A stretch of DNA of 64,000 nt from an uncultured Sulfuricurvum sp. (GTDB lineage Bacteria > Campylobacterota > Campylobacteria > Campylobacterales > Sulfurimonadaceae): assembly GCA_903844635.1 (NCBI GenBank), contig CAIMUF010000004.1, forward strand, positions 1 to 64,000, read 5' to 3'. This document shows positions 1-64,000 of this stretch, one piece after another; positions within the stretch are counted from its first letter, which is position 1; the number at the start of each line of letters is the position of its first letter. The position numbers and the translations under genes were made by a program. The notes under the pieces are model-generated. The model saw only the letters and a program-made list of their open reading frames with translations. It was not told the origin of the DNA and did no database searches.

Positions 1-180
1 CCGAGTCATATCCACTTCTTTTGGAAACCACGTGTTGTTGAGCATCATTTCCCAAAGGTTATACGCCCATTGGTATTTGATGTTGTTAAGCTCAAAGATT
101 CCCGTTGGATTGCCGCCAAAAATCCGCCGATCATTCACGTGTTCGTTTGAAGATGGGTTGTAGATTTTTTTGCGTTTCAT
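1..180 (-). CDS. nrdB: Ribonucleoside-diphosphate reductase small (beta) subunit, N-terminal part
   Basis: The reading frame is open from the ATG at 180 to the window edge, giving the first 60 residues. It is not in the ORF track. The N-terminus contains [20 protein letters not shown] and then [10 protein letters not shown], which is typical of class I ribonucleotide reductase R2 subunits. R2 houses the di-iron/tyrosyl radical cofactor that the alpha subunit uses to make deoxyribonucleotides; the iron ligands lie beyond the window. AAAAAGGA sits 7-8 bases before the ATG. Identification rests on motif recognition of a fragment. Confidence 0.85.
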
Positions 181-199
181 AATGAATCCTTTTTGCGGT

Positions 200-481
200 T
201 TACCAAGGACCTTGGAACCTTGTTATTTTAATGGGAAGTTTTGCGGGATGTTTGGTCGATCGTCCTTGGACTCTTGCTCTCCATCGTTTAAAAGATGAAG
301 GCGTTTGGTGTGATTTCATCCATCTTTTAACCTGATTTTCACTCAAACCAAACTCACGTTCTATCGCTTCAAAGGGGGTGCGGTCCTGCCATGCCATTTC
401 GATGAGTCTATCCATGGTATCACTGCTTTTTTCGATTTTAACACCCGAGACATCATAAATTTTTAGTTCTTCAAACGTCAT
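200..481 (-). CDS. DUF2805 / TIGR03643 family protein
   Basis: This 93-residue protein carries the family signature: a helix-turn-helix-like stretch ([20 protein letters not shown], then [13 protein letters not shown], residues about 24-55) followed by the basic tail [18 protein letters not shown]. The family has no established biochemical role that I know of; the HTH-like layout and basic tail suggest nucleic-acid binding, which is inference. It lies 19 bases upstream of nrdB on the same strand, so the two are probably co-transcribed. Its ribosome binding site is weak (AAAAGAATAAAACC before ATG). Confidence 0.75.
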
Positions 482-552
482 GGTTTTATTCTTTTAATCT
501 AAATTGGCGTAGGCCAATAAGCAATACTTAAAGCCGTCGTACCTACGCTGAT

Positions 553-558
553 ATTATA
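553..558 (-). promoter_or_regulatory. Candidate -10 box upstream of the DUF2805-nrdB pair
   Basis: On the minus strand the 106-bp gap between the flavin reductase stop and the DUF2805 start contains a perfect TATAAT about 72 bases before the start codon. No convincing -35 is visible at 17 bases, which is common for Campylobacterota vegetative promoters. The element lies within a set of short inverted repeats (503-569). Confidence 0.35.
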
Positions 559-587
559 GGAAAACGGCTCTGTAGTTCGTAGAGTAT

Positions 588-1088
588 TTATGTCATTTTG
601 ATTTGAGAGATGGGTGTTGTTGTGCAGTACTGCCCACGCCCAAGGAAGAGAACAGGGATTGGAATTCTATTTTCTTGGGTGAGTGTGCTGGTGACATCGG
701 CGATAAAAAGAGTATGATCTCCGTTTTGATACGTATCGATAATGGTGCATTCGTATACAAAATCCGAATCGTCTAAAATTAAATTGCCATTATGATCATT
801 AGCAGAGGAAACAAGATTGCAAAACGTGAGCTTATCCACGCTGTCTCCATGAACTCTTCCTGCTTTATCGATGGTTTCATGATACGAAAAAGGTAAAAAG
901 TTCAGAGTAAAACTGCCATGTTCTTTGAGCATATTGTAGGTGATATTCTCATCACGTACCGCGATAGCATAACGAAACGGCTCACGGCTAATGGGCATGT
1001 GCCATGAGAGCGGCATGAGATTTTTTTGGCAACATAAGATCGCTGTAGAGCGAGGTTGTGCAGGTATGGTTGGCTGTTTGATGAGCAT
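588..1088 (-). CDS. Flavin reductase-like (FMN-binding split-barrel) protein
   Basis: This 166-residue protein resembles flavin reductase-like domain proteins: PLSWHMPISREPFRYAIAV near residues 26-45 is the typical flavin-contacting strand-loop, followed by SFTLNFLPFSYHETIDKAGR. Such proteins reduce FMN/FAD with NAD(P)H or act as flavin-dependent oxidoreductases; the substrate cannot be told from sequence. AAGGATATTCA precedes the ATG. It lies 18 bases downstream of the lipocalin lipoprotein gene on the same strand, so it may be the last gene of the lipid-modification operon and could supply reduced flavin to its FAD enzyme. That link is inference. Confidence 0.75.
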   Translation of the reverse strand: MLIKQPTIPAQPRSTAILCCQKNLMPLSWHMPISREPFRYAIAVRDENITYNMLKEHGSFTLNFLPFSYHETIDKAGRVHGDSVDKLTFCNLVSSANDHNGNLILDDSDFVYECTIIDTYQNGDHTLFIADVTSTLTQENRIPIPVLFLGRGQYCTTTPISQIKMT

Positions 1089-1106
1089 TGAATATCCTTA
1101 AAATGT

Positions 1107-1625
1107 TTAGGGCTGCTGTGTCGTCCAATAGAGCTTACTGGCATCGTATCCAAGAGCTGGCAAACGGTTAAGAATCGATTTTTTATCCGCATCACTGAGA
1201 ACTTTTGTTCTGCTGAGTATCCAAAGATATTTACGGCTAGGATCGCCTACTACGCTGTATTGATAGTTATCTCCCAGCATCAACACCCAATAATCTCCAT
1301 AAAAAGGACGAAAAAAGCTCACTTCGAGTTTGCTGTTATTGCTGTCTTTGAGTGTGTAGGCTCGACCTGTGGCTTCACCGCTTTGGACACCGTTGGTATC
1401 AAAGCATCGGTTGGTAACGGCTATATAGTCCTCTTTACCTTCATATTGGGCAGTTGCTCCTGCGCATCCTGTTTCAAAACGGTTTTCATAACGGGCGATT
1501 TCGATCCATTTTCCGCTATAGCGTGCTAGATCAACGTGTTCGACGGTGGCAAGAGGAGCGGATGGAGTTTTAGAGCATCCGCTTATAAAAATCAACATCG
1601 TGAGGGCTAAATAAACTATTTTCAT
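1107..1625 (-). CDS. Bacterial lipocalin, outer-membrane lipoprotein type (Blc-like)
   Basis: The 172-residue product starts with a lipoprotein signal peptide ending FISGC, so it should be lipidated at Cys17. The lipocalin signature follows: YSGKWIEIARYENRFETGC near residues 36-54, VTNRCFD in the middle and YLWILSRTKVL near the C-terminus. Bacterial lipocalins bind fatty acids or lysophospholipids in a beta-barrel. The lipobox residue after Cys is Ser, which favours outer-membrane sorting. The start overlaps the DUF3833 stop by 4 bases. The operon also contains a second lipocalin (5359-5874) lacking a lipobox. Confidence 0.88.
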   Translation of the reverse strand: MKIVYLALTMLIFISGCSKTPSAPLATVEHVDLARYSGKWIEIARYENRFETGCAGATAQYEGKEDYIAVTNRCFDTNGVQSGEATGRAYTLKDSNNSKLEVSFFRPFYGDYWVLMLGDNYQYSVVGDPSRKYLWILSRTKVLSDADKKSILNRLPALGYDASKLYWTTQQP

Positions 1626-2158
1626 TGTTTGTCCTTTATAATTGTAATGACGAGTTCTCCCACTTCGATCCCGAACTTTTTCATTTTCGAATGGTTTAAA
1701 ATAATACCGTCGCTTTGTAAATGAAGCCAGTCTTGTACATCAATGTCGATGGTGCTCTTGCCATAAGGAACTTTCATGGTGTAATCCAACATGACAGTAT
1801 TGCCGTTTGCAATCATGGATGCGTTACCGACAATGTCTCCTGCCGTGGCTATAAACTTTTTCTCTCCATTGGGAGTGAGTGTCCATGTACGGTGAAGTTT
1901 TTCACCGTCGTTGTAGATGAAATGTTCATCCAGCGTTCCGACACCGTTTTTATTCCAGCTTCCTACAAGATCACCTTTGAAAGTACGAACAATTTTACCG
2001 TTACGGTCTTTTACCATTCCATATGCCCGAAGTGGTCCATTAAAATAGCTTTGAGGGACAAACTCCGGAGAGGTATTTTGAAAATCCTCGATTTGCATTG
2101 ACGAGCATCCTCCTAGAAAAGTACACAGTCCAAGAGTTAGAAAAGTTTTGAATGTCAT
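1622..2158 (-). CDS. DUF3833 family lipoprotein
   Basis: This 178-residue protein has a lipoprotein signal peptide (TLGLCTFLGGCSS, lipidation at about Cys18) and then a beta-rich domain that I recognise as DUF3833, with PQSYFNGPLRAYGMVKDRNG and later GEKLHRTWTLTPNG. DUF3833 proteins are uncharacterised but are regularly encoded beside CFA-synthase-like, DUF1365 and flavin amine-oxidase genes in Proteobacteria, as here. A periplasmic or outer-membrane lipid-binding role would fit the two neighbouring lipocalins, but that is inference. The ATG overlaps the upstream methyltransferase stop by 4 bases. Confidence 0.82.
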   Translation of the reverse strand: MTFKTFLTLGLCTFLGGCSSMQIEDFQNTSPEFVPQSYFNGPLRAYGMVKDRNGKIVRTFKGDLVGSWNKNGVGTLDEHFIYNDGEKLHRTWTLTPNGEKKFIATAGDIVGNASMIANGNTVMLDYTMKVPYGKSTIDIDVQDWLHLQSDGIILNHSKMKKFGIEVGELVITIIKDKQ

Positions 2159-3381
2159 GATGAGAGTCCTTGATTAAGATGAATGTTGCCGTCACGTGTA
2201 AAAACGACTTGAACGAGATTGATATTTCGAGTTAAAAATCCTGCTTCACAATAGGTGAGATACAACCGCCACATTCGAATGAAATACTCATCAAATCCCA
2301 GCTTTTTGACTTCCTCAAGTTTTTTATGAAAGTTTTCATTCCATAGCTTGAGTGTTTTGGCATAGTCCTCGGTGAACTCTTCCATGTGCAAGAGGTTCAA
2401 GCGTGTATGGCGAGAGGTTGTTTCCAGAAGTTTGGAAACACTTGGGAGGTGCCCGCCTGGGAAAATATATTTTTGAATAAAATCGGTACCTCGGCAATAC
2501 GCATCGTAGCGTTGATCGGGGATTGTAATGATTTGCATCGCAATAACACCGCTTGGGGCAAGCAAAGATTCGCATTTTTTAAAAAATACATCGAAATACT
2601 CTCGCCCCACCGCTTCAAACATTTCGACCGCAATAATGGCATCATATTCGCCTTGCGCGTCGCGATAGTCTTGGAGCAGTATATCGATAGAGTCTTCAAC
2701 ACCATGTGTTTTGAAGCGCTCTTGTGAGAGTTTGAGCTGCTCATTGGAGAGGGTTAGTGTGGTGACTTTGGCATCGTATTCACGTGCGAGATGGGTCGCC
2801 ATTGATCCCCATCCTGAACCGATTTCCAGTACTTTTGCATTGGGTTTTAGGCGAAGTTTTTGCGCTAACAGATCGATTTTTCGTTTTTGTGCTTCATGAA
2901 GCGTTTCGTCTGATGAGGCAAAAACGGCAGAAGAATACATCATTGTTTCATCTAAAAAAAGTTTGAAAAAATCATTCGAAAGATCATAATGTTCTGAAAT
3001 ATTTTTACGTGAACGGGTTTTGGAATTTTTGCGCATCCAATGGCGTGCTCGGTTAAACTGTGGGAGGAGATTGTACAGCGACAGTTTTTTCTCATGTTCG
3101 CTGAGGGCTTCGAGTTGTTTGGCGTTGTGCAAGGCTAGGGTGATAAGTGAGGTTAAATCCTCACATTCAAAATCACCGTCCATGTAGCTCTCCGCAAATC
3201 CGATATCGCCATACAATGCCAGACGCTTAAAAAAGACACTGCGTTTGAGGGTAATACTGGCGTGTGGAGCCAATCCGTTTCCGTAGATTTTATGGGTTCC
3301 ATCAGGATACGTGACACTTAGATCGCCGCAAGTGAGTTTTTGCAAATAACGATGGCCCATACGATTGTAAAACCCTTTCAT
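2155..3381 (-). CDS. cfa: Cyclopropane-fatty-acyl-phospholipid synthase-like methyltransferase
   Basis: A 408-residue SAM-dependent methyltransferase of the CFA synthase family. The SAM motif is VLEIGSGWGSMA, preceded by SEHYDLSNDFFKLFLD and followed by AVEMFEAVGREYF, all typical of the family. These enzymes transfer a methylene or methyl group to the double bond of unsaturated acyl chains in membrane phospholipids. I moved the start from 3510 in the ORF track to the ATG at 3381 (MKGFYNRMGH), because it makes an ATGA overlap with the DUF1365 stop and avoids a 130-base overlap. In this gene setting it could be a CFA paralogue making methylated or furan-type acyl chains rather than cyclopropanes. 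Confidence 0.9.
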   Translation of the reverse strand: MKGFYNRMGHRYLQKLTCGDLSVTYPDGTHKIYGNGLAPHASITLKRSVFFKRLALYGDIGFAESYMDGDFECEDLTSLITLALHNAKQLEALSEHEKKLSLYNLLPQFNRARHWMRKNSKTRSRKNISEHYDLSNDFFKLFLDETMMYSSAVFASSDETLHEAQKRKIDLLAQKLRLKPNAKVLEIGSGWGSMATHLAREYDAKVTTLTLSNEQLKLSQERFKTHGVEDSIDILLQDYRDAQGEYDAIIAVEMFEAVGREYFDVFFKKCESLLAPSGVIAMQIITIPDQRYDAYCRGTDFIQKYIFPGGHLPSVSKLLETTSRHTRLNLLHMEEFTEDYAKTLKLWNENFHKKLEEVKKLGFDEYFIRMWRLYLTYCEAGFLTRNINLVQVVFTRDGNIHLNQGLSS

Positions 3382-4130
3382 AGAATTTCCTTGTGTATTT
3401 GATCTTGTGTTCTTGGTTTGTACCATGTGAGACCTCCTTTGAGTTTGAGTTTTAGGGTTTGCCAAAGCGTGCGTGTGACGACAAACAACGTTAAAAATGT
3501 GTGCGCACACAACAGCGAGCGAATGGATGCCGTGGTAAACACTTTGGCTGAGCCACTAAACTGAGCCAGCAAAAGGAGAGCATTATCGAGGTGCAGTTCA
3601 ACCGCGAGTCCAAAATGTTCTGAAGTGTATTCAATGACAAAACGGTAGTCGCCCTCATAACCCATAAAAGGTGAAACGTACATTGACTTGGGAGCAAAAC
3701 CGATGTAGCGACCTTTTTCGTCTTTTTCTAGAGTCATTGGATACAAAACGCGGCCGCCGTTATAGTTGTGCACCTCTGCGATTGCATGCGTGATACGATT
3801 CTCGCTATCTAGCAGCAGGAGCATACTGATGGGATTAAAGACAAAATTGAACATTCGAGGCAGGGTTAAAAAGCGCAATTGATACGGTTTCTCCCATTCA
3901 AGAGCCTCGATAAGATCGGTGGTATTTTGCAAAAAATCATCCTGTACTCCGAAATGATCACGAGCGTTAAAGCTCATGATATTCATCCCATTGTGTTTAA
4001 ATAAGGAGGCATGAAGGGACTTTAAGTCATTTACATCGATGTCTAAAAAAAAGTAATCGTAAGTAAACTGATGCACTTTTGGAGCGAATCGTTTATGAAA
4101 TATTTCTCCTTCATAAAAATGGTGACTCAT
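3378..4130 (-). CDS. DUF1365 family protein
   Basis: This 250-residue protein matches DUF1365: it opens with EGEIFHKRFAPKVHQFTYD, has FLTLPRMFNFVFNPISM in the middle and AEVHNYNGGRVLYPM, followed by FAPKSMYVSPFM. The biochemical role is not established. The family is consistently found between a flavin amine-oxidase-like gene and a CFA-synthase-like gene, the arrangement seen here, so it probably acts on the same acyl-lipid substrate. A hydrophobic stretch near the C-terminus (SLLCAHTFLTLFVV) suggests membrane association. Start and stop both overlap neighbouring genes by 4 bases. Confidence 0.88.
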   Translation of the reverse strand: MSHHFYEGEIFHKRFAPKVHQFTYDYFFLDIDVNDLKSLHASLFKHNGMNIMSFNARDHFGVQDDFLQNTTDLIEALEWEKPYQLRFLTLPRMFNFVFNPISMLLLLDSENRITHAIAEVHNYNGGRVLYPMTLEKDEKGRYIGFAPKSMYVSPFMGYEGDYRFVIEYTSEHFGLAVELHLDNALLLLAQFSGSAKVFTTASIRSLLCAHTFLTLFVVTRTLWQTLKLKLKGGLTWYKPRTQDQIHKEIL

Positions 4131-5362
4131 AAGGGAGAACCTATGAGTTTCGCAATTTCATTGGCACTCCACAGACCATCTTCATGAAATCCGTAGCGCC
4201 AATACGCACCTGCATAATAGGTGTGATTGACCCCGCTGATCTCTTCACGCCGTTTTTGTGCATCGATGGCTTGGGTGTTGAATTGGGGATGTTCATACGT
4301 GATGGCTTCGATGACGTTTGAGAGGGTGGAGGTTTCGTTAAGAGAGACAAAATAGTCTTTTTTAGAGGTTATGTTTTGGAGACGGTTGAGCCAATACGAC
4401 AGAGTAACACTATCAGACTTCCCGTTGTTTTTATAATTCCATGCAGCATATATTTTTTTATCGGGATAAAGCGCTTGAGTATCATTATGCAGTACCGCGT
4501 CGTTAGCTTTGTACGAAAAAGCACTGAGTATATTTTTTTCATTTGCAGTTGGGCTTTCTAAAAGTGCTAATGCATCGGGTGCATGAAGCGCCATAATAAC
4601 GGCGTCATAGCTACTGGTACGACTGTTTTCGAAAATCAGCTCAACCCCAGTAGGGGTGCGGCGAATCGATGCGACATCCGAATTTACAATGATGTTCCCT
4701 GAAATATGGGGAATAATTTTCTCGACGTAGTTTTTTGAACCACCGCTGACCGTGAGCCATTGATGCTGAGTGCTGACTCCAAGCAAGCCATGATTTTTAA
4801 AAAATTGTAAAAAAGTTCGTGAAGGAAATGCTTCCATCTCGTTACTGGGTGTTGACCAAATAGCAGCCCCCATTGGCATAAGATAGCGCTGTTTGAAAAC
4901 ATCACTGAAAGACTGGAGATAATCACCCAGAGTTTTATCTAAATCCTTTGAATTTGACTCCACATCACGGTTTGCTTTCTTGTTGAAGCGGATAATGTCT
5001 AAAATCATTCGATAGTGGGAGAGTGAAAAAAGATTTTTCGTTTGGAAAAAAAGTCCTCCCAACGTTTGAGCATTGTACGCCACATCGCAAAAAGTATCCC
5101 AAAATCCAAAACTCATATCACTTTTTTCGATGTTGACATTCAAACGCTCGAAAAGTTTCGTAAGAAGCGGATACGTAGGATGGTTAAAAACCAAGAACCC
5201 AGTGTCAACGCCGAAAGTTCTATTTTCATCCGTGACCATCGTAGTACGGGCATGCCCTCCTAGACGATGCTCTTTTTCATACACATCGACCGTGTGTTGA
5301 GAGCTTAGTAAATAAGCACTGCCCAGTCCGCTAATGCCTGCGCCTATGATGGCTATTTTCAT
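4127..5362 (-). CDS. FAD-dependent amine-oxidase-like oxidoreductase
   Basis: The 411-residue protein starts with a Rossmann dinucleotide-binding motif (IAIIGAGISGLGSAYLL) followed by the E..LGGHART segment seen in FAD-dependent amine oxidases and phytoene-desaturase-like proteins, and ends with a GAYWRYGFHEDGLWSA segment where such proteins close the FAD site. It has no signal peptide, so it is cytoplasmic or peripheral at the inner membrane. In similar clusters this enzyme is thought to desaturate or oxidise a fatty acyl chain; that role is inferred from context. The gene overlaps lipocalin and DUF1365 by 4 bases on each side. Confidence 0.88.
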   Translation of the reverse strand: MKIAIIGAGISGLGSAYLLSSQHTVDVYEKEHRLGGHARTTMVTDENRTFGVDTGFLVFNHPTYPLLTKLFERLNVNIEKSDMSFGFWDTFCDVAYNAQTLGGLFFQTKNLFSLSHYRMILDIIRFNKKANRDVESNSKDLDKTLGDYLQSFSDVFKQRYLMPMGAAIWSTPSNEMEAFPSRTFLQFFKNHGLLGVSTQHQWLTVSGGSKNYVEKIIPHISGNIIVNSDVASIRRTPTGVELIFENSRTSSYDAVIMALHAPDALALLESPTANEKNILSAFSYKANDAVLHNDTQALYPDKKIYAAWNYKNNGKSDSVTLSYWLNRLQNITSKKDYFVSLNETSTLSNVIEAITYEHPQFNTQAIDAQKRREEISGVNHTYYAGAYWRYGFHEDGLWSANEIAKLIGSPL

Positions 5363-5874
5363 TGGTATCGTCCTTGTTTGTCTTGAGGTGTAAAAATAAG
5401 TCGTTTCGTGTCCATTGCATTGGTTAAAAGCGTTAGCACACGATCAAGTTTAGGTTTGGAAAGTATCGGTGTTCGGCTCATAATCCATACTTGCTGCATA
5501 TCTGGGTCTACAATGACTGCATGAGAATAACTCTCATCCAAATAAACAACATAGTAGTCACGACTGAAAACCCAAAAGTAGGTCATTTTCAGTTTGGAAA
5601 CATTATTGGGCAGTAATGCTGCTGCTATTCCTTTGTACGTGATCAAATCTCCACCGATAATGCGGTCAAAACATCGGTTGGTTACCTCGTATTGTTTGTC
5701 TTTGGTGAGAGTGTATTCGACCGTAGCTGCGACACAATTTTTTTCGAAATCGTTGTAAGTGCGAGCTACTTCAAACCACAATCCGCTAAATTTTTGAGGA
5801 TCGACATAGGAAACAGGGGGGAGAGTAGAAGCAGAGGTGAATAATGCTATCAATAACATAAAAAAGATTTTCAT
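5359..5874 (-). CDS. Lipocalin family protein, secreted non-lipidated type
   Basis: A 171-residue lipocalin with FSGLWFEVARTYNDFEKNC near residues 29-47, VTNRCFDR, and QQVWIMSRTPIL near the C-terminus. It has a signal peptide (MKIFFMLLIALFTSAST) but no cysteine at a lipobox position, unlike the lipocalin at 1107-1625. It is therefore predicted to be soluble in the periplasm. AGGAGAG precedes the ATG. It begins the most tightly coupled part of the operon and overlaps the FAD oxidoreductase gene by 4 bases. The pairing of a soluble and an anchored lipocalin suggests carriage of a lipid across the periplasm (inference). Confidence 0.87.
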   Translation of the reverse strand: MKIFFMLLIALFTSASTLPPVSYVDPQKFSGLWFEVARTYNDFEKNCVAATVEYTLTKDKQYEVTNRCFDRIIGGDLITYKGIAAALLPNNVSKLKMTYFWVFSRDYYVVYLDESYSHAVIVDPDMQQVWIMSRTPILSKPKLDRVLTLLTNAMDTKRLIFTPQDKQGRYQ

Positions 5875-5948
5875 TTTAACTCTCCTAAAAATTATAAATT
5901 CAAATCTTATTTTAAAGAGATAAATCTATTTTTCGTAGAGTTTTTTTG

Positions 5949-7178
5949 TCACTTGATTTCGTTATACCGCCATAAAACGATCATACTGAGTATTTTAAAA
6001 AAAATGGGTGCTAATGCGTACAGGCTTATTAAGGCGATGAGCGATTTAGCAGAAGGGGAAGCAGGGCTGAAATCAAACCAGCCTAAAATACTAAACGAAA
6101 TTCCTACCCCAAGTGCAAGAGAGAGTTTCGTACCCATTCCCCAAAGACCAAATAAGACTCCGGAGAGATGTTCTCCCTGCCTTGCAAACCGCTGGGCGAG
6201 GTCGGCTTGCAAAGAGGAAGAAAGAACCAAATCCGCTCCCAAACTAAATCCAGAAAATGCAACGATAAGAATAAACCAACTGCTGTCACCTTCGCCCAAA
6301 AAGGGGACGAAAGAAAAAGCAACGCAGGCCAGTGCCATCGATGCTATCCAACTGTTTTTTTTACTCATACGTCGCGATAGCGCATTCCAAAAAGGCAAGG
6401 CCGCAATACCTGCAGAAAAATACAGCAGTAAAAATAAGCCGCTTTTTTCGGGAACTTTGAGGATGTGAGAGACATAATATAAAAAAAGTGTTGAGGGTAC
6501 AGCGTTCGCCAGTGCGTTTAAAAAATAGGCGATAACCAAGTTTGAACCGTTACTTTGGAAAACAATTTTTATCCCCTCTCTAAAAGGAGTGGTGTGAACA
6601 GGAAGTTTAGAATTTGGAACCCCCCAGAGAATCAGCATAAGGGCTATGGGCAGGCTTATGAGCAGTACAACATAAAGTGATTCGAGTGTTTTACCATTTT
6701 GGTCTGAAATACCAAGGGTGTATGGGATGACGAGTGATGCCATCATGCCTAAAATAGCGAGTATTTCGCGCCATGAGGAGAGCAGCGTTTTTTCGTGATA
6801 GTCGGTAGTGATTTCGCTACTTAAAGCCATATACGGGACACTGATCAAACTCCATGAGATGTATACCATCATGGAAAAAACAAAGAGCCAAAGTGCGGGA
6901 TGTGAGGCAGGGTGTATAAGGGCATAATATCCTATTAAAAGGGTGAGAGAACCAACAACCATAAAAGGCTTGCGTTTTCCAAGGCGGTCACTGTAATGAC
7001 CGATAATAGGATCAAAGAGCATATCAATACTTCGTGCAAGCAGTAAAATAATCCCAACCGTAGTGACATCAACACCGACATCCGACGCGTAAAACGTAGG
7101 GAGATACATAAAAAGCGGTATACCAACCACCGAGAGAGCAAACCCAAGTGCTCCATAAGAGGGATAAACCACTTTCAT
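5949..7178 (-). CDS. MFS_2 / GPH-like membrane transporter
   Basis: This 409-residue protein has about 12 hydrophobic segments and the MFS_2 loop signature between TM2 and TM3 (DMLFDPIIGHYSDRLGKRKP). The MelB/GPH branch includes sugar-cation symporters and lipid transporters such as LplT-like and Mfsd2-like proteins. The substrate is unknown, but the gene shares a TGATG stop/start overlap with the NTF2-like gene and lies within the lipid-modification operon, so a lipid or lipid precursor is more likely than a sugar (inference). A 74-bp gap separates it from the downstream lipocalin gene. Confidence 0.82.
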   Translation of the reverse strand: MKVVYPSYGALGFALSVVGIPLFMYLPTFYASDVGVDVTTVGIILLLARSIDMLFDPIIGHYSDRLGKRKPFMVVGSLTLLIGYYALIHPASHPALWLFVFSMMVYISWSLISVPYMALSSEITTDYHEKTLLSSWREILAILGMMASLVIPYTLGISDQNGKTLESLYVVLLISLPIALMLILWGVPNSKLPVHTTPFREGIKIVFQSNGSNLVIAYFLNALANAVPSTLFLYYVSHILKVPEKSGLFLLLYFSAGIAALPFWNALSRRMSKKNSWIASMALACVAFSFVPFLGEGDSSWFILIVAFSGFSLGADLVLSSSLQADLAQRFARQGEHLSGVLFGLWGMGTKLSLALGVGISFSILGWFDFSPASPSAKSLIALISLYALAPIFFKILSMIVLWRYNEIK

Positions 7179-7600
7179 CAGAGTGCTTTTATCTTATTTT
7201 TGAGCAAGCGTAAAATCCAGCCAAGCAGAGGTATCTTTTCATATACGTTGGCAGCGGCATCCCAGTAATCGATATGAGAGAGAACAAGACCTTTTTCATC
7301 AAACAAAACATGACTGAGCCCTTTAATGCATTCTTGCGGACTATTAGGGCTACGAGAATAGAGAAACTTCCAGCGAATGTAGCCGCTTTTATGGTTGCCC
7401 ATCGATTCTAGGATGATAAATTTAGGAGCATAAAGCGTTGCATACATGTGCCGAAAAACCGTGATGATCGCCTCTGTGCCGTAAACTTTTTGAAATGGAT
7501 CTTCAAAAAGAGCATTGGGTGCAAAAGCATCGTTAAATTCTTTATCTTTGAAATCGGGTTTCAGTGTCGCGAAAAATTCACTGTAGAGTTCGATCATCAC
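7178..7600 (-). CDS. NTF2-like (SnoaL-type) family protein
   Basis: A 140-residue protein with the NTF2/SnoaL cone-shaped fold pattern: FNDAFAPNALFEDPFQKV near the N-terminus, a central helix, and GLVLSHIDYWDAAANVYEKI near the C-terminus. Members are isomerases, cyclases or binding proteins for hydrophobic ligands; catalytic residues cannot be assigned confidently here. It overlaps the SDR gene by 4 bases and the MFS gene by 1 base. A role in processing the small lipid product or precursor of this operon is inferred only from context. Confidence 0.75.
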   Translation of the reverse strand: MMIELYSEFFATLKPDFKDKEFNDAFAPNALFEDPFQKVYGTEAIITVFRHMYATLYAPKFIILESMGNHKSGYIRWKFLYSRSPNSPQECIKGLSHVLFDEKGLVLSHIDYWDAAANVYEKIPLLGWILRLLKNKIKAL

Positions 7601-8352
7601 AGAGCCTTTTGGGTCAATCGAAGGGATAAAGAGTAGGGGAAAAATCGAATCAGCGATAAAACAAAGGTCAAGAATTTCGGAAATCGAATCTCAAAATCGG
7701 TGGTTTTCTCCAGAGCATCGGCAATCGTTTTGGCAGCTTGTGAGGGTTCCATAAGCTGAGGCATGTCGAACGTATTTTTTTGTGTCAATCTTGTTTTCAC
7801 AAAGCCGTGATTGATGATGCGGACATTTATTCCATGGGATTTGAGTTCAGGTGCAATGGATTGGGCGAGATTAACCAGTGCTGCTTTTGGTGCACTGTAC
7901 GCGCTCGCGTAAGGAAGACCGAAATACGAAGAAAGACTGGAATTCCAAACCCACTCTCCGTATCCTTGACTGACAAAATACGGTGAGAGTGGAATCATAA
8001 TACGTACCGCACCCATGTAATTGGTTTGCATCATCGTTTGAAATTTTGTCTCATTCCATTCATTCACTTTCATAACATCGTAGCTTCCTGCATTGTAAAC
8101 CCAGCGGTCTAAATATCCAAACGCTTCCCATGCTTGTTGGGTGATATGTGCAAAATCCCCCTCTATGGATACATCTAAATCCAGCAGCACCAAGCGATCG
8201 AAATAGGCATTTTTTAATTCATTCAGCTGAGAAGAACTTTGCGCATTTCGTGAACTGGCAACAACGTTATGCCCATCTTCCAGCCACCGTTTCAACAGTT
8301 CCAACCCGATTCCGCTGCTAGCTCCTACGAGCCAAATATTTAAAGTTTTCAT
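7597..8352 (-). CDS. Short-chain dehydrogenase/reductase
   Basis: A 251-residue classical SDR. It has the NAD(P)-binding glycine motif GASSGIG at about residues 10-16, an arginine after strand 2 (SSRN) suggesting NADPH preference, NAG at the end of strand 4 (VYNAGSYD), a catalytic Ser in WNSSLSS and YSAPK as the Tyr-x3-Lys pair. It presumably reduces a carbonyl or oxidises a hydroxyl group in the pathway encoded here. Its start overlaps the glutathione peroxidase stop (TAATG) and its end overlaps the NTF2-like gene by 4 bases. Confidence 0.88.
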   Translation of the reverse strand: MKTLNIWLVGASSGIGLELLKRWLEDGHNVVASSRNAQSSSQLNELKNAYFDRLVLLDLDVSIEGDFAHITQQAWEAFGYLDRWVYNAGSYDVMKVNEWNETKFQTMMQTNYMGAVRIMIPLSPYFVSQGYGEWVWNSSLSSYFGLPYASAYSAPKAALVNLAQSIAPELKSHGINVRIINHGFVKTRLTQKNTFDMPQLMEPSQAAKTIADALEKTTDFEIRFPKFLTFVLSLIRFFPYSLSLRLTQKAL

Positions 8353-8891
8353 TAGAGAAGTTTTTCGATGTCTGAAGCTATCGATTCAGGAGATGTTGAG
8401 GGAGCATAACGCTTGATGACTTTTCCGTTTTGATCGACAAGAAATTTTGTAAAATTCCATTTAATCGCTTCACTTCCTAAAATCCCTTTCGCATTTTGTT
8501 TTAGATGGGTGTACAGTGGATGGGCATTGTTTCCGTTTACATCGATTTTTGCAAACATGGGAAACGTTACACCATAGCTTATACGGCAAAAGTTTTCGAT
8601 CCCTTTTTCATCCAGCGGCTCTTGTCCGGCAAACTGATTGCACGGGAATCCTAATACGGCAAAGCCTTTTGATTGGTAGGATTTATAGAGTTTTTCTAAT
8701 CCTTCGAACTGCGGCGTAAATCCGCATCCGCTTGCAGTGTTGACAATGAGCAAGACTTTGCCCTTGTACGGTGCCAAAGTAGTTTTTTCATGATGAATGG
8801 TGACGACTTCAAAATCGTAAAGTGACTGGGTTGGTGTTGCCATAAGTGTGCTCCATGTAGTGATTAATAAGATAAAACGTTTCAATTTCAT
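8352..8891 (-). CDS. Glutathione peroxidase family protein, exported
   Basis: The 179-residue protein has the family motifs NTASGCGFTPQ (peroxidatic Cys), LGFPCNQFAGQEP (Gln and second Cys) and IKWNFTKFLVD (Trp and Asn of the catalytic tetrad). Such bacterial enzymes usually use thioredoxin rather than glutathione and reduce lipid hydroperoxides. An N-terminal hydrophobic stretch (RFILLITTWSTLMATP) suggests export to the periplasm. It is the first gene of the long minus-strand operon, so peroxide repair appears to be coupled to acyl-chain modification. AAAAGGC precedes the ATG. Confidence 0.9.
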   Translation of the reverse strand: MKLKRFILLITTWSTLMATPTQSLYDFEVVTIHHEKTTLAPYKGKVLLIVNTASGCGFTPQFEGLEKLYKSYQSKGFAVLGFPCNQFAGQEPLDEKGIENFCRISYGVTFPMFAKIDVNGNNAHPLYTHLKQNAKGILGSEAIKWNFTKFLVDQNGKVIKRYAPSTSPESIASDIEKLL

Positions 8892-9321
8892 AAATAAGCC
8901 TTTTTTATTGAATTATTTGCCATTCCGCATAAAAAAGAGGAATGAAATCGGCAGATAACAGTAAATCCCTCCAGTGAAGTTTCATCTTAGTAAACAGCTA
9001 TTTAGTTTATTTACAGGAATGAATTGAAAATTATAAAATGACAAGCAATTTATTAGTACCATTTTTTTGTCGTTTAAACCATTAAAAAAACTGTCGTAAT
9101 CGAAAATACTTAGAGACGTCCTCAGATTAATAGTGACTAATTTATGCAATAAAACTCATAAAATAACATTAAATATTGATCAAAAATGGGAAAATATAGA
9201 TAATAATTCATTCGGATATTTTTTATTGAACAAAAATCTAACATTAAACGGTATATTCGGAGATTTACAAGGGGAAGTGATGTATAATTTTTATTAAAAT
9301 TTAAAGCAAAGTACTCAAATT
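8892..9321. other. 430-bp divergent intergenic region between the lipid operon and pga
   Basis: This AT-rich region separates the minus-strand glutathione peroxidase gene from plus-strand pgaB. I see no credible ORF or RNA gene. It must hold promoters for both directions. For pgaB a TATAAT lies at 9283-9288, about 35 bases before the first ATG, without a good -35. Near the minus-strand start there is a 6-bp inverted repeat CATTCC/GGAATG (8921-8926 and 8939-8944) that could be an operator or hairpin. No pgaA fragment is present. Confidence 0.5.
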
Positions 9322-11379
9322 ATGATTCTATCATCACCCACAAAAAATGACCATAATATGCTTAAACCACTACTAAAATTAATCTTGATAGTGATAGGTG
9401 TTGCAAGCAGTTATGTACTGGCAAATGACCTGCCTAATGTGTGCAGCCGAGATCAAAAACCCAATGAGTTTACGATCCTGAGCTATCATGAAATAGCCGA
9501 TAAAAGTAAAACATTGGATTCAACCTATGCGGTTACACCTTCAAATTTTGATCACCAGATGCATTGGTTGATGGATAACGGGTATCACTTTATTGGCATC
9601 AATGATATTTTAAAGTACCGTAAAAGCGGAAAAAAATTGCCGGCTAAATCAGTTTTGATCACGTTTGATGATGGCTATCAATCCGTATATGCTAATGCCT
9701 ATCCTGTACTCAAAAAATACAAAATTCCCAGCGTCATTGCATTGGTTGGCAGTTGGCTGCTTAAGGAAGATAAGGTCGATTTTAGTGGGGTTATGATTCC
9801 GCGCAGTGAATTTTTAAGCCAAAAAGAGATCAAAGAGATGGTAAGTAGTGGGCTTGTAGAGGTTGCAAGTCATTCGTATGCTGCACATAAAGGTATACAA
9901 GGCAATCCGCAAGGAAGTATGCAGCCAGCGATAAGAACACGACAATGGCTGAGTGAGAAACAAGCTTATGAAGATGAAAAAGCGTATGAGGAACGTATCT
10001 ATAATGATTTAGCGGAAAATAATAGGTTTTTAAAACACTATACCGGACAAAAACCTCGTGTTATGGTGTGGCCGTATGGACATTACAATAGCAAAGTACG
10101 CAAAATTGCAGAGAAGTTAGGGATGCCTATCGGATTAACATTGGATGATGGCAGTAATACTGCCATCACACCGCTGTGGGGACTACGACGTATTTTGGTT
10201 GAGCATAAAATGACACTTCCGGATTTAGAACTCAACATGTGGGTGAGAAATGCTAACTATACGGACGATGCTCGCACCACAAAAGCTGCACATATTGACT
10301 TAGATTACATTTATGATGCAGATCCGGTTCAGCAAGAAAAAAATCTAGGTGATTTACTTGACCGTATCAAGAATTTAGGTGTTAATACGGTTTATTTGCA
10401 GGCTTTTGCTGATCCCGATGCCAACGGTGCAGCTGACTATGTCTATTTTCCCAATCGTAACATACCGATGAGGGCTGATCTGTTTAATCGAGTTTCTTGG
10501 CAAATTTCAACACGCACACAAGTCAAACGTATTTATGCCTGGATGCCGATGATCGCATGGCAATTACCAGAGAATAATCCAGCAGTCAAAGATACGGTTG
10601 TGACATTGCAGGTTGATCCGACTCATCTCAATATGGGGTATCCACGGTTATCTCCTTTTTCACCTAAAGCACGTACAGTGATCAAAGAAATTTACGAAGA
10701 TTTGGCAAAATCAGCTTATATAGACGGAATATTATTCCATGATGATGTTACGTTGTCCGATTATGAAGATGACAGTTCGGCAGCTCATGAACAATATAAA
10801 AAATGGGGATTGTCGCAAGATGTTATTCAAATCAGAGCCGATAAAAAACAGTTTGCGAAGTGGACACAACTGAAAACTGATTATTTAGATGAATTTGCGA
10901 TGCAATTGGCTCAAATTGTACGAAACGAACAACCAGGACTAAAAACCGCACGTAACCTGTATGCACAAGTCGCACTGAACAAGGATGCCCAAGAATGGTA
11001 TGCACAGAGTTTGCACGAATCAATCAAGCACTATGATTACACCGCTATTATGGCTATGCCGTATATGGAACAAGCTGATAATGCACGAGAGTTCTATGAT
11101 AAAATTGTTCATAATGTCAAACAAGAGCAATGCGGGCTTGAACGTACAGTAATGGAATTACAAACGGTTGATTGGAGAAAAGATAACGAGGCGATCTCAT
11201 CTAAAGAGATGAGTGATACAATGGGTCACTTGTATGATTTGGGTGTTCATCATATTGCGTATTATCCCGATAATTTGTTCAAAAACATTCCTGATGCCGA
11301 CAATATGAAACAAAATTTTGGACTTAAAGCATTGCGTATGCATACGTTAATTCCAAGCAGTACAACCTCCGACAAGTAG
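9322..11379 (+). CDS. pgaB: Poly-beta-1,6-N-acetylglucosamine N-deacetylase
   Basis: The 685-residue protein matches PgaB. The N-terminal half is a CE4 polysaccharide deacetylase: YHEIAD near 55, FDDGY at 115-119 (catalytic and metal Asp) and SHSYAAH with metal His at 184 and 189. The C-terminal half (about 315-680) is the glycoside-hydrolase-like domain, with LGVNTVYLQAFADPDANG and GILFHDDVTLSDYE. It partially deacetylates PNAG in the periplasm before export. The signal peptide fits the second Met better (codon 13, 9358; MLKPLLKLILIVIG); neither start has a clear SD. There is no lipobox Cys, unlike E. coli PgaB, so it may be soluble or anchored by an uncleaved signal. Confidence 0.93.
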   Translation: MILSSPTKNDHNMLKPLLKLILIVIGVASSYVLANDLPNVCSRDQKPNEFTILSYHEIADKSKTLDSTYAVTPSNFDHQMHWLMDNGYHFIGINDILKYRKSGKKLPAKSVLITFDDGYQSVYANAYPVLKKYKIPSVIALVGSWLLKEDKVDFSGVMIPRSEFLSQKEIKEMVSSGLVEVASHSYAAHKGIQGNPQGSMQPAIRTRQWLSEKQAYEDEKAYEERIYNDLAENNRFLKHYTGQKPRVMVWPYGHYNSKVRKIAEKLGMPIGLTLDDGSNTAITPLWGLRRILVEHKMTLPDLELNMWVRNANYTDDARTTKAAHIDLDYIYDADPVQQEKNLGDLLDRIKNLGVNTVYLQAFADPDANGAADYVYFPNRNIPMRADLFNRVSWQISTRTQVKRIYAWMPMIAWQLPENNPAVKDTVVTLQVDPTHLNMGYPRLSPFSPKARTVIKEIYEDLAKSAYIDGILFHDDVTLSDYEDDSSAAHEQYKKWGLSQDVIQIRADKKQFAKWTQLKTDYLDEFAMQLAQIVRNEQPGLKTARNLYAQVALNKDAQEWYAQSLHESIKHYDYTAIMAMPYMEQADNAREFYDKIVHNVKQEQCGLERTVMELQTVDWRKDNEAISSKEMSDTMGHLYDLGVHHIAYYPDNLFKNIPDADNMKQNFGLKALRMHTLIPSSTTSDK

Positions 11380-11388
11380 GAAGAATTT

Positions 11389-12681
11389 ATGACCACTTTT
11401 ATTATATTTTTGCATTTAATATGGCACGTATTGTTAGGCTTTATATTTTATTATCCATTATTCATGTCAAGTTTATGGATCGTTGGGGCAATCTTTTTTT
11501 ATTTTAAAAATGAGAAACCCTATCTTAAATATATTATTCCACCTCTTAGAGATGGTGAAAGTTGGCCCGGAGTCAGTATTTTGATCCCATGTTACAACGA
11601 AGGTCAAAATGCTATCGAAACTATTTCGTATGCTCTTAATGTAAAATATCCAGAATTTGAAGTGATCGCCATTAATGATGGGAGTAAAGATGACACTTTA
11701 GAGATATTGCTGGAGTTGGCAAAAAATAATCCAAAGTTAAAAGTGGTTAATTTAGCCGAAAATCAGGGTAAAGCTTTGGGCCTCCAAGCAGGTGCACTGG
11801 TAGCAAAATATGAATATTTGATCGGTATCGACGGGGATGCTTTGATTGATGAATATTGTGTTTATTGGATGGTGAAACATTTTATTCGCTATCCAGAAGT
11901 TGCTGCCGTTACAGGAAATCCTCGAATACGCAATCGCACAACGTTGTTGGGTAAAATTCAAGTAGGTGAATTTTCTTCTATTGTCGGTATGATCAAACGA
12001 GCACAGCGTAGTTTTGGACGAATATTTACCGTTTCAGGAGTCATTACAGGATTTAGAAAGGCAGCGGTACATGAAGTAGGCTACTGGAGTCCGGACATGC
12101 TGACTGAAGATATTGATATTACGTGGAAACTGCAAAGTAACGGTTGGGATGTACGCTTTGAGCCTCGTGCTTTGGTGTGGATTTTGATGCCGGAGACGTT
12201 AAGCGGATTATGGAAACAACGCTTGCGTTGGGCTATGGGCGGTGTTCAAGTCATGCTTAAAAACTTCAAGGTTTTATTTATGCCCAGACAAACTCATCTC
12301 TGGGGTTTGATGGTTGAGCTAATGCTCAGTACGGTTTGGGCGTACAGTATGGTATTGGTGTTTTTAGTTTGGATCATTAGTTTGTTTGTGCCGGTCACGT
12401 ATTTAATGCCTCAACAATCCCCAATTTTACCAGATCAAACCAGCGTGATTCTAATCGGTGCATGTTTGGTACAGTTCGGTGTGAGTAAATGGTTGGACGG
12501 TCATTATGATAAAGGTTTGGGGAAAAATTATTTTTGGATGATTTGGTATCCATTTGCCTATTGGCTCCTTAATTTGTTTACTGCGGTAACGGCTCTTCCA
12601 AAAGTGTTGTTTGGTAAAAAAGGTCGAGCTCGTTGGGTTAGTCCTGACCGTGGTGCACATCAACAGGTCAAAAAAGGTTAA
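11389..12681 (+). CDS. pgaC: Poly-beta-1,6-N-acetylglucosamine synthase (GT2)
   Basis: A 430-residue processive family 2 glycosyltransferase in the inner membrane. Two N-terminal TM segments precede the catalytic domain with ILIPCYNEG, AINDGSKDDT, IGIDGDALID (DxD-like), TEDIDITWKL (TED catalytic base) and QRLRWAMGG (QxxRW). TM segments follow at about 305-345 and 385-415. It polymerises UDP-GlcNAc to PNAG. It starts 9 bases after pgaB with AGGAAG upstream and is followed within 5 bases by pgaD. Cyclic-di-GMP control is known for PgaCD in E. coli; nothing in the sequence proves it here. Confidence 0.94.
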   Translation: MTTFIIFLHLIWHVLLGFIFYYPLFMSSLWIVGAIFFYFKNEKPYLKYIIPPLRDGESWPGVSILIPCYNEGQNAIETISYALNVKYPEFEVIAINDGSKDDTLEILLELAKNNPKLKVVNLAENQGKALGLQAGALVAKYEYLIGIDGDALIDEYCVYWMVKHFIRYPEVAAVTGNPRIRNRTTLLGKIQVGEFSSIVGMIKRAQRSFGRIFTVSGVITGFRKAAVHEVGYWSPDMLTEDIDITWKLQSNGWDVRFEPRALVWILMPETLSGLWKQRLRWAMGGVQVMLKNFKVLFMPRQTHLWGLMVELMLSTVWAYSMVLVFLVWIISLFVPVTYLMPQQSPILPDQTSVILIGACLVQFGVSKWLDGHYDKGLGKNYFWMIWYPFAYWLLNLFTAVTALPKVLFGKKGRARWVSPDRGAHQQVKKG

Positions 12682-12685
12682 TAAA

Positions 12686-13129
12686 ATGGAAACATTAATT
12701 ATAAATAAACGCTGTGAGCTGCCTAAAGCAAAACGAATCATTTGGGACATCATAACGGTTTTGCTTTGGCTTGGATTTTTTTATTTATGGAAGCCAGTGT
12801 TTCACGTCTTTTATCGAATTATTACATTGGGTGCACCGGCAGAAGAATTATCCGATTGGATTTTTGGCGAAATTCATAGTGTCACCGTTGAGCATGCTCT
12901 TTATATGCTAATCGGAACACCTATTGTGTTGTTTATTCTCTCAAGGTTGAATCACCATCAAGCTCCAAGCGAGCATTTGATCTATCACTCAACCGATTAT
13001 TCAAATTACTTTAACGTAGACGATGCTCAATTACAGCAGTGTGTAAATAGCCAATTGGTGACAGTTTATTTCGATGACCATGGTCATATCATCCGTTTGG
13101 ATGATCACATTACGGCAAACAACGAATAA
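12686..13129 (+). CDS. pgaD: PgaD-like accessory subunit of PNAG synthase
   Basis: A 147-residue protein directly after pgaC, with two TM segments (about 20-36 and 72-90) and a hydrophilic C-terminal tail. This matches PgaD in size, topology and position; the N-terminal motif KAKRIIWDIITVLLWLGF is typical. PgaD is needed with PgaC for PNAG polymerisation and forms part of the c-di-GMP-responsive complex in E. coli. I placed the start at 12686 (METLIINKRC), not 12611 as in the ORF track, because the upstream part lies within pgaC and GGTTAATAAA precedes this ATG. Confidence 0.85.
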   Translation: METLIINKRCELPKAKRIIWDIITVLLWLGFFYLWKPVFHVFYRIITLGAPAEELSDWIFGEIHSVTVEHALYMLIGTPIVLFILSRLNHHQAPSEHLIYHSTDYSNYFNVDDAQLQQCVNSQLVTVYFDDHGHIIRLDDHITANNE

Positions 13130-13175
13130 ATGTACATAACGACTCACCTATACATCAAAACTAGGAAAAGATACA

Positions 13176-13985
13176 TTGTTTGGTTTTTTTAAAAGTAAGA
13201 GCGAAGAAATAGTAATAGAAGAAGTATTCGAGACTCCCAAAGAATTTACAAATTCTATCGGAATGGAATTTTTGTTCATTGACGGCGGACGATTCAGTAT
13301 GGGTAAGAATCCTAATTACGATGAAGGAGGAGACGTTGAAACTCCTCAGCATCTGGTGGATATAGAGAGCTTTTGGATTTCTAAATATCTAGTGACGCAA
13401 GAAGAATATTACAAACTTACGCGCGTCAATCCGTCCTATTTTAAAAAAGATAAAGTTGAAGAAGAAAGCTCTCGTCGTCATCCCGTAGAACAGGTAAGTT
13501 GGTTCGATGCGAAAGCTTTTGTTGAATTAATGAATCGATACGAAGGTAAAAATCATTCCTATGCCCTGCCTACCGAGGCACAGTGGGAATATTGTGCAAA
13601 AGCGGGAGGAAATACACGCTTTAGTTTCGGAGACTCGGAGGCTTTAATTGATGATTATGCTGTTTATGAGTACAGCTCGAATGGAAGAACGGGTGTCGTA
13701 GATGAGAGATTGGCAAATCGGTTGGGAATATACGGTTTGATGGGGAATGTGTGGGAGTGGTGTGAGGATGATTTTTTTCCGAATTATGTTAATGCCCCTA
13801 CGGATGGATCAGCGTGGTTTGATGGGCTTAATATGGGATCTTTTAAAGTGCGTCGTGGAGGAAGCTATAAAACGAGTTATATGTGTTTAAGAAGTTCGTT
13901 TCGCGGCTATTCTCGTCCTGATTTTGCTTCAAATGAAATTGGATTCCGTCTCGTCATTAATGGAGCTCTAAAGAATACTATCTAA
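13176..13985 (+). CDS. FGE/SUMF1-fold protein (formylglycine-generating-enzyme-like)
   Basis: A 269-residue protein with a full FGE-sulfatase domain: NSIGMEFLFIDGGRFSMG, PVEQVSWFDAKAFV, LPTEAQWEYCAKAGG, GLMGNVWEWCEDDF, VRRGGSY and GFRLVING. There is no signal peptide, so it is predicted cytoplasmic. The region of the copper-binding Cys pair reads SYMCLRSSFRGY, with only one Cys, so authentic formylglycine formation is doubtful; other family members act as scaffolds or in EgtB/PvdO-type chemistry. The start is TTG with AGGAAAAG upstream. It is 46 bases after pgaD and may be co-transcribed, but no link to PNAG is established. Confidence 0.82.
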   Translation: MFGFFKSKSEEIVIEEVFETPKEFTNSIGMEFLFIDGGRFSMGKNPNYDEGGDVETPQHLVDIESFWISKYLVTQEEYYKLTRVNPSYFKKDKVEEESSRRHPVEQVSWFDAKAFVELMNRYEGKNHSYALPTEAQWEYCAKAGGNTRFSFGDSEALIDDYAVYEYSSNGRTGVVDERLANRLGIYGLMGNVWEWCEDDFFPNYVNAPTDGSAWFDGLNMGSFKVRRGGSYKTSYMCLRSSFRGYSRPDFASNEIGFRLVINGALKNTI

Positions 13986-14003
13986 TTCTTAATGGCAGTA
14001 TAT

Positions 14004-14645
14004 TTATAGATTTTGGTCAAATTTTACCTCATTTAGCGGTATCTCTTTTTTTGCCACCATATCAAAAACCGCTTCAATTTTTTGTTGATTTACATTGTTG
14101 TATTGTCCTAGATAACCTGTTTTGACTGTTGCTTCTGCAAAATAGTATTTCTTTCCATTAAATATCAAATATGAAGATGGTTGTTTCAAAGCTACATCGT
14201 TTTGTACATGAACAGCAATAAATGCATGATCATTTGTTGTCAATAATAGACACTCATGTTTTTTTTGTAAGAGTAACGTCGCCAATAGAAATGATTTTTC
14301 ATCACAATCACCTCCATTTTGATTGATTACATCGGATGGATTTCGATTTGCTATACTCTCTTTGTAGGGAATTTTAAGAACATATTGATAGGCACGATCA
14401 ATTTCACAAAGCTCATTATTATTGCAGCTTTTTGTCAACATATCTACTATTGGTTTCATTTCATTATGATCATACACATCATATTTATAAAATCGATCAT
14501 GAATTTTGACCATTCCTTTTCTTTTGCAATATTGCTGATCTGTTTCAGGAAGTACATTAGCTCTGGAATACAGTGCAAATGCAATAATTCCAGCTACAGA
14601 GTATAATCCTATTCGATAAAAGAGTCGTTTATTTATCATGGCCAT
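14004..14645 (-). CDS. Transglutaminase-like cysteine peptidase-fold protein
   Basis: A membrane-anchored or exported protein with one N-terminal hydrophobic segment (IGLYSVAGIIAFALYS). The domain shows a Cys-His-acid arrangement as in transglutaminase-like proteins: NQNGGDCDEKSFLLATLL (Cys), TTNDHAFIAVHV (His) and KKYYFAEAT (acid). Its substrate is unknown. I prefer the ATG at 14645 (213 aa) over 14663 because GAGAGG lies 10 bases upstream, while the upper ATG abuts its own purine run. It is convergent with the FGE-like gene (18 bases apart) and AT-rich, suggesting accessory DNA. Confidence 0.65.
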   Translation of the reverse strand: MAMINKRLFYRIGLYSVAGIIAFALYSRANVLPETDQQYCKRKGMVKIHDRFYKYDVYDHNEMKPIVDMLTKSCNNNELCEIDRAYQYVLKIPYKESIANRNPSDVINQNGGDCDEKSFLLATLLLQKKHECLLLTTNDHAFIAVHVQNDVALKQPSSYLIFNGKKYYFAEATVKTGYLGQYNNVNQQKIEAVFDMVAKKEIPLNEVKFDQNL

Positions 14646-14806
14646 AGTGTGTATACCTCTCATCCTTTATTTAATACTTCTTTCCAGTGTATTGTAGCTT
14701 AATGGTCAGGTCCTCAATCTTTTATCAGACTTTTTCATGTACTAGGCTTGCCGGTTACTTTAAACGGGTATGATTCAGAATAACTTTTAATATGTGGATG
14801 GTGAAA

Positions 14807-15274
14807 ATGAATAAGCTAGTGTATGTAGTTATCGGTATCGCTATTGCAATACAATTTATAAGACCCGATTTTAAAAATCTGCCTGTAGATGATAAGGTTG
14901 CGTTAAATACTGATCCAAAAGTTATGAGCATTCTCAAAACTTCATGTTATGACTGCCATTCGAGTGAAACAAAATATCCTTGGTATCAAAACGTCGCACC
15001 TGTATCATGGATTATGTCGGATCATATTGTACGTGGTCGTAAGGCACTTGATTTTTCAAATTGGGCCAATATAGATCCAAAAGTCAAATTGCTACGACTA
15101 GAGCGGGCAAAACAAGTTGTCAACAATAATATGATGCCAAAACACGATTATCTTATGATGCATAAAAATGCTGTTTTAGATAATTCAGAGAAACAAACGC
15201 TTGTAGAATTTTTTGATTTACAGATAATAGAGCTAGGCGGTACGCCAAACAGATTAAAAGAACTTGATAAATAA
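14807..15274 (+). CDS. Haem-binding domain protein (Haem_bd, CxxCH)
   Basis: A small protein with an N-terminal hydrophobic segment (LVYVVIGIAIAIQFI) and one c-type haem motif, CYDCH, followed by SSETKYPWYQNVAPVSW and later MPKHDY. This pattern fits the Haem_bd family: membrane-anchored periplasmic cytochrome-like proteins with Met or His as a possible distal ligand. The role is probably electron transfer or peroxide/sensor chemistry, unproven. The ATG at 14807 (155 aa) is preferred to 14792 because GGATGGTG precedes it. Confidence 0.83.
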   Translation: MNKLVYVVIGIAIAIQFIRPDFKNLPVDDKVALNTDPKVMSILKTSCYDCHSSETKYPWYQNVAPVSWIMSDHIVRGRKALDFSNWANIDPKVKLLRLERAKQVVNNNMMPKHDYLMMHKNAVLDNSEKQTLVEFFDLQIIELGGTPNRLKELDK

Positions 15275-15457
15275 GGACCTAATATTTGTTTTCATTCCAA
15301 TTTGTAAAAAGGAAACATCTTTTAAGGAATTCAGAGCCACAATTTAACTACAATATCTAACATAATTTAATTTATACATCAAGACGTTTTAGTTCTATTA
15401 TTAAAAGAACCGTTTGGATGTTAAATTATTTCTAATGAGATAATTGGAGGCTTCACA

Positions 15458-15727
15458 ATGAATACTTTAGAATGGTTTACTTATTTAGAATACCTTAACG
15501 GACGAAAAGAAGTTGCCAAGAGATTTGCTAATGGTGAATGGAAAATTGATTTTGATGAGAATACACCAACCTTTATCTGCTCTTCTGATAGGGAATGTAA
15601 ACATTGCCCCAATTGTTCTCATGAGTTTTGTCTGTGTACTATTGAAAGTACCAAGAGAATCAGTCATTTACTGTATCATGAACAAATGTCGATCTATTGT
15701 GCCGAATTTACCGTATTGTGTAGATGA
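15458..15727 (+). CDS. Small cysteine-rich hypothetical protein
   Basis: An 89-residue ORF with a strong ribosome binding site (TTGGAGG 7-8 bases before ATG). It contains eight cysteines; six lie in a cluster, CSSDRECKHCPNCSHEFCLC (residues 41-60), which could bind zinc or another metal. The N-terminal half is hydrophilic with aromatic residues (EWFTYLEYLNGRKEVA). I do not recognise the family. There is no signal peptide, so it is predicted cytoplasmic. It stands alone between the haem-binding gene and a convergent acetyltransferase gene. The strong SD supports it being real. Confidence 0.6.
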   Translation: MNTLEWFTYLEYLNGRKEVAKRFANGEWKIDFDENTPTFICSSDRECKHCPNCSHEFCLCTIESTKRISHLLYHEQMSIYCAEFTVLCR

Positions 15728-15788
15728 ATAAGATTAATTAATAAATTTATTTTTCATTTGAGCATCTTTACTTGCTCCCAAGCTTCTT

Positions 15789-16256
15789 CTATTGATTCAC
15801 TGTAAATGTCTGTCGCGTGACTATTCCCCAATACGGATCATCATAACACTCTTCGCTATACTCTGTCTCGATAAAACACTTGATTGTTTTACGCCAAAAC
15901 GCAGTGGCGTGTTGGGTTCCCTGAATCTGTTTGATTTCCCAACCTCCGGGATAGTTTTTCCAAATCATGTGGGCAAACTCCATTCCGATACCATTTTTTC
16001 GAAAATAGGGAATCACGTAAAATTCACACATCTCGTAGGCTTGAGCCTCTTTACACTCTATTGCAGCGATTCCAGCAGGGGTATTGTCGATCATGAGTAA
16101 AAAGCCTAGTACATTGTCTCCTATATGGGTATCGAGTTCAAACAGACCCGAAGCATTTGGCTTCTTAAGCGTGATAGGTGAGAACTCAGCTTCGTAGCAT
16201 TGTATGAGGTTGTGATAGATATGGGAATTAGTTTTGGTAACAGGAATGATTTTCAT
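15789..16256 (-). CDS. GNAT family N-acetyltransferase
   Basis: A 155-residue protein with GNAT features: a beta-strand AGIAAIECK followed by AYEMCEFYVIPYFRKNGIGM, where the R/K-NGIG loop corresponds to the acetyl-CoA pyrophosphate-binding motif A, and a C-terminal HATAFWRK segment. The acceptor is unknown; single-gene GNATs of this kind often act on small amines or protein N-termini. It is cytoplasmic. It stands alone on the minus strand with its own extended -10 promoter (16285-16290). Confidence 0.82.
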   Translation of the reverse strand: MKIIPVTKTNSHIYHNLIQCYEAEFSPITLKKPNASGLFELDTHIGDNVLGFLLMIDNTPAGIAAIECKEAQAYEMCEFYVIPYFRKNGIGMEFAHMIWKNYPGGWEIKQIQGTQHATAFWRKTIKCFIETEYSEECYDDPYWGIVTRQTFTVNQ

Positions 16257-16284
16257 GGGATTGAATGGTACTTTTTTTGGGTGA

Positions 16285-16290
16285 ATTGTA
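16285..16290 (-). promoter_or_regulatory. Extended -10 promoter for the GNAT gene
   Basis: On the minus strand, TGCTACAAT (TGn plus TACAAT) lies about 30 bases upstream of the GNAT start codon. No clear -35 is visible, which is acceptable for an extended -10 promoter. Confidence 0.4.
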
Positions 16291-16342
16291 GCAGAATTTT
16301 TTGCTTAAAAGTTTTGAATTGGGATTGGATAGTATCCGTTTG

Positions 16343-16370
16343 CATTCCCAACGAGAACGTTGGGAACGAG
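16343..16370. repeat. REP-like palindrome, left copy flanking a membrane-protein gene
   Basis: A perfect 9-bp inverted repeat, TTCCCAACG-AGAA-CGTTGGGAA (16345-16366), is preceded by CA and followed by CG. A related palindrome lies at 16860-16883 on the other side of the gene 16396-16842. Both share CATTCCCA at the left and TGxGAACG at the right, while the inner stem bases differ in a complementary way. That points to a family of dispersed palindromic elements rather than a unique terminator; no T-run follows. Confidence 0.6.
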
Positions 16371-16395
16371 GGAAGTAGCCAATTTCTTTTGTTAA

Positions 16396-16842
16396 TTACG
16401 TTGTCAATGTTTTTTTATTAGCATCTAATATTTGTGGAATACTCCAAAAAATTACGATAAATTCTAAAACTATACCAACCAACACAAATGTATGAAACGA
16501 GTAATCAACTAAAAATTGTATACCAATGTCAATGTAAAAAACAAAAGCAGTTATAAAGAATCCTGCTGTTGTATTTAAGTCTGGTGTTCCTGGTAGAATT
16601 GGTGTTGAATCAATGTGTTTTGTTGCGGATGAACAAAGTAGGATATTTAGAGCAGCTGTAGGGAGAGTCGCTCCAATGGATAGAAGAATTAATTTTGATA
16701 GATCTAATTCTTTATATAATGCTGGGTCAGCAATAAATATTTCCAGCATAACAGGACCGATTAGAGCAAGAAAAGCGATTGCACCGAAGGCAAAGACTCT
16801 AGCATCAGTTTTTCGAATTTGTTCGAGTAAATTGCTTTCCAT
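16396..16842 (-). CDS. Small multi-pass membrane protein, hypothetical
   Basis: A 148-residue protein with about four predicted TM segments (roughly 18-36, 48-68, 90-112 and 115-138) and a short charged N-terminus, MESNLLEQIRKTDARV. I do not recognise a family. It is bracketed by two related palindromes and unrelated genes, and its AT-rich codon use differs from the adjacent htpG gene; both suggest it was inserted as a cassette (inference). No catalytic motif is visible. Confidence 0.6.
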   Translation of the reverse strand: MESNLLEQIRKTDARVFAFGAIAFLALIGPVMLEIFIADPALYKELDLSKLILLSIGATLPTAALNILLCSSATKHIDSTPILPGTPDLNTTAGFFITAFVFYIDIGIQFLVDYSFHTFVLVGIVLEFIVIFWSIPQILDANKKTLTT

Positions 16843-16859
16843 CTTGATTCCTTGTTTTT

Positions 16860-16883
16860 CATTCCCACTCTCTTGAGTGAGAA
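16860..16883. repeat. REP-like palindrome, right copy
   Basis: CATTCCCACTC-TCTT-GAGTGAGAACG forms a hairpin with one C/A mismatch. Its outer ends match the element at 16343-16370. It sits between the start of the membrane-protein gene and the stop of htpG, so it may also serve as the 3' end of htpG mRNA. Confidence 0.5.
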
Positions 16884-16893
16884 CGCATAGACA

Positions 16894-18774
16894 TTACAGC
16901 GCTTTCGCCATAATACGGTTAAGACGTGCAATAAACCCTGCGGTATCCGCTAACGTTTCACCCTCATAGAGTTTTGCCTGATCGAGCAATACATGCGCCG
17001 CATCGTCGATGAGGTTCATGTCTGCGCTGTCGCTGAGTTTTTTGATCAACTCATGGTTTGGGTTGATTTGTAGGATTTGTTTTGGTGCTGGGATATCTCC
17101 GCCCATGTTGCCGAACTGTTTCATCATTTGCGCCATCATGTAGCCTGAGTCTTCTTTGTCGATTTTTAGACAGACGGCAGAATCGGTGAGATCGAAGGTT
17201 GTTTCGACTTTTGATACGTTTTCACCCAATGCGCTTTGAAGCTGAGTGATAAAGGATTCAAGTGTTTTTGCTGTCTCTTCGTGCTCTTTTTTCTCATCTT
17301 CGCTTTCTTCGAGAACCGCATCTGTAACGTTGATAAATTTGTATTCTTTGTACTCACTTACCATCGGGAATACGATTGTGTCGATCTCTTCGTTCAATAC
17401 TAGAACATCAATCCCTTTTGCTTTGAAACGCTCTAGACTTGGAGAGTTTTTGAGCATTTGGAGAGACATTTTTGCAGAGATGTAATAGATCTCTTTTTTC
17501 TCAGCGTCGACACCCTCTACGAAAGTGCTGAACATTACCGGCTCTGTAGAATTCAATGTATTAAGCTTGAGAAGTTCCAAGATTTTCTCACGGTTGCCCA
17601 TGTCGCTGTAAAGGCCCTCTTTGAGAACGTTGCCGAACTCTTTATAGAATGCACCGTATTTTTCAGTATCGTTCTCAGAGACTTTTGAAAGTTCTCCTAA
17701 TACTTTTTTGACCGATGCGTTTTTGATCTTCGCCATTACACGGTTGCTTTGGAGAATCTCACGGCTGACGTTCAACGGAAGATCAGCTGAGTCGATCACA
17801 CCGCGAAGGAAACGCAAGTAAGTTGGCATAAGCTCTTTTTCATCGTCGGTGATAAAGACACGGTTGATGTAGAGTTTGATACCGCTTTGGTAATCGACAC
17901 GGTACAAGTCCATCGGTGCTTTAGACGGTACATAGAAGAGGGTGGTATATTCTAACGCTCCCTCGGCTTTGTTGTGCATCCATAGCAATGGCTCAGATGA
18001 ATCGTGCGCAATGCTGGAGTAGAAGTCTTTGTACTCCTCTTCACTAATATCACCTTTGCTGATGGTCCACAGTGCGTTGGCTTTGTTCACTTGGACGTTT
18101 TTAGTTTCGTTGTGACCTTTTTCTTCGCCCTCAGCAGGTGCTACGTATTCCTCTTTGTCCATGAAGATCGGGAATGGGATATGGTTAGAGTATTTTTTGA
18201 TGATGCTCTCGATACGGTGAGTCTCTAGGAATTCGCTCTCATCATCTTTTAGGTGCATGATGATGCTTGTACCGTGAGTGTCACGTTCTGCCGGCTCTAG
18301 GTCATACTCAGACCCTGCCATTGAACTCCATTTGTAGGCTTGCTCTTCACCCGCTTTGCGAGAAATGACTTCGACTTTGTCCGCAACCATAAACGATGCA
18401 TAGAAACCGACACCGAACTGACCGATAAGATTGGAATCTTTTTTCTGATCGCCTGAGAGTTTTTCCAAGAACGCTTTGGTTCCTGATTTCGCGATGGTTC
18501 CGAGGTTCTCTACTAAATCTGCTTCGTTCATCCCGATACCGCTGTCAGAAATCGTGAGAGTTTTTGCTTCTTTATCGATAATGATGTCAACACGAGGATT
18601 AAATGAAATTCCTTTATAGGCGTCATCTGTCAGGACGAGCATGTTGAGTTTGTCGAGTGCATCGGAACTGTTAGAAACAAGTTCGCGAACAAAAATCTCT
18701 TTATTAGAATAAAGAGAGTGGATCATAAGATGTAAAATTTGTGAGACTTCAGTTTGAAATTGATGTTTTGCCAT
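16894..18774 (-). CDS. htpG: Molecular chaperone HtpG (Hsp90)
   Basis: A 626-residue Hsp90 protein, the usual bacterial length. The GHKL ATPase domain is clear: ELVSNSSDALDKL, ISDSGIGMN, GTIAKSGT and GQFGVGFYASFMVAD. The middle domain has the catalytic-loop segment DLPLNVSREILQSN and the C-terminal dimerisation domain ends in NRIMAKAL. It acts in the cytoplasm as an ATP-dependent folding chaperone. AAAGGAATTCATC precedes the ATG, and a well-spaced sigma70-type promoter lies upstream (18808-18836). No CIRCE or other obvious heat-shock operator is seen. Confidence 0.97.
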   Translation of the reverse strand: MAKHQFQTEVSQILHLMIHSLYSNKEIFVRELVSNSSDALDKLNMLVLTDDAYKGISFNPRVDIIIDKEAKTLTISDSGIGMNEADLVENLGTIAKSGTKAFLEKLSGDQKKDSNLIGQFGVGFYASFMVADKVEVISRKAGEEQAYKWSSMAGSEYDLEPAERDTHGTSIIMHLKDDESEFLETHRIESIIKKYSNHIPFPIFMDKEEYVAPAEGEEKGHNETKNVQVNKANALWTISKGDISEEEYKDFYSSIAHDSSEPLLWMHNKAEGALEYTTLFYVPSKAPMDLYRVDYQSGIKLYINRVFITDDEKELMPTYLRFLRGVIDSADLPLNVSREILQSNRVMAKIKNASVKKVLGELSKVSENDTEKYGAFYKEFGNVLKEGLYSDMGNREKILELLKLNTLNSTEPVMFSTFVEGVDAEKKEIYYISAKMSLQMLKNSPSLERFKAKGIDVLVLNEEIDTIVFPMVSEYKEYKFINVTDAVLEESEDEKKEHEETAKTLESFITQLQSALGENVSKVETTFDLTDSAVCLKIDKEDSGYMMAQMMKQFGNMGGDIPAPKQILQINPNHELIKKLSDSADMNLIDDAAHVLLDQAKLYEGETLADTAGFIARLNRIMAKAL

Positions 18775-18807
18775 GATGAATTCCTTTGGTTATTTTTATG
18801 TGGTGCG

Positions 18808-18836
18808 ATTTTAACGAAATTGGATTAATAATGCAA
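18808..18836 (-). promoter_or_regulatory. sigma70-type promoter of htpG
   Basis: On the minus strand TTGCAT (18836-18831) and TAAAAT (18813-18808) are separated by exactly 17 bases. The predicted start point is near 18801, leaving a leader of about 27 bases containing the SD. This is one of the best-spaced vegetative promoters in the window. Confidence 0.6.
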
Positions 18837-18881
18837 GAAGTATCAAATAAGTTTAGTGTATTTGACTAAAGTATTGGAAAT

Positions 18882-18972
18882 CGTCATTCCCGCGAAGGCG
18901 GGAATCCAGCTTTGCTTTTTTGGATGGATCCACGGGTCATACCCTATAGGGCACGTGAGCCCGAGGATGACG
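18882..18972. repeat. REP/MITE-like palindromic element of about 91 bp
   Basis: The element starts CGTCATTCC and ends GGATGACG, near-perfect terminal inverted repeats. Inside are a perfect hairpin ATTCCCGC-GAAG-GCGGGAAT (18886-18905) and a second palindromic part, CGGGTCA...CCCTATAGGG...TGAGCCCG. This left end is a sequence seen dispersed in many proteobacterial genomes, as far as I recall. It is more GC-rich than its surroundings, has no ORF and lies between the htpG promoter and the truA stop codon. Confidence 0.7.
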
Positions 18973-18978
18973 GAGCAA

Positions 18979-19707
18979 TTAGTATTTTATGTGTGTAAGG
19001 TAGAGACCATTATGTGCAGCGATGTCGGTGGAGTGGCGTTTGATGCAGTTTAGCTGTTCGAGTAACTGCTCTTTGGTTGATTTACCGGATGATATGCGGA
19101 GTAAAAATCCGACCATAAGACGGATTTGAGAGCGTAAAAAACCACTTCCCTCAAAACAGAGAATGAGATGCCCTTTGTGAGTGTAGGCGTAAGCACGATA
19201 GATGATACGGGTGAAATGCTCTAAATCATTTCCACTTTTTTTAAAGAATTCAAAATTATGGGTTCCCTCAAAAAGTTTAATAGCATCAATGATAGCTTCA
19301 GAGTTGAGAGAAGGGACGAAGGTGACGAAGCTGTCCGCAAAAGGATTGGTGTGACCTTCTTTGATAATGTAACGATAAACACGCTTACGCGCTGTGTAAC
19401 GAGCATGAAATTCGTTATCAACAAACTCGATGCGTCCAATTCGGATAGAAGAGGGGAGCTGCATGTTAAGCATATCTTTGAGACGTCGCAAATCGTTCCA
19501 GTACAGTGGTAAATCAAGATGCATGACTTGGTGTGTAGCGTGAACGCCACGATCGGTTCTTCCTGAACCTTTTGGGAGGGTATGGATCTGCAATCGCCGT
19601 AATGCAATGATGAGGGTTCCAATGACGGTATTCGTCGTATCAGGTTGTTGTTGTGACCCCATAAACGCCGAACCGTTGTAGCTCATGGTGATTTTGACAC
19701 GATTCAA
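18979..19707 (-). CDS. truA: tRNA pseudouridine(38-40) synthase
   Basis: A 242-residue TruA protein. The catalytic Asp lies in GSGRTDRGVHATHQVMH; other family motifs are KMTMSYNGSAFMG-like N-terminal sequence (ITMSYNGSAFMGSQQQP), RYTARKRVYRY and FEGSGFLRSQIRLMVG. It isomerises uridines 38-40 in the anticodon stem-loop of tRNAs in the cytoplasm. It overlaps the upstream permease gene by 4 bases and is the last gene of the truA-lptG-pilD-uppS-coaBC-glmU string. Confidence 0.96.
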   Translation of the reverse strand: MNRVKITMSYNGSAFMGSQQQPDTTNTVIGTLIIALRRLQIHTLPKGSGRTDRGVHATHQVMHLDLPLYWNDLRRLKDMLNMQLPSSIRIGRIEFVDNEFHARYTARKRVYRYIIKEGHTNPFADSFVTFVPSLNSEAIIDAIKLFEGTHNFEFFKKSGNDLEHFTRIIYRAYAYTHKGHLILCFEGSGFLRSQIRLMVGFLLRISSGKSTKEQLLEQLNCIKRHSTDIAAHNGLYLTHIKY

Positions 19708-20729
19708 AAGCGATTACCTACAAGTCGTTTATAGATCAAATAAGTTCCAATTAGCCAACTAAGAGTTACTGCCCAAATAGCGTGGAATCCAAGAGCCTGT
19801 TGTGCAATGATTGCACAGGAATAAAAAATGATTATAGAAATAAAAAGCCATAAATAAATCCAACGTTTTTGGTGACGTGCGTGAACAACACCAAGTGCAA
19901 CGATTAAAAAAAGTGAGAGGGTAGGGAGTAAGCTCAAAAGAGCATTGGTAATGAGCAGACGTGTTCGAAATTTTTGATCGGTTGGTGATGCTGTCCAATA
20001 CTCTAGCGTATTGGTATAAAAGTTACTGTCGCTTTTTATGACATCGTTTATCGTGAGATGTTTATAGTTCATCCGTTTGAGATTTTCATCTTTATAGGTG
20101 TAACCTTCACCATCACTGAGACGGAGCTGTAGATTGCCATGCGCATTAAGAAGCTCAGCCGTATGGGCTACCAAAAGAACTTCTTCTTTGAGATCTTTGT
20201 TAAATAAGACTACGTCTCCATAGGCTCGAGTATTGGTATCGCTTTTGTTGATAAAGAGCATCCAGTCACCAAAATTATGACCAAATTCGGAAGCCGTTAG
20301 ATTGAATTTTGCTTCTGCTTTTTTTTGAGATAAGAAATTTTTACTCATTGAATTGACATAGGGAGTAACGATCAGATAATCAACGAATAAAAGGATTGTC
20401 AGCAAAAAGGCAGGAAGAGCCAATATCCGTACTAAAAATACTGGGGAAATTCCCAGTGAAAAGACGACTACCATTTCATTATCATTGGAGAGTCGATACA
20501 GAGTAAGAGCACTTGCTACTACGAAGGCAATAGATAGGGTATAGAACAACAGCTCGGGTAAAACGAAGAGATAAAGTTTCCCCATTTCACCAATATTAAG
20601 CTGAATAATTGCCGTATAGGTAGCCAGTTTTATCATAAAAATAACCGATGCAATAGTAAACAAGGGTATAAATATGGAGAAAAAAAGTACGTTTAGGTGA
20701 GAAAAAATATAATGTCGTAATTTACCCAT
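19704..20729 (-). CDS. LptF/LptG (YjgP/YjgQ) family permease
   Basis: A membrane protein with three N-terminal TM segments, a large periplasmic domain (about residues 120-255, rich in beta strands) and three C-terminal TM segments, the topology of LptF/LptG. SNDNEMVVVFSLGISP matches the coupling-helix region that contacts the LptB ATPase. LptFG extract LPS from the inner membrane. I moved the start from 20765 to ATG 20729 (MGKLRHYIFSH, 341 aa), which leaves an 8-base overlap with the prepilin peptidase gene. Whether it is LptF or LptG cannot be decided here. Confidence 0.85.
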   Translation of the reverse strand: MGKLRHYIFSHLNVLFFSIFIPLFTIASVIFMIKLATYTAIIQLNIGEMGKLYLFVLPELLFYTLSIAFVVASALTLYRLSNDNEMVVVFSLGISPVFLVRILALPAFLLTILLFVDYLIVTPYVNSMSKNFLSQKKAEAKFNLTASEFGHNFGDWMLFINKSDTNTRAYGDVVLFNKDLKEEVLLVAHTAELLNAHGNLQLRLSDGEGYTYKDENLKRMNYKHLTINDVIKSDSNFYTNTLEYWTASPTDQKFRTRLLITNALLSLLPTLSLFLIVALGVVHARHQKRWIYLWLFISIIIFYSCAIIAQQALGFHAIWAVTLSWLIGTYLIYKRLVGNRF

Positions 20730-21471
20730 ATAAACCTGCCATATAGACTGATACATAGGTATCAAGCATAAGTACTATCCAAGTTGCCATGGCTAAAAAA
20801 GGGATAAAAGGGAGCTGCTTTGAGTCTTCATCATCGCTTTGTGTCAGTAGTAATGCAGGAAGCGCTAAGAGTGCAGAGAGAAAAATAGCAACAAGAGCTA
20901 GCTGGATTCCAAGTACAGCACCCATCGTTGCAGCAATCATAATGTCGGCTTCTCCCATCGCCTCTTTTTTAAGCGCGTAGGAGAGATAAAAACGCAACAA
21001 GGTAAATCCGCCTGCAAACAGTAGTGCGTTAGTAAAGTTATAGCCTAATTGTCCCAAGGAGGTTGCACTCAAAATAGCAAAGGTGAGGGCTGCGAGGTTA
21101 AGACTATCAGGAACCATTTTGTAATAAAAATCGATAACAGAGAGCGAGAGTAAAAGGGTAAAAACAAGCGCTATTCCAAATGAGTGGAGGTTTATTCCAA
21201 GTTTCATGGCAGTGAAGAGAAAAATAAAGGCGCTTAAAATTTCAATAATAGGATATTGTACCGATATTTTAGCACTGCAAAAACTGCATTTTCCGCGTAA
21301 GAATAGCCATGAAAAAATGGGGACATTATGCCATACGCGTAATGGGGTATTACAGCTCATACAATGTGATGCTGGGAAAGAGACACTTTCATCACGGGGT
21401 GTTCTTACAATCAAAACATTCATAAATGAACCGATTGCTGCTCCTAAAATAAAGACTAATAGCCATTCCAT
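20722..21471 (-). CDS. pilD: Prepilin peptidase / type 4 leader peptidase
   Basis: A 249-residue polytopic inner-membrane aspartic protease. The N-terminal domain has GSFMNVLIVRTP and two zinc CxxC pairs (CMSCNTPL and CSFCSAKI). The catalytic aspartates lie in SVIDFYYKMVPD and GEADIMIAATMG (the GxGD-type motif as GEAD). It cleaves and N-methylates type IV pilin-like or pseudopilin precursors. No pilus genes are in this window. It directly abuts uppS (shared base at 21471). Confidence 0.92.
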   Translation of the reverse strand: MEWLLVFILGAAIGSFMNVLIVRTPRDESVSFPASHCMSCNTPLRVWHNVPIFSWLFLRGKCSFCSAKISVQYPIIEILSAFIFLFTAMKLGINLHSFGIALVFTLLLSLSVIDFYYKMVPDSLNLAALTFAILSATSLGQLGYNFTNALLFAGGFTLLRFYLSYALKKEAMGEADIMIAATMGAVLGIQLALVAIFLSALLALPALLLTQSDDEDSKQLPFIPFLAMATWIVLMLDTYVSVYMAGLYG

Positions 21472-22151
21472 TAATTTACCCCTCCAAATCGTCGTTCAAC
21501 TTTTTTAAATTGTGAAATAATTTTTTCTAACTCATCAATATTGAATTCTGGCCACAAAGTATCGGTAAAAAAAAGCTCTGCATAGGCACTTTGCCACAGT
21601 AAAAAATTAGAAATGCGGTGATCTCCTCCAGTACGTATAAGCAAATCAACATCACTGGAAGTATCAAGGGCATTATTGAGTGATTGGGCAGTAATTGGAA
21701 TTTGATTCGCATTGAGTTTATTTACTGTACGAAGTATTTCATCGCGTCCGCCATAATTGAGAGCAAGGCTTTGAATAAGTCCTGTGCAATGTGCGGTTGC
21801 GTCGTAAACAGTTTGGATGGTTTTTTGCAGGGAGGATGAAAATACAGATAGATCACCGATAGGTTCAAAACGAATATTGTTATCCAAATAAGTTGGAAGT
21901 TCACATTTGAGATATTTTTCGAGCAGTTTCATCAAAAATTCGACTTCCAGTTTTGGACGCTTCCAGTTTTCGGTACTGAATGCGTAGAGAGTGAGTCGTT
22001 GAATCTCAGAGTTTCCTGCGCAATAGGTGGTAATCAGTCGAACAATTTCAGACCCTTTTTCATGTCCAAAAGTACGGTTTTTCCCTTGAACCTCAGCCCA
22101 TCTTCCGTTGCCGTCCATGATGATCGCGATGTGCGAGGGAAGATTATTCAT
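21471..22151 (-). CDS. uppS: Undecaprenyl diphosphate synthase
   Basis: A 226-residue cis-prenyltransferase. The motifs are IAIIMDGNGRWA with catalytic Asp, FGHEKGSEIVR, LYAFSTENWKRP and DLLIRTGGDHRISNFLLWQ. It condenses IPP onto farnesyl diphosphate to form the C55 carrier lipid precursor for peptidoglycan and other envelope polymers. It overlaps coaBC by 4 bases upstream and prepilin peptidase by one base downstream. Confidence 0.97.
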   Translation of the reverse strand: MNNLPSHIAIIMDGNGRWAEVQGKNRTFGHEKGSEIVRLITTYCAGNSEIQRLTLYAFSTENWKRPKLEVEFLMKLLEKYLKCELPTYLDNNIRFEPIGDLSVFSSSLQKTIQTVYDATAHCTGLIQSLALNYGGRDEILRTVNKLNANQIPITAQSLNNALDTSSDVDLLIRTGGDHRISNFLLWQSAYAELFFTDTLWPEFNIDELEKIISQFKKVERRFGGVN

Positions 22152-23419
22152 AAAATGGAGGCTTGATCGAGAAGTTGGAGAGAGAGGGAAAGCTTATCGT
22201 TTGTCGGTAATGAGTACGTTGAGTTAGCCGTGATGAAATCAATAGCATTGGACTCACTGCCAAAAGGATTTTTATCGTTGATAATATTGAGACAAACCGC
22301 ATCAACATTTTTAGACGTTAAAAGATTTTTGGCATTTATATACGCAGTTGAAGGGTCAGTTTCGGCTTTGAATGCGACGGTTTTAATCCCCTCTTTAGAG
22401 CATGAAGCAAGTAAATCGATATTTTGCTTCATTGGGATATTCCACGTGTCACCTAACATCTCTTTTTTGAGCTTTCCATTTTGAGGATGGAGTGGGATGT
22501 AATCACTGACTGCAGCTGCCATAAAGAGAAACGGCTCTTTTTGAATTAATCCGATTGGTTCATCGTGGATAAGAGAAGGCTTGGAAAGTTTTCCTTTTTT
22601 TGCGATACGGATGGAATCGTTGAGGTATTCACCCATTTCATCCGAACTTTCGACATCGATCGTATGAATTCCCAAAGGTAAATCATTCTCAAATCGAGTT
22701 GCGATGAGGTTTACATCTGCACCGCGTAAAAAAAGTGCGGTTGCGAGTGAAGAGGCCATTTTACCACTGGAGCGATTACTGACGGTTCGAACATCATCGA
22801 GCTTTTCTATCGTACCGCCACCGGTAACAATGACACGACGATCCGCCCAAAAATCATTTTTGAGCAAAATACGTGCTGTATTCCAAAAAATTTCTATGGG
22901 CTCAGCCATAGCACCATCTCCTACCGTTTCACAGGCCAGTTCTTTGGTTTGGGTCGAAACACTGTCATAGTTTGCAATGGCGAGCATTTTCATGGAGGCT
23001 TGAATCATCGGATTTTGGATCATATGCGTATTGGCAGAAGGGGCAAGTAGTTTTACACCGCTAAAGGCAAGGGCACATTGAGTGAGGATGGTATCCGCAA
23101 TCCCGTTGGCGAGTTTGGCAATAGTGTTGGCAGTTGCGGGAGCGATGACCATGATATCTGAGCTTTGAGAGAGTTGGATGTGGTTGAAATTATCTCCTGC
23201 CCACGACTCGTTGGTATCATCAAGGACACGGCTTTTACTTAGGGCTTCAAAGCTTAGAGGTGCAATAAATTTTTTAGCAGAGGGAGTTATGACGACACTG
23301 ACTTCCGCTCCGGCTTTGATGTAAAGGCGCAGTAATTCTAGCGATTTATAGGCAGCGATAGAACCTGTGACACCGAGGAGAATTTTTTTGCCCTTTAGGA
23401 GATTAGAAGGAATTAGCAC
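22148..23419 (-). CDS. coaBC: Bifunctional phosphopantothenoylcysteine decarboxylase / phosphopantothenate-cysteine ligase
   Basis: A 423-residue fused CoaBC. The N-terminal CoaC flavoprotein domain shows LLGVTGSIAAYKSLEL, the active-site His in NFNHIQLS, APATANTIAKLANGIAD, NTHMIQNPM and the catalytic Cys in ACETVGDGAMAEP. The C-terminal CoaB domain has VIVTGGGTIEKLDDVR, NRSSGKMASSLA and KKEMLGDTW. It makes 4'-phosphopantetheine from phosphopantothenate in CoA synthesis. It overlaps glmU by 7 bases and uppS by 4 bases. Confidence 0.96.
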   Translation of the reverse strand: MLIPSNLLKGKKILLGVTGSIAAYKSLELLRLYIKAGAEVSVVITPSAKKFIAPLSFEALSKSRVLDDTNESWAGDNFNHIQLSQSSDIMVIAPATANTIAKLANGIADTILTQCALAFSGVKLLAPSANTHMIQNPMIQASMKMLAIANYDSVSTQTKELACETVGDGAMAEPIEIFWNTARILLKNDFWADRRVIVTGGGTIEKLDDVRTVSNRSSGKMASSLATALFLRGADVNLIATRFENDLPLGIHTIDVESSDEMGEYLNDSIRIAKKGKLSKPSLIHDEPIGLIQKEPFLFMAAAVSDYIPLHPQNGKLKKEMLGDTWNIPMKQNIDLLASCSKEGIKTVAFKAETDPSTAYINAKNLLTSKNVDAVCLNIINDKNPFGSESNAIDFITANSTYSLPTNDKLSLSLQLLDQASIL

Positions 23420-24723
23420 GCCATACCTTTACCGAAAAATTTGGTGAAAAAGCCGGCGATTTTTCGGATCGGGGTGCGACTTAGAATGAGGATATCACTT
23501 TCATATGTCCCTGAAGTGACGGTTGTTCCTGCTGCGATCATTACGTTATCCGCAATCTCCACGGGAGCTACGAGCTGGGTATCACTACCCACAAAAACGT
23601 TTTTACCGATAATAGTTTGGTACTTATTGACTCCATCGTAATTGCAGGTAATGGTTCCTGCACCGATATTGCTTCCCTCACCGATGGTTGCATCACCGAG
23701 ATAACTCAGGTGCCCCGCTTTTACCCCTGTGAGAATTGATTTTTTTACTTCTACAAAATTACCTATATGTGTCCCTTCAATAACACTTAGGGGACGAACA
23801 TGGGCCATAGGTCCTACGTCAGAGTTTCGAATAACACTCTCTTCAATAACACTGTGGGCTTTGATATGGGAATTTGAGATAAGGGTATTTCCGCACAGAC
23901 GTACACCATTTTCGATAATACATTCTCCCTCAAACTTGACTCCCTCTTCGATATAGATGGTGTGAGGCAGTTGCATAATAACTCCACTGTCCATCCAGTC
24001 GCGACGGATACGATCCATCATAATCATTTCAGAAGAGCTAAGATCGTTTTTGGAATTGACCCCTTTGAACTCTGTTTCATGAACGAAAAGTGGAGTGATA
24101 GTGAGATTGTCAGCTCGCGCAAGAGCAATAATGTCGGTGAGGTAATATTCACTTTGTGCATTAGCATTGGATAGAGAAGGAAGATAAGTCTGCAAAACAT
24201 GATGTTTAAAGGCATACACACCAGCATTGACACTTTGAACACTCTTTTCTTCATGGGAAGCATCTTTTTCTTCGACTATACGGAGAACATTGCCGCCTTC
24301 GATGATAACACGCCCATAACCACTTGGATTTTCGAGAGCGATAACCGACATAACGATGTCACTTGGATTGTTCATAAATGCATCGATAGACGCTTTAGTG
24401 ATCAGTGGCATATCACCATTTAGGACTAAAACATCATCGTATTTGGGCTTTACTTTCATCATCGCTCCACCTGTACCTGGGAAATTTTCGGTATCTTGGG
24501 TGACGAATGTCAGTCCGTCGAAATGTTTTTCCATAGCGCGTATAACGGCATCTTTTTGATGAGCCACAACGACGATAACATCATCGGTAATTTCACGTGC
24601 AGCTTTGATACTATAGTAAAGCATCTCACGACCGCAAATCTCATGGAGTACTTTCGCCTTGGCTGATTTCATCCGGCTACCTTTTCCGGCAGCGAGAATA
24701 ACGATGGAAAGAGGGCTGGACAT
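23413..24723 (-). CDS. glmU: Bifunctional GlmU: GlcNAc-1-P uridyltransferase / glucosamine-1-P acetyltransferase
   Basis: From ATG 24723 the protein has 436 residues. The N-terminal pyrophosphorylase domain starts VILAAGKGSRMKS and contains VLNGDMPLI and GYGRVIIEGG; the C-terminal left-handed beta-helix has hexapeptide repeats and GAGTITCNYDGVNKYQT, the acetyltransferase active-site region. It makes UDP-GlcNAc, the precursor of peptidoglycan, LPS and the PNAG made by the pga genes in this window. I chose 24723 over 24750 because AGGAGCATCT precedes it. A TAAAAT -10 box lies on the minus strand at 24754-24759. Confidence 0.96.
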   Translation of the reverse strand: MSSPLSIVILAAGKGSRMKSAKAKVLHEICGREMLYYSIKAAREITDDVIVVVAHQKDAVIRAMEKHFDGLTFVTQDTENFPGTGGAMMKVKPKYDDVLVLNGDMPLITKASIDAFMNNPSDIVMSVIALENPSGYGRVIIEGGNVLRIVEEKDASHEEKSVQSVNAGVYAFKHHVLQTYLPSLSNANAQSEYYLTDIIALARADNLTITPLFVHETEFKGVNSKNDLSSSEMIMMDRIRRDWMDSGVIMQLPHTIYIEEGVKFEGECIIENGVRLCGNTLISNSHIKAHSVIEESVIRNSDVGPMAHVRPLSVIEGTHIGNFVEVKKSILTGVKAGHLSYLGDATIGEGSNIGAGTITCNYDGVNKYQTIIGKNVFVGSDTQLVAPVEIADNVMIAAGTTVTSGTYESDILILSRTPIRKIAGFFTKFFGKGMAC

Positions 24724-24789
24724 AGATGCTCCTGAGTAATAAATAATCATGTGATTTTATCAGAATTAATCGAGAATAGCCCTTAGTCT

Positions 24790-25560
24790 ATGGTATTATC
24801 ATCTCTTTATTTTGGGAGTGTTGGTTTGGGTCGTTTTTTCTTCTTATTTCTTTTAATCCCTTTTGCTCTTTGGGGTGCTGATGCGCAGATGCCTGCTATG
24901 AGTTTTAACCTTGCTGCTCCTGAGTCTCCCAAAGAGATTGTAAGCTCTCTCAATATTTTGATGATGCTTACTGTGCTTTTTCTCGCACCGAGCCTTGTTC
25001 TTGTTATGACTACTTTTACCCGTTTTGTTATTGTATTTGGATTTTTGCGCCAAGCGTTGGGGACCCAGCAGGTTCCGCCGACACAATTACTTGTTATGCT
25101 TGCTCTTATCTTAACGGTATTTGTGATGGAACCTGTCGCTCAAAAATCGTATGACGAGGGGATAAAGCCTTATACGGAAAATAAAATATCCTACGATGAA
25201 GCATTTGAAAAAACAACGGATCCATTTAAAAATTTTATGGTGCGTAATACCCGTGAAAAAGATTTGGCACTCTTTCTACGCATACGACACATGGAAAACC
25301 CTCAATCTATCAAAGAAGTGCCGTTGACGATTGTCATCCCTGCCTTTGTTATCAGTGAGCTTAAAACGGCGTTTGAGATCGGATTTTTGCTCTTTTTGCC
25401 TTTTTTGGTTATCGATATGGTTGTTGCTTCGATTTTGATGTCGATGGGTATGATGATGCTGCCTCCGGTTATGATTTCGATGCCGTTTAAAATACTCGTT
25501 TTTATCATGGTAGATGGGTGGAATCTCCTTATTGGCAATCTGATTGCCAGTGTGAAATAA
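24790..25560 (+). CDS. fliP: Flagellar type III export protein FliP
   Basis: The protein is the FliP core of the flagellar export gate: signal peptide, then TRFVIVFGFLRQALGTQQVP, EPVAQKSYDEGI, and the C-terminal TM pair with PFLVIDMVVASILMSMGMMM and LPPVMISMPFKI. The ATG at 24790 (256 aa) has no SD. A TTG at 24826 (codon 13) has GGGAG seven bases upstream and starts exactly at the signal peptide (GRFFFLFLLIPFALWGADA), giving 244 residues, the usual FliP length; that start is probably the real one. It is divergent from glmU and isolated from other flagellar genes. Confidence 0.95.
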   Translation: MVLSSLYFGSVGLGRFFFLFLLIPFALWGADAQMPAMSFNLAAPESPKEIVSSLNILMMLTVLFLAPSLVLVMTTFTRFVIVFGFLRQALGTQQVPPTQLLVMLALILTVFVMEPVAQKSYDEGIKPYTENKISYDEAFEKTTDPFKNFMVRNTREKDLALFLRIRHMENPQSIKEVPLTIVIPAFVISELKTAFEIGFLLFLPFLVIDMVVASILMSMGMMMLPPVMISMPFKILVFIMVDGWNLLIGNLIASVK

Positions 25561-25569
25561 AGGGTTTTA

Positions 25570-26685
25570 ATGCAGTGCGAGTATTTTGGTCTTTGTGGTA
25601 GTTGTAGACTGTATGAAGAAGGCTATGCAGGGCAGTTAGAATCAAAAAGTCAAGCCATTAAAACACAATTCAGCCCTTATTTCAGTGGAAAAATTGATAT
25701 TTTTGAGTCCAAAGAAGAGCATTATCGTTCCCGTGCTGAATTTAAAATTTATCATGATGATGACGGCTCTTTTTATGCCATGAACCGTGCAGATAAACAA
25801 GGAATTGTGAAAATAATAAATTGTTCTATCATTCATGAGCAAATAGCGCGCATCATGCAGCCTCTTTTATCTGAAATTAAAAAATACGAATTTGGATATA
25901 AACTCTTCGGGATTGATTTTTTGACCAGCAGCAGTGGTGAAGTAGTGGCGAGCTTGATCTATCATCGAGCACTTGATGAGGCTTGGAGCGTGAATGCGCG
26001 GCTTATTGAAAAAGAATTAGGGCTTTATATTATCGGTCGAAGCCGTAAGCAAAAAATCATTTTAACTCAAGACTATGTCACCGAAACTCTCCATATAAAA
26101 AATCGTGATTATCGGTATATTCATATCGAAAACAGTTTTACCCAGCCCAATGCGCTTGTGAACGAAAAAATGGTCTCATGGTCACTTGAACAGCTTGATA
26201 ATATTGGCGGAGATTTGCTCGAACTTTATTGCGGAGCTGGCAATTTTACGATTCCATTTGCAACACAATTTGATCGGGTTTTAGCCACCGAAATTTCTAA
26301 AGCCTCTATCATCGCGGCTAAGCGTAATATGGAACTTAATGGCGTTAATAATATTGATTTCGTCCGTCTAAGTGCAGAAGAATTTACACTGGCACTGGAT
26401 GGCGTGCGTGAATTTCGACGCTTAGAGGGATTAAAAGTAAGTGATTATTCTCTTAAAACTCTTTTTGTGGATCCTCCTCGCAGCGGTTTGGGTGAAGAAC
26501 CTTGCAAATTTGCTGCACGGTTTGATCATCTATTGTATATCTCCTGCAATCCTGAAACCTTGTTACGAGATTTAGAGATTTTAGACCAGACTCATGATGT
26601 GCAAGCTATGGCAATGTTTGATCAATTTCCTTACACGCATCATTTAGAGATGGGGGTAAAACTTACTCGAAAGGGTCTGTCATGA
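25570..26685 (+). CDS. trmA: tRNA (uracil-5-)-methyltransferase
   Basis: A 371-residue m5U methyltransferase, close to the E. coli TrmA length and without the TRAM domain of RlmC/RlmD. Motifs: SRAEFKIYHDDDG, NSFTQPNALVNEKM, LLELYCGAGNFTIP (SAM), LFVDPPRSGLG and LYISCNPETLLRDL with the nucleophilic Cys. It methylates U54 of the tRNA T-loop. It starts 9 bases after fliP and its stop overlaps the next ATG (ATGA), so the three genes are likely co-transcribed. Confidence 0.94.
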   Translation: MQCEYFGLCGSCRLYEEGYAGQLESKSQAIKTQFSPYFSGKIDIFESKEEHYRSRAEFKIYHDDDGSFYAMNRADKQGIVKIINCSIIHEQIARIMQPLLSEIKKYEFGYKLFGIDFLTSSSGEVVASLIYHRALDEAWSVNARLIEKELGLYIIGRSRKQKIILTQDYVTETLHIKNRDYRYIHIENSFTQPNALVNEKMVSWSLEQLDNIGGDLLELYCGAGNFTIPFATQFDRVLATEISKASIIAAKRNMELNGVNNIDFVRLSAEEFTLALDGVREFRRLEGLKVSDYSLKTLFVDPPRSGLGEEPCKFAARFDHLLYISCNPETLLRDLEILDQTHDVQAMAMFDQFPYTHHLEMGVKLTRKGLS

Positions 26686-28034
26686 GAAAGATCTTAGTCT
26701 CATTATGTGCAGCCAGCATGTTAAGTGCAACGAGTAATGACCCTCAATCAATCTTAAGTGAAGTGTCTAAATTACGCCAAATGTATGATGAGTGTAAAGC
26801 TTCTCAAGGTACAGTGCAGGGTCTTGAACCTAAGGTAGTGGCAGAATCTAACAGCAAAAGCAAATTGTTAAATCAAGAAATTGTTCAAAAAAATGGTGTT
26901 ATAAAAAGTTTGGAACAAACCCTGCTCACGCGTGATCGTGCTTACCGAGAAGCCACAGCTCAAAATAAAAATTTAATTTCACAGCTGCATACCCAAAAAG
27001 TCTCTACACAAGAGCGTGAAACACTAAAACGTGCCGTAGAAACGGCTAAAGCTGAATTATTGGTTGCACAAAAAGCGTTAAAGCAAGCAGGCGGAGTGAA
27101 GACCGTGTATAAAGATCGCCCCGTTGTGCAGGAAAAAATTGTTACTAAAACCATTGAATCAAATGAAAAAATTACTAGCTTACAACGTGATCTTGCTACA
27201 GCTCAAGTAACCATTGCAAATCTTCAAAACATACCGCTAAAAACAGCTAAAGATAAAATAATTGAAAAAGTGGTGTATCGAGACCGTCCTGTTGAGCACG
27301 AAAAAATAGTTGAGAAAATTGTTTACAGAGATCGACCGATTGCCAAAGAAAAAGTGGTTGAAAAAATAGTCTACAAAGATCGCCCTGTCATGCAAGAAAA
27401 AATAGTCGAAAAAGTGGTATATCGAGACCGTCCGATTGAGCACGAAAAAATAGTTGAGAAAATTGTTTACAGAGATCGACCGATTGCCAAAGAAAAAGTG
27501 GTTGAAAAAATAGTTTACAAAGATCGTCCTGTCGTGCAAGAAAAAATAGTTGAGAAAATTGTTTACAGAGATCGACCGATTGCCAAAGAAAAAGTGCTTG
27601 AAAAAGTAGTTGAAAAAACTGTTTACAAAGAGTTGAAAGTTCCTAAAAGTGTACCTAAAACGGTTCTAAAAGCGGAAGCAATCAGACAAGAACCGCTTAA
27701 AAAACAAGTTGTTGATATAAAAGTTACAGACGAGCAAAAACGTCGTCAGGCGGATAAATTGGCATTGGAACTTGAACGCAAAAAGAGTACTAAACCAGTA
27801 TCAGGAACCAGTATCAAAAGATCTGCTCCATCCGCTTATCGAATGGCAACGATAGCCTCCATTTACAATGCACCTAATGGAACAAAAGTCGATATGTGGG
27901 AAGCTGGACGGTCATTTACTTCAGGAACCAGCAACGGAGGCTGGGTTAAAATTACAGGCTATTTTGTGAACCGTGTTTGGCAATCAGCAGATGAAGATTA
28001 TTGGGTAAAAGAGAGTGACGTTATCCGAAGATAA
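26682..28034 (+). CDS. Exported YRDRP-repeat protein with C-terminal SH3-like domain
   Basis: A 450-residue protein with a signal peptide (KILVSLCAASMLSATS), a predicted coiled-coil (about 25-145), and seven consecutive 16-residue repeats of the type EKIVEKIVYRDRPIAK (about 190-310) varying between RPIAK, RPVxQ and RPxEH endings. A Lys-rich linker leads to a C-terminal SH3-like domain (about 383-450) with YNAPNGTKVDMWEAG and GGWVKITGYF. Charges alternate along the repeats, suggesting an extended rod. I do not recognise a functional family. It probably spans or scaffolds the periplasm with the SH3 domain binding peptidoglycan or a protein (inference). It overlaps trmA by 4 bases and is convergent with the rhodanese gene. 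Confidence 0.8.
   Translation: MRKILVSLCAASMLSATSNDPQSILSEVSKLRQMYDECKASQGTVQGLEPKVVAESNSKSKLLNQEIVQKNGVIKSLEQTLLTRDRAYREATAQNKNLISQLHTQKVSTQERETLKRAVETAKAELLVAQKALKQAGGVKTVYKDRPVVQEKIVTKTIESNEKITSLQRDLATAQVTIANLQNIPLKTAKDKIIEKVVYRDRPVEHEKIVEKIVYRDRPIAKEKVVEKIVYKDRPVMQEKIVEKVVYRDRPIEHEKIVEKIVYRDRPIAKEKVVEKIVYKDRPVVQEKIVEKIVYRDRPIAKEKVLEKVVEKTVYKELKVPKSVPKTVLKAEAIRQEPLKKQVVDIKVTDEQKRRQADKLALELERKKSTKPVSGTSIKRSAPSAYRMATIASIYNAPNGTKVDMWEAGRSFTSGTSNGGWVKITGYFVNRVWQSADEDYWVKESDVIRR
27270..27596 (+). repeat. Tandem 48-bp / 144-bp coding repeat array
   Basis: Within the gene 26682-28034, 48-bp units encode 16 residues each. Three unlike units form a 144-bp higher-order repeat: the segment starting GTGGTGTATCGAGACCG at 27270 recurs at 27414 with few changes, and part of it recurs a third time near 27558. 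Differences between copies are largely synonymous or conservative, so the protein pattern is under selection or the array was recently duplicated. Copy number may vary among strains. Confidence 0.85.
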
Positions 28035-28039
28035 CGGTA

Positions 28040-28552
28040 TTAATACCCATCAAAAGGCATTTTTGCCTCTTTCCATCCGAACATAAATCCATTTTCAAGA
28101 TTGTAAGCTTTGATTCCTTCTTTTGCAAGAATATTTGCGGCTGCTTTTGAACGTGGTCCGCTGCGACATACGAGGATGACTGAATCGACTTTACGAAGTT
28201 TCATGGCCGCCATGACATCGGTAATGAAATTTTTATTGATAACTTCTTTGGCATCGTAAAGTTTTTGGGTATCAATATGCCCTTTCGTTTTATCCGTTTT
28301 GAGTTCAAATTCTGAACTTTTTACCCGCTCTTCGATTGATTTTGGGATATAGGTCCACTCATACGCAGGAATATTGACAAAACCCTCACCGTGACCAGTA
28401 TAAATGAATTCAAGTGTGGTACGGACATCTATGATAATGGCTTCCCCTTTTTTTTGCATTTCATGAGCTTCAGGCGCACTCAAATCCCCTTCATATATAT
28501 CATCTGCGTTTAATGAGAAGGCTAAAAAGAGTCCCAATAAGCTTTTTTTCAT
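28040..28552 (-). CDS. Periplasmic rhodanese-domain protein
   Basis: A 170-residue protein with a signal peptide (KKSLLGLFLAFSLNADD) and a single rhodanese domain: IIIDVRTTLEFIYTGH and active-site loop VCRSGPRSKAA with catalytic Cys about 129. Periplasmic single-domain rhodaneses are common in sulfur-oxidising Campylobacterota and may transfer sulfane sulfur. The insert IPAYEWTYIPKSIEERV between the strands is typical of this subgroup. The gene is divergent from the DUF4395-Rrf2 pair (138-bp gap) and converges on the repeat-protein gene with 5 bases between stops. Confidence 0.9.
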   Translation of the reverse strand: MKKSLLGLFLAFSLNADDIYEGDLSAPEAHEMQKKGEAIIIDVRTTLEFIYTGHGEGFVNIPAYEWTYIPKSIEERVKSSEFELKTDKTKGHIDTQKLYDAKEVINKNFITDVMAAMKLRKVDSVILVCRSGPRSKAAANILAKEGIKAYNLENGFMFGWKEAKMPFDGY

Positions 28553-28637
28553 AAAAGATCCTGTGATTATAAATTTGGCACAATTGTATCACAAAAATAA
28601 AAATACTTTTTATACTTTAGTAATTCGGTATGAATAC

Positions 28638-28666
28638 TTGACATTTTATTGCTATGGTTTTAAAAT
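28638..28666 (+). promoter_or_regulatory. sigma70-type promoter of the DUF4395-Rrf2 pair
   Basis: TTGACA (28638-28643) and TAAAAT (28661-28666) are spaced by 17 bases, a consensus-quality promoter that is unusual for this phylum. The leader would be about 18 bases and contains AGGAG six bases before the DUF4395 ATG. The region also contains the divergent promoter of the rhodanese gene, so a regulator bound here could control both. Confidence 0.65.
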
Positions 28667-28690
28667 GGCACAAAAATATGAGGAGTTATT

Positions 28691-29134
28691 ATGTCACAGG
28701 CGTGCCCTTTAATCTTTCGACAAGTAGATGCTACCGTTACACGAATCAATACTTTATTTGTAATAGTTGTCATTATTGCATTTTTAGTAACACAATACTC
28801 GATAGTATTGATAGCATTAATAGTAGATTTTGCCCTTCGACTGTATGGCTACAAAAATTTTAGTCCCATTAATATGGGTTCATTGTGGATACAGAAAAAA
28901 GCCTCTCTACCTGTAAAAATGGAAGACGCCGGAGCTAAACGTCTTGCGGCATTTTTTGGTATTGGATTTACGATTGCATTGTTAATTTGTTCATGGGCAG
29001 GTGCAGATATCGTGGGTGTTTTTATCGCTGGGATATTTTTGTTTTGTGCTGCATTGGAACTTTTCTTTGGATTATGCATCGCGTGTAAAATTTATTATTT
29101 TGCTAAAATGATCTATCCAAAAGGTTTTCTTTAA
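28691..29134 (+). CDS. DUF4395 family membrane protein
   Basis: A 147-residue protein with four hydrophobic segments and the family pattern: an N-terminal CPL.FR motif (MSQACPLIFRQVDATVTR), RLYGYKNFSPI after the second TM, KRLAAFFGIGFT, and a C-terminal GLCIACKIYYF with a CxxC pair. DUF4395 is uncharacterised; members often sit beside thioredoxin-like, rhodanese or sulfur-transfer genes, and the N-terminal Cys plus CxxC suggest thiol chemistry in the membrane. AGGAG precedes the ATG. It overlaps the Rrf2 gene by one base. Confidence 0.85.
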   Translation: MSQACPLIFRQVDATVTRINTLFVIVVIIAFLVTQYSIVLIALIVDFALRLYGYKNFSPINMGSLWIQKKASLPVKMEDAGAKRLAAFFGIGFTIALLICSWAGADIVGVFIAGIFLFCAALELFFGLCIACKIYYFAKMIYPKGFL

Positions 29135-29538
29135 TGTCTGCTCTTTCAACTAAAGCCGTCTATGGATTAGCAGCCATGCACGTTCTCTCCCATGCACCCC
29201 ATGGCAGATCAATGCAGGTACGTGAAATTTCGGCAATGACACAAATTTCACATGGATATTTGGAACAACTTCTTTCTATATTACGCAGAGCTAATCTCGT
29301 CATCAGTATTCGTGGCGCGTCTGGTGGCTATAAATTAGCCCGTCAGCCTCATGATATAGAAGTCATAGAGATTGTTGAAGCGCTTGAAGGGCCATTTTAT
29401 AAGATAGATGGGAATGTGGGGTCGAGTTTGATTTTGGAGTACTATTGGAAAGAAGTGGAAGAAAAAATGCGCGCTTTGTTCACTTCAAAACTATCTGATC
29501 TTGATCACGCATACCAGCCTCATCACTATGATATTTAG
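29134..29538 (+). CDS. Rrf2 family transcriptional regulator (cysteine-free)
   Basis: A 134-residue Rrf2 winged-helix protein: LSTKAVYGLAAMHVLS, VREISAMTQISHGYLEQLLSIL-type recognition helix, then IRGASGGYKLARQP and IEIVEALEGPFY. Unlike IscR or NsrR it has no cysteine at all, so it cannot bind a cysteine-ligated Fe-S cluster; it resembles CymR-type members that sense sulfur or cysteine metabolism through a protein partner. It is translationally coupled to DUF4395, so autoregulation from the shared promoter region, and control of the divergent rhodanese gene, are plausible. Confidence 0.88.
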   Translation: MSALSTKAVYGLAAMHVLSHAPHGRSMQVREISAMTQISHGYLEQLLSILRRANLVISIRGASGGYKLARQPHDIEVIEIVEALEGPFYKIDGNVGSSLILEYYWKEVEEKMRALFTSKLSDLDHAYQPHHYDI

Positions 29539-29542
29539 AAAA

Positions 29543-29782
29543 TTATCGTCTTTTATTTTTTGATTCTATAAGGCGACGATTTTGCATCATCATAACTTCT
29601 AGCTCCTTGGCACTTTTCGTTTCATAGAGTGGCTGACTGCTTTGAAAAACTTCTGTATAAAAATCGGCTAAAGTTCTCCCTTTCCGTGTCGCAGGAAGGA
29701 TTCTGTTTGAAGTATAGTTATCCACTTCTGGTGGATCGATAAATTGCGCTAACAGTGCTTCTCGAATGTTGTTTTTGCTCAT
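29543..29782 (-). CDS. Small hypothetical protein
   Basis: A 79-residue hydrophilic protein with a basic C-terminus (MMMQNRRLIESKNKRR) and the segment RILPATRKGRTLADFYTEVF. I do not recognise a family. It has no TM segment or signal peptide. It is convergent with the Rrf2 gene (4 bases between stops) and lies 59 bases downstream of nothing on its own strand except its own promoter region; the palindromic GTTAACATTTAAC lies just upstream (about 29799-29815). Length and position suggest a real gene; function unknown. Confidence 0.6.
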   Translation of the reverse strand: MSKNNIREALLAQFIDPPEVDNYTSNRILPATRKGRTLADFYTEVFQSSQPLYETKSAKELEVMMMQNRRLIESKNKRR

Positions 29783-29841
29783 AATAATACTTCTTATGGA
29801 TAGTTAACATTTAACAAGCAAAAAATGTTCCGATTATGACT

Positions 29842-31296
29842 TTATCGTTTAAATAAACTTCCTAATACCCCTCGAATAATCTCACGTCCAAGCTGAGAAC
29901 CAATCGCTCGTGCTGCAGATTTTGCCAGTGCTTCCATGGCTGTTTCTCTCCCTCTGGAAACAGTTTTTTCTTCTTTAGCGGCAGTTTCTTCTTCGATTTC
30001 TTTTGCTTTTTGAGTTGATTGTTCTGATAAGCGCTTGTTGAGACGTTCGTAGGCAGATTCACTATCAATGTTTTGGTCATAGGTCGTGCCAACAATTGAA
30101 TTGCTCATAAGTTCATGGCGTAATGTGTCAGTAATAGGCCCAATATGTGAGAGCGGGGGAATAACAAAACAGCGTTGCGTGATACTTGGTGTTCCTTTCT
30201 CGTCCAAGAAGGATATCAGCGCTTCTCCGACACCAAGCTCCATTAATGCAGTTTTTTCATCCAAGGATTCGTTATCCCGCATTGTTTCGGCTGCGGCACG
30301 AACGGCTTGCTGATCTTTAGGGGTAAAAGCACGAAGAGCATGAGCAACACGATTACCAAGTTGTGCGGCAATTTTTTCCGGTATATCATTAGGGTGCTGG
30401 GTAATAAAATAAATTCCCACACCTTTAGAGCGAATGAGGCGAACTACTTGTTCGATTTTTTCAATTAATACATCGGGAGCATCGGTAAAAAGCAAATGAG
30501 CTTCATCGAAAAAGAAAAGAAGTTTAGGAACACTGCTGTCTCCAGCTTCTGGAAGCGTTTCGAAAAGCTCTGAAAGCATCCATAAAAGAAGTGAACCGTA
30601 AAGTTTTGGAGTATTCATCAGTTTTGTAGCATCGAGAAGATTGACAACCCCCTTGCCATTAATACTTTGGATAAGATCGTGAATGTTGAGCATAGGCTCA
30701 CCAAAGAGTTTTTCACCTCCCTGGGATTCGAGAGTAAGCAGTGAACGTTGAATCGCACCGATAGACGCCGTAGAGACATTGCCATAATTTAATGACAACT
30801 CTTTAGCGCGTTCTCCTACATTAACAATCATCGCACGCAGGTCTTTAAGATCCAGCAGGGCAAGTCCCTCATCATCGGCAACTTTAAAAATGAGTGTCAG
30901 TACACCGCTTTGTGTTTCGTTAAGACCAAGCAATCGTGAGAGTAAAAGAGGCCCCATATCACTAATGGTTGCACGCACGGGATGACCGTTTTCACCCCAT
31001 ACATCCCAAAATGTGACAGGTGATTTTTGATAATCACTTTCTAGTCCCATGGAGGAAAATCTCTCGGTCACTTTTTGATTATTTCCCCCTACATCAGCCA
31101 GTCCACTAAGATCTCCTTTGATATCACTTACGACACACGGAACACCTATCATGGAAAAACTCTCGATAATTTTTTGCAAAGTGATAGTTTTACCCGTTCC
31201 GGTTGCACCAGTAATGAGTCCATGACGATTTGCCATTGATGGGAGTAGAGTTAAAAATTGATCCGCTGATTTTGCAATAGGATAAGAAGTAGACAT
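29842..31296 (-). CDS. HerA-like ATPase, DUF853 family
   Basis: A 484-residue protein of the DUF853/HerA-like family. Walker A is GATGTGKT (residues 30-37), followed by VVSDIKGDLSGLA; Walker B is LLFFFDEAHLLF and a sensor-like YFITQHPNDIP follows. FtsK/HerA-superfamily ATPases pump DNA or protein as hexamers; the function of DUF853 members is not established. The C-terminus has a Lys/Glu-rich coil and GSQLGREIIRGVLGSLFKR. It is cytoplasmic. It lies downstream of recO on the same strand but has its own -10. Confidence 0.88.
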   Translation of the reverse strand: MSTSYPIAKSADQFLTLLPSMANRHGLITGATGTGKTITLQKIIESFSMIGVPCVVSDIKGDLSGLADVGGNNQKVTERFSSMGLESDYQKSPVTFWDVWGENGHPVRATISDMGPLLLSRLLGLNETQSGVLTLIFKVADDEGLALLDLKDLRAMIVNVGERAKELSLNYGNVSTASIGAIQRSLLTLESQGGEKLFGEPMLNIHDLIQSINGKGVVNLLDATKLMNTPKLYGSLLLWMLSELFETLPEAGDSSVPKLLFFFDEAHLLFTDAPDVLIEKIEQVVRLIRSKGVGIYFITQHPNDIPEKIAAQLGNRVAHALRAFTPKDQQAVRAAAETMRDNESLDEKTALMELGVGEALISFLDEKGTPSITQRCFVIPPLSHIGPITDTLRHELMSNSIVGTTYDQNIDSESAYERLNKRLSEQSTQKAKEIEEETAAKEEKTVSRGRETAMEALAKSAARAIGSQLGREIIRGVLGSLFKR

Positions 31297-31325
31297 ACAA
31301 TTCCTTAATGATTTAATGTACGGGT

Positions 31326-31354
31326 ATTATAGCTGTAATGTCAACACTTATAAA
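31326..31354 (-). promoter_or_regulatory. Candidate promoter of the HerA-like gene
   Basis: On the minus strand TATAAT (31331-31326) lies about 30 bases before the start codon, with TTTATA 17 bases further upstream inside the end of recO. A TTGACA also occurs but only 7 bases from the TATAAT, too close to pair with it. Confidence 0.4.
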
Positions 31355-31965
31355 CCTTCATTAATAACATGCCAAAGACGCTCAATCTCATAATCATCTA
31401 AAAAAAGTGTCGAATAATGATCATAAAGCCATGAAAGCCCCTTTGCATTAATGGAAAGGGTATGGGAACATTCTTTGTGTGCGGGTAAAAATGCTCGTAT
31501 GAGGGATATATCGTTGTAGATTGGATTGTCACAAAAAAAACAGTTCAGATCACGGTGCAATCTCCCCTCATGTTCAAGCAGTTGAATGTAGGCTTCGATG
31601 GCAAGTCGTTTTGGATTTTGATTTTTCCAATTTTGGGCAGCTGATTCTAAGAGTTGAAAATAAAAGCTGCCAATATCATCTGAATGTTGCAAATGGGGAT
31701 GAAAAAGGGCAATAAACTGTTGCCAAATACGAATACGGTTGTACTCACCCATCCACCCAAAGCCCAGATGGAGTACATCACGCATCCGAGGGATAGAACT
31801 TTTGAGTGACGTTTCGGCTTCAAAATCAATTTTAAAGCCAAGGTTGATAGGACTATGCCGTGCTCCATAGAACCTGTAAAGGGTTGTTAAGTTTTCCTCG
31901 GATATGATTGTTACTATCATATCTTCGTCTTTCACCCGGCTAAGTTTGATGATAAATCCCTGCAT
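31348..31965 (-). CDS. recO: Recombination protein RecO, Campylobacterota type
   Basis: A 205-residue protein similar to the short RecO annotated in Helicobacter and Campylobacter: MQGFIIKLSRVKDEDMIVTI forms the OB-fold start, LTTLYRFYGARHSPINLG follows, and CFFCDNPI carries a CxxC reminiscent of the RecO zinc site. RecO helps load RecA onto SSB-coated gaps. It is divergent from gltB across 183 bp. Confidence rests on the N-terminal pattern and length, since this RecO subgroup is divergent. Confidence 0.82.
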   Translation of the reverse strand: MQGFIIKLSRVKDEDMIVTIISEENLTTLYRFYGARHSPINLGFKIDFEAETSLKSSIPRMRDVLHLGFGWMGEYNRIRIWQQFIALFHPHLQHSDDIGSFYFQLLESAAQNWKNQNPKRLAIEAYIQLLEHEGRLHRDLNCFFCDNPIYNDISLIRAFLPAHKECSHTLSINAKGLSWLYDHYSTLFLDDYEIERLWHVINEGL

Positions 31966-32148
31966 ATTTTGTTACTTCACCGCACATTTGTTTATTTTAT
32001 TCTCTAAAAGTTTCCTAATTTTAAAACTTTTTAACCTAATAACTGGTAAAATTAAGAAATTTCAATCCTCTTTAAACTACTTATGTTTAAAAAGAGATTA
32101 AGTAGAAATAATTTCCGGATTTTTCCGATGACATAAGGTGATTTATCA

Positions 32149-35100
32149 GTGGAATACCAAGATTTATTACGATCATTTAAAGATAACTGCGGATTTGGTT
32201 TGATCGCCAATATTAAAAACCGTCCTTCTCATGAGACACTGGAAAACGCAATTACTGCGCTTGAACGAATGATGCACCGTGGTGCTGTTGCGGCCGATGG
32301 CAAGACAGGAGATGGCAGTGGATTGCTCCTTTCCATCCCTCAAGAGTTCATGCGCTCTACTGCTTTAGCCAGTGGCATTGAGTTGCCTGAAATGTATGCC
32401 ATTGCCGTAGTCTTTACACGTGATGTATCTCAATTGGATTTATTGGAACGTACCTGCGCTAATAATGATCTAAAAGTGGTATTGAAGCGTATCGTCCCCC
32501 TTGATATCAATGCTTTAGGTGAACAGGCGCTCGAGTCTCTTCCTGAAATTTATCATATTTTTATTACCCCTAACTCATTGATGGCATCACGTCGCTTTGA
32601 TGCATTGTTGTATTTGAGCCGTAAAGAGACTGAGCATATGCTCGTACAGGATCAAGATTTTTATATCCCTTCCATGAGTTCGAGAGTTATTTCTTATAAG
32701 GGCTTGATTATGCCTACGCATATCAAGGAATTTTATACTGACTTTCAAAATGAAAATTTTAAAATCTCTTTTTCACTCTTTCACCAACGCTTTTCTACCA
32801 ATACTCTTCCTAAATGGCGTTTGGCTCAACCGTTTCGCTCCGTTGCCCACAATGGTGAGATCAACTCCGTTGAAGCAAACCGTTTTAATGTTGCAGTAAA
32901 ATCAGAATCGATTAAAAGTGAAGTGTTTACCGCTGAAGAGATTGCACGTCTTCTTCCTATCTTGCAGCCACATGGCTCGGACAGTGCAAGCGCCGACAAT
33001 TTTTTCGAGTTTTTGATCGCGAATGGAATGGATTTCTTTAAAGCAGCGCGTGCGATTATTCCGGCACCATGGCAAAATGCACCTCATATGGATCCACAAT
33101 TACGTGCATTCTATGAGTATCACTCAACAGTTTTTGAAGCGTGGGATGGTCCTGCTGCATTCTCACTTACCGATGGTCGCTACATCGGGTGTGTTCTTGA
33201 CCGTAATGGATTACGCCCTTCAAAGTATATTATTACTCATGATGACACATTGCTTATCGCAAGTGAGTACGGTGTCATTGATATTGCAGAAGAGAATATC
33301 AAAGAACGCGGTCGACTTCAATCCGGGCAAATGATTGGTTTGGATTTGAAGTTTGGGAAAGTGCTTAAAGACGAAGATATTAATCAATATCTAAAAACTT
33401 CTAATCCGTATATGAGTTGGTTAAATGAGCACATGACTTACTTGCAAGAGCACGTAGAGCATCAGTATGAAACCAAATGCGACTGTTCGGCTGAAGATTT
33501 CATTGCACGTCAGCGTTATTTTAACATTACACAAGAGATCGTTGAGCAAGTGATTGAGCCGATGATGCGCGATGGTAAAGAAGCCGTTGGATCAATGGGT
33601 GATGATACTCCACTTGCTGCATTTAGTACCGTTCAACGTAATTTTAGCGATTTTTTCAAACAACGTTTTGCACAGGTAACGAATCCTCCAATTGATCCTA
33701 TTCGTGAAAAAGTGGTGATGAGTCTTAACACCGGTTTTGGTGAAATACATAATATTTTGGATGAAATTCCAACTCATGCTAATCGTTTGAAAGCAATTTC
33801 ACCGATTATGCTCAAAGAGAAACTTGAAGTACTAAAATCGTTTGGGGATAAAAAATCTCCACGCTATCACCCTTCGTATACTAATGCAGTGTTTTCTACA
33901 TCCTATAAAGGCAGCTTGAGAGAAGCATTAAATGCTCTTGTTTCACAAGTAATTTTAGCCGTCAAAGAAGAGGGTGTTCGTATTATTGTTCTTGATGACA
34001 GCGGATTTGATCGTGAGCATAAAACAATTCCAATGTTGCTGGCAGTCGGTCGTATCAGCAGTGCATTATTAGAGGCAAAAATACGTCATTTAGGTTCAGT
34101 CGTGGCCTGTACAAGTGAAGTGGTTGACTCTCATGGTGCAGCAACCCTTATCGCATACGGAGCGAGTGCGATTTATCCAAATCTTTTATTTACAACCATT
34201 GCTGCACGGGTTAAGCAAGGCAATGAAAACGAAGAAAATTGTGCGGAAGCATTTAAAGCAGCCCACCATGCTCTCAATGGCGGATTGCTTAAAATTATGT
34301 CTAAAATGGGGATTGCAACGATAGCGTCGTATCGTAATTCAGGTCTTTTTGATGTTATCGGTTTGAGTCGGGAGATGGTAGATGAGTGTTTTGGAGATTC
34401 ACATGTGCTCATTCCTGGATTGAGCTATGAAGATATCGATGAGCGTTTAAATAAAAATCACAAAGAGGCATTTGAACAAAACGGGTTTAACCGTATTTTC
34501 CCTCTAAAAATTGGCGGATTTTACAAATTTTACAATGGTCAAGAGCACCATGATTTTAATCCGGATGTTATTCATGCCATTCATCGTGTTTCCAAAAGCG
34601 GTAAACGTGAAGATTTTGATCAGCTCAGTACGTTGATTAACAAACGCGGTCAAAAATTTATTCGTGACTTCTTCGAGTTCCAATCGGATCGTCCAAGTAT
34701 TGATATTTCAGAAGTTGAGCCAAAAGAGAAAATTTTCAAACGTTTTGCTTCGGCTGCAATGAGTTTGGGCTCAATCTCTCCTGAAGCACATGAATGCGTT
34801 GCAGTTGCAATGAACACCCTCGGAGCTCAAAGCAATTCAGGTGAGGGCGGAGAAGACTCAGCCCGTTTTGATACATTGAAAAACTCAAAAATCAAACAAG
34901 TCGCTTCAGGACGTTTTGGAGTTACACCTGCTTATCTTCGCAGTGCTGAAGAGATTCAGATCAAGGTGGCTCAAGGGGCAAAACCGGGTGAGGGAGGACA
35001 GCTTCCAGGGCATAAGGTTTCCCCTTTAATCGCGCGTTTACGTCATACGACACCAGGGGTGACATTGATTTCACCTCCTCCTCATCATGATATTTATTCG

Positions 35101-36585
35101 ATTGAGGATTTGGCACAGCTCATCTTTGATATGAAACAGGTCAATCCGGCAGCAAAAGTAGCGGTTAAACTTGTTTCTGCGGCTGGTGTAGGGACGATTG
35201 CAGCTGGTGTTGCTAAAGCGTATGCGGATAAAATTATTATTTCAGGCGGCGATGGCGGTACAGGTGCAGCTCCTCTTACCTCGATTAAATTTGCAGGAAA
35301 TCCATGGGAACTTGGACTTTCAGAAGCCCATAATGCACTCAAAGTCAATAATCTTCGTGGATTGGTTCATGTTCAAACAGACGGTGGACTCAAAAGCGGG
35401 CAAGATGTCGTGAAAGCTGCATTATTGGGAGCTGAGAGTTATGCTTTCGGTACGGGTGTATTGACAATTATTGGTTGTAAAATGCTTCGTATCTGTCATG
35501 TCAACAAATGTTCGGTCGGAATTGCAACCCAAAATGAGAGTTTGCGTGCTGATTATTTCAAAGGAACCGTTGAACAACTTATTAACTACTTCACCTATAT
35601 GGCAGAAGATGTGCGTCAAATAATGGCAAAATTGGGTTATAAAACGATGGAAGAACTCGTCGGTCGAAGTGATTTGCTCCGCATTATTGATACAGATTTC
35701 GCCCGTAAGTTCGATTTCAGCAATATTTTACACCGTGAAGCGGGCGTCAATACGTGTCAAGAAGCATCGAACAAACCATTTGATGACAATGCTTTTGAAA
35801 TTGATGTTTTGGCAGAAGCCATGGACGCGATCAAAAATCCAGAGCGGCCTGTTCGAATTACACGTGATATTTGTAACTTAAATCGTAGTTTTGGTGCACG
35901 TGTAAGTGGTGAAATTGCTCAATATTATGGAGATAAGGGACTTAAGACTGATACCATTAAAATTGATCTTAAAGGTATCGCTGGTCAAGCATTAGGTGCC
36001 TTCTTGATTCATGGTGTTACTATTCGTCTTGAGGGTGTTGCCAATGATTACATTGGTAAAGGGATGCATGGCGGTAAAATCGTTATTAAATCTCGTAATC
36101 AGGGTGAAGCATTTGCAGCAGGCGGTAATACGTGTCTTTATGGTGCAACCGGCGGTAAGCTCTTTATTGCAGGATCTGTAGGCGAGCGTTTTGCCGTTCG
36201 TAACTCAGGTGCATTGGCGATCGTCGAGGGTACTGGCGACAACGCATGTGAGTATATGACAGGCGGAATCGTGGTCATCTTGGGTCAAACCGGTATCAAC
36301 TTTGGTGCAGGTATGACAGGCGGAATCGCGTTTGTATACGATGAAAATCACAGTTTTGTTGAAAATGTTAACCGTGAACTCGTCGATGCATTGCGTATTG
36401 ATACCGATGATGGAGATGAAGCGCGTCATTATCTCAAACGTCTTTTAAAAGATTATGCAGCAGAAACGCAAAGCGAAAAAGCCCAGGCTCTTCTCAATAA
36501 CTTCCGTAATGAGATTCGAAATTTCTGGCTTGTAAGACCTAAAAACTTAACAAAATTGCCACTTAATCCTGATAAAGGCGACTAA
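32149..36585 (+). CDS. gltB: Glutamate synthase large subunit
   Basis: A 1478-residue GOGAT alpha subunit. The glutaminase nucleophile is Cys14 in DNCGFGLIANIKN, implying removal of a short 13-residue propeptide. HNGEINSVEANR is the amidotransferase loop; the FMN/3Fe-4S synthase domain has VSAAGVGTIAAGVAKAYAD, ISGGDGGTGAAPLTSIK and CKMLRICHVNKCSVGIATQ (Fe-S cysteines); the C-terminal beta-helix has repeats of GGKIVIK and GGIVVILG. It makes glutamate from glutamine and 2-oxoglutarate. The start is GTG with AAGGTG upstream. gltD follows after 5 bases. Confidence 0.97.
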   Translation: MEYQDLLRSFKDNCGFGLIANIKNRPSHETLENAITALERMMHRGAVAADGKTGDGSGLLLSIPQEFMRSTALASGIELPEMYAIAVVFTRDVSQLDLLERTCANNDLKVVLKRIVPLDINALGEQALESLPEIYHIFITPNSLMASRRFDALLYLSRKETEHMLVQDQDFYIPSMSSRVISYKGLIMPTHIKEFYTDFQNENFKISFSLFHQRFSTNTLPKWRLAQPFRSVAHNGEINSVEANRFNVAVKSESIKSEVFTAEEIARLLPILQPHGSDSASADNFFEFLIANGMDFFKAARAIIPAPWQNAPHMDPQLRAFYEYHSTVFEAWDGPAAFSLTDGRYIGCVLDRNGLRPSKYIITHDDTLLIASEYGVIDIAEENIKERGRLQSGQMIGLDLKFGKVLKDEDINQYLKTSNPYMSWLNEHMTYLQEHVEHQYETKCDCSAEDFIARQRYFNITQEIVEQVIEPMMRDGKEAVGSMGDDTPLAAFSTVQRNFSDFFKQRFAQVTNPPIDPIREKVVMSLNTGFGEIHNILDEIPTHANRLKAISPIMLKEKLEVLKSFGDKKSPRYHPSYTNAVFSTSYKGSLREALNALVSQVILAVKEEGVRIIVLDDSGFDREHKTIPMLLAVGRISSALLEAKIRHLGSVVACTSEVVDSHGAATLIAYGASAIYPNLLFTTIAARVKQGNENEENCAEAFKAAHHALNGGLLKIMSKMGIATIASYRNSGLFDVIGLSREMVDECFGDSHVLIPGLSYEDIDERLNKNHKEAFEQNGFNRIFPLKIGGFYKFYNGQEHHDFNPDVIHAIHRVSKSGKREDFDQLSTLINKRGQKFIRDFFEFQSDRPSIDISEVEPKEKIFKRFASAAMSLGSISPEAHECVAVAMNTLGAQSNSGEGGEDSARFDTLKNSKIKQVASGRFGVTPAYLRSAEEIQIKVAQGAKPGEGGQLPGHKVSPLIARLRHTTPGVTLISPPPHHDIYSIEDLAQLIFDMKQVNPAAKVAVKLVSAAGVGTIAAGVAKAYADKIIISGGDGGTGAAPLTSIKFAGNPWELGLSEAHNALKVNNLRGLVHVQTDGGLKSGQDVVKAALLGAESYAFGTGVLTIIGCKMLRICHVNKCSVGIATQNESLRADYFKGTVEQLINYFTYMAEDVRQIMAKLGYKTMEELVGRSDLLRIIDTDFARKFDFSNILHREAGVNTCQEASNKPFDDNAFEIDVLAEAMDAIKNPERPVRITRDICNLNRSFGARVSGEIAQYYGDKGLKTDTIKIDLKGIAGQALGAFLIHGVTIRLEGVANDYIGKGMHGGKIVIKSRNQGEAFAAGGNTCLYGATGGKLFIAGSVGERFAVRNSGALAIVEGTGDNACEYMTGGIVVILGQTGINFGAGMTGGIAFVYDENHSFVENVNRELVDALRIDTDDGDEARHYLKRLLKDYAAETQSEKAQALLNNFRNEIRNFWLVRPKNLTKLPLNPDKGD

Positions 36586-36590
36586 CTATT

Positions 36591-37973
36591 ATGAGAGAAT
36601 TTTTAACTATTGAACGTATCGATCCTATTAAACGCGGAGTTGTACAACGACTCAAAGATTTTAGTGAGATTTATGAACCTGTTGAGTTGCATGAAGCATC
36701 TCCTCAAAGTGATCGCTGTATTCAATGCGGTGATCCGTTTTGTCTCAACAAATGCCCATTGCATAACTACATCCCTCAGTGGCTCAAAGCGGTTGCTGAA
36801 AAAGATTTAAAATTTGCTTTTAATCTTTCAAATGAGCCATCACCTTTTCCTGAAGTCATGGGGCGTATTTGTCCTCATGATCGTCTTTGTGAGGGTGATT
36901 GTACTCTTAATGACGGGCATGGAGCGATTACAATCGGTTCAGTTGAGACCTTTATCAATGAAGAAGGGTTCAAGCATGGTCTTAAACCGTTCTTCCCGGG
37001 AATTACTACGGATAAAAAAGTAGCTATCATAGGTTCAGGCCCTGCAGGTCTTTCTGCGGCAACCTATTTATTGCGTTCTGGTATTTCGGTTACCATGTAT
37101 GAGCGCAGTGATCGTGCAGGCGGATTGTTGACATACGGTATTCCTGGATTCAAGCTCGATAAAAAAATCGTTGATCGTCGTGTCGGATTTCTCGTAGAAG
37201 CCGGTTTGAAAATTGTATACAATTGTGAAGTGGGCAAAGACGCAGAATTTGATGTTATTGCGGATCAATACGATGCTGTATTTATCGGTATCGGTGCAAC
37301 CAAATCAAAGGGTGCAAAAATAGCAGGTGAAAATGCATCCAACGTTTATCCAGCTATAGAGTATCTAACCGCCATTCAGCGTAAAAACTTTGCAATTTCA
37401 TATGATAAGCAATTTGATTTCAAAGATCTGGACGTGGTTGTCATCGGAGGAGGGGACACAGCTATGGACTGTGTTCGTACTGCCAAGCGAGAAGGGGCTA
37501 AAAATGTAACGTGTCTGTATCGCCGTGATGCGCACAATATGCCAGGCTCTCAAAAAGAGTATAAAAATGCGATTGAAGAAGGAGTAGACTTTGTCTTTCA
37601 TGCTTCTCCTAAAGAGGTTATTCTGGGAGATAACGGGAAAGCAATCGCGGTTCGTATGATAAAAACTGTTTTAGGGGCAAAAGACGAGAGCGGTCGCCAA
37701 AAAATGGAAGAAATTAAAGGCGGAGATTTTAATATCAATGCGGATGTCGTCATTATGGCACTTGGATTTGACCCTATGGTGCCAAGCTTTTTGGCTGAAA
37801 ATGGTATTACTGTGAATAATTGGGGCGGTATTGTGATCGATTCAGAGTATCAAACGACGACTGCAGGTATCTATGCTGGTGGTGACTGTTACCGTGGTGC
37901 TGATTTAGTTGTTACAGCTGCATACGATGGTCGAGAAGCTGCACGGGCTATTGCAAAGTCACTGTTGAATTAA
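36591..37973 (+). CDS. gltD: Glutamate synthase small subunit
   Basis: A 460-residue beta subunit. The N-terminal [4Fe-4S] cysteines are in RCIQCGDPFCLNKCPLHNYI and GRICPHDRLCEGDC; the FAD-binding motif is VAIIGSGPAGLSAATYLL, the NADPH motif VVVIGGGDTAMDCVRTAKR, and the terminal GIYAGGDCYRGADLV contacts FAD. It passes electrons from NADPH to GltB. It is cytoplasmic and co-transcribed with gltB. Its last base overlaps the start of the next gene (TAATG). Confidence 0.97.
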   Translation: MREFLTIERIDPIKRGVVQRLKDFSEIYEPVELHEASPQSDRCIQCGDPFCLNKCPLHNYIPQWLKAVAEKDLKFAFNLSNEPSPFPEVMGRICPHDRLCEGDCTLNDGHGAITIGSVETFINEEGFKHGLKPFFPGITTDKKVAIIGSGPAGLSAATYLLRSGISVTMYERSDRAGGLLTYGIPGFKLDKKIVDRRVGFLVEAGLKIVYNCEVGKDAEFDVIADQYDAVFIGIGATKSKGAKIAGENASNVYPAIEYLTAIQRKNFAISYDKQFDFKDLDVVVIGGGDTAMDCVRTAKREGAKNVTCLYRRDAHNMPGSQKEYKNAIEEGVDFVFHASPKEVILGDNGKAIAVRMIKTVLGAKDESGRQKMEEIKGGDFNINADVVIMALGFDPMVPSFLAENGITVNNWGGIVIDSEYQTTTAGIYAGGDCYRGADLVVTAAYDGREAARAIAKSLLN

Positions 37974-38701
37974 TGAGTGCTTTTATCGATGCAGTGATTC
38001 TTTCACTCCTCGAGGTTCGTACACGTATTAACTCAAGCGAAACTACCCTTTTTGATTCCTATTCTCTTGGTGATGGTGGGGACATAAGCAGTGGTTTTGA
38101 TCTTGTGGCTGAATCCATTCTTTTTAAACATCTCAAGACTTTTGGATCTTTTTATTCTGAAGAGAGTGGCTGGATGACACCGTGCAGTGATGTGAATATT
38201 ATTGCTGATCCTATCGATGGCAGTGATAATTTTTCTTCTTCTTTTCCCTATTATGGGGTTTCTATCGCAAGAGAAATAGCTGGAAAGACCACTGATGGAA
38301 TTGTTTGTAATCTTGTAAATGGTGATGTTTTTATTCGTACATCGGATGAGTATTATAAAACCTCTTTAGACAATCCAATCCTTAAATTACCTGTTCTTCC
38401 CTCGCAAAATTCCAAAATTGGTCTCTTTGAAAAATCGTATGAACATCCTGATCTTATTGAAATTTTGATAGGTGAAAAATTTAAATTTCGTTCTCCAGGA
38501 GCATTAGCCCTCTCACTTGCTTATGCGCCCTTAGTGAAATATGTGCTATTTTTAGGTACAATGAGACAGTTTGATATCCAAGCTGGCTTGTATTTAAGCC
38601 AACACCTTTATAGCTTTAGTGATGAGAGATACATCCTATTGAGTCCGGATAAAGAAGTGTTCGAGCGGATACGTTTGATTGTAGAAAAGGAGTATTTTTG
38701 A
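37973..38701 (+). CDS. Inositol-monophosphatase-family phosphatase
   Basis: A 242-residue protein of the Mg-dependent IMPase/FBPase/CysQ superfamily. It shows an EESGW metal-ligand segment, DPIDGSDNF (the family DPxDGT/S motif) and FDIQAG in place of the usual WDxAAG. The substrate could be inositol phosphate, PAP (CysQ-like) or fructose bisphosphate; the sequence does not decide. It starts on the gltD stop codon and overlaps accD by 4 bases. I recall an IMPase-family gene next to accD in Campylobacter too. Confidence 0.85.
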   Translation: MSAFIDAVILSLLEVRTRINSSETTLFDSYSLGDGGDISSGFDLVAESILFKHLKTFGSFYSEESGWMTPCSDVNIIADPIDGSDNFSSSFPYYGVSIAREIAGKTTDGIVCNLVNGDVFIRTSDEYYKTSLDNPILKLPVLPSQNSKIGLFEKSYEHPDLIEILIGEKFKFRSPGALALSLAYAPLVKYVLFLGTMRQFDIQAGLYLSQHLYSFSDERYILLSPDKEVFERIRLIVEKEYF

Positions 38702-39540
38702 GTCTATTTAATTTATTTGGAGATTCTGATAAAAAGAAACAGCCCACTAAAAGTGAAGCTCCATCGCATTGGGTAAAGTGTTCTGCCTGTCAGTCTCTTA
38801 TGTATTACAAAGAGATGGAAAAACAAAATCATGTTTGCCCTAAATGTGGGTTTCACTTGCGTATCGGTGTGAATGAGCGTCTTGCATTGATTGCTGACGA
38901 AGGAAGTTTTGTTGAATATGATGCTAATTTAAAGCCGGTTGATCCACTTCAATTTGTAGATAAAAAAAGTTATGCTGCCCGTATTGAAGAGGGCTTCACT
39001 AAAAATGGACGTTATTCATCAGTTGTGAGCGGTGAATGTACTATTGAATCTACTGCTGTACAGCTAGTGGTTTTTGATTTTAACTTTATGGGTGGATCTT
39101 TGGGGTCGGTTGAAGGCGAAAAAATTGTTCGGGCTATTAATCGTGCTCTTGAAAAACGTCAGGGTCTGATCATTGTTAGCGCCAGTGGCGGTGCTCGTAT
39201 GCAAGAGAGTACCTTTTCGCTCATGCAGATGTCAAAAACCTCTGCAGCCCTCGCACGTTTGGCAGATGCAAAGCTCCCTTACATATCACTTCTAACCGAT
39301 CCGACAATGGGTGGAGTCAGTGCTTCATTCGCAACATTGGGTGATATTATTATTGCCGAACCGGGTGCTTTGATTGGTTTTGCTGGACAACGTGTTATCA
39401 AGCAGACCATTGGATCAGACCTTCCTGAAGGCTTTCAGCGTGCTGAATTCTTACTCGAAAAAGGTTCTATAGATATGGTTGTAGCGCGTAGTGAGCTCAA
39501 AGAGACACTGGCAGATCTTCTGAAACTTCTTCTTCCCTAA
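38698..39540 (+). CDS. accD: Acetyl-CoA carboxylase carboxyltransferase subunit beta
   Basis: A 280-residue AccD. The N-terminal zinc ribbon is CSACQ...CPKCGF (Cys4), followed by the crotonase-fold domain with GGSLGSVEGEKIVRAI, SASGGARMQES and LTDPTMGGVSASFA. With AccA it transfers CO2 from biotin to acetyl-CoA to form malonyl-CoA for fatty acid synthesis. It starts at TTG and overlaps the IMPase gene by 4 bases; GAAAAGGAG precedes the TTG. accA is not in this window. Confidence 0.97.
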   Translation: MSLFNLFGDSDKKKQPTKSEAPSHWVKCSACQSLMYYKEMEKQNHVCPKCGFHLRIGVNERLALIADEGSFVEYDANLKPVDPLQFVDKKSYAARIEEGFTKNGRYSSVVSGECTIESTAVQLVVFDFNFMGGSLGSVEGEKIVRAINRALEKRQGLIIVSASGGARMQESTFSLMQMSKTSAALARLADAKLPYISLLTDPTMGGVSASFATLGDIIIAEPGALIGFAGQRVIKQTIGSDLPEGFQRAEFLLEKGSIDMVVARSELKETLADLLKLLLP

Positions 39541-39542
39541 TA

Positions 39543-40100
39543 ATGCAACTTTATGCCCTATGTGATCGTGATGCCTTGCGCACACGAAACATTACTTTGG
39601 AAAATTTTATTCAAAAAGCCAAAGAACATAATGCTGTGATCCTTCAATACCGCAATAAAAATGATGATATTGCCCTTATTAAAAATGATTTAATTACCAT
39701 ACGCCAATTGTGGGATGGATTTTTGATCATTAATGATTATTATGAACTTATCTCTTTTTGTGATGGAGTACATATTGGTCAAGAAGATTTGTATGCAATT
39801 GACAATGAGCCGATTCGTGCCATTAAAATACTAAAAACAGCTATTGGTAATGATAAAATAATTGGACTTTCTACTCATAATAAAGCAGAAATCGATATTG
39901 CAAATAGTTTGGATATCAATTATATTGGTTTGGGTGCTTACCGTGCAACTTCAACAAAAAGTGAAGCAAAGGTTTTAGGTGAGAGTCTTGATACATTAGC
40001 TTCATATTCAAAACATCCTGTAGGGGCAATCGGTGGAGTACAAATGGCTGATTCATTTCAAAATGTGACGTATCATGTTATAGGCTCTGGATTACTATGA
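39543..40100 (+). CDS. thiE: Thiamine phosphate synthase-like protein (ThiE/TenI)
   Basis: A 185-residue TIM-barrel protein of the ThiE/TenI family: [11 protein letters not shown] matches the QxR.K substrate loop, [10 protein letters not shown] and [11 protein letters not shown] the ThiE DxxHxGQ.D region, then [25 protein letters not shown] and VGAIGGV. ThiE joins HMP-PP and thiazole phosphate; TenI-type paralogues lack that activity. The protein is shorter than typical ThiE (about 205-215), so the exact activity is uncertain. It lies 2 bases after accD and overlaps rlmH by 4 bases. Confidence 0.8.
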
Positions 40101-40555
40101 CCATTTCACTGATCTCGATCGCTAAAAAAGAACGCTCACTCTATGATCCTCTCTATCAAGAACAGATAAAAATGATTTCTCGTTTCGCCAAGTTAGAGGA
40201 TATAGAACTATTTCCAAAAGAAATTGTAAAAGCGCATACCATTAGTCCTGAAGCATCCAAAAGTGCCTATACAAAGGTATTGGAACCTATGATAGGAAAA
40301 ACTTATTCGATAGCCTTGCATCCTGATGGAAAAAAGATGGATTCTTTGGCATTTAGTAAGCTTATAAGTGATAAAATCGCGATACAATTTTTCATAGGCG
40401 GGGCGTATGGCTTCGAAGAGTCGTTTGTTACGCAATGCGATAGCATTATAAGTCTCTCAGAAATGACAATGAGTCATAAAATTGCTAAAGCAGTTTTACT
40501 TGAGCAGATATATCGTGCTTTTAGTTTATTGAGTAACCACCCCTATCACAAATAA
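40097..40555 (+). CDS. rlmH: 23S rRNA (pseudouridine1915-N3)-methyltransferase RlmH
   Basis: A 152-residue SPOUT methyltransferase, near the usual 155. The SAM knot carries [13 protein letters not shown] and the C-terminal [25 protein letters not shown] segment is highly characteristic. It methylates pseudouridine 1915 in helix 69 of 23S rRNA on assembled ribosomes. It overlaps thiE by 4 bases and precedes dksA by 8 bases. Confidence 0.95.
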
Positions 40556-40563
40556 GGAACCGT

Positions 40564-40917
40564 ATGAGAGACAATGAACTGCATTATTTTGAGGAAATTT
40601 TACTTGCTCGTAAAGTGCAAATTATTAAAAATTTAAATGGGGTTGAAGCTGAGATGATTCAACTGCGTGAGTGTGAGCTGAATGATGAAGGTGATTACGC
40701 ATCGATTAGTAATGACAACATGGTTGAGAGTGCTATTGGGGCTCAGCAGTCACAAGAGTTGAGCGAAATTGAGGCTGCTTTAGCTAAAATCAAATCAAAG
40801 CAATACGGTATTTGTGATATGTGTGAAGATGATATTGGGTTTCAACGACTCAAAGTAAAACCACATGCACGCTATTGCATCGTCTGTCGTCCGATCGTTG
40901 AAAAAAATAGACTTTAA
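40564..40917 (+). CDS. dksA: DksA/TraR family RNA polymerase-binding transcription factor
   Basis: A 117-residue DksA-type protein. A coiled-coil N-terminal part carries the tip motif DEGDYA (DxxDxA), needed in E. coli DksA for action in the RNAP secondary channel, and the zinc finger is CDMC...CIVC. It is shorter than the 151-residue E. coli protein, as in Campylobacter. It likely acts with ppGpp in stress and growth control of transcription. AAGGAACCGT precedes the ATG. Confidence 0.9.
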   Translation: MRDNELHYFEEILLARKVQIIKNLNGVEAEMIQLRECELNDEGDYASISNDNMVESAIGAQQSQELSEIEAALAKIKSKQYGICDMCEDDIGFQRLKVKPHARYCIVCRPIVEKNRL

Positions 40918-40929
40918 AAGGGGAGCCAA

Positions 40930-41946
40930 ATGCAGTTGAAACGTTACACTATTGCTTCATTTATTTTTATATTTTTAGTTGGTATTGCTACTTACAGCAT
41001 TGATAATGACGCAATATCGTTTGATTTGTTAGGGATACATTTCCCCAATTTGCCGATTGCTTTTTGGGTTGCTGTACCGGTTGCTCTTATGTACTTTGTA
41101 AGTGTTTTGCATATGGCGTTTCATGCGTTGTTGGGAAATTTGAAACTTCGTAAACTAGATCGGGATAACGAGAAGATGATTGATGCTCTTCGTGATGGTC
41201 TTTTGGGTGTAAGTGAGCGTAATTATGTCTTTAAGACGGATGCATACAGACTTATGGGGAAATTATTGGATAACTCATTAATCCTCCCATACGAGTCGCT
41301 TAGAGAAGTGGGTAATGAAAAAATCGATGAAGCATTAGCTTTATTACGTGATGTAAAAGATAAGAAAAAAGTTGATATTAAAAAATTCCATTTAGGAAAT
41401 TCAACTTCAATTGCCATTGAAAACAATTTGAATCGTTTAGAGCGTGGAGAATTGGCTGCGGACGAAGTATTGTCTCGTTCTGATACGTATGGTAGTATTG
41501 TTGCGTCTAAAGCGTATGAATCGTATGTGAAAACCGCTTCTCTCGGATCTGTTTTAAAGTACAAGCAATTTTTTAAACAATCTTCACTTATTGATTTTGT
41601 CCAACGTATTAATAATGCACAAAACGGTATTGAAATGAGTAATGAGGAGTTAATTTCATTATTGAAATCTCTAAAGCTTACCACAGAGGATTATATTAAT
41701 CTCTCTATCGCTATGGCAAAAAATATGGTTCCAGAACAACGCATTCGTTTGTTTGAAACACTTAGTGAAACGAATGATGATGCTATGGAAGGTTATTTCT
41801 ATACGTTGTATGACTTACAAATGGTCGATACTGCGAATGAGATTCTTAACAATACATCAAAAGATGATTATTTAATTTTTAAAGCATATCGCGATTTGAA
41901 ACGTGCGAATAAACATTACGATATTGCCTTATTTTTACGAAAATAA
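40930..41946 (+). CDS. Conserved membrane protein of unknown function
   Basis: A 338-residue protein with two N-terminal TM segments (about 7-25 and 40-66) followed by a long, helix-rich cytoplasmic part with charged segments such as LRKLDRDNEKMIDAL and many Leu/Lys/Glu residues. I do not recognise a named domain. Its position between dksA and dus in a housekeeping string, and its SD AAGGGGAGCC before the ATG, support a real and expressed gene. A role in membrane organisation or as an anchor is speculative. Confidence 0.7.
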   Translation: MQLKRYTIASFIFIFLVGIATYSIDNDAISFDLLGIHFPNLPIAFWVAVPVALMYFVSVLHMAFHALLGNLKLRKLDRDNEKMIDALRDGLLGVSERNYVFKTDAYRLMGKLLDNSLILPYESLREVGNEKIDEALALLRDVKDKKKVDIKKFHLGNSTSIAIENNLNRLERGELAADEVLSRSDTYGSIVASKAYESYVKTASLGSVLKYKQFFKQSSLIDFVQRINNAQNGIEMSNEELISLLKSLKLTTEDYINLSIAMAKNMVPEQRIRLFETLSETNDDAMEGYFYTLYDLQMVDTANEILNNTSKDDYLIFKAYRDLKRANKHYDIALFLRK

Positions 41947-41957
41947 ATCCTTTTGCA

Positions 41958-42947
41958 ATGACTTCTAAACTCTCCTTTGATACTCCCATTTATGCCCTAG
42001 CCCCACTGGCTGGGTATACCGATTTGCCTTTTCGTAACGTAGTCAAAAAATTTGGTGCTGACTTGACTGTGAGCGAGATGCTTAGCTCCAATGCTCTTAT
42101 TCATGGGTCGACAAAAACACTTAAAATGCTGGAACGAAGTCCTAACGAAGACCCTTATTCGGTGCAAATTGCAGGTTCTGAGGAAGAGGTTGTTCGTCGG
42201 GCAGTAGAGATACTTAATACCCAAGATTATATCGATATTATTGATTTGAACTGTGGATGTCCTGTCCCGAAAATTGTATGTCATGGATCTGGAAGCTCAC
42301 TGCTTAGTGATCTTCCTCGCATGGCGCGTATTATCGAAACCATTAAAAAAACCTCTACGAGACCAACCTTGAGTGTTAAAATTCGTCTTGGATTTGAAAC
42401 CAAAAATCATGTTGAAATTGCTAAGTTGGTGGAATCGTGCGGAGCGGATTTCCTTGCGGTCCACGGTCGAACGCGTGCAGGAAAATTTAAAGCTCCTGTC
42501 GATTACGATGCGATTGCGGAGATTAAAGCTTCTGTCTCTATTCCTGTGATTGCAAATGGGGATATTGACTCCTTTGAAAAAGCGCAATGGGTTCTTAATC
42601 ACACAAAAGCCGATGGAGTTATGATCGGTCGCGGAGCGGTTGGTGCGCCTTGGATTTTTCACCAACTTAAATCTGGAAGCAGCAGTGTCGATTCAATGCT
42701 TAAGCACGCCATCATTATGGAACATTTAGACGGTATGATACAGTTTTATGGACCTAGAGGCGTGATCATGTTCCGTAAGCATGTGCACACCTATTCTAAG
42801 GGATATGAGGGTGCCTCCGCGATGCGTGATGCCGTCAATCGAATCGATGATCCGTTTGAATTTCGTAAAGTGGTAGATGATTTCTTTTTGACCCATATAC
42901 AAATTGGTGAAGGATTTAAACCCTTCGAAATGAGCTGTGAATGCTAA
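41958..42947 (+). CDS. dusB: tRNA-dihydrouridine synthase (DusB-like)
   Basis: A 329-residue flavin-dependent Dus enzyme: LAPLAGYTDLPFR, VSEMLSSNAL, DLNCGCPVPKIV with the catalytic Cys, VKIRLGFE, FLAVHGRTRAGKF and VIANGDIDS, then GVMIGRGAVGAPWIF. It reduces uridines in the tRNA D-arm with NADPH. It is the last gene of the plus-strand string beginning with gltB, 11 bases after the membrane protein. Subgroup (DusB) is assigned by overall look and is less sure than the family. Confidence 0.92.
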   Translation: MTSKLSFDTPIYALAPLAGYTDLPFRNVVKKFGADLTVSEMLSSNALIHGSTKTLKMLERSPNEDPYSVQIAGSEEEVVRRAVEILNTQDYIDIIDLNCGCPVPKIVCHGSGSSLLSDLPRMARIIETIKKTSTRPTLSVKIRLGFETKNHVEIAKLVESCGADFLAVHGRTRAGKFKAPVDYDAIAEIKASVSIPVIANGDIDSFEKAQWVLNHTKADGVMIGRGAVGAPWIFHQLKSGSSSVDSMLKHAIIMEHLDGMIQFYGPRGVIMFRKHVHTYSKGYEGASAMRDAVNRIDDPFEFRKVVDDFFLTHIQIGEGFKPFEMSCEC

Positions 42948-43029
42948 ATATAGTTTTCGAAGTAAATCTTTTCTTATAGTCTCTCCTTAGCCACTCTAGC
43001 TACAATCTCTCCTAAAAAAGGTTCCAATA

Positions 43030-43494
43030 ATGGTAGTCGATTTTTATGTCACAGCTATGAAATATTATGAAGTAGGTCGATTTAAAGAAGCGTATGAAAT
43101 TTTAGCATCCACTCCCGAAGATGTTCGTTGTGTGTATGCAATGGGAACGATGTATTACAATGGTCAAGGGGTTGAACGCAGTTTTTCCAAATCGACGGAA
43201 TATTATGCCATAGCAGCGGAAGCTGGAATATTACCGGCACAAGTGAGTGCAGGATTTGCGTATGCAAATGCAATGGGCGTTCCAGAAGATTTTGATAAAG
43301 CAGCTTATTATCTCAAAATGGCAGTTGCTCAAGGCGAGCCAGCAGCAAAAATAACATTGGCAGAGATTTATGCCAAAGGACACGCAGGGGGAAGCCGTAA
43401 AGAAGCAGCTGAACTTATTCGTGATGTATTAGCGACGACAGGCGGAGAAGAAGCGTATGACGTGTATTCTCGCTATGAATTGAATAACGCTTAA
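43030..43494 (+). CDS. Sel1-like repeat protein
   Basis: A 154-residue protein with three to four Sel1/TPR-like helical repeats: AMGTMYYNGQGVERSFSKST, AGFAYANAMGVPEDFDKAAY and LAEIYAKGHAGGSRKEAAEL. There is no signal peptide, so it is cytoplasmic; such repeats bind partner proteins. A TACAAT -10-like box lies at 43001-43006, 24 bases before the start. Its stop codon overlaps that of the convergent fliO-like gene (TTAA), so there is no room for a terminator between them. Confidence 0.85.
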   Translation: MVVDFYVTAMKYYEVGRFKEAYEILASTPEDVRCVYAMGTMYYNGQGVERSFSKSTEYYAIAAEAGILPAQVSAGFAYANAMGVPEDFDKAAYYLKMAVAQGEPAAKITLAEIYAKGHAGGSRKEAAELIRDVLATTGGEEAYDVYSRYELNNA

Positions 43495-44369
43495 TATTCT
43501 CCGGACGCTTTCTCTTTATATGCGTCAAAGGATTCATCTTGGGTTGTTCCCAATTGAAAAAAGCCATCAAGTTCTTGATGCTTGGTGCGTAAGAGGGTTT
43601 CAAATTCATTTTGTGTAATGGGTATATTGTCTTGAAATTTATCGAGCAGTATCGTATTGTTGCCTAATAAGACTAAATAACTTTGTGTTCCAAAATCAAG
43701 CATCGCAACAGAGTGTATAGGGTCAAGCGATTTTTGAAACCGTATTTGAACTCCACCCGCTTCAATACTGCTTATGGGAGTAGGCGTTGGTACCGTTTTT
43801 TTAGTTGATGTATTAAAAGTCCATGGTGTTTTAGGTGCTGCATGGATAGCAGTTGCACGAGTTGCAATGTTTTGTTTTAACCAAAATAAAATACCGATAC
43901 CGATAACTAAAATACCGATAACTACATAATAGCTTTGTTCAAATTCACTTCCATTTTTGGTAGGCAGTGAGGAGACTTTTTCTGTGGTATCTTCTGCCGT
44001 AAGCGGTACAGTGGCAGGTGCACTGAAGCGTAAGCGAAGTCCATACGAATCAGATGTTTTCGATGCTTGTAAAATAACGTTATTGCTTACTTGTGCCGTT
44101 ATCTGAATGTGATCACCTATGGGTGTTATGGTAATATTTTGAAGATATGTTGAATTAATTTTTTTATTGAGAGGTGTGTCAATAGACGCTTCTTCGAGTT
44201 TGATAGTAATCAATCCGTTTTGTTGGTTTTGACGTAATACTCCCTCGTATGGGGTATCAAATGTGAGCATTACGTCAACACGTTCATGGCGATCATAAAC
44301 ATTGTAACTAAGGATTTTAGATCCCCAGACAAGGGTACTTAGAAGTAAAAGTAGAACAATTTTTTTCAT
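43491..44369 (-). CDS. fliO: Probable flagellar export protein FliO (Campylobacterota form)
   Basis: A 292-residue protein with a signal peptide (MKKIVLLLLLSTLVWG), a periplasmic beta-rich domain (about 18-140, AMIN-like), one TM segment at about 147-164 (YYVVIGILVIGIGILFWL) and a cytoplasmic tail ending in HSVAMLDFGTQSYLVLLGN-NTILL, which fits the FliO cytoplasmic domain. Campylobacterota FliO proteins have such a large periplasmic part and are encoded next to fliN, as I recall for H. pylori and C. jejuni. FliO stabilises FliP assembly in the export gate. The gene overlaps fliN by 4 bases. Alternative: a generic AMIN-domain membrane protein. Confidence 0.72.
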   Translation of the reverse strand: MKKIVLLLLLSTLVWGSKILSYNVYDRHERVDVMLTFDTPYEGVLRQNQQNGLITIKLEEASIDTPLNKKINSTYLQNITITPIGDHIQITAQVSNNVILQASKTSDSYGLRLRFSAPATVPLTAEDTTEKVSSLPTKNGSEFEQSYYVVIGILVIGIGILFWLKQNIATRATAIHAAPKTPWTFNTSTKKTVPTPTPISSIEAGGVQIRFQKSLDPIHSVAMLDFGTQSYLVLLGNNTILLDKFQDNIPITQNEFETLLRTKHQELDGFFQLGTTQDESFDAYKEKASGEY

Positions 44370-44719
44370 AATCTCTCTTTTGATAGATAATAAAGTACAG
44401 CACTCGAATCGAGTACTTCATTAATACGGATGGCAAGATTTTTTTCATAAACCATGACCTCTCCCTTACCGATAATACGATGATTGACGTAAGATTCGAC
44501 ACTTTCACCTGCTGGCTTTCCTAAATCAATGACAGAACCTTTTTCAAGTTTAAGAATCTCTGCCAGCGAGAGGGTTGTTTGTCCCAAATCTGAAACAAAT
44601 TCAACTTCCATATCAAGTAAGCCATCATAATCCATCCATGAAAGTTCTTTCTTGGAATCGAAAACATTTGTTTTATCAGCCGTAGGAGCGTCTGGAAGAG
44701 GAAGGTCTGAATCAGCCAT
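44366..44719 (-). CDS. fliN: Flagellar motor switch protein FliN
   Basis: A 117-residue protein with the SpoA/FliN C-terminal domain: DMEVEFVSDLGQTTLSLAEI, LEKGSVIDLGKPAGESVESY and VMVYEKNLAIRINEV. It forms part of the C-ring below the basal body and affects export and rotational switching. The N-terminal 35 residues are acidic and disordered-looking. It follows the CheX-like gene by 2 bases and overlaps fliO by 4 bases. Confidence 0.94.
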   Translation of the reverse strand: MADSDLPLPDAPTADKTNVFDSKKELSWMDYDGLLDMEVEFVSDLGQTTLSLAEILKLEKGSVIDLGKPAGESVESYVNHRIIGKGEVMVYEKNLAIRINEVLDSSAVLYYLSKERL

Positions 44720-44721
44720 AA

Positions 44722-45168
44722 TTATAATGCCTTTAATGCAATGAGCATTTCACCATCGGCAACATAGAAGGTATGAGATACCTCTGTATCGATTGTAAAA
44801 TGTTCATTGGCTTGAAAATGAGGTGTTGAAATCGTAAAAGGAATAGTCGAAGATTCTTCATAAAGTACCTTGGCGTTTCCTACAATCATATTGGTTGTTT
44901 CAAGCAGCATATCGCGTAGAGTCTCCTGATCGTATATTTCTTCACCTAAAAAAATTTCTGTAATGCATTGTAAGAGAATAGTATCGCACCCTATATAGGC
45001 ACGATGCTTATCTCCATTACTATCTTCTATATCAAGATAAGCAATAAGTGTTCTCTTTTGTGAATATAGAGGTTCAATACGATAGGGCAAGCGGATTTGA
45101 TGAATGCAGAAATTCTCAGCCGCTTTGATGATAAATGACAACATACGTACCTCATCATTAAAATTCAC
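44722..45168 (-). CDS. cheX: CheX-like CheY-P phosphatase
   Basis: A 148-residue single-domain protein with the CheC/CheX-type phosphatase motif: DMLLETTNMIVGNAK gives D86-x3-E90-x2-N93 and the following Gly-x2-Lys. Only one copy is present, consistent with CheX (an obligate homodimer) rather than CheC or FliY, which have two. It would dephosphorylate CheY-P to reset chemotactic signalling. It is the first gene of the cheX-fliN-fliO operon. Assignment relies on the motif and the flagellar context. Confidence 0.8.
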   Translation of the reverse strand: MNFNDEVRMLSFIIKAAENFCIHQIRLPYRIEPLYSQKRTLIAYLDIEDSNGDKHRAYIGCDTILLQCITEIFLGEEIYDQETLRDMLLETTNMIVGNAKVLYEESSTIPFTISTPHFQANEHFTIDTEVSHTFYVADGEMLIALKAL

Positions 45169-45183
45169 TCTAAATTATTATTG

Positions 45184-45232
45184 ATTATAGCGTAAATTTA
45201 CAAGGAAATAATAGAGATTAAGTGAGTATAAT
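45184..45232. promoter_or_regulatory. Divergent -10 boxes between cheX-fliN-fliO and the TauE permease
   Basis: The 95-bp gap has a minus-strand TATAAT (45189-45184), 15 bases before the cheX-like start, and a plus-strand TATAAT (45227-45232), 31 bases before the TauE-family start. Neither has a recognisable -35 at 17 bases. I saw no sigma54 or sigma28 consensus for the flagellar operon. Confidence 0.4.
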
Positions 45233-45263
45233 CGCGAAGTATTTAGAATAATAAAGTGTATAT

Positions 45264-46001
45264 ATGACAATTGAATTATCACTATTAGGTGTTATCGTCG
45301 GAACACTCTCCGGATTTTTTGGAATAGGCGGTGGGACAGTCAGTGTCCCCTTGCTGCTGTATCTTGGATTTGGAATTAAAGAAGCGATCGGTATTTCTAT
45401 GATGCAGATGGTTGCAGGTTCTCTGATGGCAGCCTACATTCACCATAAAAATAAAACATATGCAATGAAAGAAGTAAAATATTTTGGTTTCGGTGGAATT
45501 ATCGGGGCCATAATTGGAGCAATGCTGGTTAAAGTGCTCTCTTCGAGTATTTTAGAATGGTTTTTCCTCTCCATCGTTGCTTTTACTTTAATGCGTTTAG
45601 CAATGTCAAATCCAGTCCCTACACGTGTTGAAGTTGTTCATCGACCACTTTATGGTGTTATTGGCGGGATTATAGGTATTTTTTCTGGAATGCTGGGTGT
45701 TGGCGGATCAATATTGATGACACCAATATTGGTTAGCTTTATGGGATTTCCACTCAAAAAAGCCTCTGCAGTGGGACTATTTTTTGTCATGTTTACGTCG
45801 ATTTCAGCCTTTGTTACTCTTTGTTGGCTAGGATTTGTTAATCTCCATGCGGGATTCATCATGGCGGTTAGCTCATTATTGGGAATTGTTTTTGGGATTT
45901 GGTTACTTAATCGTGTGAAAGTAACCCATTATAAACAGGTTTTGGTTGTGTTTTATATTTTTATTTTCAGCCTAACGGCTTACAAACTCATTGCGGGATA
46001 G
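45264..46001 (+). CDS. TauE/SafE family sulfite/anion exporter-like permease
   Basis: A 245-residue protein with about eight TM segments and the duplicated TauE/SafE motif: GTLSGFFGIGGGTVSVPLLL near the N-terminus and GIFSGMLGVGGSILMTPILV in the second half. The family moves sulfite, sulfoacetate or other anions across the inner membrane, fitting a sulfur-oxidising lifestyle; the substrate here is unknown. uvrA starts 7 bases after its stop. Confidence 0.9.
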   Translation: MTIELSLLGVIVGTLSGFFGIGGGTVSVPLLLYLGFGIKEAIGISMMQMVAGSLMAAYIHHKNKTYAMKEVKYFGFGGIIGAIIGAMLVKVLSSSILEWFFLSIVAFTLMRLAMSNPVPTRVEVVHRPLYGVIGGIIGIFSGMLGVGGSILMTPILVSFMGFPLKKASAVGLFFVMFTSISAFVTLCWLGFVNLHAGFIMAVSSLLGIVFGIWLLNRVKVTHYKQVLVVFYIFIFSLTAYKLIAG

Positions 46002-46008
46002 GTTAACT

Positions 46009-48837
46009 ATGGATAAAATTAAAATTATTGGTGCTAGAGAGCACAATCTAAAAAATATTTCTCTTGAGATTCCAAAAAATAAGTTGATTGTTTGCACAGG
46101 AATAAGTGGAAGCGGAAAATCGACTTTGGCATTTGACACCCTCTATGCCGAAGGGCAACGTCGTTATATCGAATCGCTATCTTCTTACGCACGGCAGTTT
46201 TTAGATCGTGTTGGAAAGCCCGATGTTGACAAGATCGAAGGATTGACTCCTGCTATTGCGATTGATCAAAAAACTACCTCTAAAAATCCTCGTTCAACTG
46301 TAGGAACCATTACTGAAATTTATGACTATTTACGATTGCTGTATGCACGTATCGGTATTCAGCATTGCCATTTATGCGGAAACAAGATTACGAAGATGTC
46401 GGCACAAGATATCATCGATCAGGTGTTAAAGCTTCCTGAAAACTCTAAAATCGTTATTTTAGCCCCGTTGGTACGTGAGAAAAAAGGATCATTTGCCGAC
46501 ATTCTGGAGTCATTGCGCCACAAGGGATACGTTCGTGCCATGATTGATGGGGTGATGGTTCGTTTGGATGAGGAGATTGAGCTTTCAAAAACAAAAAAAC
46601 ACTCAATCAAAGTCGTCATAGACCGTTTGGTTGTTAAAGAAGACAACCATGACCGTGTGGCTCAAGATGTTGAAAAAGCGCTCAAAGAGAGTTATGGTGA
46701 AGTAGAGATCGAGATTCAAAATTCTGAAGAAGTAGGGTTGCATGAAAAGCTGATCCATTACAGTGAGCACAGTGCGTGTTTTGACTGTAAAGTAAGTTTT
46801 GACCCTCTTGAGCCATTGTCTTTTTCATTTAACTCTCCTAAGGGTGCATGTACAGAGTGTGATGGACTTGGTATCCGATATTCTCTCGATTACGACAAGA
46901 TTATTGACTCTGAACTCCCGATTGAAAAGGGTGCTGTAAAGATTGTTTACGGATTTAACAAAGGGTATTATTTTACTTTCTTAAAAGCCTTTTGTTCGAC
47001 AACGGGTATTAATATCACGCAGCCTTTTTATACACTCGAAGAGCATCAAAAAAAGGCGATTTTACATGGATCGGTTGAGGATATTGAGTTTAAATGGCAA
47101 GATCATCCTATAACACGAACGTGGCCTGGTATTGTCCGCATCGCTTACGATATTTTCAAAGATGAAAAAGATCTTGCGGATTATATGTCTGAAAAACCGT
47201 GTAATATTTGTAATTCTCATCGTTTAAAGCGGGAGTCATTGGCGGTTAAAGTAGCCGGTCTTGGAATCGGAGAAGTGATTTCGATGCCGCTTAAAGATTC
47301 GTATGCGTGGTTTACTGATCCCAAAACGTTTGAAAATCTCAGTGAGCAAAATGCCATGATCGGTGCTTCTATTTTAAATGAAATCCGTGAACGTCTCTTT
47401 TTCCTCTACGATGTAGGGCTTGGGTATCTTTCTCTTAGCCGTGATGCCCGTACTATCAGCGGTGGAGAAGCGCAGCGTATCCGTATCGCCAGTCAAATCG
47501 GAAGCGGACTTACCGGAGTTATGTATGTACTGGATGAACCAAGTATTGGTTTACACGAGAGAGATACGCTAAAACTTATCCGTACTCTTCGTTCACTCCA
47601 AGAAAAAGGAAATACGGTTATCGTTGTTGAGCATGATAAAGAGACGATTGAACATGCAGACTACATCGTTGATATTGGTCCAGGAGCGGGAAAATTCGGA
47701 GGAAATGTTGTTTTTGCAGGGACATTGGAAGAGATGAAAAAGAGTGATACTCTGACCGCACAATATCTTTCAGGACGCAAAAAAATCGAATATTTTTACC
47801 GACGAGAACAAAAAGAGTGGATGCACATTAAAAATGTTACTCTCAATAATATTAATGATTTAAGTGTCTCTATCCCCCTCAATAATTTTGTGTGTGTGAC
47901 GGGAGTCAGCGGAAGTGGAAAAAGTTCTCTTATTTTACAAACCCTTCTTCCTGTAAGTCGTGAGATTCTAAATCATGCGCGAAAAGTCAACCGTGTGGCA
48001 GGAGTTGAAGTAGAGGGACTTGAAAAACTCGACAAAGTCATCTATCTCGATCAAAGCCCCATCGGGCGAACTCCAAGATCCAATCCAGCTACTTATACGG
48101 GTGTAATGGACGAAATTCGTAATCTTTTCACAAAAACCAAAGAGTCTCAAATTCGTGGATACACGGCATCTCGTTTTAGTTTTAATGTCAAAGGCGGTCG
48201 TTGTGAGAAGTGTCAAGGTGAGGGTGAAATCAAGATTGAAATGCACTTTTTGCCCGATATTATGGTCAAATGTGATTCCTGTCACGGCAGCCGTTACAAC
48301 CTTCAAACTCTGCAAGTCGAATATAAGGGAAAAACGATTTCGGATGTCCTCAACATGAGTGTTGGCGAAGCATTGGAATTCTTTGCTCCTATCCCGAAAA
48401 TAAAAGTGATTTTACAAACCCTCAGCGATGTTGGACTGGACTATATTACTTTGGGTCAAAATGCTGTCACTCTTTCAGGAGGGGAAGCACAGCGTATTAA
48501 GCTGGCTAAAGAGCTCAGTCGCCGTGATACGGGTAAAACTCTGTATGTTCTCGATGAACCCACAACGGGATTACATTTTGATGATGTTAATCGTCTTACA
48601 CGAGTACTGCATAATTTTGTTGAACTGGGTAATTCGGTACTGGTCATTGAACATAATCTTGATATGATTAAAAATGCGGATTATATACTTGATTTAGGGC
48701 CTGAGGGTGGTTCAGGCGGCGGATTGCTCGTTGCGCAAGGTGATCCTGAGAGTGTTGCAAAGCATTGGGAAGAAACTGGAAGTTTTACCGGAAAATATTT
48801 AGCAATTGAACTTAAGAATCACCTATCTAAGGTATAA
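46009..48837 (+). CDS. uvrA: Excinuclease ABC subunit A
   Basis: A 942-residue UvrA, the usual length. Two ABC ATPase domains are clear: Walker A GISGSGKSTLAFDTLYAEG and GVSGSGKSSLI, signatures ISGGEAQRIRIA and LSGGEAQRIKLA, and Walker B YVLDEPSIGLH and YVLDEPTTGLHF. Zinc modules include CHLCGNK and CEKC...CDSCHG. It recognises DNA damage for nucleotide excision repair. I moved the start from 45991 to ATG 46009 (MDKIKIIGAREHNL), where UvrA sequences normally begin and GGATAGGT precedes. Confidence 0.98.
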   Translation: MDKIKIIGAREHNLKNISLEIPKNKLIVCTGISGSGKSTLAFDTLYAEGQRRYIESLSSYARQFLDRVGKPDVDKIEGLTPAIAIDQKTTSKNPRSTVGTITEIYDYLRLLYARIGIQHCHLCGNKITKMSAQDIIDQVLKLPENSKIVILAPLVREKKGSFADILESLRHKGYVRAMIDGVMVRLDEEIELSKTKKHSIKVVIDRLVVKEDNHDRVAQDVEKALKESYGEVEIEIQNSEEVGLHEKLIHYSEHSACFDCKVSFDPLEPLSFSFNSPKGACTECDGLGIRYSLDYDKIIDSELPIEKGAVKIVYGFNKGYYFTFLKAFCSTTGINITQPFYTLEEHQKKAILHGSVEDIEFKWQDHPITRTWPGIVRIAYDIFKDEKDLADYMSEKPCNICNSHRLKRESLAVKVAGLGIGEVISMPLKDSYAWFTDPKTFENLSEQNAMIGASILNEIRERLFFLYDVGLGYLSLSRDARTISGGEAQRIRIASQIGSGLTGVMYVLDEPSIGLHERDTLKLIRTLRSLQEKGNTVIVVEHDKETIEHADYIVDIGPGAGKFGGNVVFAGTLEEMKKSDTLTAQYLSGRKKIEYFYRREQKEWMHIKNVTLNNINDLSVSIPLNNFVCVTGVSGSGKSSLILQTLLPVSREILNHARKVNRVAGVEVEGLEKLDKVIYLDQSPIGRTPRSNPATYTGVMDEIRNLFTKTKESQIRGYTASRFSFNVKGGRCEKCQGEGEIKIEMHFLPDIMVKCDSCHGSRYNLQTLQVEYKGKTISDVLNMSVGEALEFFAPIPKIKVILQTLSDVGLDYITLGQNAVTLSGGEAQRIKLAKELSRRDTGKTLYVLDEPTTGLHFDDVNRLTRVLHNFVELGNSVLVIEHNLDMIKNADYILDLGPEGGSGGGLLVAQGDPESVAKHWEETGSFTGKYLAIELKNHLSKV

Positions 48838-48870
48838 TACAAAACAATTGGTTTTAGTGAGGAATATGTA

Positions 48871-49683
48871 ATGAAAAGTTCGATGATTAATAGCATTAAG
48901 TCTTTGCCACCGCTTCCAAAAACGGTTATTGATATGCAACGGGTGTGTAATGACCCTAACTCATCGATTAGTGATTTGGTAAAAACAGTAGATCATGACC
49001 CGATGATTGTAGCAAATTTACTCAAAGCAGCAAATTCACCGCTTTACAGTCTTCGTCGTGAAATCAGCAGTGTTGCTCAGGCTGTTTCTCTTTTTGGAAT
49101 GAGTATGACACGTTCTATCGGTTTAGGCAATTCGGTGCGAAAGTTGCTGAATGTTGATATGGAACCGTATGGGATTAGTTCAGACCGTTTTGCCGAAATT
49201 TCATCCATGCAGGCAGTTTTAGCACAAAAATGGTACAACCAAATTGATCGTGCAAAAGCAGACAAACTTTTTCTTGCTGCTTTCTTACAAGAGACGGGTA
49301 AGATTGTTATTGCTAGCGATATTATTCAAGAAGATGTAGTGACGAATTTCAAATCAGATATTGAAGTGGCGATTGATATATCCAGCGTCGAGCGCAGTTA
49401 TGTGGAAGCAACGACGGCTGAAGTTGCAGCGGCTATTTTTACCCACTGGAATTTTGATAAAGAATTCGTTTCAATGATTGAGCATTCTGATGCACCTGAG
49501 AAAGCACCGGATGAGTTCAAAGAACTTTCTACAGTACTTAGTGTTATCAAAACCATTATGCCGATTAATAATCCATTATCGGAGCGAGCAATTATTCAAG
49601 GGCTTAAAAAAGCCGAAGCGGCTGGTCTAAATACCGTTGCTTTGCAAAAAGCTATTGATGCTATCTTGGAACAAAACAGTTAA
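48871..49683 (+). CDS. HDOD domain protein
   Basis: A 270-residue protein that is almost entirely one HDOD domain: LPPLPKTVIDMQRVCNDPNS, LVKTVDHDPMIVANLLKAANS and AVSLFGMSMTRSIGLGNSVR. HDOD proteins relate to HD phosphohydrolases but generally lack the metal site, and act in signalling scaffolds. No output or receiver domain is fused. GAGGAATATGTA precedes the ATG, and a TATAAT overlapping the uvrA stop (48833-48838) could be its -10. Confidence 0.88.
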   Translation: MKSSMINSIKSLPPLPKTVIDMQRVCNDPNSSISDLVKTVDHDPMIVANLLKAANSPLYSLRREISSVAQAVSLFGMSMTRSIGLGNSVRKLLNVDMEPYGISSDRFAEISSMQAVLAQKWYNQIDRAKADKLFLAAFLQETGKIVIASDIIQEDVVTNFKSDIEVAIDISSVERSYVEATTAEVAAAIFTHWNFDKEFVSMIEHSDAPEKAPDEFKELSTVLSVIKTIMPINNPLSERAIIQGLKKAEAAGLNTVALQKAIDAILEQNS

Positions 49684-49686
49684 TTA

Positions 49687-52410
49687 ATGGAAGAAAAAAC
49701 TGTTACTATAATTGATACCTTTGGATTTTTTTTCCGTTCCTTTTATGCTCTTCCCCCCCTTAGAAACAAGCATGGTTTTCCGACAGGTCTTTTGACCGGT
49801 TTCATTAATTTTATTGCTTCGCTACACAAAGACCACAGTAGTGATTATCTCATTTTTGCCCTTGATGCCAAGGGACCAAGTTTCCGTTCTGAAATTGATC
49901 CCAACTATAAAGCCAATCGCTCGCCTGCTCCTGAAGAACTGATTCAACAACTTCCTATCGCCATCAGTTGGATTGAAAAAATGGGGTATAAATCCCTTAT
50001 TTTGAGCGGATATGAAGCGGATGATATGATTGCTTCGGTAGTCCATCATGCAAAAGAGCAGGGAATTAATGTCCGTGTTGTCTCTCATGATAAAGATTTG
50101 TATCAGCTTATTGAAGATGATAAAGTAGTCTTGGTCGATGCAATGACCAAAAAAGTGCTCAATGAAACTCATTGTTTTGAAAAATATGGGGTTCATCCGT
50201 CTCAATTTATCGATTATCAAGCGCTTATCGGTGATACCGCCGATAATGTTCCGGGAGTAAAAGGGATTGGAAAAGTAACAGCTGAAAAGCTTTTGGTCCA
50301 GTTTGGAACATTGGATACGATATACGCTAGATTGGATGAAGTTATGCCAGTTCGTATTCGCGGCTTGTTGGAAACGTATCGAGATGATGCCTTCCGATCA
50401 CGTGAGCTTGTGAAATTACGCGGTGATGTTCTTGAGTCTCTTGATTTTAATGACTACGCAATGCACTTTGATAATCCGTTTCATCCGATTTATGACGAGT
50501 TGGTTCATTATGAGATGAATGCCGTTTTGCGAACATTGAAAGCTAAAGCATTGTTTGAAGAGACACAGTCTTTAGAGAAAACACCGATAAAAATTATAAA
50601 TGATCTCCCGCAATGTGATTCTCCCAATGGATGCAGTATTCTAATCGATACGGATGAAGCTCTTAATGCTTTGCTTTCTACCCTAACTTCAGAGACGATT
50701 GTGGCGTTTGATACGGAAACAACGGGGCTTAATCCTCATACCGATTCATTGGTCGGATTTAGTTTTAGTATGGATGGGCAAAGCGGTTATTACGTTCCAC
50801 TAAGTCATAACTATCTAGGCGTTGGAGAACAAGTTTCCAAAGAAGCTGCAAAAACTGCGATAGAAGCAATTTTTAGCAGCAAAGTTATTGGACATAATCT
50901 CAAGTTTGATCTCCATTTTGTGACTCGATTTTTAGAGGTTGAGAGACTTCCTCTCTATGCTGATACGATTATTATGGCATGGCTTAGTGATTCAAATCGT
51001 TCTCTTTCTATGGATAATCTGAGTCTTTCATTGTTGAACCATGAGATGATTCATTTCAAAGATACGGTAAAACGCGGAGAGAATTTTTCTTCCGTTGCAA
51101 TCGAAGATGCTTGCAAGTACGCGGGTGAAGATGCCTATATCACCTATCGTCTTTATGAAGTCTTGAGAGAACAATTGCTCCTCAAAGGGGGAAATACTAC
51201 TTTAGATGAAGCATTTAATGTTGAATTTCCTTTTATTGGGACGTTGTTAGGGATGGAAAAAGCCGGAATTGCGGTAGATATTGGAGTTCTTGAAACGTTC
51301 AAAATAGAAGTTTCCAATGAGCTCTCTACCCTGACAGAGAAAATTCATGCAACATGCGGAACCGTTTTTAATCTCAATTCTCCCAAGCAATTAGGTGTTA
51401 TTTTATTTGAAACACTGGGGTTTCCTCACGGTAAAAAAACTAAAACCGGTTACAGTACCGATGAATCTGTTCTTGAGGGGTTACGTCATGAGCATGAAGT
51501 TGTTTCATCATTATTGCAGTATCGTGAATACCACAAGTTGTATTCGACGTACATTGAACCACTCATCGCCCTTGCAAAGATAGATAAACACTCACGTATT
51601 TATACCTCGTTCGTCCAAACGGGTACGGCAACAGGACGGCTTAGTTCTAAAAATCCCAATCTTCAAAACATTCCCGTTAAAACAGCTCTAGGTATGAGAA
51701 TTCGTGAAGCATTCGTCGCTCCTGAAGGGAAAAAACTGATCGGAATTGACTATTCGCAGATGGAATTAAGATTATTGGCACACTTCACAGAAGATAAGGT
51801 CTTAGTTGATGCGTTCAATAATAATCTTGATATTCATACGCAAACTGCTATTTCTCTTTTTGGCGAAGAAGATGCTGCATCAAAACGCAATGTTGCCAAG
51901 ACGGTCAATTTTGGATTACTCTACGGAATGGGAGCGAAAAAACTTTCGGATACGTTAGGAATCAGCAGTAAAGAAGCTAAAGAGATTATTGAGAAATATT
52001 TTGTAACGTTCCCTAGTGTCAAAGGATATTTTTCTGCTATTGTAGAGCAGGCCAAAGAGTTGGGATACGTTGAAACACTCCTTGGGCGTCGTCGTTATTT
52101 TGATTTTGCTAACGCAACACCCATGCTCAAAGCTGCCTACGAGAGAGAAGCTGTCAATGCAGTATTTCAAGGCTCTGCCAGTGATCTTATCAAGCTCTCT
52201 ATGAATGCAATTGATAAACGTATCCGTGAAGAGGGACTGCGTGCCCGAATGCTCTTGCAAATTCACGATGAATTGATTTTTGAAGCCGATGAGGACGTTG
52301 CCGAAATATTAGCGGTAGAGTTTGTGGAAATGATGGAAAAAATCATGCAGTTAAAAATTCCGCTAAAAACTTCGATGCACGTTGGCAATCACTGGGGTGA
52401 GTTGAAATAG
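49687..52410 (+). CDS. polA: DNA polymerase I
   Basis: A 907-residue Pol I with three domains. The 5'-nuclease domain (about 1-290) has FALDAKGPSFRSEIDPNYK, SGYEADDMIASV and GDTADNVPGVKGIG. The 3'-5' exonuclease domain has VAFDTETTGLNPH with the catalytic D and E retained, so proofreading is likely intact. The polymerase domain has ATGRLSSKNPNLQNIPV, IGIDYSQMELRLLAHF and LQIHDELIFE. It fills gaps and removes Okazaki primers. It begins 3 bases after the HDOD stop. Confidence 0.98.
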   Translation: MEEKTVTIIDTFGFFFRSFYALPPLRNKHGFPTGLLTGFINFIASLHKDHSSDYLIFALDAKGPSFRSEIDPNYKANRSPAPEELIQQLPIAISWIEKMGYKSLILSGYEADDMIASVVHHAKEQGINVRVVSHDKDLYQLIEDDKVVLVDAMTKKVLNETHCFEKYGVHPSQFIDYQALIGDTADNVPGVKGIGKVTAEKLLVQFGTLDTIYARLDEVMPVRIRGLLETYRDDAFRSRELVKLRGDVLESLDFNDYAMHFDNPFHPIYDELVHYEMNAVLRTLKAKALFEETQSLEKTPIKIINDLPQCDSPNGCSILIDTDEALNALLSTLTSETIVAFDTETTGLNPHTDSLVGFSFSMDGQSGYYVPLSHNYLGVGEQVSKEAAKTAIEAIFSSKVIGHNLKFDLHFVTRFLEVERLPLYADTIIMAWLSDSNRSLSMDNLSLSLLNHEMIHFKDTVKRGENFSSVAIEDACKYAGEDAYITYRLYEVLREQLLLKGGNTTLDEAFNVEFPFIGTLLGMEKAGIAVDIGVLETFKIEVSNELSTLTEKIHATCGTVFNLNSPKQLGVILFETLGFPHGKKTKTGYSTDESVLEGLRHEHEVVSSLLQYREYHKLYSTYIEPLIALAKIDKHSRIYTSFVQTGTATGRLSSKNPNLQNIPVKTALGMRIREAFVAPEGKKLIGIDYSQMELRLLAHFTEDKVLVDAFNNNLDIHTQTAISLFGEEDAASKRNVAKTVNFGLLYGMGAKKLSDTLGISSKEAKEIIEKYFVTFPSVKGYFSAIVEQAKELGYVETLLGRRRYFDFANATPMLKAAYEREAVNAVFQGSASDLIKLSMNAIDKRIREEGLRARMLLQIHDELIFEADEDVAEILAVEFVEMMEKIMQLKIPLKTSMHVGNHWGELK

Positions 52411-52422
52411 GAGCTATGTATC

Positions 52423-53661
52423 ATGCGAAAATTTAACGAAGAACTAATCCAATTTATCGATGCATCGGTAACGCCTTTTCATGCCGTTGCTCAGATGGTG
52501 AACGTTTTGGAGACAAAAGGATTTCATAAACTCGATGAGTGTGAAGTCTGGCAACTTATAGAGGGTGAAAAATATTACGTTATCCGTAATGATTCTTCTA
52601 TCATCGCCTTTACCTATCCTCCTTCGGTTAAAAAAGGATATACCATTGTGGGAGCGCATACGGATTCTCCGAATTTGCGTCTTAAGCCCAATCCTGTCAC
52701 GAAAAGTGCGGGAACCGTTCGACTTGGTGTTGAACCGTATGGTGGAGTGTTGCTTAATCCGTGGTTTGATCGTGATCTCAGTCTTGCGGGGCGGATTGTT
52801 TATTTGGATGAGACTAAAAAGCGTTGCGAAAAATTAATTGACTTCAAACGCCCGATAGGGATTATTTCATCGCTTGCGATTCATCTTGACCGCGATGCAA
52901 ATTCATCGCATTCGATTAATGTCCAAACGGATATCGTCCCGATGATTTCTTGCGAAGAAGATTTTGATTTTTCATCATGGATTATGGAGGAAGCGGGTGT
53001 GCGTGACGGGAAATTACTCGCACATGAGCTTAGTTTTTATGACGTTCAAAAAGGGTCATTACTCGGGATTAAAGAAGAGTTTATCAGTACAGCGCGGTTG
53101 GATAATCTGTTAAGCTGCTATGTGGTATTAAGTGCATTGGTGGAGTGTAAAAGTCCAATGATTTTGGCGTGTATGGATCATGAAGAGGTGGGAAGTGATT
53201 CACATGTCGGGGCAGGTGGGACATTTTTGGAAGAGGTTTTACGTCGTATTTCAGCGGATAATTTTTCTGTATTAATGCGTCAATCGCTCATGGTATCATG
53301 TGATAATGCCCATGCGCAGCATCCAAATTTCCCCTCCAAGCACGAAAGTGAGCATGCACCACTTTTAAATCGTGGAGTAGCGATCAAAATCAATGCGAAT
53401 CAGCGATATGCAACGAGTTCTCGTACTCAAGGACGTTTTGTGCAATGTGCAGAGGCTATAGGGGTGGCAACACAGACGTTTGTGACCCGCAGTGATATGG
53501 GATGCGGTTCAACCATTGGTCCCATTACGGCAACAAGGCTTGGCGTTGAGACGATTGATGTGGGTGTACCGACCCTTGCGATGCATTCGATTCGAGAGTT
53601 GGCGGGAGTTAGCGATGCATACGGTTTGAAACAGATTCTTTTGAGTATTGGTGAGTATTAA
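52423..53661 (+). CDS. apeB: M18 family aminopeptidase
   Basis: A 412-residue metallo-aminopeptidase of family M18. The first metal His and Asp lie in VGAHTDSPNLRLKPNPV; others in ARLDNLLSCYVVLSAL, CMDHEEVGSDSHVGAGG (catalytic and metal Glu) and a C-terminal AMHSIREL. It removes N-terminal, often acidic, residues from peptides in the cytoplasm. GGAGCTATGTATC precedes the ATG. It overlaps the kinase gene by one base (TAATG). Confidence 0.94.
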   Translation: MRKFNEELIQFIDASVTPFHAVAQMVNVLETKGFHKLDECEVWQLIEGEKYYVIRNDSSIIAFTYPPSVKKGYTIVGAHTDSPNLRLKPNPVTKSAGTVRLGVEPYGGVLLNPWFDRDLSLAGRIVYLDETKKRCEKLIDFKRPIGIISSLAIHLDRDANSSHSINVQTDIVPMISCEEDFDFSSWIMEEAGVRDGKLLAHELSFYDVQKGSLLGIKEEFISTARLDNLLSCYVVLSALVECKSPMILACMDHEEVGSDSHVGAGGTFLEEVLRRISADNFSVLMRQSLMVSCDNAHAQHPNFPSKHESEHAPLLNRGVAIKINANQRYATSSRTQGRFVQCAEAIGVATQTFVTRSDMGCGSTIGPITATRLGVETIDVGVPTLAMHSIRELAGVSDAYGLKQILLSIGEY

Positions 53662-54644
53662 TGGCTGAGATGGTTTCTCCCGAAGAACTCAAAGCGCTTA
53701 TCGATCAGACCTATAGGGTTGAAGAGGAGTATGTGGCATTGCGTCACTCTTACAACCATCTTCAGCTAACCATAGAACAGGTAATCGAATTTTTACCCAA
53801 TGCGATTTGGATTGTAGAAGAAGACGGAAAGATTTTTTTACAAAATTCGCAAGCAAAAGTTCTTGAACAGCTGTTTGATATATTGAGATACGGTGAAGAA
53901 GACTATGAAGTGAATTTTGATGAGCGCTCCTATCTCATCAAATCGGCCCATCATAATGAGAAGCATCTCCTAAGCGCAACCGATATAACAGAACAAAAGC
54001 GAAAAGAAAATCTTGCAACCATGGGACAGATGGCGGCGCATCTCTCTCATGAGATACGTAATCCTATCGGTGCTATTGCTTTGCTCACTTCGACGTTGAT
54101 GAAAAGAGTTCATGAAGAGAATAAGCCAATAGTCACTGAAATACAAAAATCACTCTATCGTATCGAGCGAATCATCAAAGCTACCCTAATGTTTTCTAAG
54201 GGTGTACAAGCTCAGAAAAGCGTTTTGTCATGGGAAAGTATTGCTCGTGAACTTAATCATGCTATTGGCTATTACAGTTACGCTAAAAAAATTGAGTTTG
54301 TATTTCCAGAAGAGAATTTTGAGCTTAGCGGTGATTTGGATCTTTTAGTGATGTTGTTTAGTAATTTTGTTTTTAATGCGATTGATGCCATTGAACTGGA
54401 TGATGAAGAAGAGGGTCAAGTTGTTATGACTTACTCGTATGTACAGGAAAAACATCACTTTGTGATTACGGATTCAGGCATTCCGATAGAAAATGAAAAA
54501 TGGCTTTTTGAGGCATTTAAAAGTACTAAAGAGCGAGGTAATGGATTGGGATTGGTTCTTTCAAAAGAGATTTCAAAAGCTCATGGAGGCAATATAGCTC
54601 TTTTTGAGGGAGAAGGAAAAGGATTTGTTATTACACTTGCTTAA
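53661..54644 (+). CDS. flgS: FlgS-like sensor histidine kinase
   Basis: A 327-residue soluble histidine kinase without TM segments. An N-terminal coiled-coil and PAS-like region (about 20-110, FLPNAIWIVEEDGKIFLQNS) precedes HisKA with LSHEIRNPIGAIALLTSTLM (phospho-His) and a HATPase domain with NFVFNAIDAIE, ITDSGIPIE and GNGLGLVLSKEISKAHGG. Architecture and the LSHEIRNPIG segment resemble Campylobacter/Helicobacter FlgS, which with FlgR activates sigma54-dependent flagellar genes. flgR is not in the window, so the name is probable, not certain. Confidence 0.75.
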   Translation: MAEMVSPEELKALIDQTYRVEEEYVALRHSYNHLQLTIEQVIEFLPNAIWIVEEDGKIFLQNSQAKVLEQLFDILRYGEEDYEVNFDERSYLIKSAHHNEKHLLSATDITEQKRKENLATMGQMAAHLSHEIRNPIGAIALLTSTLMKRVHEENKPIVTEIQKSLYRIERIIKATLMFSKGVQAQKSVLSWESIARELNHAIGYYSYAKKIEFVFPEENFELSGDLDLLVMLFSNFVFNAIDAIELDDEEEGQVVMTYSYVQEKHHFVITDSGIPIENEKWLFEAFKSTKERGNGLGLVLSKEISKAHGGNIALFEGEGKGFVITLA

Positions 54645-56836
54645 AGTGGTTTTGGCTCACTTAAATAATACCCTTGTAAATAATCAATTCCTAAATCTTG
54701 GCATTCATCATAAACATCTTTAGAATGGACAAACTCAGCAACCGTTTTAATGTTAAGTCGATGAGCAAATTCAACAATGGTACGAACAATATCCTGTGCA
54801 CTGAGGTCCACATCAAGATTCTTAATGAGGGATGCATCAATTTTGATGAAGTCAACATTCAGTCGTAATATGTGAGCAAAATTGGAGTATCCTGTTCCAA
54901 AATCATCGATGGCAATGCGACATCCAAATGCTTTAACATGAGTGATAAAGTCTGTCACTTCAGTATGATTTTCAATGCCTTCACTTTCTAAAATTTCAAA
55001 AATAAGTCTATTACCGACATCAAACTCACTTAAAAGTGAATAGAGCATTGTTTTCATTTCCAAGTTTAGAATGTCTGCAATAGAAAGGTTGATGGAATAA
55101 CGGTGAAGAGTTGTACGAAGCTGTTCAAAAATAGTTCGGATTACAAAGTGTGTAATATGAGGGTATAGGCGCGATTTTTTAGCAATCTCTAAAAAAGTAT
55201 TTGGAGGAATGATAGAGCCATCGGTGTCGATGAGACGTATGAGGGCTTCATATTCGTAGACTTCTTGGGTTGAGGCGTTATGAACACCTTGATAGTAAAG
55301 AACAAAACGCTCAGAATCAATGGCATCTTTCAGCTTTTTACTCCATAAAATATTATTGAGATACTCCTCTTTGATAAGAAGTGATTCATTGTATTTTAAA
55401 AATGACAGGCTCTGCTTTTTAGCTGTCTTGAGCGCCATATCAGCACGTCCAATCAAGTCACACTGCAGGGCGAGGCAGAAGTCGGCTCCAATGCTAACGG
55501 TTGCCAAAATAGTAATCCCGTCAATTTCATAATAAGTTTCGTTAAGAGAATGAAGAATGCTATGACACATTTTGTCAAATGCATCAGTATTGAGCTTATC
55601 ACTAAGTAACAGGGCATATTCATCTGCGGGCATTTTATAGAGAGAAAGCGTATGAACTAGCGCCATTTTTTGGATGGACTCTCCAACTGATTGTAAAAGT
55701 TTATCGCCTATACCATGTCCGTACAAATCATTAATCTCTTTAAAATTGTCAATATTGATAAGTAGAATACCAAGATGCTTTTGGTCATGAATGTTTTCAA
55801 TCAAGGCTTTTCGATTTGGTAATTGTGTGAGTGAATCAGTATAGAGTTGTTGTCGAAGTTGTTCATTAAGTTTTGCAGATTTACGGTTTATTCGTCGTAT
55901 GAGAGTTTTAAACCCAATGTGTAAAATTCCTCCAAGTGCAAGGATCATTACAGCACTGACAAGAAGTAAATCTCTTATTTCACGATTATACGCAACTTCA
56001 TCTTGGGTAATATCAAGTGCACAGATCATCCGAGCCAAGGGCTTATTGGCATAGGTACGCAATTCTCTAGAGGCAATGATGTAGGTGGTCTCTTTGGTTG
56101 TATATCGCATTGAGTAGTCAAAAGCATAATCTTTGGGTAAATTTTCAAAGATGGGATGATTGGAAGAGATAATCGAGTAATTTTTATAGTGTTTAAGCTT
56201 CGTTGCTGTGGGGAGAACAGCGTGAAGAATTTTAGTATCAAAAGCCAGTGCTGATTTTATCCCTGAATGAGCATTAAGACGATTTTGTATTTTATTGATA
56301 TTCGATGCAACTTGAATGATTCCAAGAAAACGCCCTTCTTTAAAGATAGGAATAATACTTACAACGGAAATATTGTAAAGAGTTACATCAAGAGAGGTGA
56401 GTGGACGGCGTGATTGGATTGCTTGCGCGATGATGGGTCGTTTCTTGGAGATATTATCACCAAATTTTTTTGGATCTTGTAATCGAAGAAAATGGTGACC
56501 ATCAGCTTTGATAAAGCCTGTTAAATCCGCTTCACCAAGCTTGTGAGCTTCGTCGAAATAGGGGGTAGCAAGAGCATAAAGCTCGTCACGATCTCCCGCT
56601 TCAAACGCATCGACAATACGATGGTCGCTAAGCATTTTACAAGCGTAGTGATTAAGTCCTTTTTCGGTATCGAGCATAGAGAGTTCAAAGGCATTTTTGA
56701 GAAGTTCACGATGAGAGTGCGTTTTTTCTTCCAAAACACGTTTTTTATCTTGGAAGATAGAGTAAACAAAATAAGAAACAAGGGCAAGAACAATTCCCAT
56801 CGCGAATAATGTTGCTCGTATTCGAATCTTGTTCAA
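54641..56836 (-). CDS. Membrane c-di-GMP phosphodiesterase: Cache, degenerate GGDEF, EAL
   Basis: A 731-residue protein. TM1 (about 8-28) and TM2 (about 290-310) bracket a periplasmic Cache-like sensor domain. The GGDEF domain (about 325-480) has PADEY in place of GGDEF, so cyclase activity is unlikely. The EAL domain (about 500-731) keeps YEALIRL, SINLSIADIL, FEILESEG, IDDFGTGYSN, DFIKIDASL and TVAEFV, so phosphodiesterase activity is likely. It would lower c-di-GMP in response to a periplasmic ligand. The start is TTG with GGAG upstream; its stop overlaps that of flgS. Confidence 0.92.
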   Translation of the reverse strand: MNKIRIRATLFAMGIVLALVSYFVYSIFQDKKRVLEEKTHSHRELLKNAFELSMLDTEKGLNHYACKMLSDHRIVDAFEAGDRDELYALATPYFDEAHKLGEADLTGFIKADGHHFLRLQDPKKFGDNISKKRPIIAQAIQSRRPLTSLDVTLYNISVVSIIPIFKEGRFLGIIQVASNINKIQNRLNAHSGIKSALAFDTKILHAVLPTATKLKHYKNYSIISSNHPIFENLPKDYAFDYSMRYTTKETTYIIASRELRTYANKPLARMICALDITQDEVAYNREIRDLLLVSAVMILALGGILHIGFKTLIRRINRKSAKLNEQLRQQLYTDSLTQLPNRKALIENIHDQKHLGILLINIDNFKEINDLYGHGIGDKLLQSVGESIQKMALVHTLSLYKMPADEYALLLSDKLNTDAFDKMCHSILHSLNETYYEIDGITILATVSIGADFCLALQCDLIGRADMALKTAKKQSLSFLKYNESLLIKEEYLNNILWSKKLKDAIDSERFVLYYQGVHNASTQEVYEYEALIRLIDTDGSIIPPNTFLEIAKKSRLYPHITHFVIRTIFEQLRTTLHRYSINLSIADILNLEMKTMLYSLLSEFDVGNRLIFEILESEGIENHTEVTDFITHVKAFGCRIAIDDFGTGYSNFAHILRLNVDFIKIDASLIKNLDVDLSAQDIVRTIVEFAHRLNIKTVAEFVHSKDVYDECQDLGIDYLQGYYLSEPKPL

Positions 56837-56867
56837 AAATCACTCCATCCACAATTCAATAACAATC

Positions 56868-56876
56868 ATTGTATCA
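56868..56876 (-). promoter_or_regulatory. Extended -10 promoter of the EAL gene
   Basis: On the minus strand TGATACAAT (TGn plus TACAAT) lies about 32 bases upstream of the TTG start at 56836. No -35 is evident. The 82-bp gap to yggS suggests an independent transcript. Confidence 0.4.
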
Positions 56877-56918
56877 TAAAAGTATCAATTTTTTTTATAA
56901 GCACTTAAAAAACTATCA

Positions 56919-57590
56919 CTATTTAAAAAGGATTGAACCCAGTCTGACTAGATTAGAGCCACACGCTATAGCGAGTTCAAAGTCACTGCTCATTCCCATC
57001 GAGCAGACTGCTGCATTGGGGATTTTTTCAAACAATGAATGGGTGATTTCAAAGCTTTTTTGGATGACTTTTATTTCATCGCTGTGTGCACCAATACTCA
57101 TGATTCCCATGAGCTGAAGATTTGGACATTCGGAGGCTATTTGAGTGTACGTATCGGTAAATTCATCCGGATGAAAACCGGATTTACTCTCTTCGTAGGC
57201 AGAATTAACTTGCACAAGTGCTCGAAGTGTTTTTCCTTCACGTATTAGGCGCTCATTGAGTGCGTAAGCTAGCTCAAGCGAATCGATAGAGTGAATCATG
57301 TAAGGATTGAGACTAATAAGTTGGTTAATCTTATTTTTTTGGAGTGTTCCTATGAAATGCCACTCAAGTGGTAGATCTTCGAGAGCATCCACTTTTATTT
57401 TCATATCTTGGACTTTATTTTCCCCAAATGCTCGATGCCCAATGTTGTAAAGTGAGCGTATCTCACTCTCGCCCACATATTTACTTGCGGCTACAATTTT
57501 AACAATATGGTGATCACTAACACGTAATCGTGCTTTTTCAATACGGTCAATGATAGTGTCAAAATGAAGTTTTTGCTCTAAAGAAGTCAT
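56919..57590 (-). CDS. yggS: YggS/PROSC family pyridoxal phosphate homeostasis protein
   Basis: A 223-residue PLP-binding TIM-barrel protein: KIVAASKYVGESEI carries the PLP-binding Lys, followed by FGENKVQDMKIK, WHFIGTLQKNKIN and IHSIDSLELAYALN, and the C-terminal GMSSDFELAIACGSNLVRLG phosphate-binding segment. It buffers PLP and affects amino-acid metabolism. It is the last gene in the msbA-to-yggS operon and overlaps rseP by 4 bases. Confidence 0.95.
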   Translation of the reverse strand: MTSLEQKLHFDTIIDRIEKARLRVSDHHIVKIVAASKYVGESEIRSLYNIGHRAFGENKVQDMKIKVDALEDLPLEWHFIGTLQKNKINQLISLNPYMIHSIDSLELAYALNERLIREGKTLRALVQVNSAYEESKSGFHPDEFTDTYTQIASECPNLQLMGIMSIGAHSDEIKVIQKSFEITHSLFEKIPNAAVCSMGMSSDFELAIACGSNLVRLGSILFK

Positions 57591-58639
57591 TGTATAAGCC
57601 TTGAAATATCATTATAAAGTCCCAGAGTCATGAGCCCAAGAAGAAGTACCCATCCACCAATAGTGAGGTTAGTAATCACCGCTTCACTCGGTGCTTTGCG
57701 ACGAATCATTTCATAAAGATTAAAGACGATATGACCTCCATCCAAAGCAGGTATTGGGAGGAGATTAAGAACTCCAAGATTGACTGAGATTAGAGCAGCA
57801 AAGAAAAAGAGACTCATCCATCCATATGCTGTAGCATCTGCTGTGATTTGAACGATGCTTACAACTCCTCCTACTTCTTTGGCCGGAACAACTCCGGTAA
57901 GAAGCTTTTGTACACTTTGAAAAATGATAAAAGAGGTCTCATAGGTTTGAGTAGAGGCATAGTTCAGTGTCTCGATGAAACTAAGATCGAGGGTATGCGT
58001 CACACCCGATGGGGCGATACCTACCATGCGTTGTTGAATTTTTTCTTTGAAAATATTGGTTGATTCCGTGATACGAGGAGTAAGGGGGATGAAAAGTTGT
58101 GTTTCATTGCGCTCAACGGCTAATGTCAGAGTCCCCGTTGATGTTTTGATCGCATCTGAGAGCTCATTCCACTGGGTAATGACGGTACCATTGATGGAGA
58201 TGATTTTATCATTGCTTTGTATTCCTGCCATTTGTGCGGGAGAATCTTTGGCAACCATTCCAATAATAGGGGAAAGTGCTTGTGGTCCGCCGATTGCAAT
58301 GGCGTAAAAAAGTATCCATGCAGTAAGGAAATTTGCCATAGGACCTGAGAGAAGGATAATAATCCTCTGCCACGGCTTTTTAGAATTATAGCTGTCATTG
58401 TCACTACTGAGGGCATTAGGGTCAAGGTCGTCTTGCCCTTTCATTTTTACGTAGACGCCTAGAGGAATAGCCGAAAATTGCCATTGCGTACCAAATGCTT
58501 TAAAAGAACCGAGTTTTTTCCCAAATCCGATACTGAATACTTCAACATAGACACCAAAATAGCGTGCGGCACTGTAGTGACCAAGCTCGTGGAGAAAAAT
58601 AAGAAGGGATAAAACTAGGAGTGCGATCATCCAACTCAT
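57587..58639 (-). CDS. rseP: RIP metalloprotease RseP (site-2 protease)
   Basis: A 350-residue intramembrane zinc protease: FLHELGHYSAARYFG carries HExxH, a single PDZ domain (about 115-200) has MVAKDSPAQMAGIQSNDKI, and LNLLPIPALDGGHIVF is the second metal motif. The single PDZ matches the shorter Gram-negative epsilon type rather than E. coli RseP with two. It cleaves TM segments of regulators or remnant signal peptides. It overlaps yggS and pgsA by 4 bases. Confidence 0.95.
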   Translation of the reverse strand: MSWMIALLVLSLLIFLHELGHYSAARYFGVYVEVFSIGFGKKLGSFKAFGTQWQFSAIPLGVYVKMKGQDDLDPNALSSDNDSYNSKKPWQRIIILLSGPMANFLTAWILFYAIAIGGPQALSPIIGMVAKDSPAQMAGIQSNDKIISINGTVITQWNELSDAIKTSTGTLTLAVERNETQLFIPLTPRITESTNIFKEKIQQRMVGIAPSGVTHTLDLSFIETLNYASTQTYETSFIIFQSVQKLLTGVVPAKEVGGVVSIVQITADATAYGWMSLFFFAALISVNLGVLNLLPIPALDGGHIVFNLYEMIRRKAPSEAVITNLTIGGWVLLLGLMTLGLYNDISRLIQ

Positions 58640-59184
58640 TTTTTCTCCTTATAGGCTTTTGAAAAGCCTACTAAATATTCACCGCCAGAGTAGAGCGTAA
58701 TCGCAACTGCTACCCATAATAAGTATGCACCACCCTGCCAATGCATCAATAAAAAGCCGATCGCAATCATTTGCATCACCGTTTTAATTTTACCCATAAG
58801 AGAGGCGCTGACATCGATACCGATCGAGATTGAAAGTGTCCGAAGACTTGTGATAAAAAGTTCACGTACGATAATGAGATAAATCGCCCATGCCGACGCC
58901 TCACCGCTCATCATCAGCCCTAAAAAAGCAGCTAGAGTGAGCATCTTATCCGCAAGAGGATCGAGTATTTGCCCGACGATGGTGATCTGATCGAGTTCAC
59001 GAGCAATGTATCCATCAAAAAAATCAGTAACGCTGGCAATGACAAAAAGCAATGCCGCAGTATAGTAACTCCAAGATATATGGTAGCCATGATCGGTAAA
59101 CAGTTGTGGATTAAGAATAATCCAAAACATTATTGGAGCGATAAGGAAGCGCGAAAATGCGAGAAGATTAGGGATGTTGATCAT
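58636..59184 (-). CDS. pgsA: CDP-diacylglycerol-glycerol-3-phosphate 3-phosphatidyltransferase
   Basis: A 182-residue inner-membrane enzyme. The CDP-alcohol phosphotransferase motif appears as DFFDGYIAR followed by GQILDPLADK, and the N-terminus INIPNLLAFSRFLIAPIMF is typical of PgsA. It makes phosphatidylglycerol phosphate, the first step toward PG and cardiolipin. Its product pool is the substrate for membrane lipid modifiers such as those encoded at 1107-8891. It overlaps both neighbours by 4 bases. Confidence 0.95.
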   Translation of the reverse strand: MINIPNLLAFSRFLIAPIMFWIILNPQLFTDHGYHISWSYYTAALLFVIASVTDFFDGYIARELDQITIVGQILDPLADKMLTLAAFLGLMMSGEASAWAIYLIIVRELFITSLRTLSISIGIDVSASLMGKIKTVMQMIAIGFLLMHWQGGAYLLWVAVAITLYSGGEYLVGFSKAYKEKK

Positions 59185-59957
59185 CTAAATGTAGTTCCAC
59201 CATCAACAACGATTGTTTGACCTGTAATCCAGCTTGCTTCTTCGGTACAAAGAAAATAAACAGCACCGGCAATATCATTAGGAGAGCCCATTCGGTTCAT
59301 TGCAGAACGTCTGATGGTTTCAGCTTTTACTTCTTCGTAGTTGGTGAAAGCTTTGAGGGCATCGGTATCGATTGGACCGCCTGAAACTGCATTGACACGA
59401 ATATTCATCTCTCCTAGTTCAACGGCTGCATAGCGGCTCATTGCTTCAACAGCTGCTTTGTTGGTCCCGTGACCTGCATAGTTTTCGATGTAGATGAGAT
59501 TACCTGTGCTGGACATAGTGACGACTGCTCCGCCGCCTACTTTTTCCATACGTTTAGCCGCTTCTTGGGTACCTACGACAAAAGCGTTTACGGTTGCAGT
59601 GTAGATATTGTTCAGACCGCGTGGTTTGAGACGCATAAATTTACCGTATCCGCCAACAACAGGACGACCATAAATCATTGCATTACTGACAAAAAAGTCT
59701 ACACGATCGAAATCAGCATCAATCGCTTCAAAAAGTGGTTTGAATTCGTCTGTTTCCAAAATATTGAGAGGATAAGCACGTGCTTTGATCCCATATTTTG
59801 CTTCGAGCTCTTGTACTAGGACACCGGCTACTTCTGCATTACTGTTGTACGTAAATGCGATATTCACACCATTTTGTGCAAATTTTTCAGCGATTGCTTG
59901 ACCGATACCTTTTGTGGCTCCAGTGATAACCAGAGTTTTGCCTTTCATATTCGTCAT
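59181..59957 (-). CDS. FabL-like enoyl-ACP reductase (SDR)
   Basis: A 258-residue SDR with GATKGIGQAIAEKFA as cofactor motif. The active-site segment IENYAGHGTNKAAVEAM has Tyr-x6-Lys, the spacing of enoyl-ACP reductases (FabI/FabL), rather than Tyr-x3-Lys of classical SDRs. VSNAMIYGRPVVGGYGKF also fits FabL. It probably reduces enoyl-ACP in fatty acid elongation. It lies between dapA and pgsA; I recall a similar SDR gene beside dapA in C. jejuni. Alternative: a general SDR. Confidence 0.82.
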   Translation of the reverse strand: MTNMKGKTLVITGATKGIGQAIAEKFAQNGVNIAFTYNSNAEVAGVLVQELEAKYGIKARAYPLNILETDEFKPLFEAIDADFDRVDFFVSNAMIYGRPVVGGYGKFMRLKPRGLNNIYTATVNAFVVGTQEAAKRMEKVGGGAVVTMSSTGNLIYIENYAGHGTNKAAVEAMSRYAAVELGEMNIRVNAVSGGPIDTDALKAFTNYEEVKAETIRRSAMNRMGSPNDIAGAVYFLCTEEASWITGQTIVVDGGTTFR

Positions 59958-59961
59958 CTTT

Positions 59962-60855
59962 TTATGCTCCTGTGATGGTGTAGTTTTTCATAACTTCTTC
60001 AAGTCGTTTTAAATTATCGTTGCTTGGGGTTACAAGCGGTAATCGGTATTCCAATGTATCGATGAGCCCTGCAATGTACATGGCGGCTTTTATCATAACA
60101 GGATTCGATTCCAAAAAGAGGACTTTATTTATCGGATAAAGTATGTCATTTATTGCTTTTGAGCCACTAAAATCACCTGACAAGGCTTTGGTAACCAGTT
60201 GACTTTTCAAGTCAGGCAAGAGGTTGGAGGTCACTGACGTGATACCTGCACCTCCGCAGGCTAGTATTGCGTAATCAATCGCATCATCTCCTGAAAATAC
60301 TTTGAGTTCTGGTCGTCGTGAAAGCAGCTCGATGGTGCGCTCAATACTTCCGGTTGCTTCTTTGATACCGTAAATATTTTTCACATCATCAAAGAGTCGT
60401 ATAACGGTATCGGCGCTGATATCAACCACGGTTCGTCCAGGGACGTTGTACAGCATAAACGGAACTTCAGGAACAGAGAGTGCAATGGCTTTGTAGTGTT
60501 GATAAAGACCCTCTTGTGAAGGTTTATTGTAATAAGGAGCAACCGAAAAGATGGCATCAACACCACACATTTGAGCCATTTTTGCAGCTTCAATTGCTTC
60601 TGCTGTGGAGTTACTACCAGCGCCGGCTAAAACTTTTGTGTTTGTTCCACGACAGACTTCGACGGCAATCTCCATGCATCGTCTGTCTTCGTCATAAGTT
60701 AGTGTTGCACTCTCTCCGGTTGTTCCGACGGGACAAACGGCATCGATACCATTATTTATTTGTCTTTGAACGAGTTGGGCATATTTTTGCTCGTCAAGTT
60801 TTCCATTTTTAAATGGCGTTATGAGTGCGGTTGTTGAACCGGTTACGATGTTCAT
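59962..60855 (-). CDS. dapA: 4-hydroxy-tetrahydrodipicolinate synthase
   Basis: A 297-residue DapA. Motifs: STTALITPFKNGKLD, VGTTGESATL (substrate Thr), AVAPYYNKP-like VAPYYNKPSQEGLY, FMLYNVPGRTVVD (Tyr) and YGIKEATGSIERT (Schiff-base Lys), then FSGDDAIDY. It condenses pyruvate with aspartate semialdehyde toward lysine and meso-diaminopimelate for peptidoglycan. It overlaps the M16 peptidase gene by 4 bases and is 4 bases ahead of the FabL-like gene. Confidence 0.97.
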   Translation of the reverse strand: MNIVTGSTTALITPFKNGKLDEQKYAQLVQRQINNGIDAVCPVGTTGESATLTYDEDRRCMEIAVEVCRGTNTKVLAGAGSNSTAEAIEAAKMAQMCGVDAIFSVAPYYNKPSQEGLYQHYKAIALSVPEVPFMLYNVPGRTVVDISADTVIRLFDDVKNIYGIKEATGSIERTIELLSRRPELKVFSGDDAIDYAILACGGAGITSVTSNLLPDLKSQLVTKALSGDFSGSKAINDILYPINKVLFLESNPVMIKAAMYIAGLIDTLEYRLPLVTPSNDNLKRLEEVMKNYTITGA

Positions 60856-62153
60856 TTTTCACCTTTTCGTAAAATAAGGGTTGTGGATGCAGCAGGATTA
60901 AAATAGTGCTTTGCCATCTCTTGAATATCTTTGGACGTAAGTGCATTGATAGCAGTTTCATAACGCTCTAGCGGCGCTAAATCACCACGTGCCAAGTAGC
61001 CTCCAAAAAGTTCTGCTACGGAAGTAGAACTTTCAAGTGAATAAATAAAATCAGATTTTGTACTGATTTTGATTTTGTCCAGTTCGCTTTGTTTCACCCC
61101 GTTTTTTTGAAGTTTTGCGATCTCTTTCCAAATTTCTTTTTCGATTTTTTCAGCCGTTACCCCTTTGTTGGCAATCGCTAAAAATAAAAAGACACCCGGA
61201 TCAATGGTTTCCATATTGTAGGCATGGATTTGGTTGACCAGTCGTTTTTCATCTACGAGTGTACGGTATAATCGTGAGCTTTTACCGGAACTTAGCAACT
61301 CGCTGATCGCTGAAAGTTTAGGCTGATCAGCATGTTGAAAGTTAGGAATCGGGAATGAAATGGCAATCATTTCTACTTCACTCTCTTTGTGCACTTCGAC
61401 TCGTCGTGCACCGTCTTGATCCGGTTCAATCGTCTTAACGCTTGGGATATCAACCGTATTGGTAATGGCACTGAAATGTTTCTCTGCCTCTGCAAAGACA
61501 TTGGCTGCTTTAATATCGCCAGTTACGACTAAAATTGCATTTTTTGGCTGATAATAGGTCGCATGAAATTTCTGAATGTCTTCTAGCGTCCATGTTTGAA
61601 TGTCATTCATAAATCCGATCGGCGTCCAATGGTACGGGTGATAGACATAGGCACTGTTAAAGAGTCGAAAATACAAGTATCCCATCGGATTATTATCCGT
61701 TCTCCAGCGACGCTCTTCGGCAACAACGTTACGCTCTGGCTGAAACTCTTCATCTTTTAGGTTTAAATTCTGCATTAATTCAGCGAAAAGAGTCATAGAC
61801 TTTTCCATATTTTCGCTGCTGGATTTGATGTAATAGTGAGTGTGGTCAAATCCGGTGGAAGCATTGTTCATGCCGCCGATACTTTTGACTTCTTCGTCAA
61901 ATTCGCCTGCTTTGAGGTTTTTGGTGGATTTGAAATTCATATGCTCGAGCATGTGGGCAATCCCACTTTTGCCCATTACTTCGTTGCGGCTTCCTACTTT
62001 GTAAAAAATATCGGTTGAAATAACATTTGAGTTGTTTTCCATTGGAATAGCGACGACTTGCAATCCATTTGTCAGTGTTTTCGTTTCATAGTGAGGCAAT
62101 GATGAGGCCATAAGGGTTCCTAGTGTAAAAAATAATACAGTGAGCGATTTCAT
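60852..62153 (-). CDS. M16 family zinc peptidase (pitrilysin/insulinase)
   Basis: A 433-residue protein with a signal peptide (KSLTVLFFTLGTLMASS) and the inverted zinc motif GIAHMLEHMNFKST (HxxEH), with the third ligand Glu in the NVVAEERRWRTDNNP segment (about 76 residues later). The C-terminal half has ELLSSGKSSRLYRTLVDEK. It is predicted periplasmic and may degrade small peptides. A gene of this family occupies the same position between pyrD and dapA in C. jejuni, as I recall. Confidence 0.93.
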   Translation of the reverse strand: MKSLTVLFFTLGTLMASSLPHYETKTLTNGLQVVAIPMENNSNVISTDIFYKVGSRNEVMGKSGIAHMLEHMNFKSTKNLKAGEFDEEVKSIGGMNNASTGFDHTHYYIKSSSENMEKSMTLFAELMQNLNLKDEEFQPERNVVAEERRWRTDNNPMGYLYFRLFNSAYVYHPYHWTPIGFMNDIQTWTLEDIQKFHATYYQPKNAILVVTGDIKAANVFAEAEKHFSAITNTVDIPSVKTIEPDQDGARRVEVHKESEVEMIAISFPIPNFQHADQPKLSAISELLSSGKSSRLYRTLVDEKRLVNQIHAYNMETIDPGVFLFLAIANKGVTAEKIEKEIWKEIAKLQKNGVKQSELDKIKISTKSDFIYSLESSTSVAELFGGYLARGDLAPLERYETAINALTSKDIQEMAKHYFNPAASTTLILRKGEK

Positions 62154-63208
62154 GCTCGATCAGCACCTATAGCTTCTGATATTGATGCGTAACCATCGTT
62201 TGCGATAAGGGCAATAAGACCATTGTTGATCTCTTCAACCACTTCAGGCCCTTTGAAAATCAACGAGGTGTAAAGCTGAATCAATGACGCCCCTGCACGG
62301 ATTCGACGATAAGCTTCTTCGGGTGTACTGATACCGCCTACACTGATAAGAGTGGCTTTTCCAAAAAGTTCTCGTGCAATGGCGTCAAAAATATAAAAAC
62401 TGCGTTCTCTTAAAACTTCTCCGCTCAATCCACCAATCTCTTCAGGATCACTTACGAGTGAGTAGTCAATGGTAGTATTGGTGGCAATGATCCCATCCGC
62501 ACCACTTTCAACTGCATGAGCACATAGACTGACGGCTTGGTCTTCGGACATATCCGGAGCAATTTTGAGTAAAATCGGTTTGGAAGTGATGGCTTTAGCC
62601 TCTCCAAAAAGTTGAGAAATAAAGGCTTCATTCTGTAAGTCGCGAAGTCCAGGAGTATTAGGTGAAGAAATATTAATCACCATATAGTCAGCGTACTCAT
62701 GCAATGCTTTGATAAGCGTGGTGTAATCTTTTAGCGCATTTTCTTCGGACGTTGTCTTGTTTTTGCCGATATTAACACCGATGGGGGCGCTAAAAGGGTA
62801 GATGTTTTTGAGACGGTGGCTGATACGAAACAGTCCATCGTTATTAAAACCCATGGCGTTTTGGATTGATTCTTCTTCGATATGTCTCCAAAGGCGAGGG
62901 CGTGGATTGCCCTCTTGAGGTTTAGGAGTAAGAGTACCGATTTCACTGTATCCAAAGCCTAGAGTAAGAGATGCCGGAATCATCGTAGCATTTTTATCAA
63001 ATCCAGCCGCTAAACCAACAGGATTAAGGAATGTTCGTCCAAAAAGTTCTTGAGTCAGAGAAGGGTGAGAAATAAAGTTTCTGGCAATCATTGGATTCAA
63101 CAAAGGAGTACAGTATCCAGCCCCTCGTAATAGCAGTTCCCCTAGCGTGTGAGCCGTTTCAGGTTGAAATTTAAATAACCATGGTTTTAACGTTTCGTAA
63201 TCGAACAT
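62150..63208 (-). CDS. pyrD: Dihydroorotate dehydrogenase (quinone), class 2
   Basis: From ATG 63208 it has 352 residues. The N-terminal helix DYETLKPWLFKFQPETAH is the membrane/quinone-binding extension of class 2 enzymes. FMN-domain motifs: NPVGLAAGFDKNATM, IGTLTPKPQEGNPRPR, INISSPNTPGLRDLQ (catalytic Ser), LLKIAPDMSEDQ and ISVGGISTPEEAY. It oxidises dihydroorotate in pyrimidine synthesis, passing electrons to quinone. I prefer 63208 over the TTG at 63226 because GGTAGGGG lies just upstream. It overlaps M16 by 4 bases. Confidence 0.96.
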   Translation of the reverse strand: MFDYETLKPWLFKFQPETAHTLGELLLRGAGYCTPLLNPMIARNFISHPSLTQELFGRTFLNPVGLAAGFDKNATMIPASLTLGFGYSEIGTLTPKPQEGNPRPRLWRHIEEESIQNAMGFNNDGLFRISHRLKNIYPFSAPIGVNIGKNKTTSEENALKDYTTLIKALHEYADYMVINISSPNTPGLRDLQNEAFISQLFGEAKAITSKPILLKIAPDMSEDQAVSLCAHAVESGADGIIATNTTIDYSLVSDPEEIGGLSGEVLRERSFYIFDAIARELFGKATLISVGGISTPEEAYRRIRAGASLIQLYTSLIFKGPEVVEEINNGLIALIANDGYASISEAIGADRA

Positions 63209-63289
63209 TGTGCCCCTACCTAACAAAAGAGTAAATAATAGTAATTATACTCAAAAAAAGGTTAGACTTCATTTAGATTCCAGTGTTCT

Positions 63290-64000
63290 TTATGATGAAG
63301 CTTCCATTTTTCCTGCGAGTCGTCGGTAATTTTCAGATGTTTCTAACAGTTGCTGGTGTGAGCCCCGTGCGATAATCTCACCTGAGTCAAAGTACAAAAT
63401 TACATCGGCATGTTCAATCGTACTGAGTCTGTGTGCGATAATAATGGTAATTTTATCTTTGGCATAACTCTCCAGGGCGCTTTGAATTCGTTTTTCACTT
63501 TCATTATCCAGTGCACTTGTGGCTTCGTCTAAAATTAGCAATGAAGCATGTTTGTAAACGGCACGAGCAATTGCAATGCGTTGACGCTGACCACCTGAAA
63601 GATTGACACCAAACTCTTGCATCACGGTATGAATTCCATCTGGAAGTTCATTGACAAAGTCAAGTGCGTCTGCAATTTTCAAAGCATAAAGTACTTGGTC
63701 CTCATCTACTTCGGCACCATAGGCAACGTTGGCGGCTAATGTATCTTGGAAGATATAGACGCGTTGAGAAACTGCTGCAATTTGATGACGAAGAGAATTT
63801 TGAGTGTAATTTTTTAGATCTTGGTTGTTAATACGTATATTTCCCTCATCAGGGTCATAAAAGCGCAAAAGAAGGTTGATAAGAGAGCTTTTACCTCCAC
63901 CGCTTTGACCGATGAGAGCAATGGTCTGTCCTTTTGAAATGGTCAAATTGAGATTGGATAAAGCGGTTTTATCGCCAAAATTCAGGGTGACATTGTCGAA
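63290..64000 (-). CDS. msbA: ABC transporter ATP-binding/permease protein, MsbA-like, C-terminal part
   Basis: The frame is open to the window edge, extending 18 codons beyond the ORF-track entry; 236 residues of the nucleotide-binding domain are present: Walker A IGQSGGGKSSL, signature NLSGGQRQRIAIA, Walker B SLLILDEATSALD and the H-loop IIIAHRLST. The sequence type (FGDKTALSNLNLTI, DLKNYTQNSLRHQIAAVSQ) fits lipid A exporters of the MsbA group. The TM domain lies outside the window, so the substrate is inferred from synteny with pyrD. An 81-bp gap separates it from pyrD. Confidence 0.85.
   Translation of the reverse strand, partial: FDNVTLNFGDKTALSNLNLTISKGQTIALIGQSGGGKSSLINLLLRFYDPDEGNIRINNQDLKNYTQNSLRHQIAAVSQRVYIFQDTLAANVAYGAEVDEDQVLYALKIADALDFVNELPDGIHTVMQEFGVNLSGGQRQRIAIARAVYKHASLLILDEATSALDNESEKRIQSALESYAKDKITIIIAHRLSTIEHADVILYFDSGEIIARGSHQQLLETSENYRRLAGKMEASS

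Follow-up and report, generated by a model that had tools for sequence, protein, structure and literature searches.

A likely Ufa-type furan fatty-acid operon with predicted LytS/LytTR control in a Campylobacterota bacterium

A minus-strand gene cluster in the window (the whole 64,000-nucleotide stretch of uncultured Sulfuricurvum sp. DNA analysed here) is likely to be a Ufa-type furan fatty-acid (FuFA) operon controlled by a LytS/LytTR two-component system through a common upstream site. Furan fatty acids are membrane lipids that quench singlet oxygen, and in Proteobacteria the ufa-type gene set belongs to the sigmaE–ChrR singlet-oxygen regulon, where the furan lipid itself is required for ChrR turnover. 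To our knowledge, these lipids have hitherto been linked to the sigmaE–ChrR response. A lineage that carries the full pathway without an ECF sigma factor would make the scavenging role of the lipid separable from its signalling role.

The cluster comprises 12 genes at window positions 200–8891, and the host is a sulfur-oxidising Campylobacterota bacterium. All ten genes named by the first-pass annotation are present and run in one direction, and Pfam profiles agree with the names it gave. These are gpx, encoding a glutathione peroxidase (8352–8891; PF00255, E = 2.5e-40), an SDR oxidoreductase gene (7597–8352; PF00106, adh_short, E = 4.3e-35), an NTF2/SnoaL-like gene with a GTG start (7178–7600; PF12680, SnoaL_2, E = 3.8e-6), an MFS_2 (GPH-type) transporter gene (5949–7178; PF13347, E = 1.3e-65), lipocalin A (5359–5874; PF08212, Lipocalin_2, E = 3e-30), homologues of ufaD (4127–5362), ufaO (3378–4130) and ufaM (2155–3381), a DUF3833 gene (1622–2158; PF12915, E = 1.9e-59) and lipocalin B (1107–1625; PF08212, E = 3.5e-41). 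The ten-gene extent falls two genes short, since the run continues downstream with a flavin reductase gene (588–1088; PF01613, E = 7.2e-23) after an 18-bp gap and a DUF2805/TIGR03643 gene (200–481; TIGR03643 above cut-off) after a 106-bp gap. The stop/start overlaps of 1–4 bases and single gap described among the ten match the coordinates: gpx/SDR and NTF2/MFS overlap by 1 bp and SDR/NTF2 by 4 bp, MFS and lipocalin A are separated by 74 bp, and the five junctions from lipocalin A through lipocalin B are each 4-bp overlaps. The ufaM start is the ATG at 3381, in an ATGA overlap with the DUF1365 gene, and a far GTG is not used. An Rfam search of positions 1–12500 returned no matches. The survey of Campylobacterota that the annotation had proposed found the order SDR-(NTF2)-MFS-lipocalin-ufaD-ufaO-ufaM-DUF3833 at the majority of the 24 further DUF1365 loci compared, and the same core order occurs on named Sulfuricurvum, Sulfurovum and Arcobacteraceae contigs. 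Because the core order recurs amid different flanks, the cluster is not a chance arrangement.

The gene set is nearly identical to that of the sigmaE–ChrR (ECF11) regulon (PMC6852236; Shewanella RpoE2, PMC4336711), with gpx, hemH, DUF523/1722 (ybgA), photolyase, NTF2, SDR, ufaD, ufaO, ufaM and DUF3833 in common; the Shewanella sigmaE2–ChrR regulon includes gpx+hemH, ybgA-phrB...cfa and DPRP (PMC4336711). Here, in contrast, the upstream site is a different one and a LytS/LytTR system is encoded in the gene set. The earlier claim that no ChrR/sigma pair accompanies the operon is borne out at the level of the genome. ChrR (TIGR02451) has no match in the genome itself and none over cut-off among the phylum genomes (0/397), and a Sigma70_r2 search of the genome turned up only a 623-aa sigma70-family protein of RpoD size and a 229-aa FliA-like protein whose gene adjoins flagellar genes, neither of them an ECF sigma factor. 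A single Cupin_7 match was considered as ChrR and rejected as a lone 118-aa cupin without an anti-sigma part. The annotation was also right that regulation must differ: with the ECF sigma factor and ChrR missing, LytS/LytTR and a shared motif are found instead. Its statement that photolyase is absent holds for the cluster, but a photolyase gene lies on a different contig, among the putative regulon genes.

A LytTR response regulator and a LytS-type histidine kinase (HK) are both present and are associated with ufa-type genes. The HK-LytTR genes cluster with photolyase, DUF523/1722 and ferrochelatase (hemH), and a CrtD-like flavoprotein is also encoded with them. LytS-type kinases occur in 24/24 sampled DUF1365 (operon) genomes versus 52/397 overall. 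The two-component system ranges more widely than ufa (52 versus 24 genomes), and relatedness among the genomes means that they are not independent samples. The kinase is likewise present in all 47 of the over-cut-off DUF1365 genomes (one family, n = 104). HK-LytTR and ufa genes share one locus (<20 kb) in 5/24 survey loci and 7/16 held-out loci. Known LytS/LytTR systems (PMC4847170, PMC6193735) similarly pair a membrane histidine kinase with a LytTR regulator and carry a site immediately before the -10 region of the operon that encodes them. The literature searched describes no LytS/LytTR system with targets linked to photo-oxidative stress or to the synthesis of lipids.

One motif, ATMAACTRACA-n8-MTACnAAA-n16-TATAAT, lies upstream of both the ufa and the HK-LytTR operons. 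Among analyses of upstream regions, only the controlled probabilistic search for motifs proved informative, giving a log-likelihood ratio (LLR) of 199.9 versus 63–69 for simulated controls; k-mer counts over these regions recovered mainly ribosome-binding-site and coding-start words, and a generic sigma70 scan showed no excess of promoter-like sites. A model trained on two-component-system sites predicted the ufa sites (p = 5e-7, or p = 1e-8 with position and orientation fixed). When the window was scanned with a motif model trained with its own genome held out (127,900 positions scored), the top three scores fell on the cluster upstream region and two of the three intergenic gaps, all on the minus strand. 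First was predicted site P2 (5908–5958; 36.5 bits; -10 TAAAAT), at the 74-bp gap before lipocalin A-ufaD-ufaO-ufaM. It was followed by P1 (9029–9079; 19.2 bits; -10 TATAAT) before gpx, which is modest when scored without the -10 box, and P3 (552–602; 14.5 bits; -10 TATAAT) before DUF2805, an exact match to the restricted pattern. Genome-wide scans, which used IUPAC patterns, gave 6 motif matches versus 0 for the control; one-mismatch sites at C62 and C36:783 scored below zero under the full model and were dropped. Of 49 strong motif sites in held-out loci, 35 have a regulon gene no more than 200 bp away.

An unlikely though serious alternative accepts the lipid part as proposed and assigns the motif to another regulator, with LytS/LytTR as a co-regulated passenger alongside photolyase and hemH. 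The strict LytTR consensus was not found in the motif, which shows no recognisable form of it, and motif autocorrelation peaks at 21 bp with a nearly equal period of 13 bp, both of which leave room for such a regulator. Of the motif's features, only the 21-bp period would fit LytTR geometry, with direct repeats of 9–11 nt, spacers of 11–13 nt (PMC4847170, PMC6193735) and thus a distance of 20–23 bp between repeats; the repeats here are imperfect compared with LytS/LytTR direct-repeat sites. Against another regulator, many genomes have the motif in front of the HK-LytTR genes too, as would be expected for a LytTR system under its own control (PMC6193735), and the system is present in every above-cut-off DUF1365 genome sampled. 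Under LytS/LytTR control, the histidine kinase and response regulator would turn on expression via the common site, fused to the -10 box, before gpx, lipocalin A-ufaD and DUF2805. More broadly, we lean towards the reading that Campylobacterota have rewired the singlet-oxygen/FuFA regulon, with LytS/LytTR replacing sigmaE–ChrR and directly controlling the furan operon, gpx, ferrochelatase and photolyase via a shared 50-bp promoter element; its signal would probably be light, porphyrin or membrane oxidation. The system is a candidate new photo-oxidative stress sensor with a defined predicted DNA site and regulon.

The gene link between singlet oxygen and furan fatty acids that the first-pass annotation took from Rhodobacter is correct, the genes being ufaD (RSP1091), ufaO (RSP1090, encoding a DUF1365 protein) and ufaM (RSP2144) (PMC7380195). 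Its guess at a furan or methyl fatty-acid system is also supported, since three products of the cluster have homologues in the furan pathway of Rhodobacter sphaeroides and Rhodopseudomonas palustris (PMC7380195): the flavoprotein corresponds to the flavin desaturase UfaD, the DUF1365 protein to UfaO and the methyltransferase to UfaM. Unlike in those species, a single operon here encodes all three enzymes together with lipocalins, gpx and flavin reductase; the host belongs to Campylobacterota, UfaO is strongly diverged and the genes are not under sigmaE–ChrR. UfaD, a putative FAD-dependent acyl desaturase (PF01593, Amino_oxidase/NAD_binding_8), is 35–42% identical to proteobacterial ufaD products whose genes neighbour those for DUF1365 proteins or ChrR regulators, so the link to unrelated amine oxidases that the annotation had named as refuting did not appear, and it is only 18% identical to the unrelated CrtD-like flavoprotein of its own genome. 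Its nearest solved structure is LkcE.

UfaO, a candidate furan-forming monooxygenase (PF07103, E = 3.3e-51), is the only DUF1365 copy in the genome, and its gene adjoins the UfaD-type gene with a 4-bp overlap. Its AlphaFold model is confident (pLDDT 86.9); a fold search of the PDB found no match at E below 0.001, and the top-ranking structures, beta barrels of the lipocalin, nitrobindin and CpcS-like kinds, match weakly and point to no particular cofactor. Because it is just 23–29% identical to proteobacterial DUF1365 proteins, versus 35–42% for UfaD, its product could differ, and the operon might instead make a related lipid (a methyl-branched diene or a hydroxy, keto or epoxy acyl chain). 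We consider this improbable, as H12, R14, P100, N122, Y130, K148 and S153-P154 are invariant in 14/14 compared proteins, including those of Paracoccus and Azospirillum, and gene order and partners are unchanged.

UfaM, a putative SAM-dependent acyl methyltransferase of the CMAS family (PF02353, E = 1.8e-91), groups with ufa-cluster enzymes with support of 96/96, apart from the cyclopropane synthases, a grouping with which the annotation had said would refute it; the tree references are ufa-cluster and ChrR-linked genes, standing in for biochemically verified UfaM. His266 of E. coli Cfa, a bicarbonate ligand (PMC11387697), is Gln in the window UfaM, as in 20/20 ufa-type enzymes, versus His in 11 other CMAS enzymes. 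An ordinary cyclopropane synthase in an operon for general membrane stress is very unlikely, for although Pfam and NCBIfam label the protein CMAS/cyclopropane synthase-like (below every NCBIfam cut-off) and the genome has no second match of this kind, the tree and active-site residues speak against that identity for UfaM, and its partnership with ufaD and ufaO is strict. A clustered Halomonas ufaM yields 11-methyloctadec-12-enoate in E. coli (PMC12089945).

In the proposed furan pathway, UfaM would methylate C11 of cis-vaccenoyl phospholipid chains, leaving the cyclopropane ring unclosed, UfaD would add a further double bond in conjugation with the first, and UfaO would insert O2-derived oxygen, whereupon the furan ring closes. 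The furan lipid would scavenge singlet oxygen, gpx would clear the peroxides that arise, and lipocalins, MFS_2 and DUF3833 proteins would move or repair damaged acyl chains. Reductant for UfaO, a gap in the field (PMC7380195), may come from the co-clustered flavin reductase, a candidate electron donor that resembles flavoredoxin and the styrene monooxygenase small component and whose homologues in other genomes carry the shared upstream motif.

Among the accessory proteins, gpx is likely periplasmic from its hydrophobic N-terminal segment, and its counterpart in Shewanella is pgpD, which is periplasmic and sigmaE2-dependent (PMC4336711). The DUF3833 protein and lipocalin B, each with an N-terminal Cys, are likely lipoproteins. 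The SDR is the family counterpart of RSP1087, a short-chain dehydrogenase. Because three Rhodobacter operon genes, RSP1087-1089, are dispensable for furan synthesis (PMC7380195), SDR, MFS_2 and DUF3833 may by analogy be dispensable for the lipid itself. An MFS gene also lies within Azoarcus and Paracoccus ufa clusters, and the NTF2/SnoaL family also adjoins ufa genes in gammaproteobacteria.

The ufa cluster is real: gene calls and domain matches confirm, as the first-pass annotation described them, ten minus-strand genes at 1107-8891 (gpx, SDR, NTF2, MFS_2, lipocalin A, ufaD, ufaO, ufaM, DUF3833 and lipocalin B), and two more genes downstream, for a flavin reductase and then a DUF2805 protein, extend this set to 200. 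After DUF2805, a ribonucleotide-reductase small-chain gene starts on the same strand at 180. Three junctions within the cluster are gaps (74, 18 and 106 bp); at all others the genes share 1 or 4 bases. The window covers positions 1-64,000 of a contig of 67,979 bases; the draft genome has 2.67 Mb in 86 contigs. Sulfuricurvum, Arcobacter and Sulfurovum are its close relatives with names in a genome collection, which places the organism in the Campylobacterota, probably near Sulfuricurvum.

The Rhodobacter pathway starts with methylation of cis-vaccenoyl phospholipids by UfaM (RSP2144); the methylated product is desaturated by UfaD (RSP1091), the DUF1365 protein UfaO (RSP1090) then adds O2-derived oxygen, leading to closure of the furan ring, and RSP1087-1089 are dispensable for furan synthesis (PMC7380195). 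RSP1087 belongs to the SDR family, and RSP1088 has a P. syringae homologue with a lipoprotein annotation (PMC5507510). The same three enzyme families are encoded in the window. In a methyltransferase tree, all 20 ufa-type enzymes fall on one side of a branch (support 96/96), with nine cyclopropane-synthase-type and two further CMAS enzymes on the other; 19 of the 20 adjoin DUF1365 or sit in a ufa-type cluster, and the Sinorhizobium enzyme adjoins an FAD gene only. His266 of E. coli Cfa is a ligand of the bicarbonate whose proton abstraction closes the cyclopropane ring (PMC11387697). At the aligned position, Gln is found in 20/20 ufa-type enzymes, including that of the window, and His in 11/11 other CMAS enzymes; MFEHVG likewise becomes M[FI]EAVG in ufa-type enzymes, with Tyr317 retained. 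The His266-to-Gln signature is consistent with methylation that ends in an alkene and not in ring closure, as we infer from sequence for the UfaM of the window. A clustered ufaM from Halomonas has been shown to yield 11-methyloctadec-12-enoate when expressed in E. coli (PMC12089945). UfaD shares 35-42% identity with ufaD homologues of Proteobacteria, versus 18% with a carotenoid-type flavoprotein of its own genome. UfaO is more diverged (23-29% identity to proteobacterial homologues) and keeps a set of invariant residues; its AlphaFold model is confident (pLDDT 86.9), and its PDB matches, beta barrels that bind lipid or haem, are all weak. Enzyme families, tree and active-site signature support the earlier interpretation of the operon as a candidate furan or methyl fatty-acid system.

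DUF1365 occurs in 24/397 sampled Campylobacterota genomes and in 0/9 genomes sampled from the rest of the window's genus, and is therefore patchy within the genus. The Arcobacter-containing family has it in 48/104 genomes (47 over the cut-off). Core order is conserved across Campylobacterota DUF1365 loci and the flanks vary. The closest UfaO found (69% identity) is from a Sulfuricurvum MAG with identical gpx-to-DUF3833 order and a flavin reductase within the locus. In one Sulfurospirillum MAG (G195), DUF1365 occurs twice, in a ufaD-ufaO-ufaM-DUF3833 locus on a 3.2-kb contig and in a ufaD-ufaO-gpx locus that lacks ufaM (L050 and L053). In Arcobacter MAG BM102 (L038/L065), an internal TAA interrupts the ufaO match, which may reflect a sequencing error or a pseudogene.

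Regulators beside ufa clusters differ among Proteobacteria. SigmaE-ChrR adjoins them in Pseudoalteromonas and Phyllobacterium, a cupin-type or anti-sigma gene in Azospirillum and Paracoccus, and a MerR regulator with photolyase in Aeromonas and Salinivibrio. The genes under RpoE2-ChrR in Shewanella are a periplasmic gpx together with hemH2, the stretch from ybgA-phrB to cfa, and a gene related to photolyase (PMC4336711); most of this gene set is present in the window's genome, divided between the window and contig C77. That genome has no ECF sigma factor, and ChrR exceeds the family cut-off in 0/397 genomes of the phylum sample. Contig C77 carries in a row hemH, a CrtD-like flavoprotein, a LytS-type histidine kinase, a LytTR response regulator, DUF523/1722 and photolyase, and in many Campylobacterota the LytS-LytTR pair accompanies photolyase, DUF523 or hemH. 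The kinase is present in 52/397 genomes, including 24/24 with DUF1365 (hypergeometric P = 2e-24, kinship ignored), and in 72/104 genomes of the Arcobacter-containing family, including 47/47 with DUF1365 over the cut-off. Kinase and ufa genes share one locus of <20 kb in 5/24 survey loci and 7/16 held-out named loci. Apparent replacement of sigmaE-ChrR in the Campylobacterota ufa system is an added point of interest. The CrtD/carotenoid-desaturase-like flavoprotein (L057 9425-10852 on C77; neighbourhoods L139-L158) almost always adjoins the kinase and might be a component of the sensing system.

A motif search of 46 regions upstream of ufa and kinase-regulator operons returned a single motif (log-likelihood ratio 199.9 versus 63-69 in simulated controls), with consensus ATMAACTRACA-n8-MTACnAAA-n16-TATAAT from 55 distinct sites at fixed spacing. 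Under a model trained exclusively on kinase-regulator promoters, ufa promoters outscore 571 other upstream regions (P = 5e-7; P = 1e-8 with orientation and position fixed), and many top "background" matches belong to lipocalin A or further genes of the set. When all own-genome sites are left out of training, the top three among 127,900 window positions lie on the minus strand at 5908-5958 (36.5 bits; the 74-bp gap before lipocalin A-ufaD), 9029-9079 (19.2 bits; before gpx) and 552-602 (14.5 bits; the 106-bp gap before DUF2805), and the fourth scores 10.6 bits. The 74-bp internal gap noted in the first-pass annotation is explained by the predicted second promoter there, for lipocalin-ufaD-ufaO-ufaM. 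Across the 2.67-Mb genome, the full pattern has six matches, three of them these window sites, versus none for its reversed control; on C77, a near match is located ahead of hemH and the kinase-regulator pair. Across 16 held-out named ufa loci, 35/49 sites of at least 14 bits fall within 200 bp upstream of a set gene.

The favoured mechanism is that light or an oxidant would reach the membrane LytS-type kinase, and the LytTR regulator would bind the motif just upstream of the -10 box, giving joint production of furan lipid, peroxidase, photolyase and ferrochelatase, the last of which lowers photosensitising porphyrin. The scheme rests on sequence facts, from which we infer binding, signal and chemistry. 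LytTR sites typically consist of two repeats of 9-11 nt with a spacer of 11-13 nt and share no common consensus (PMC4847170), and in autoregulated LytTR operons they lie just upstream of the promoter (PMC6193735). The 21-bp period of the motif fits this geometry without proving LytTR control.

Other genes also lie near the motif. A 30.7-bit site precedes thiD (phosphomethylpyrimidine kinase) in the same genome (C77:88765-88806; L177 1501-1542). In locus L031, thiE/thiD immediately precede the ufa cluster, and in L048 a thiD-like gene takes this position, which may point to a link with thiamine. The motif also precedes an EAL-domain (cyclic-di-GMP phosphodiesterase-like) gene (C36:3532-4292; L174), and in a congener (G303 C15:124765; L169) what looks like a homologous gene immediately precedes hemH and the kinase-regulator genes. 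Finally, a probable poly-N-acetylglucosamine operon on the plus strand (9322-12681) runs divergently to the ufa operon. It encodes a PgaB-like protein (polysaccharide deacetylase and GHL13 domain) and a family 2 glycosyltransferase that resembles PgaC, and a weaker motif match (10.6 bits, 9157-9207) is oriented towards it.
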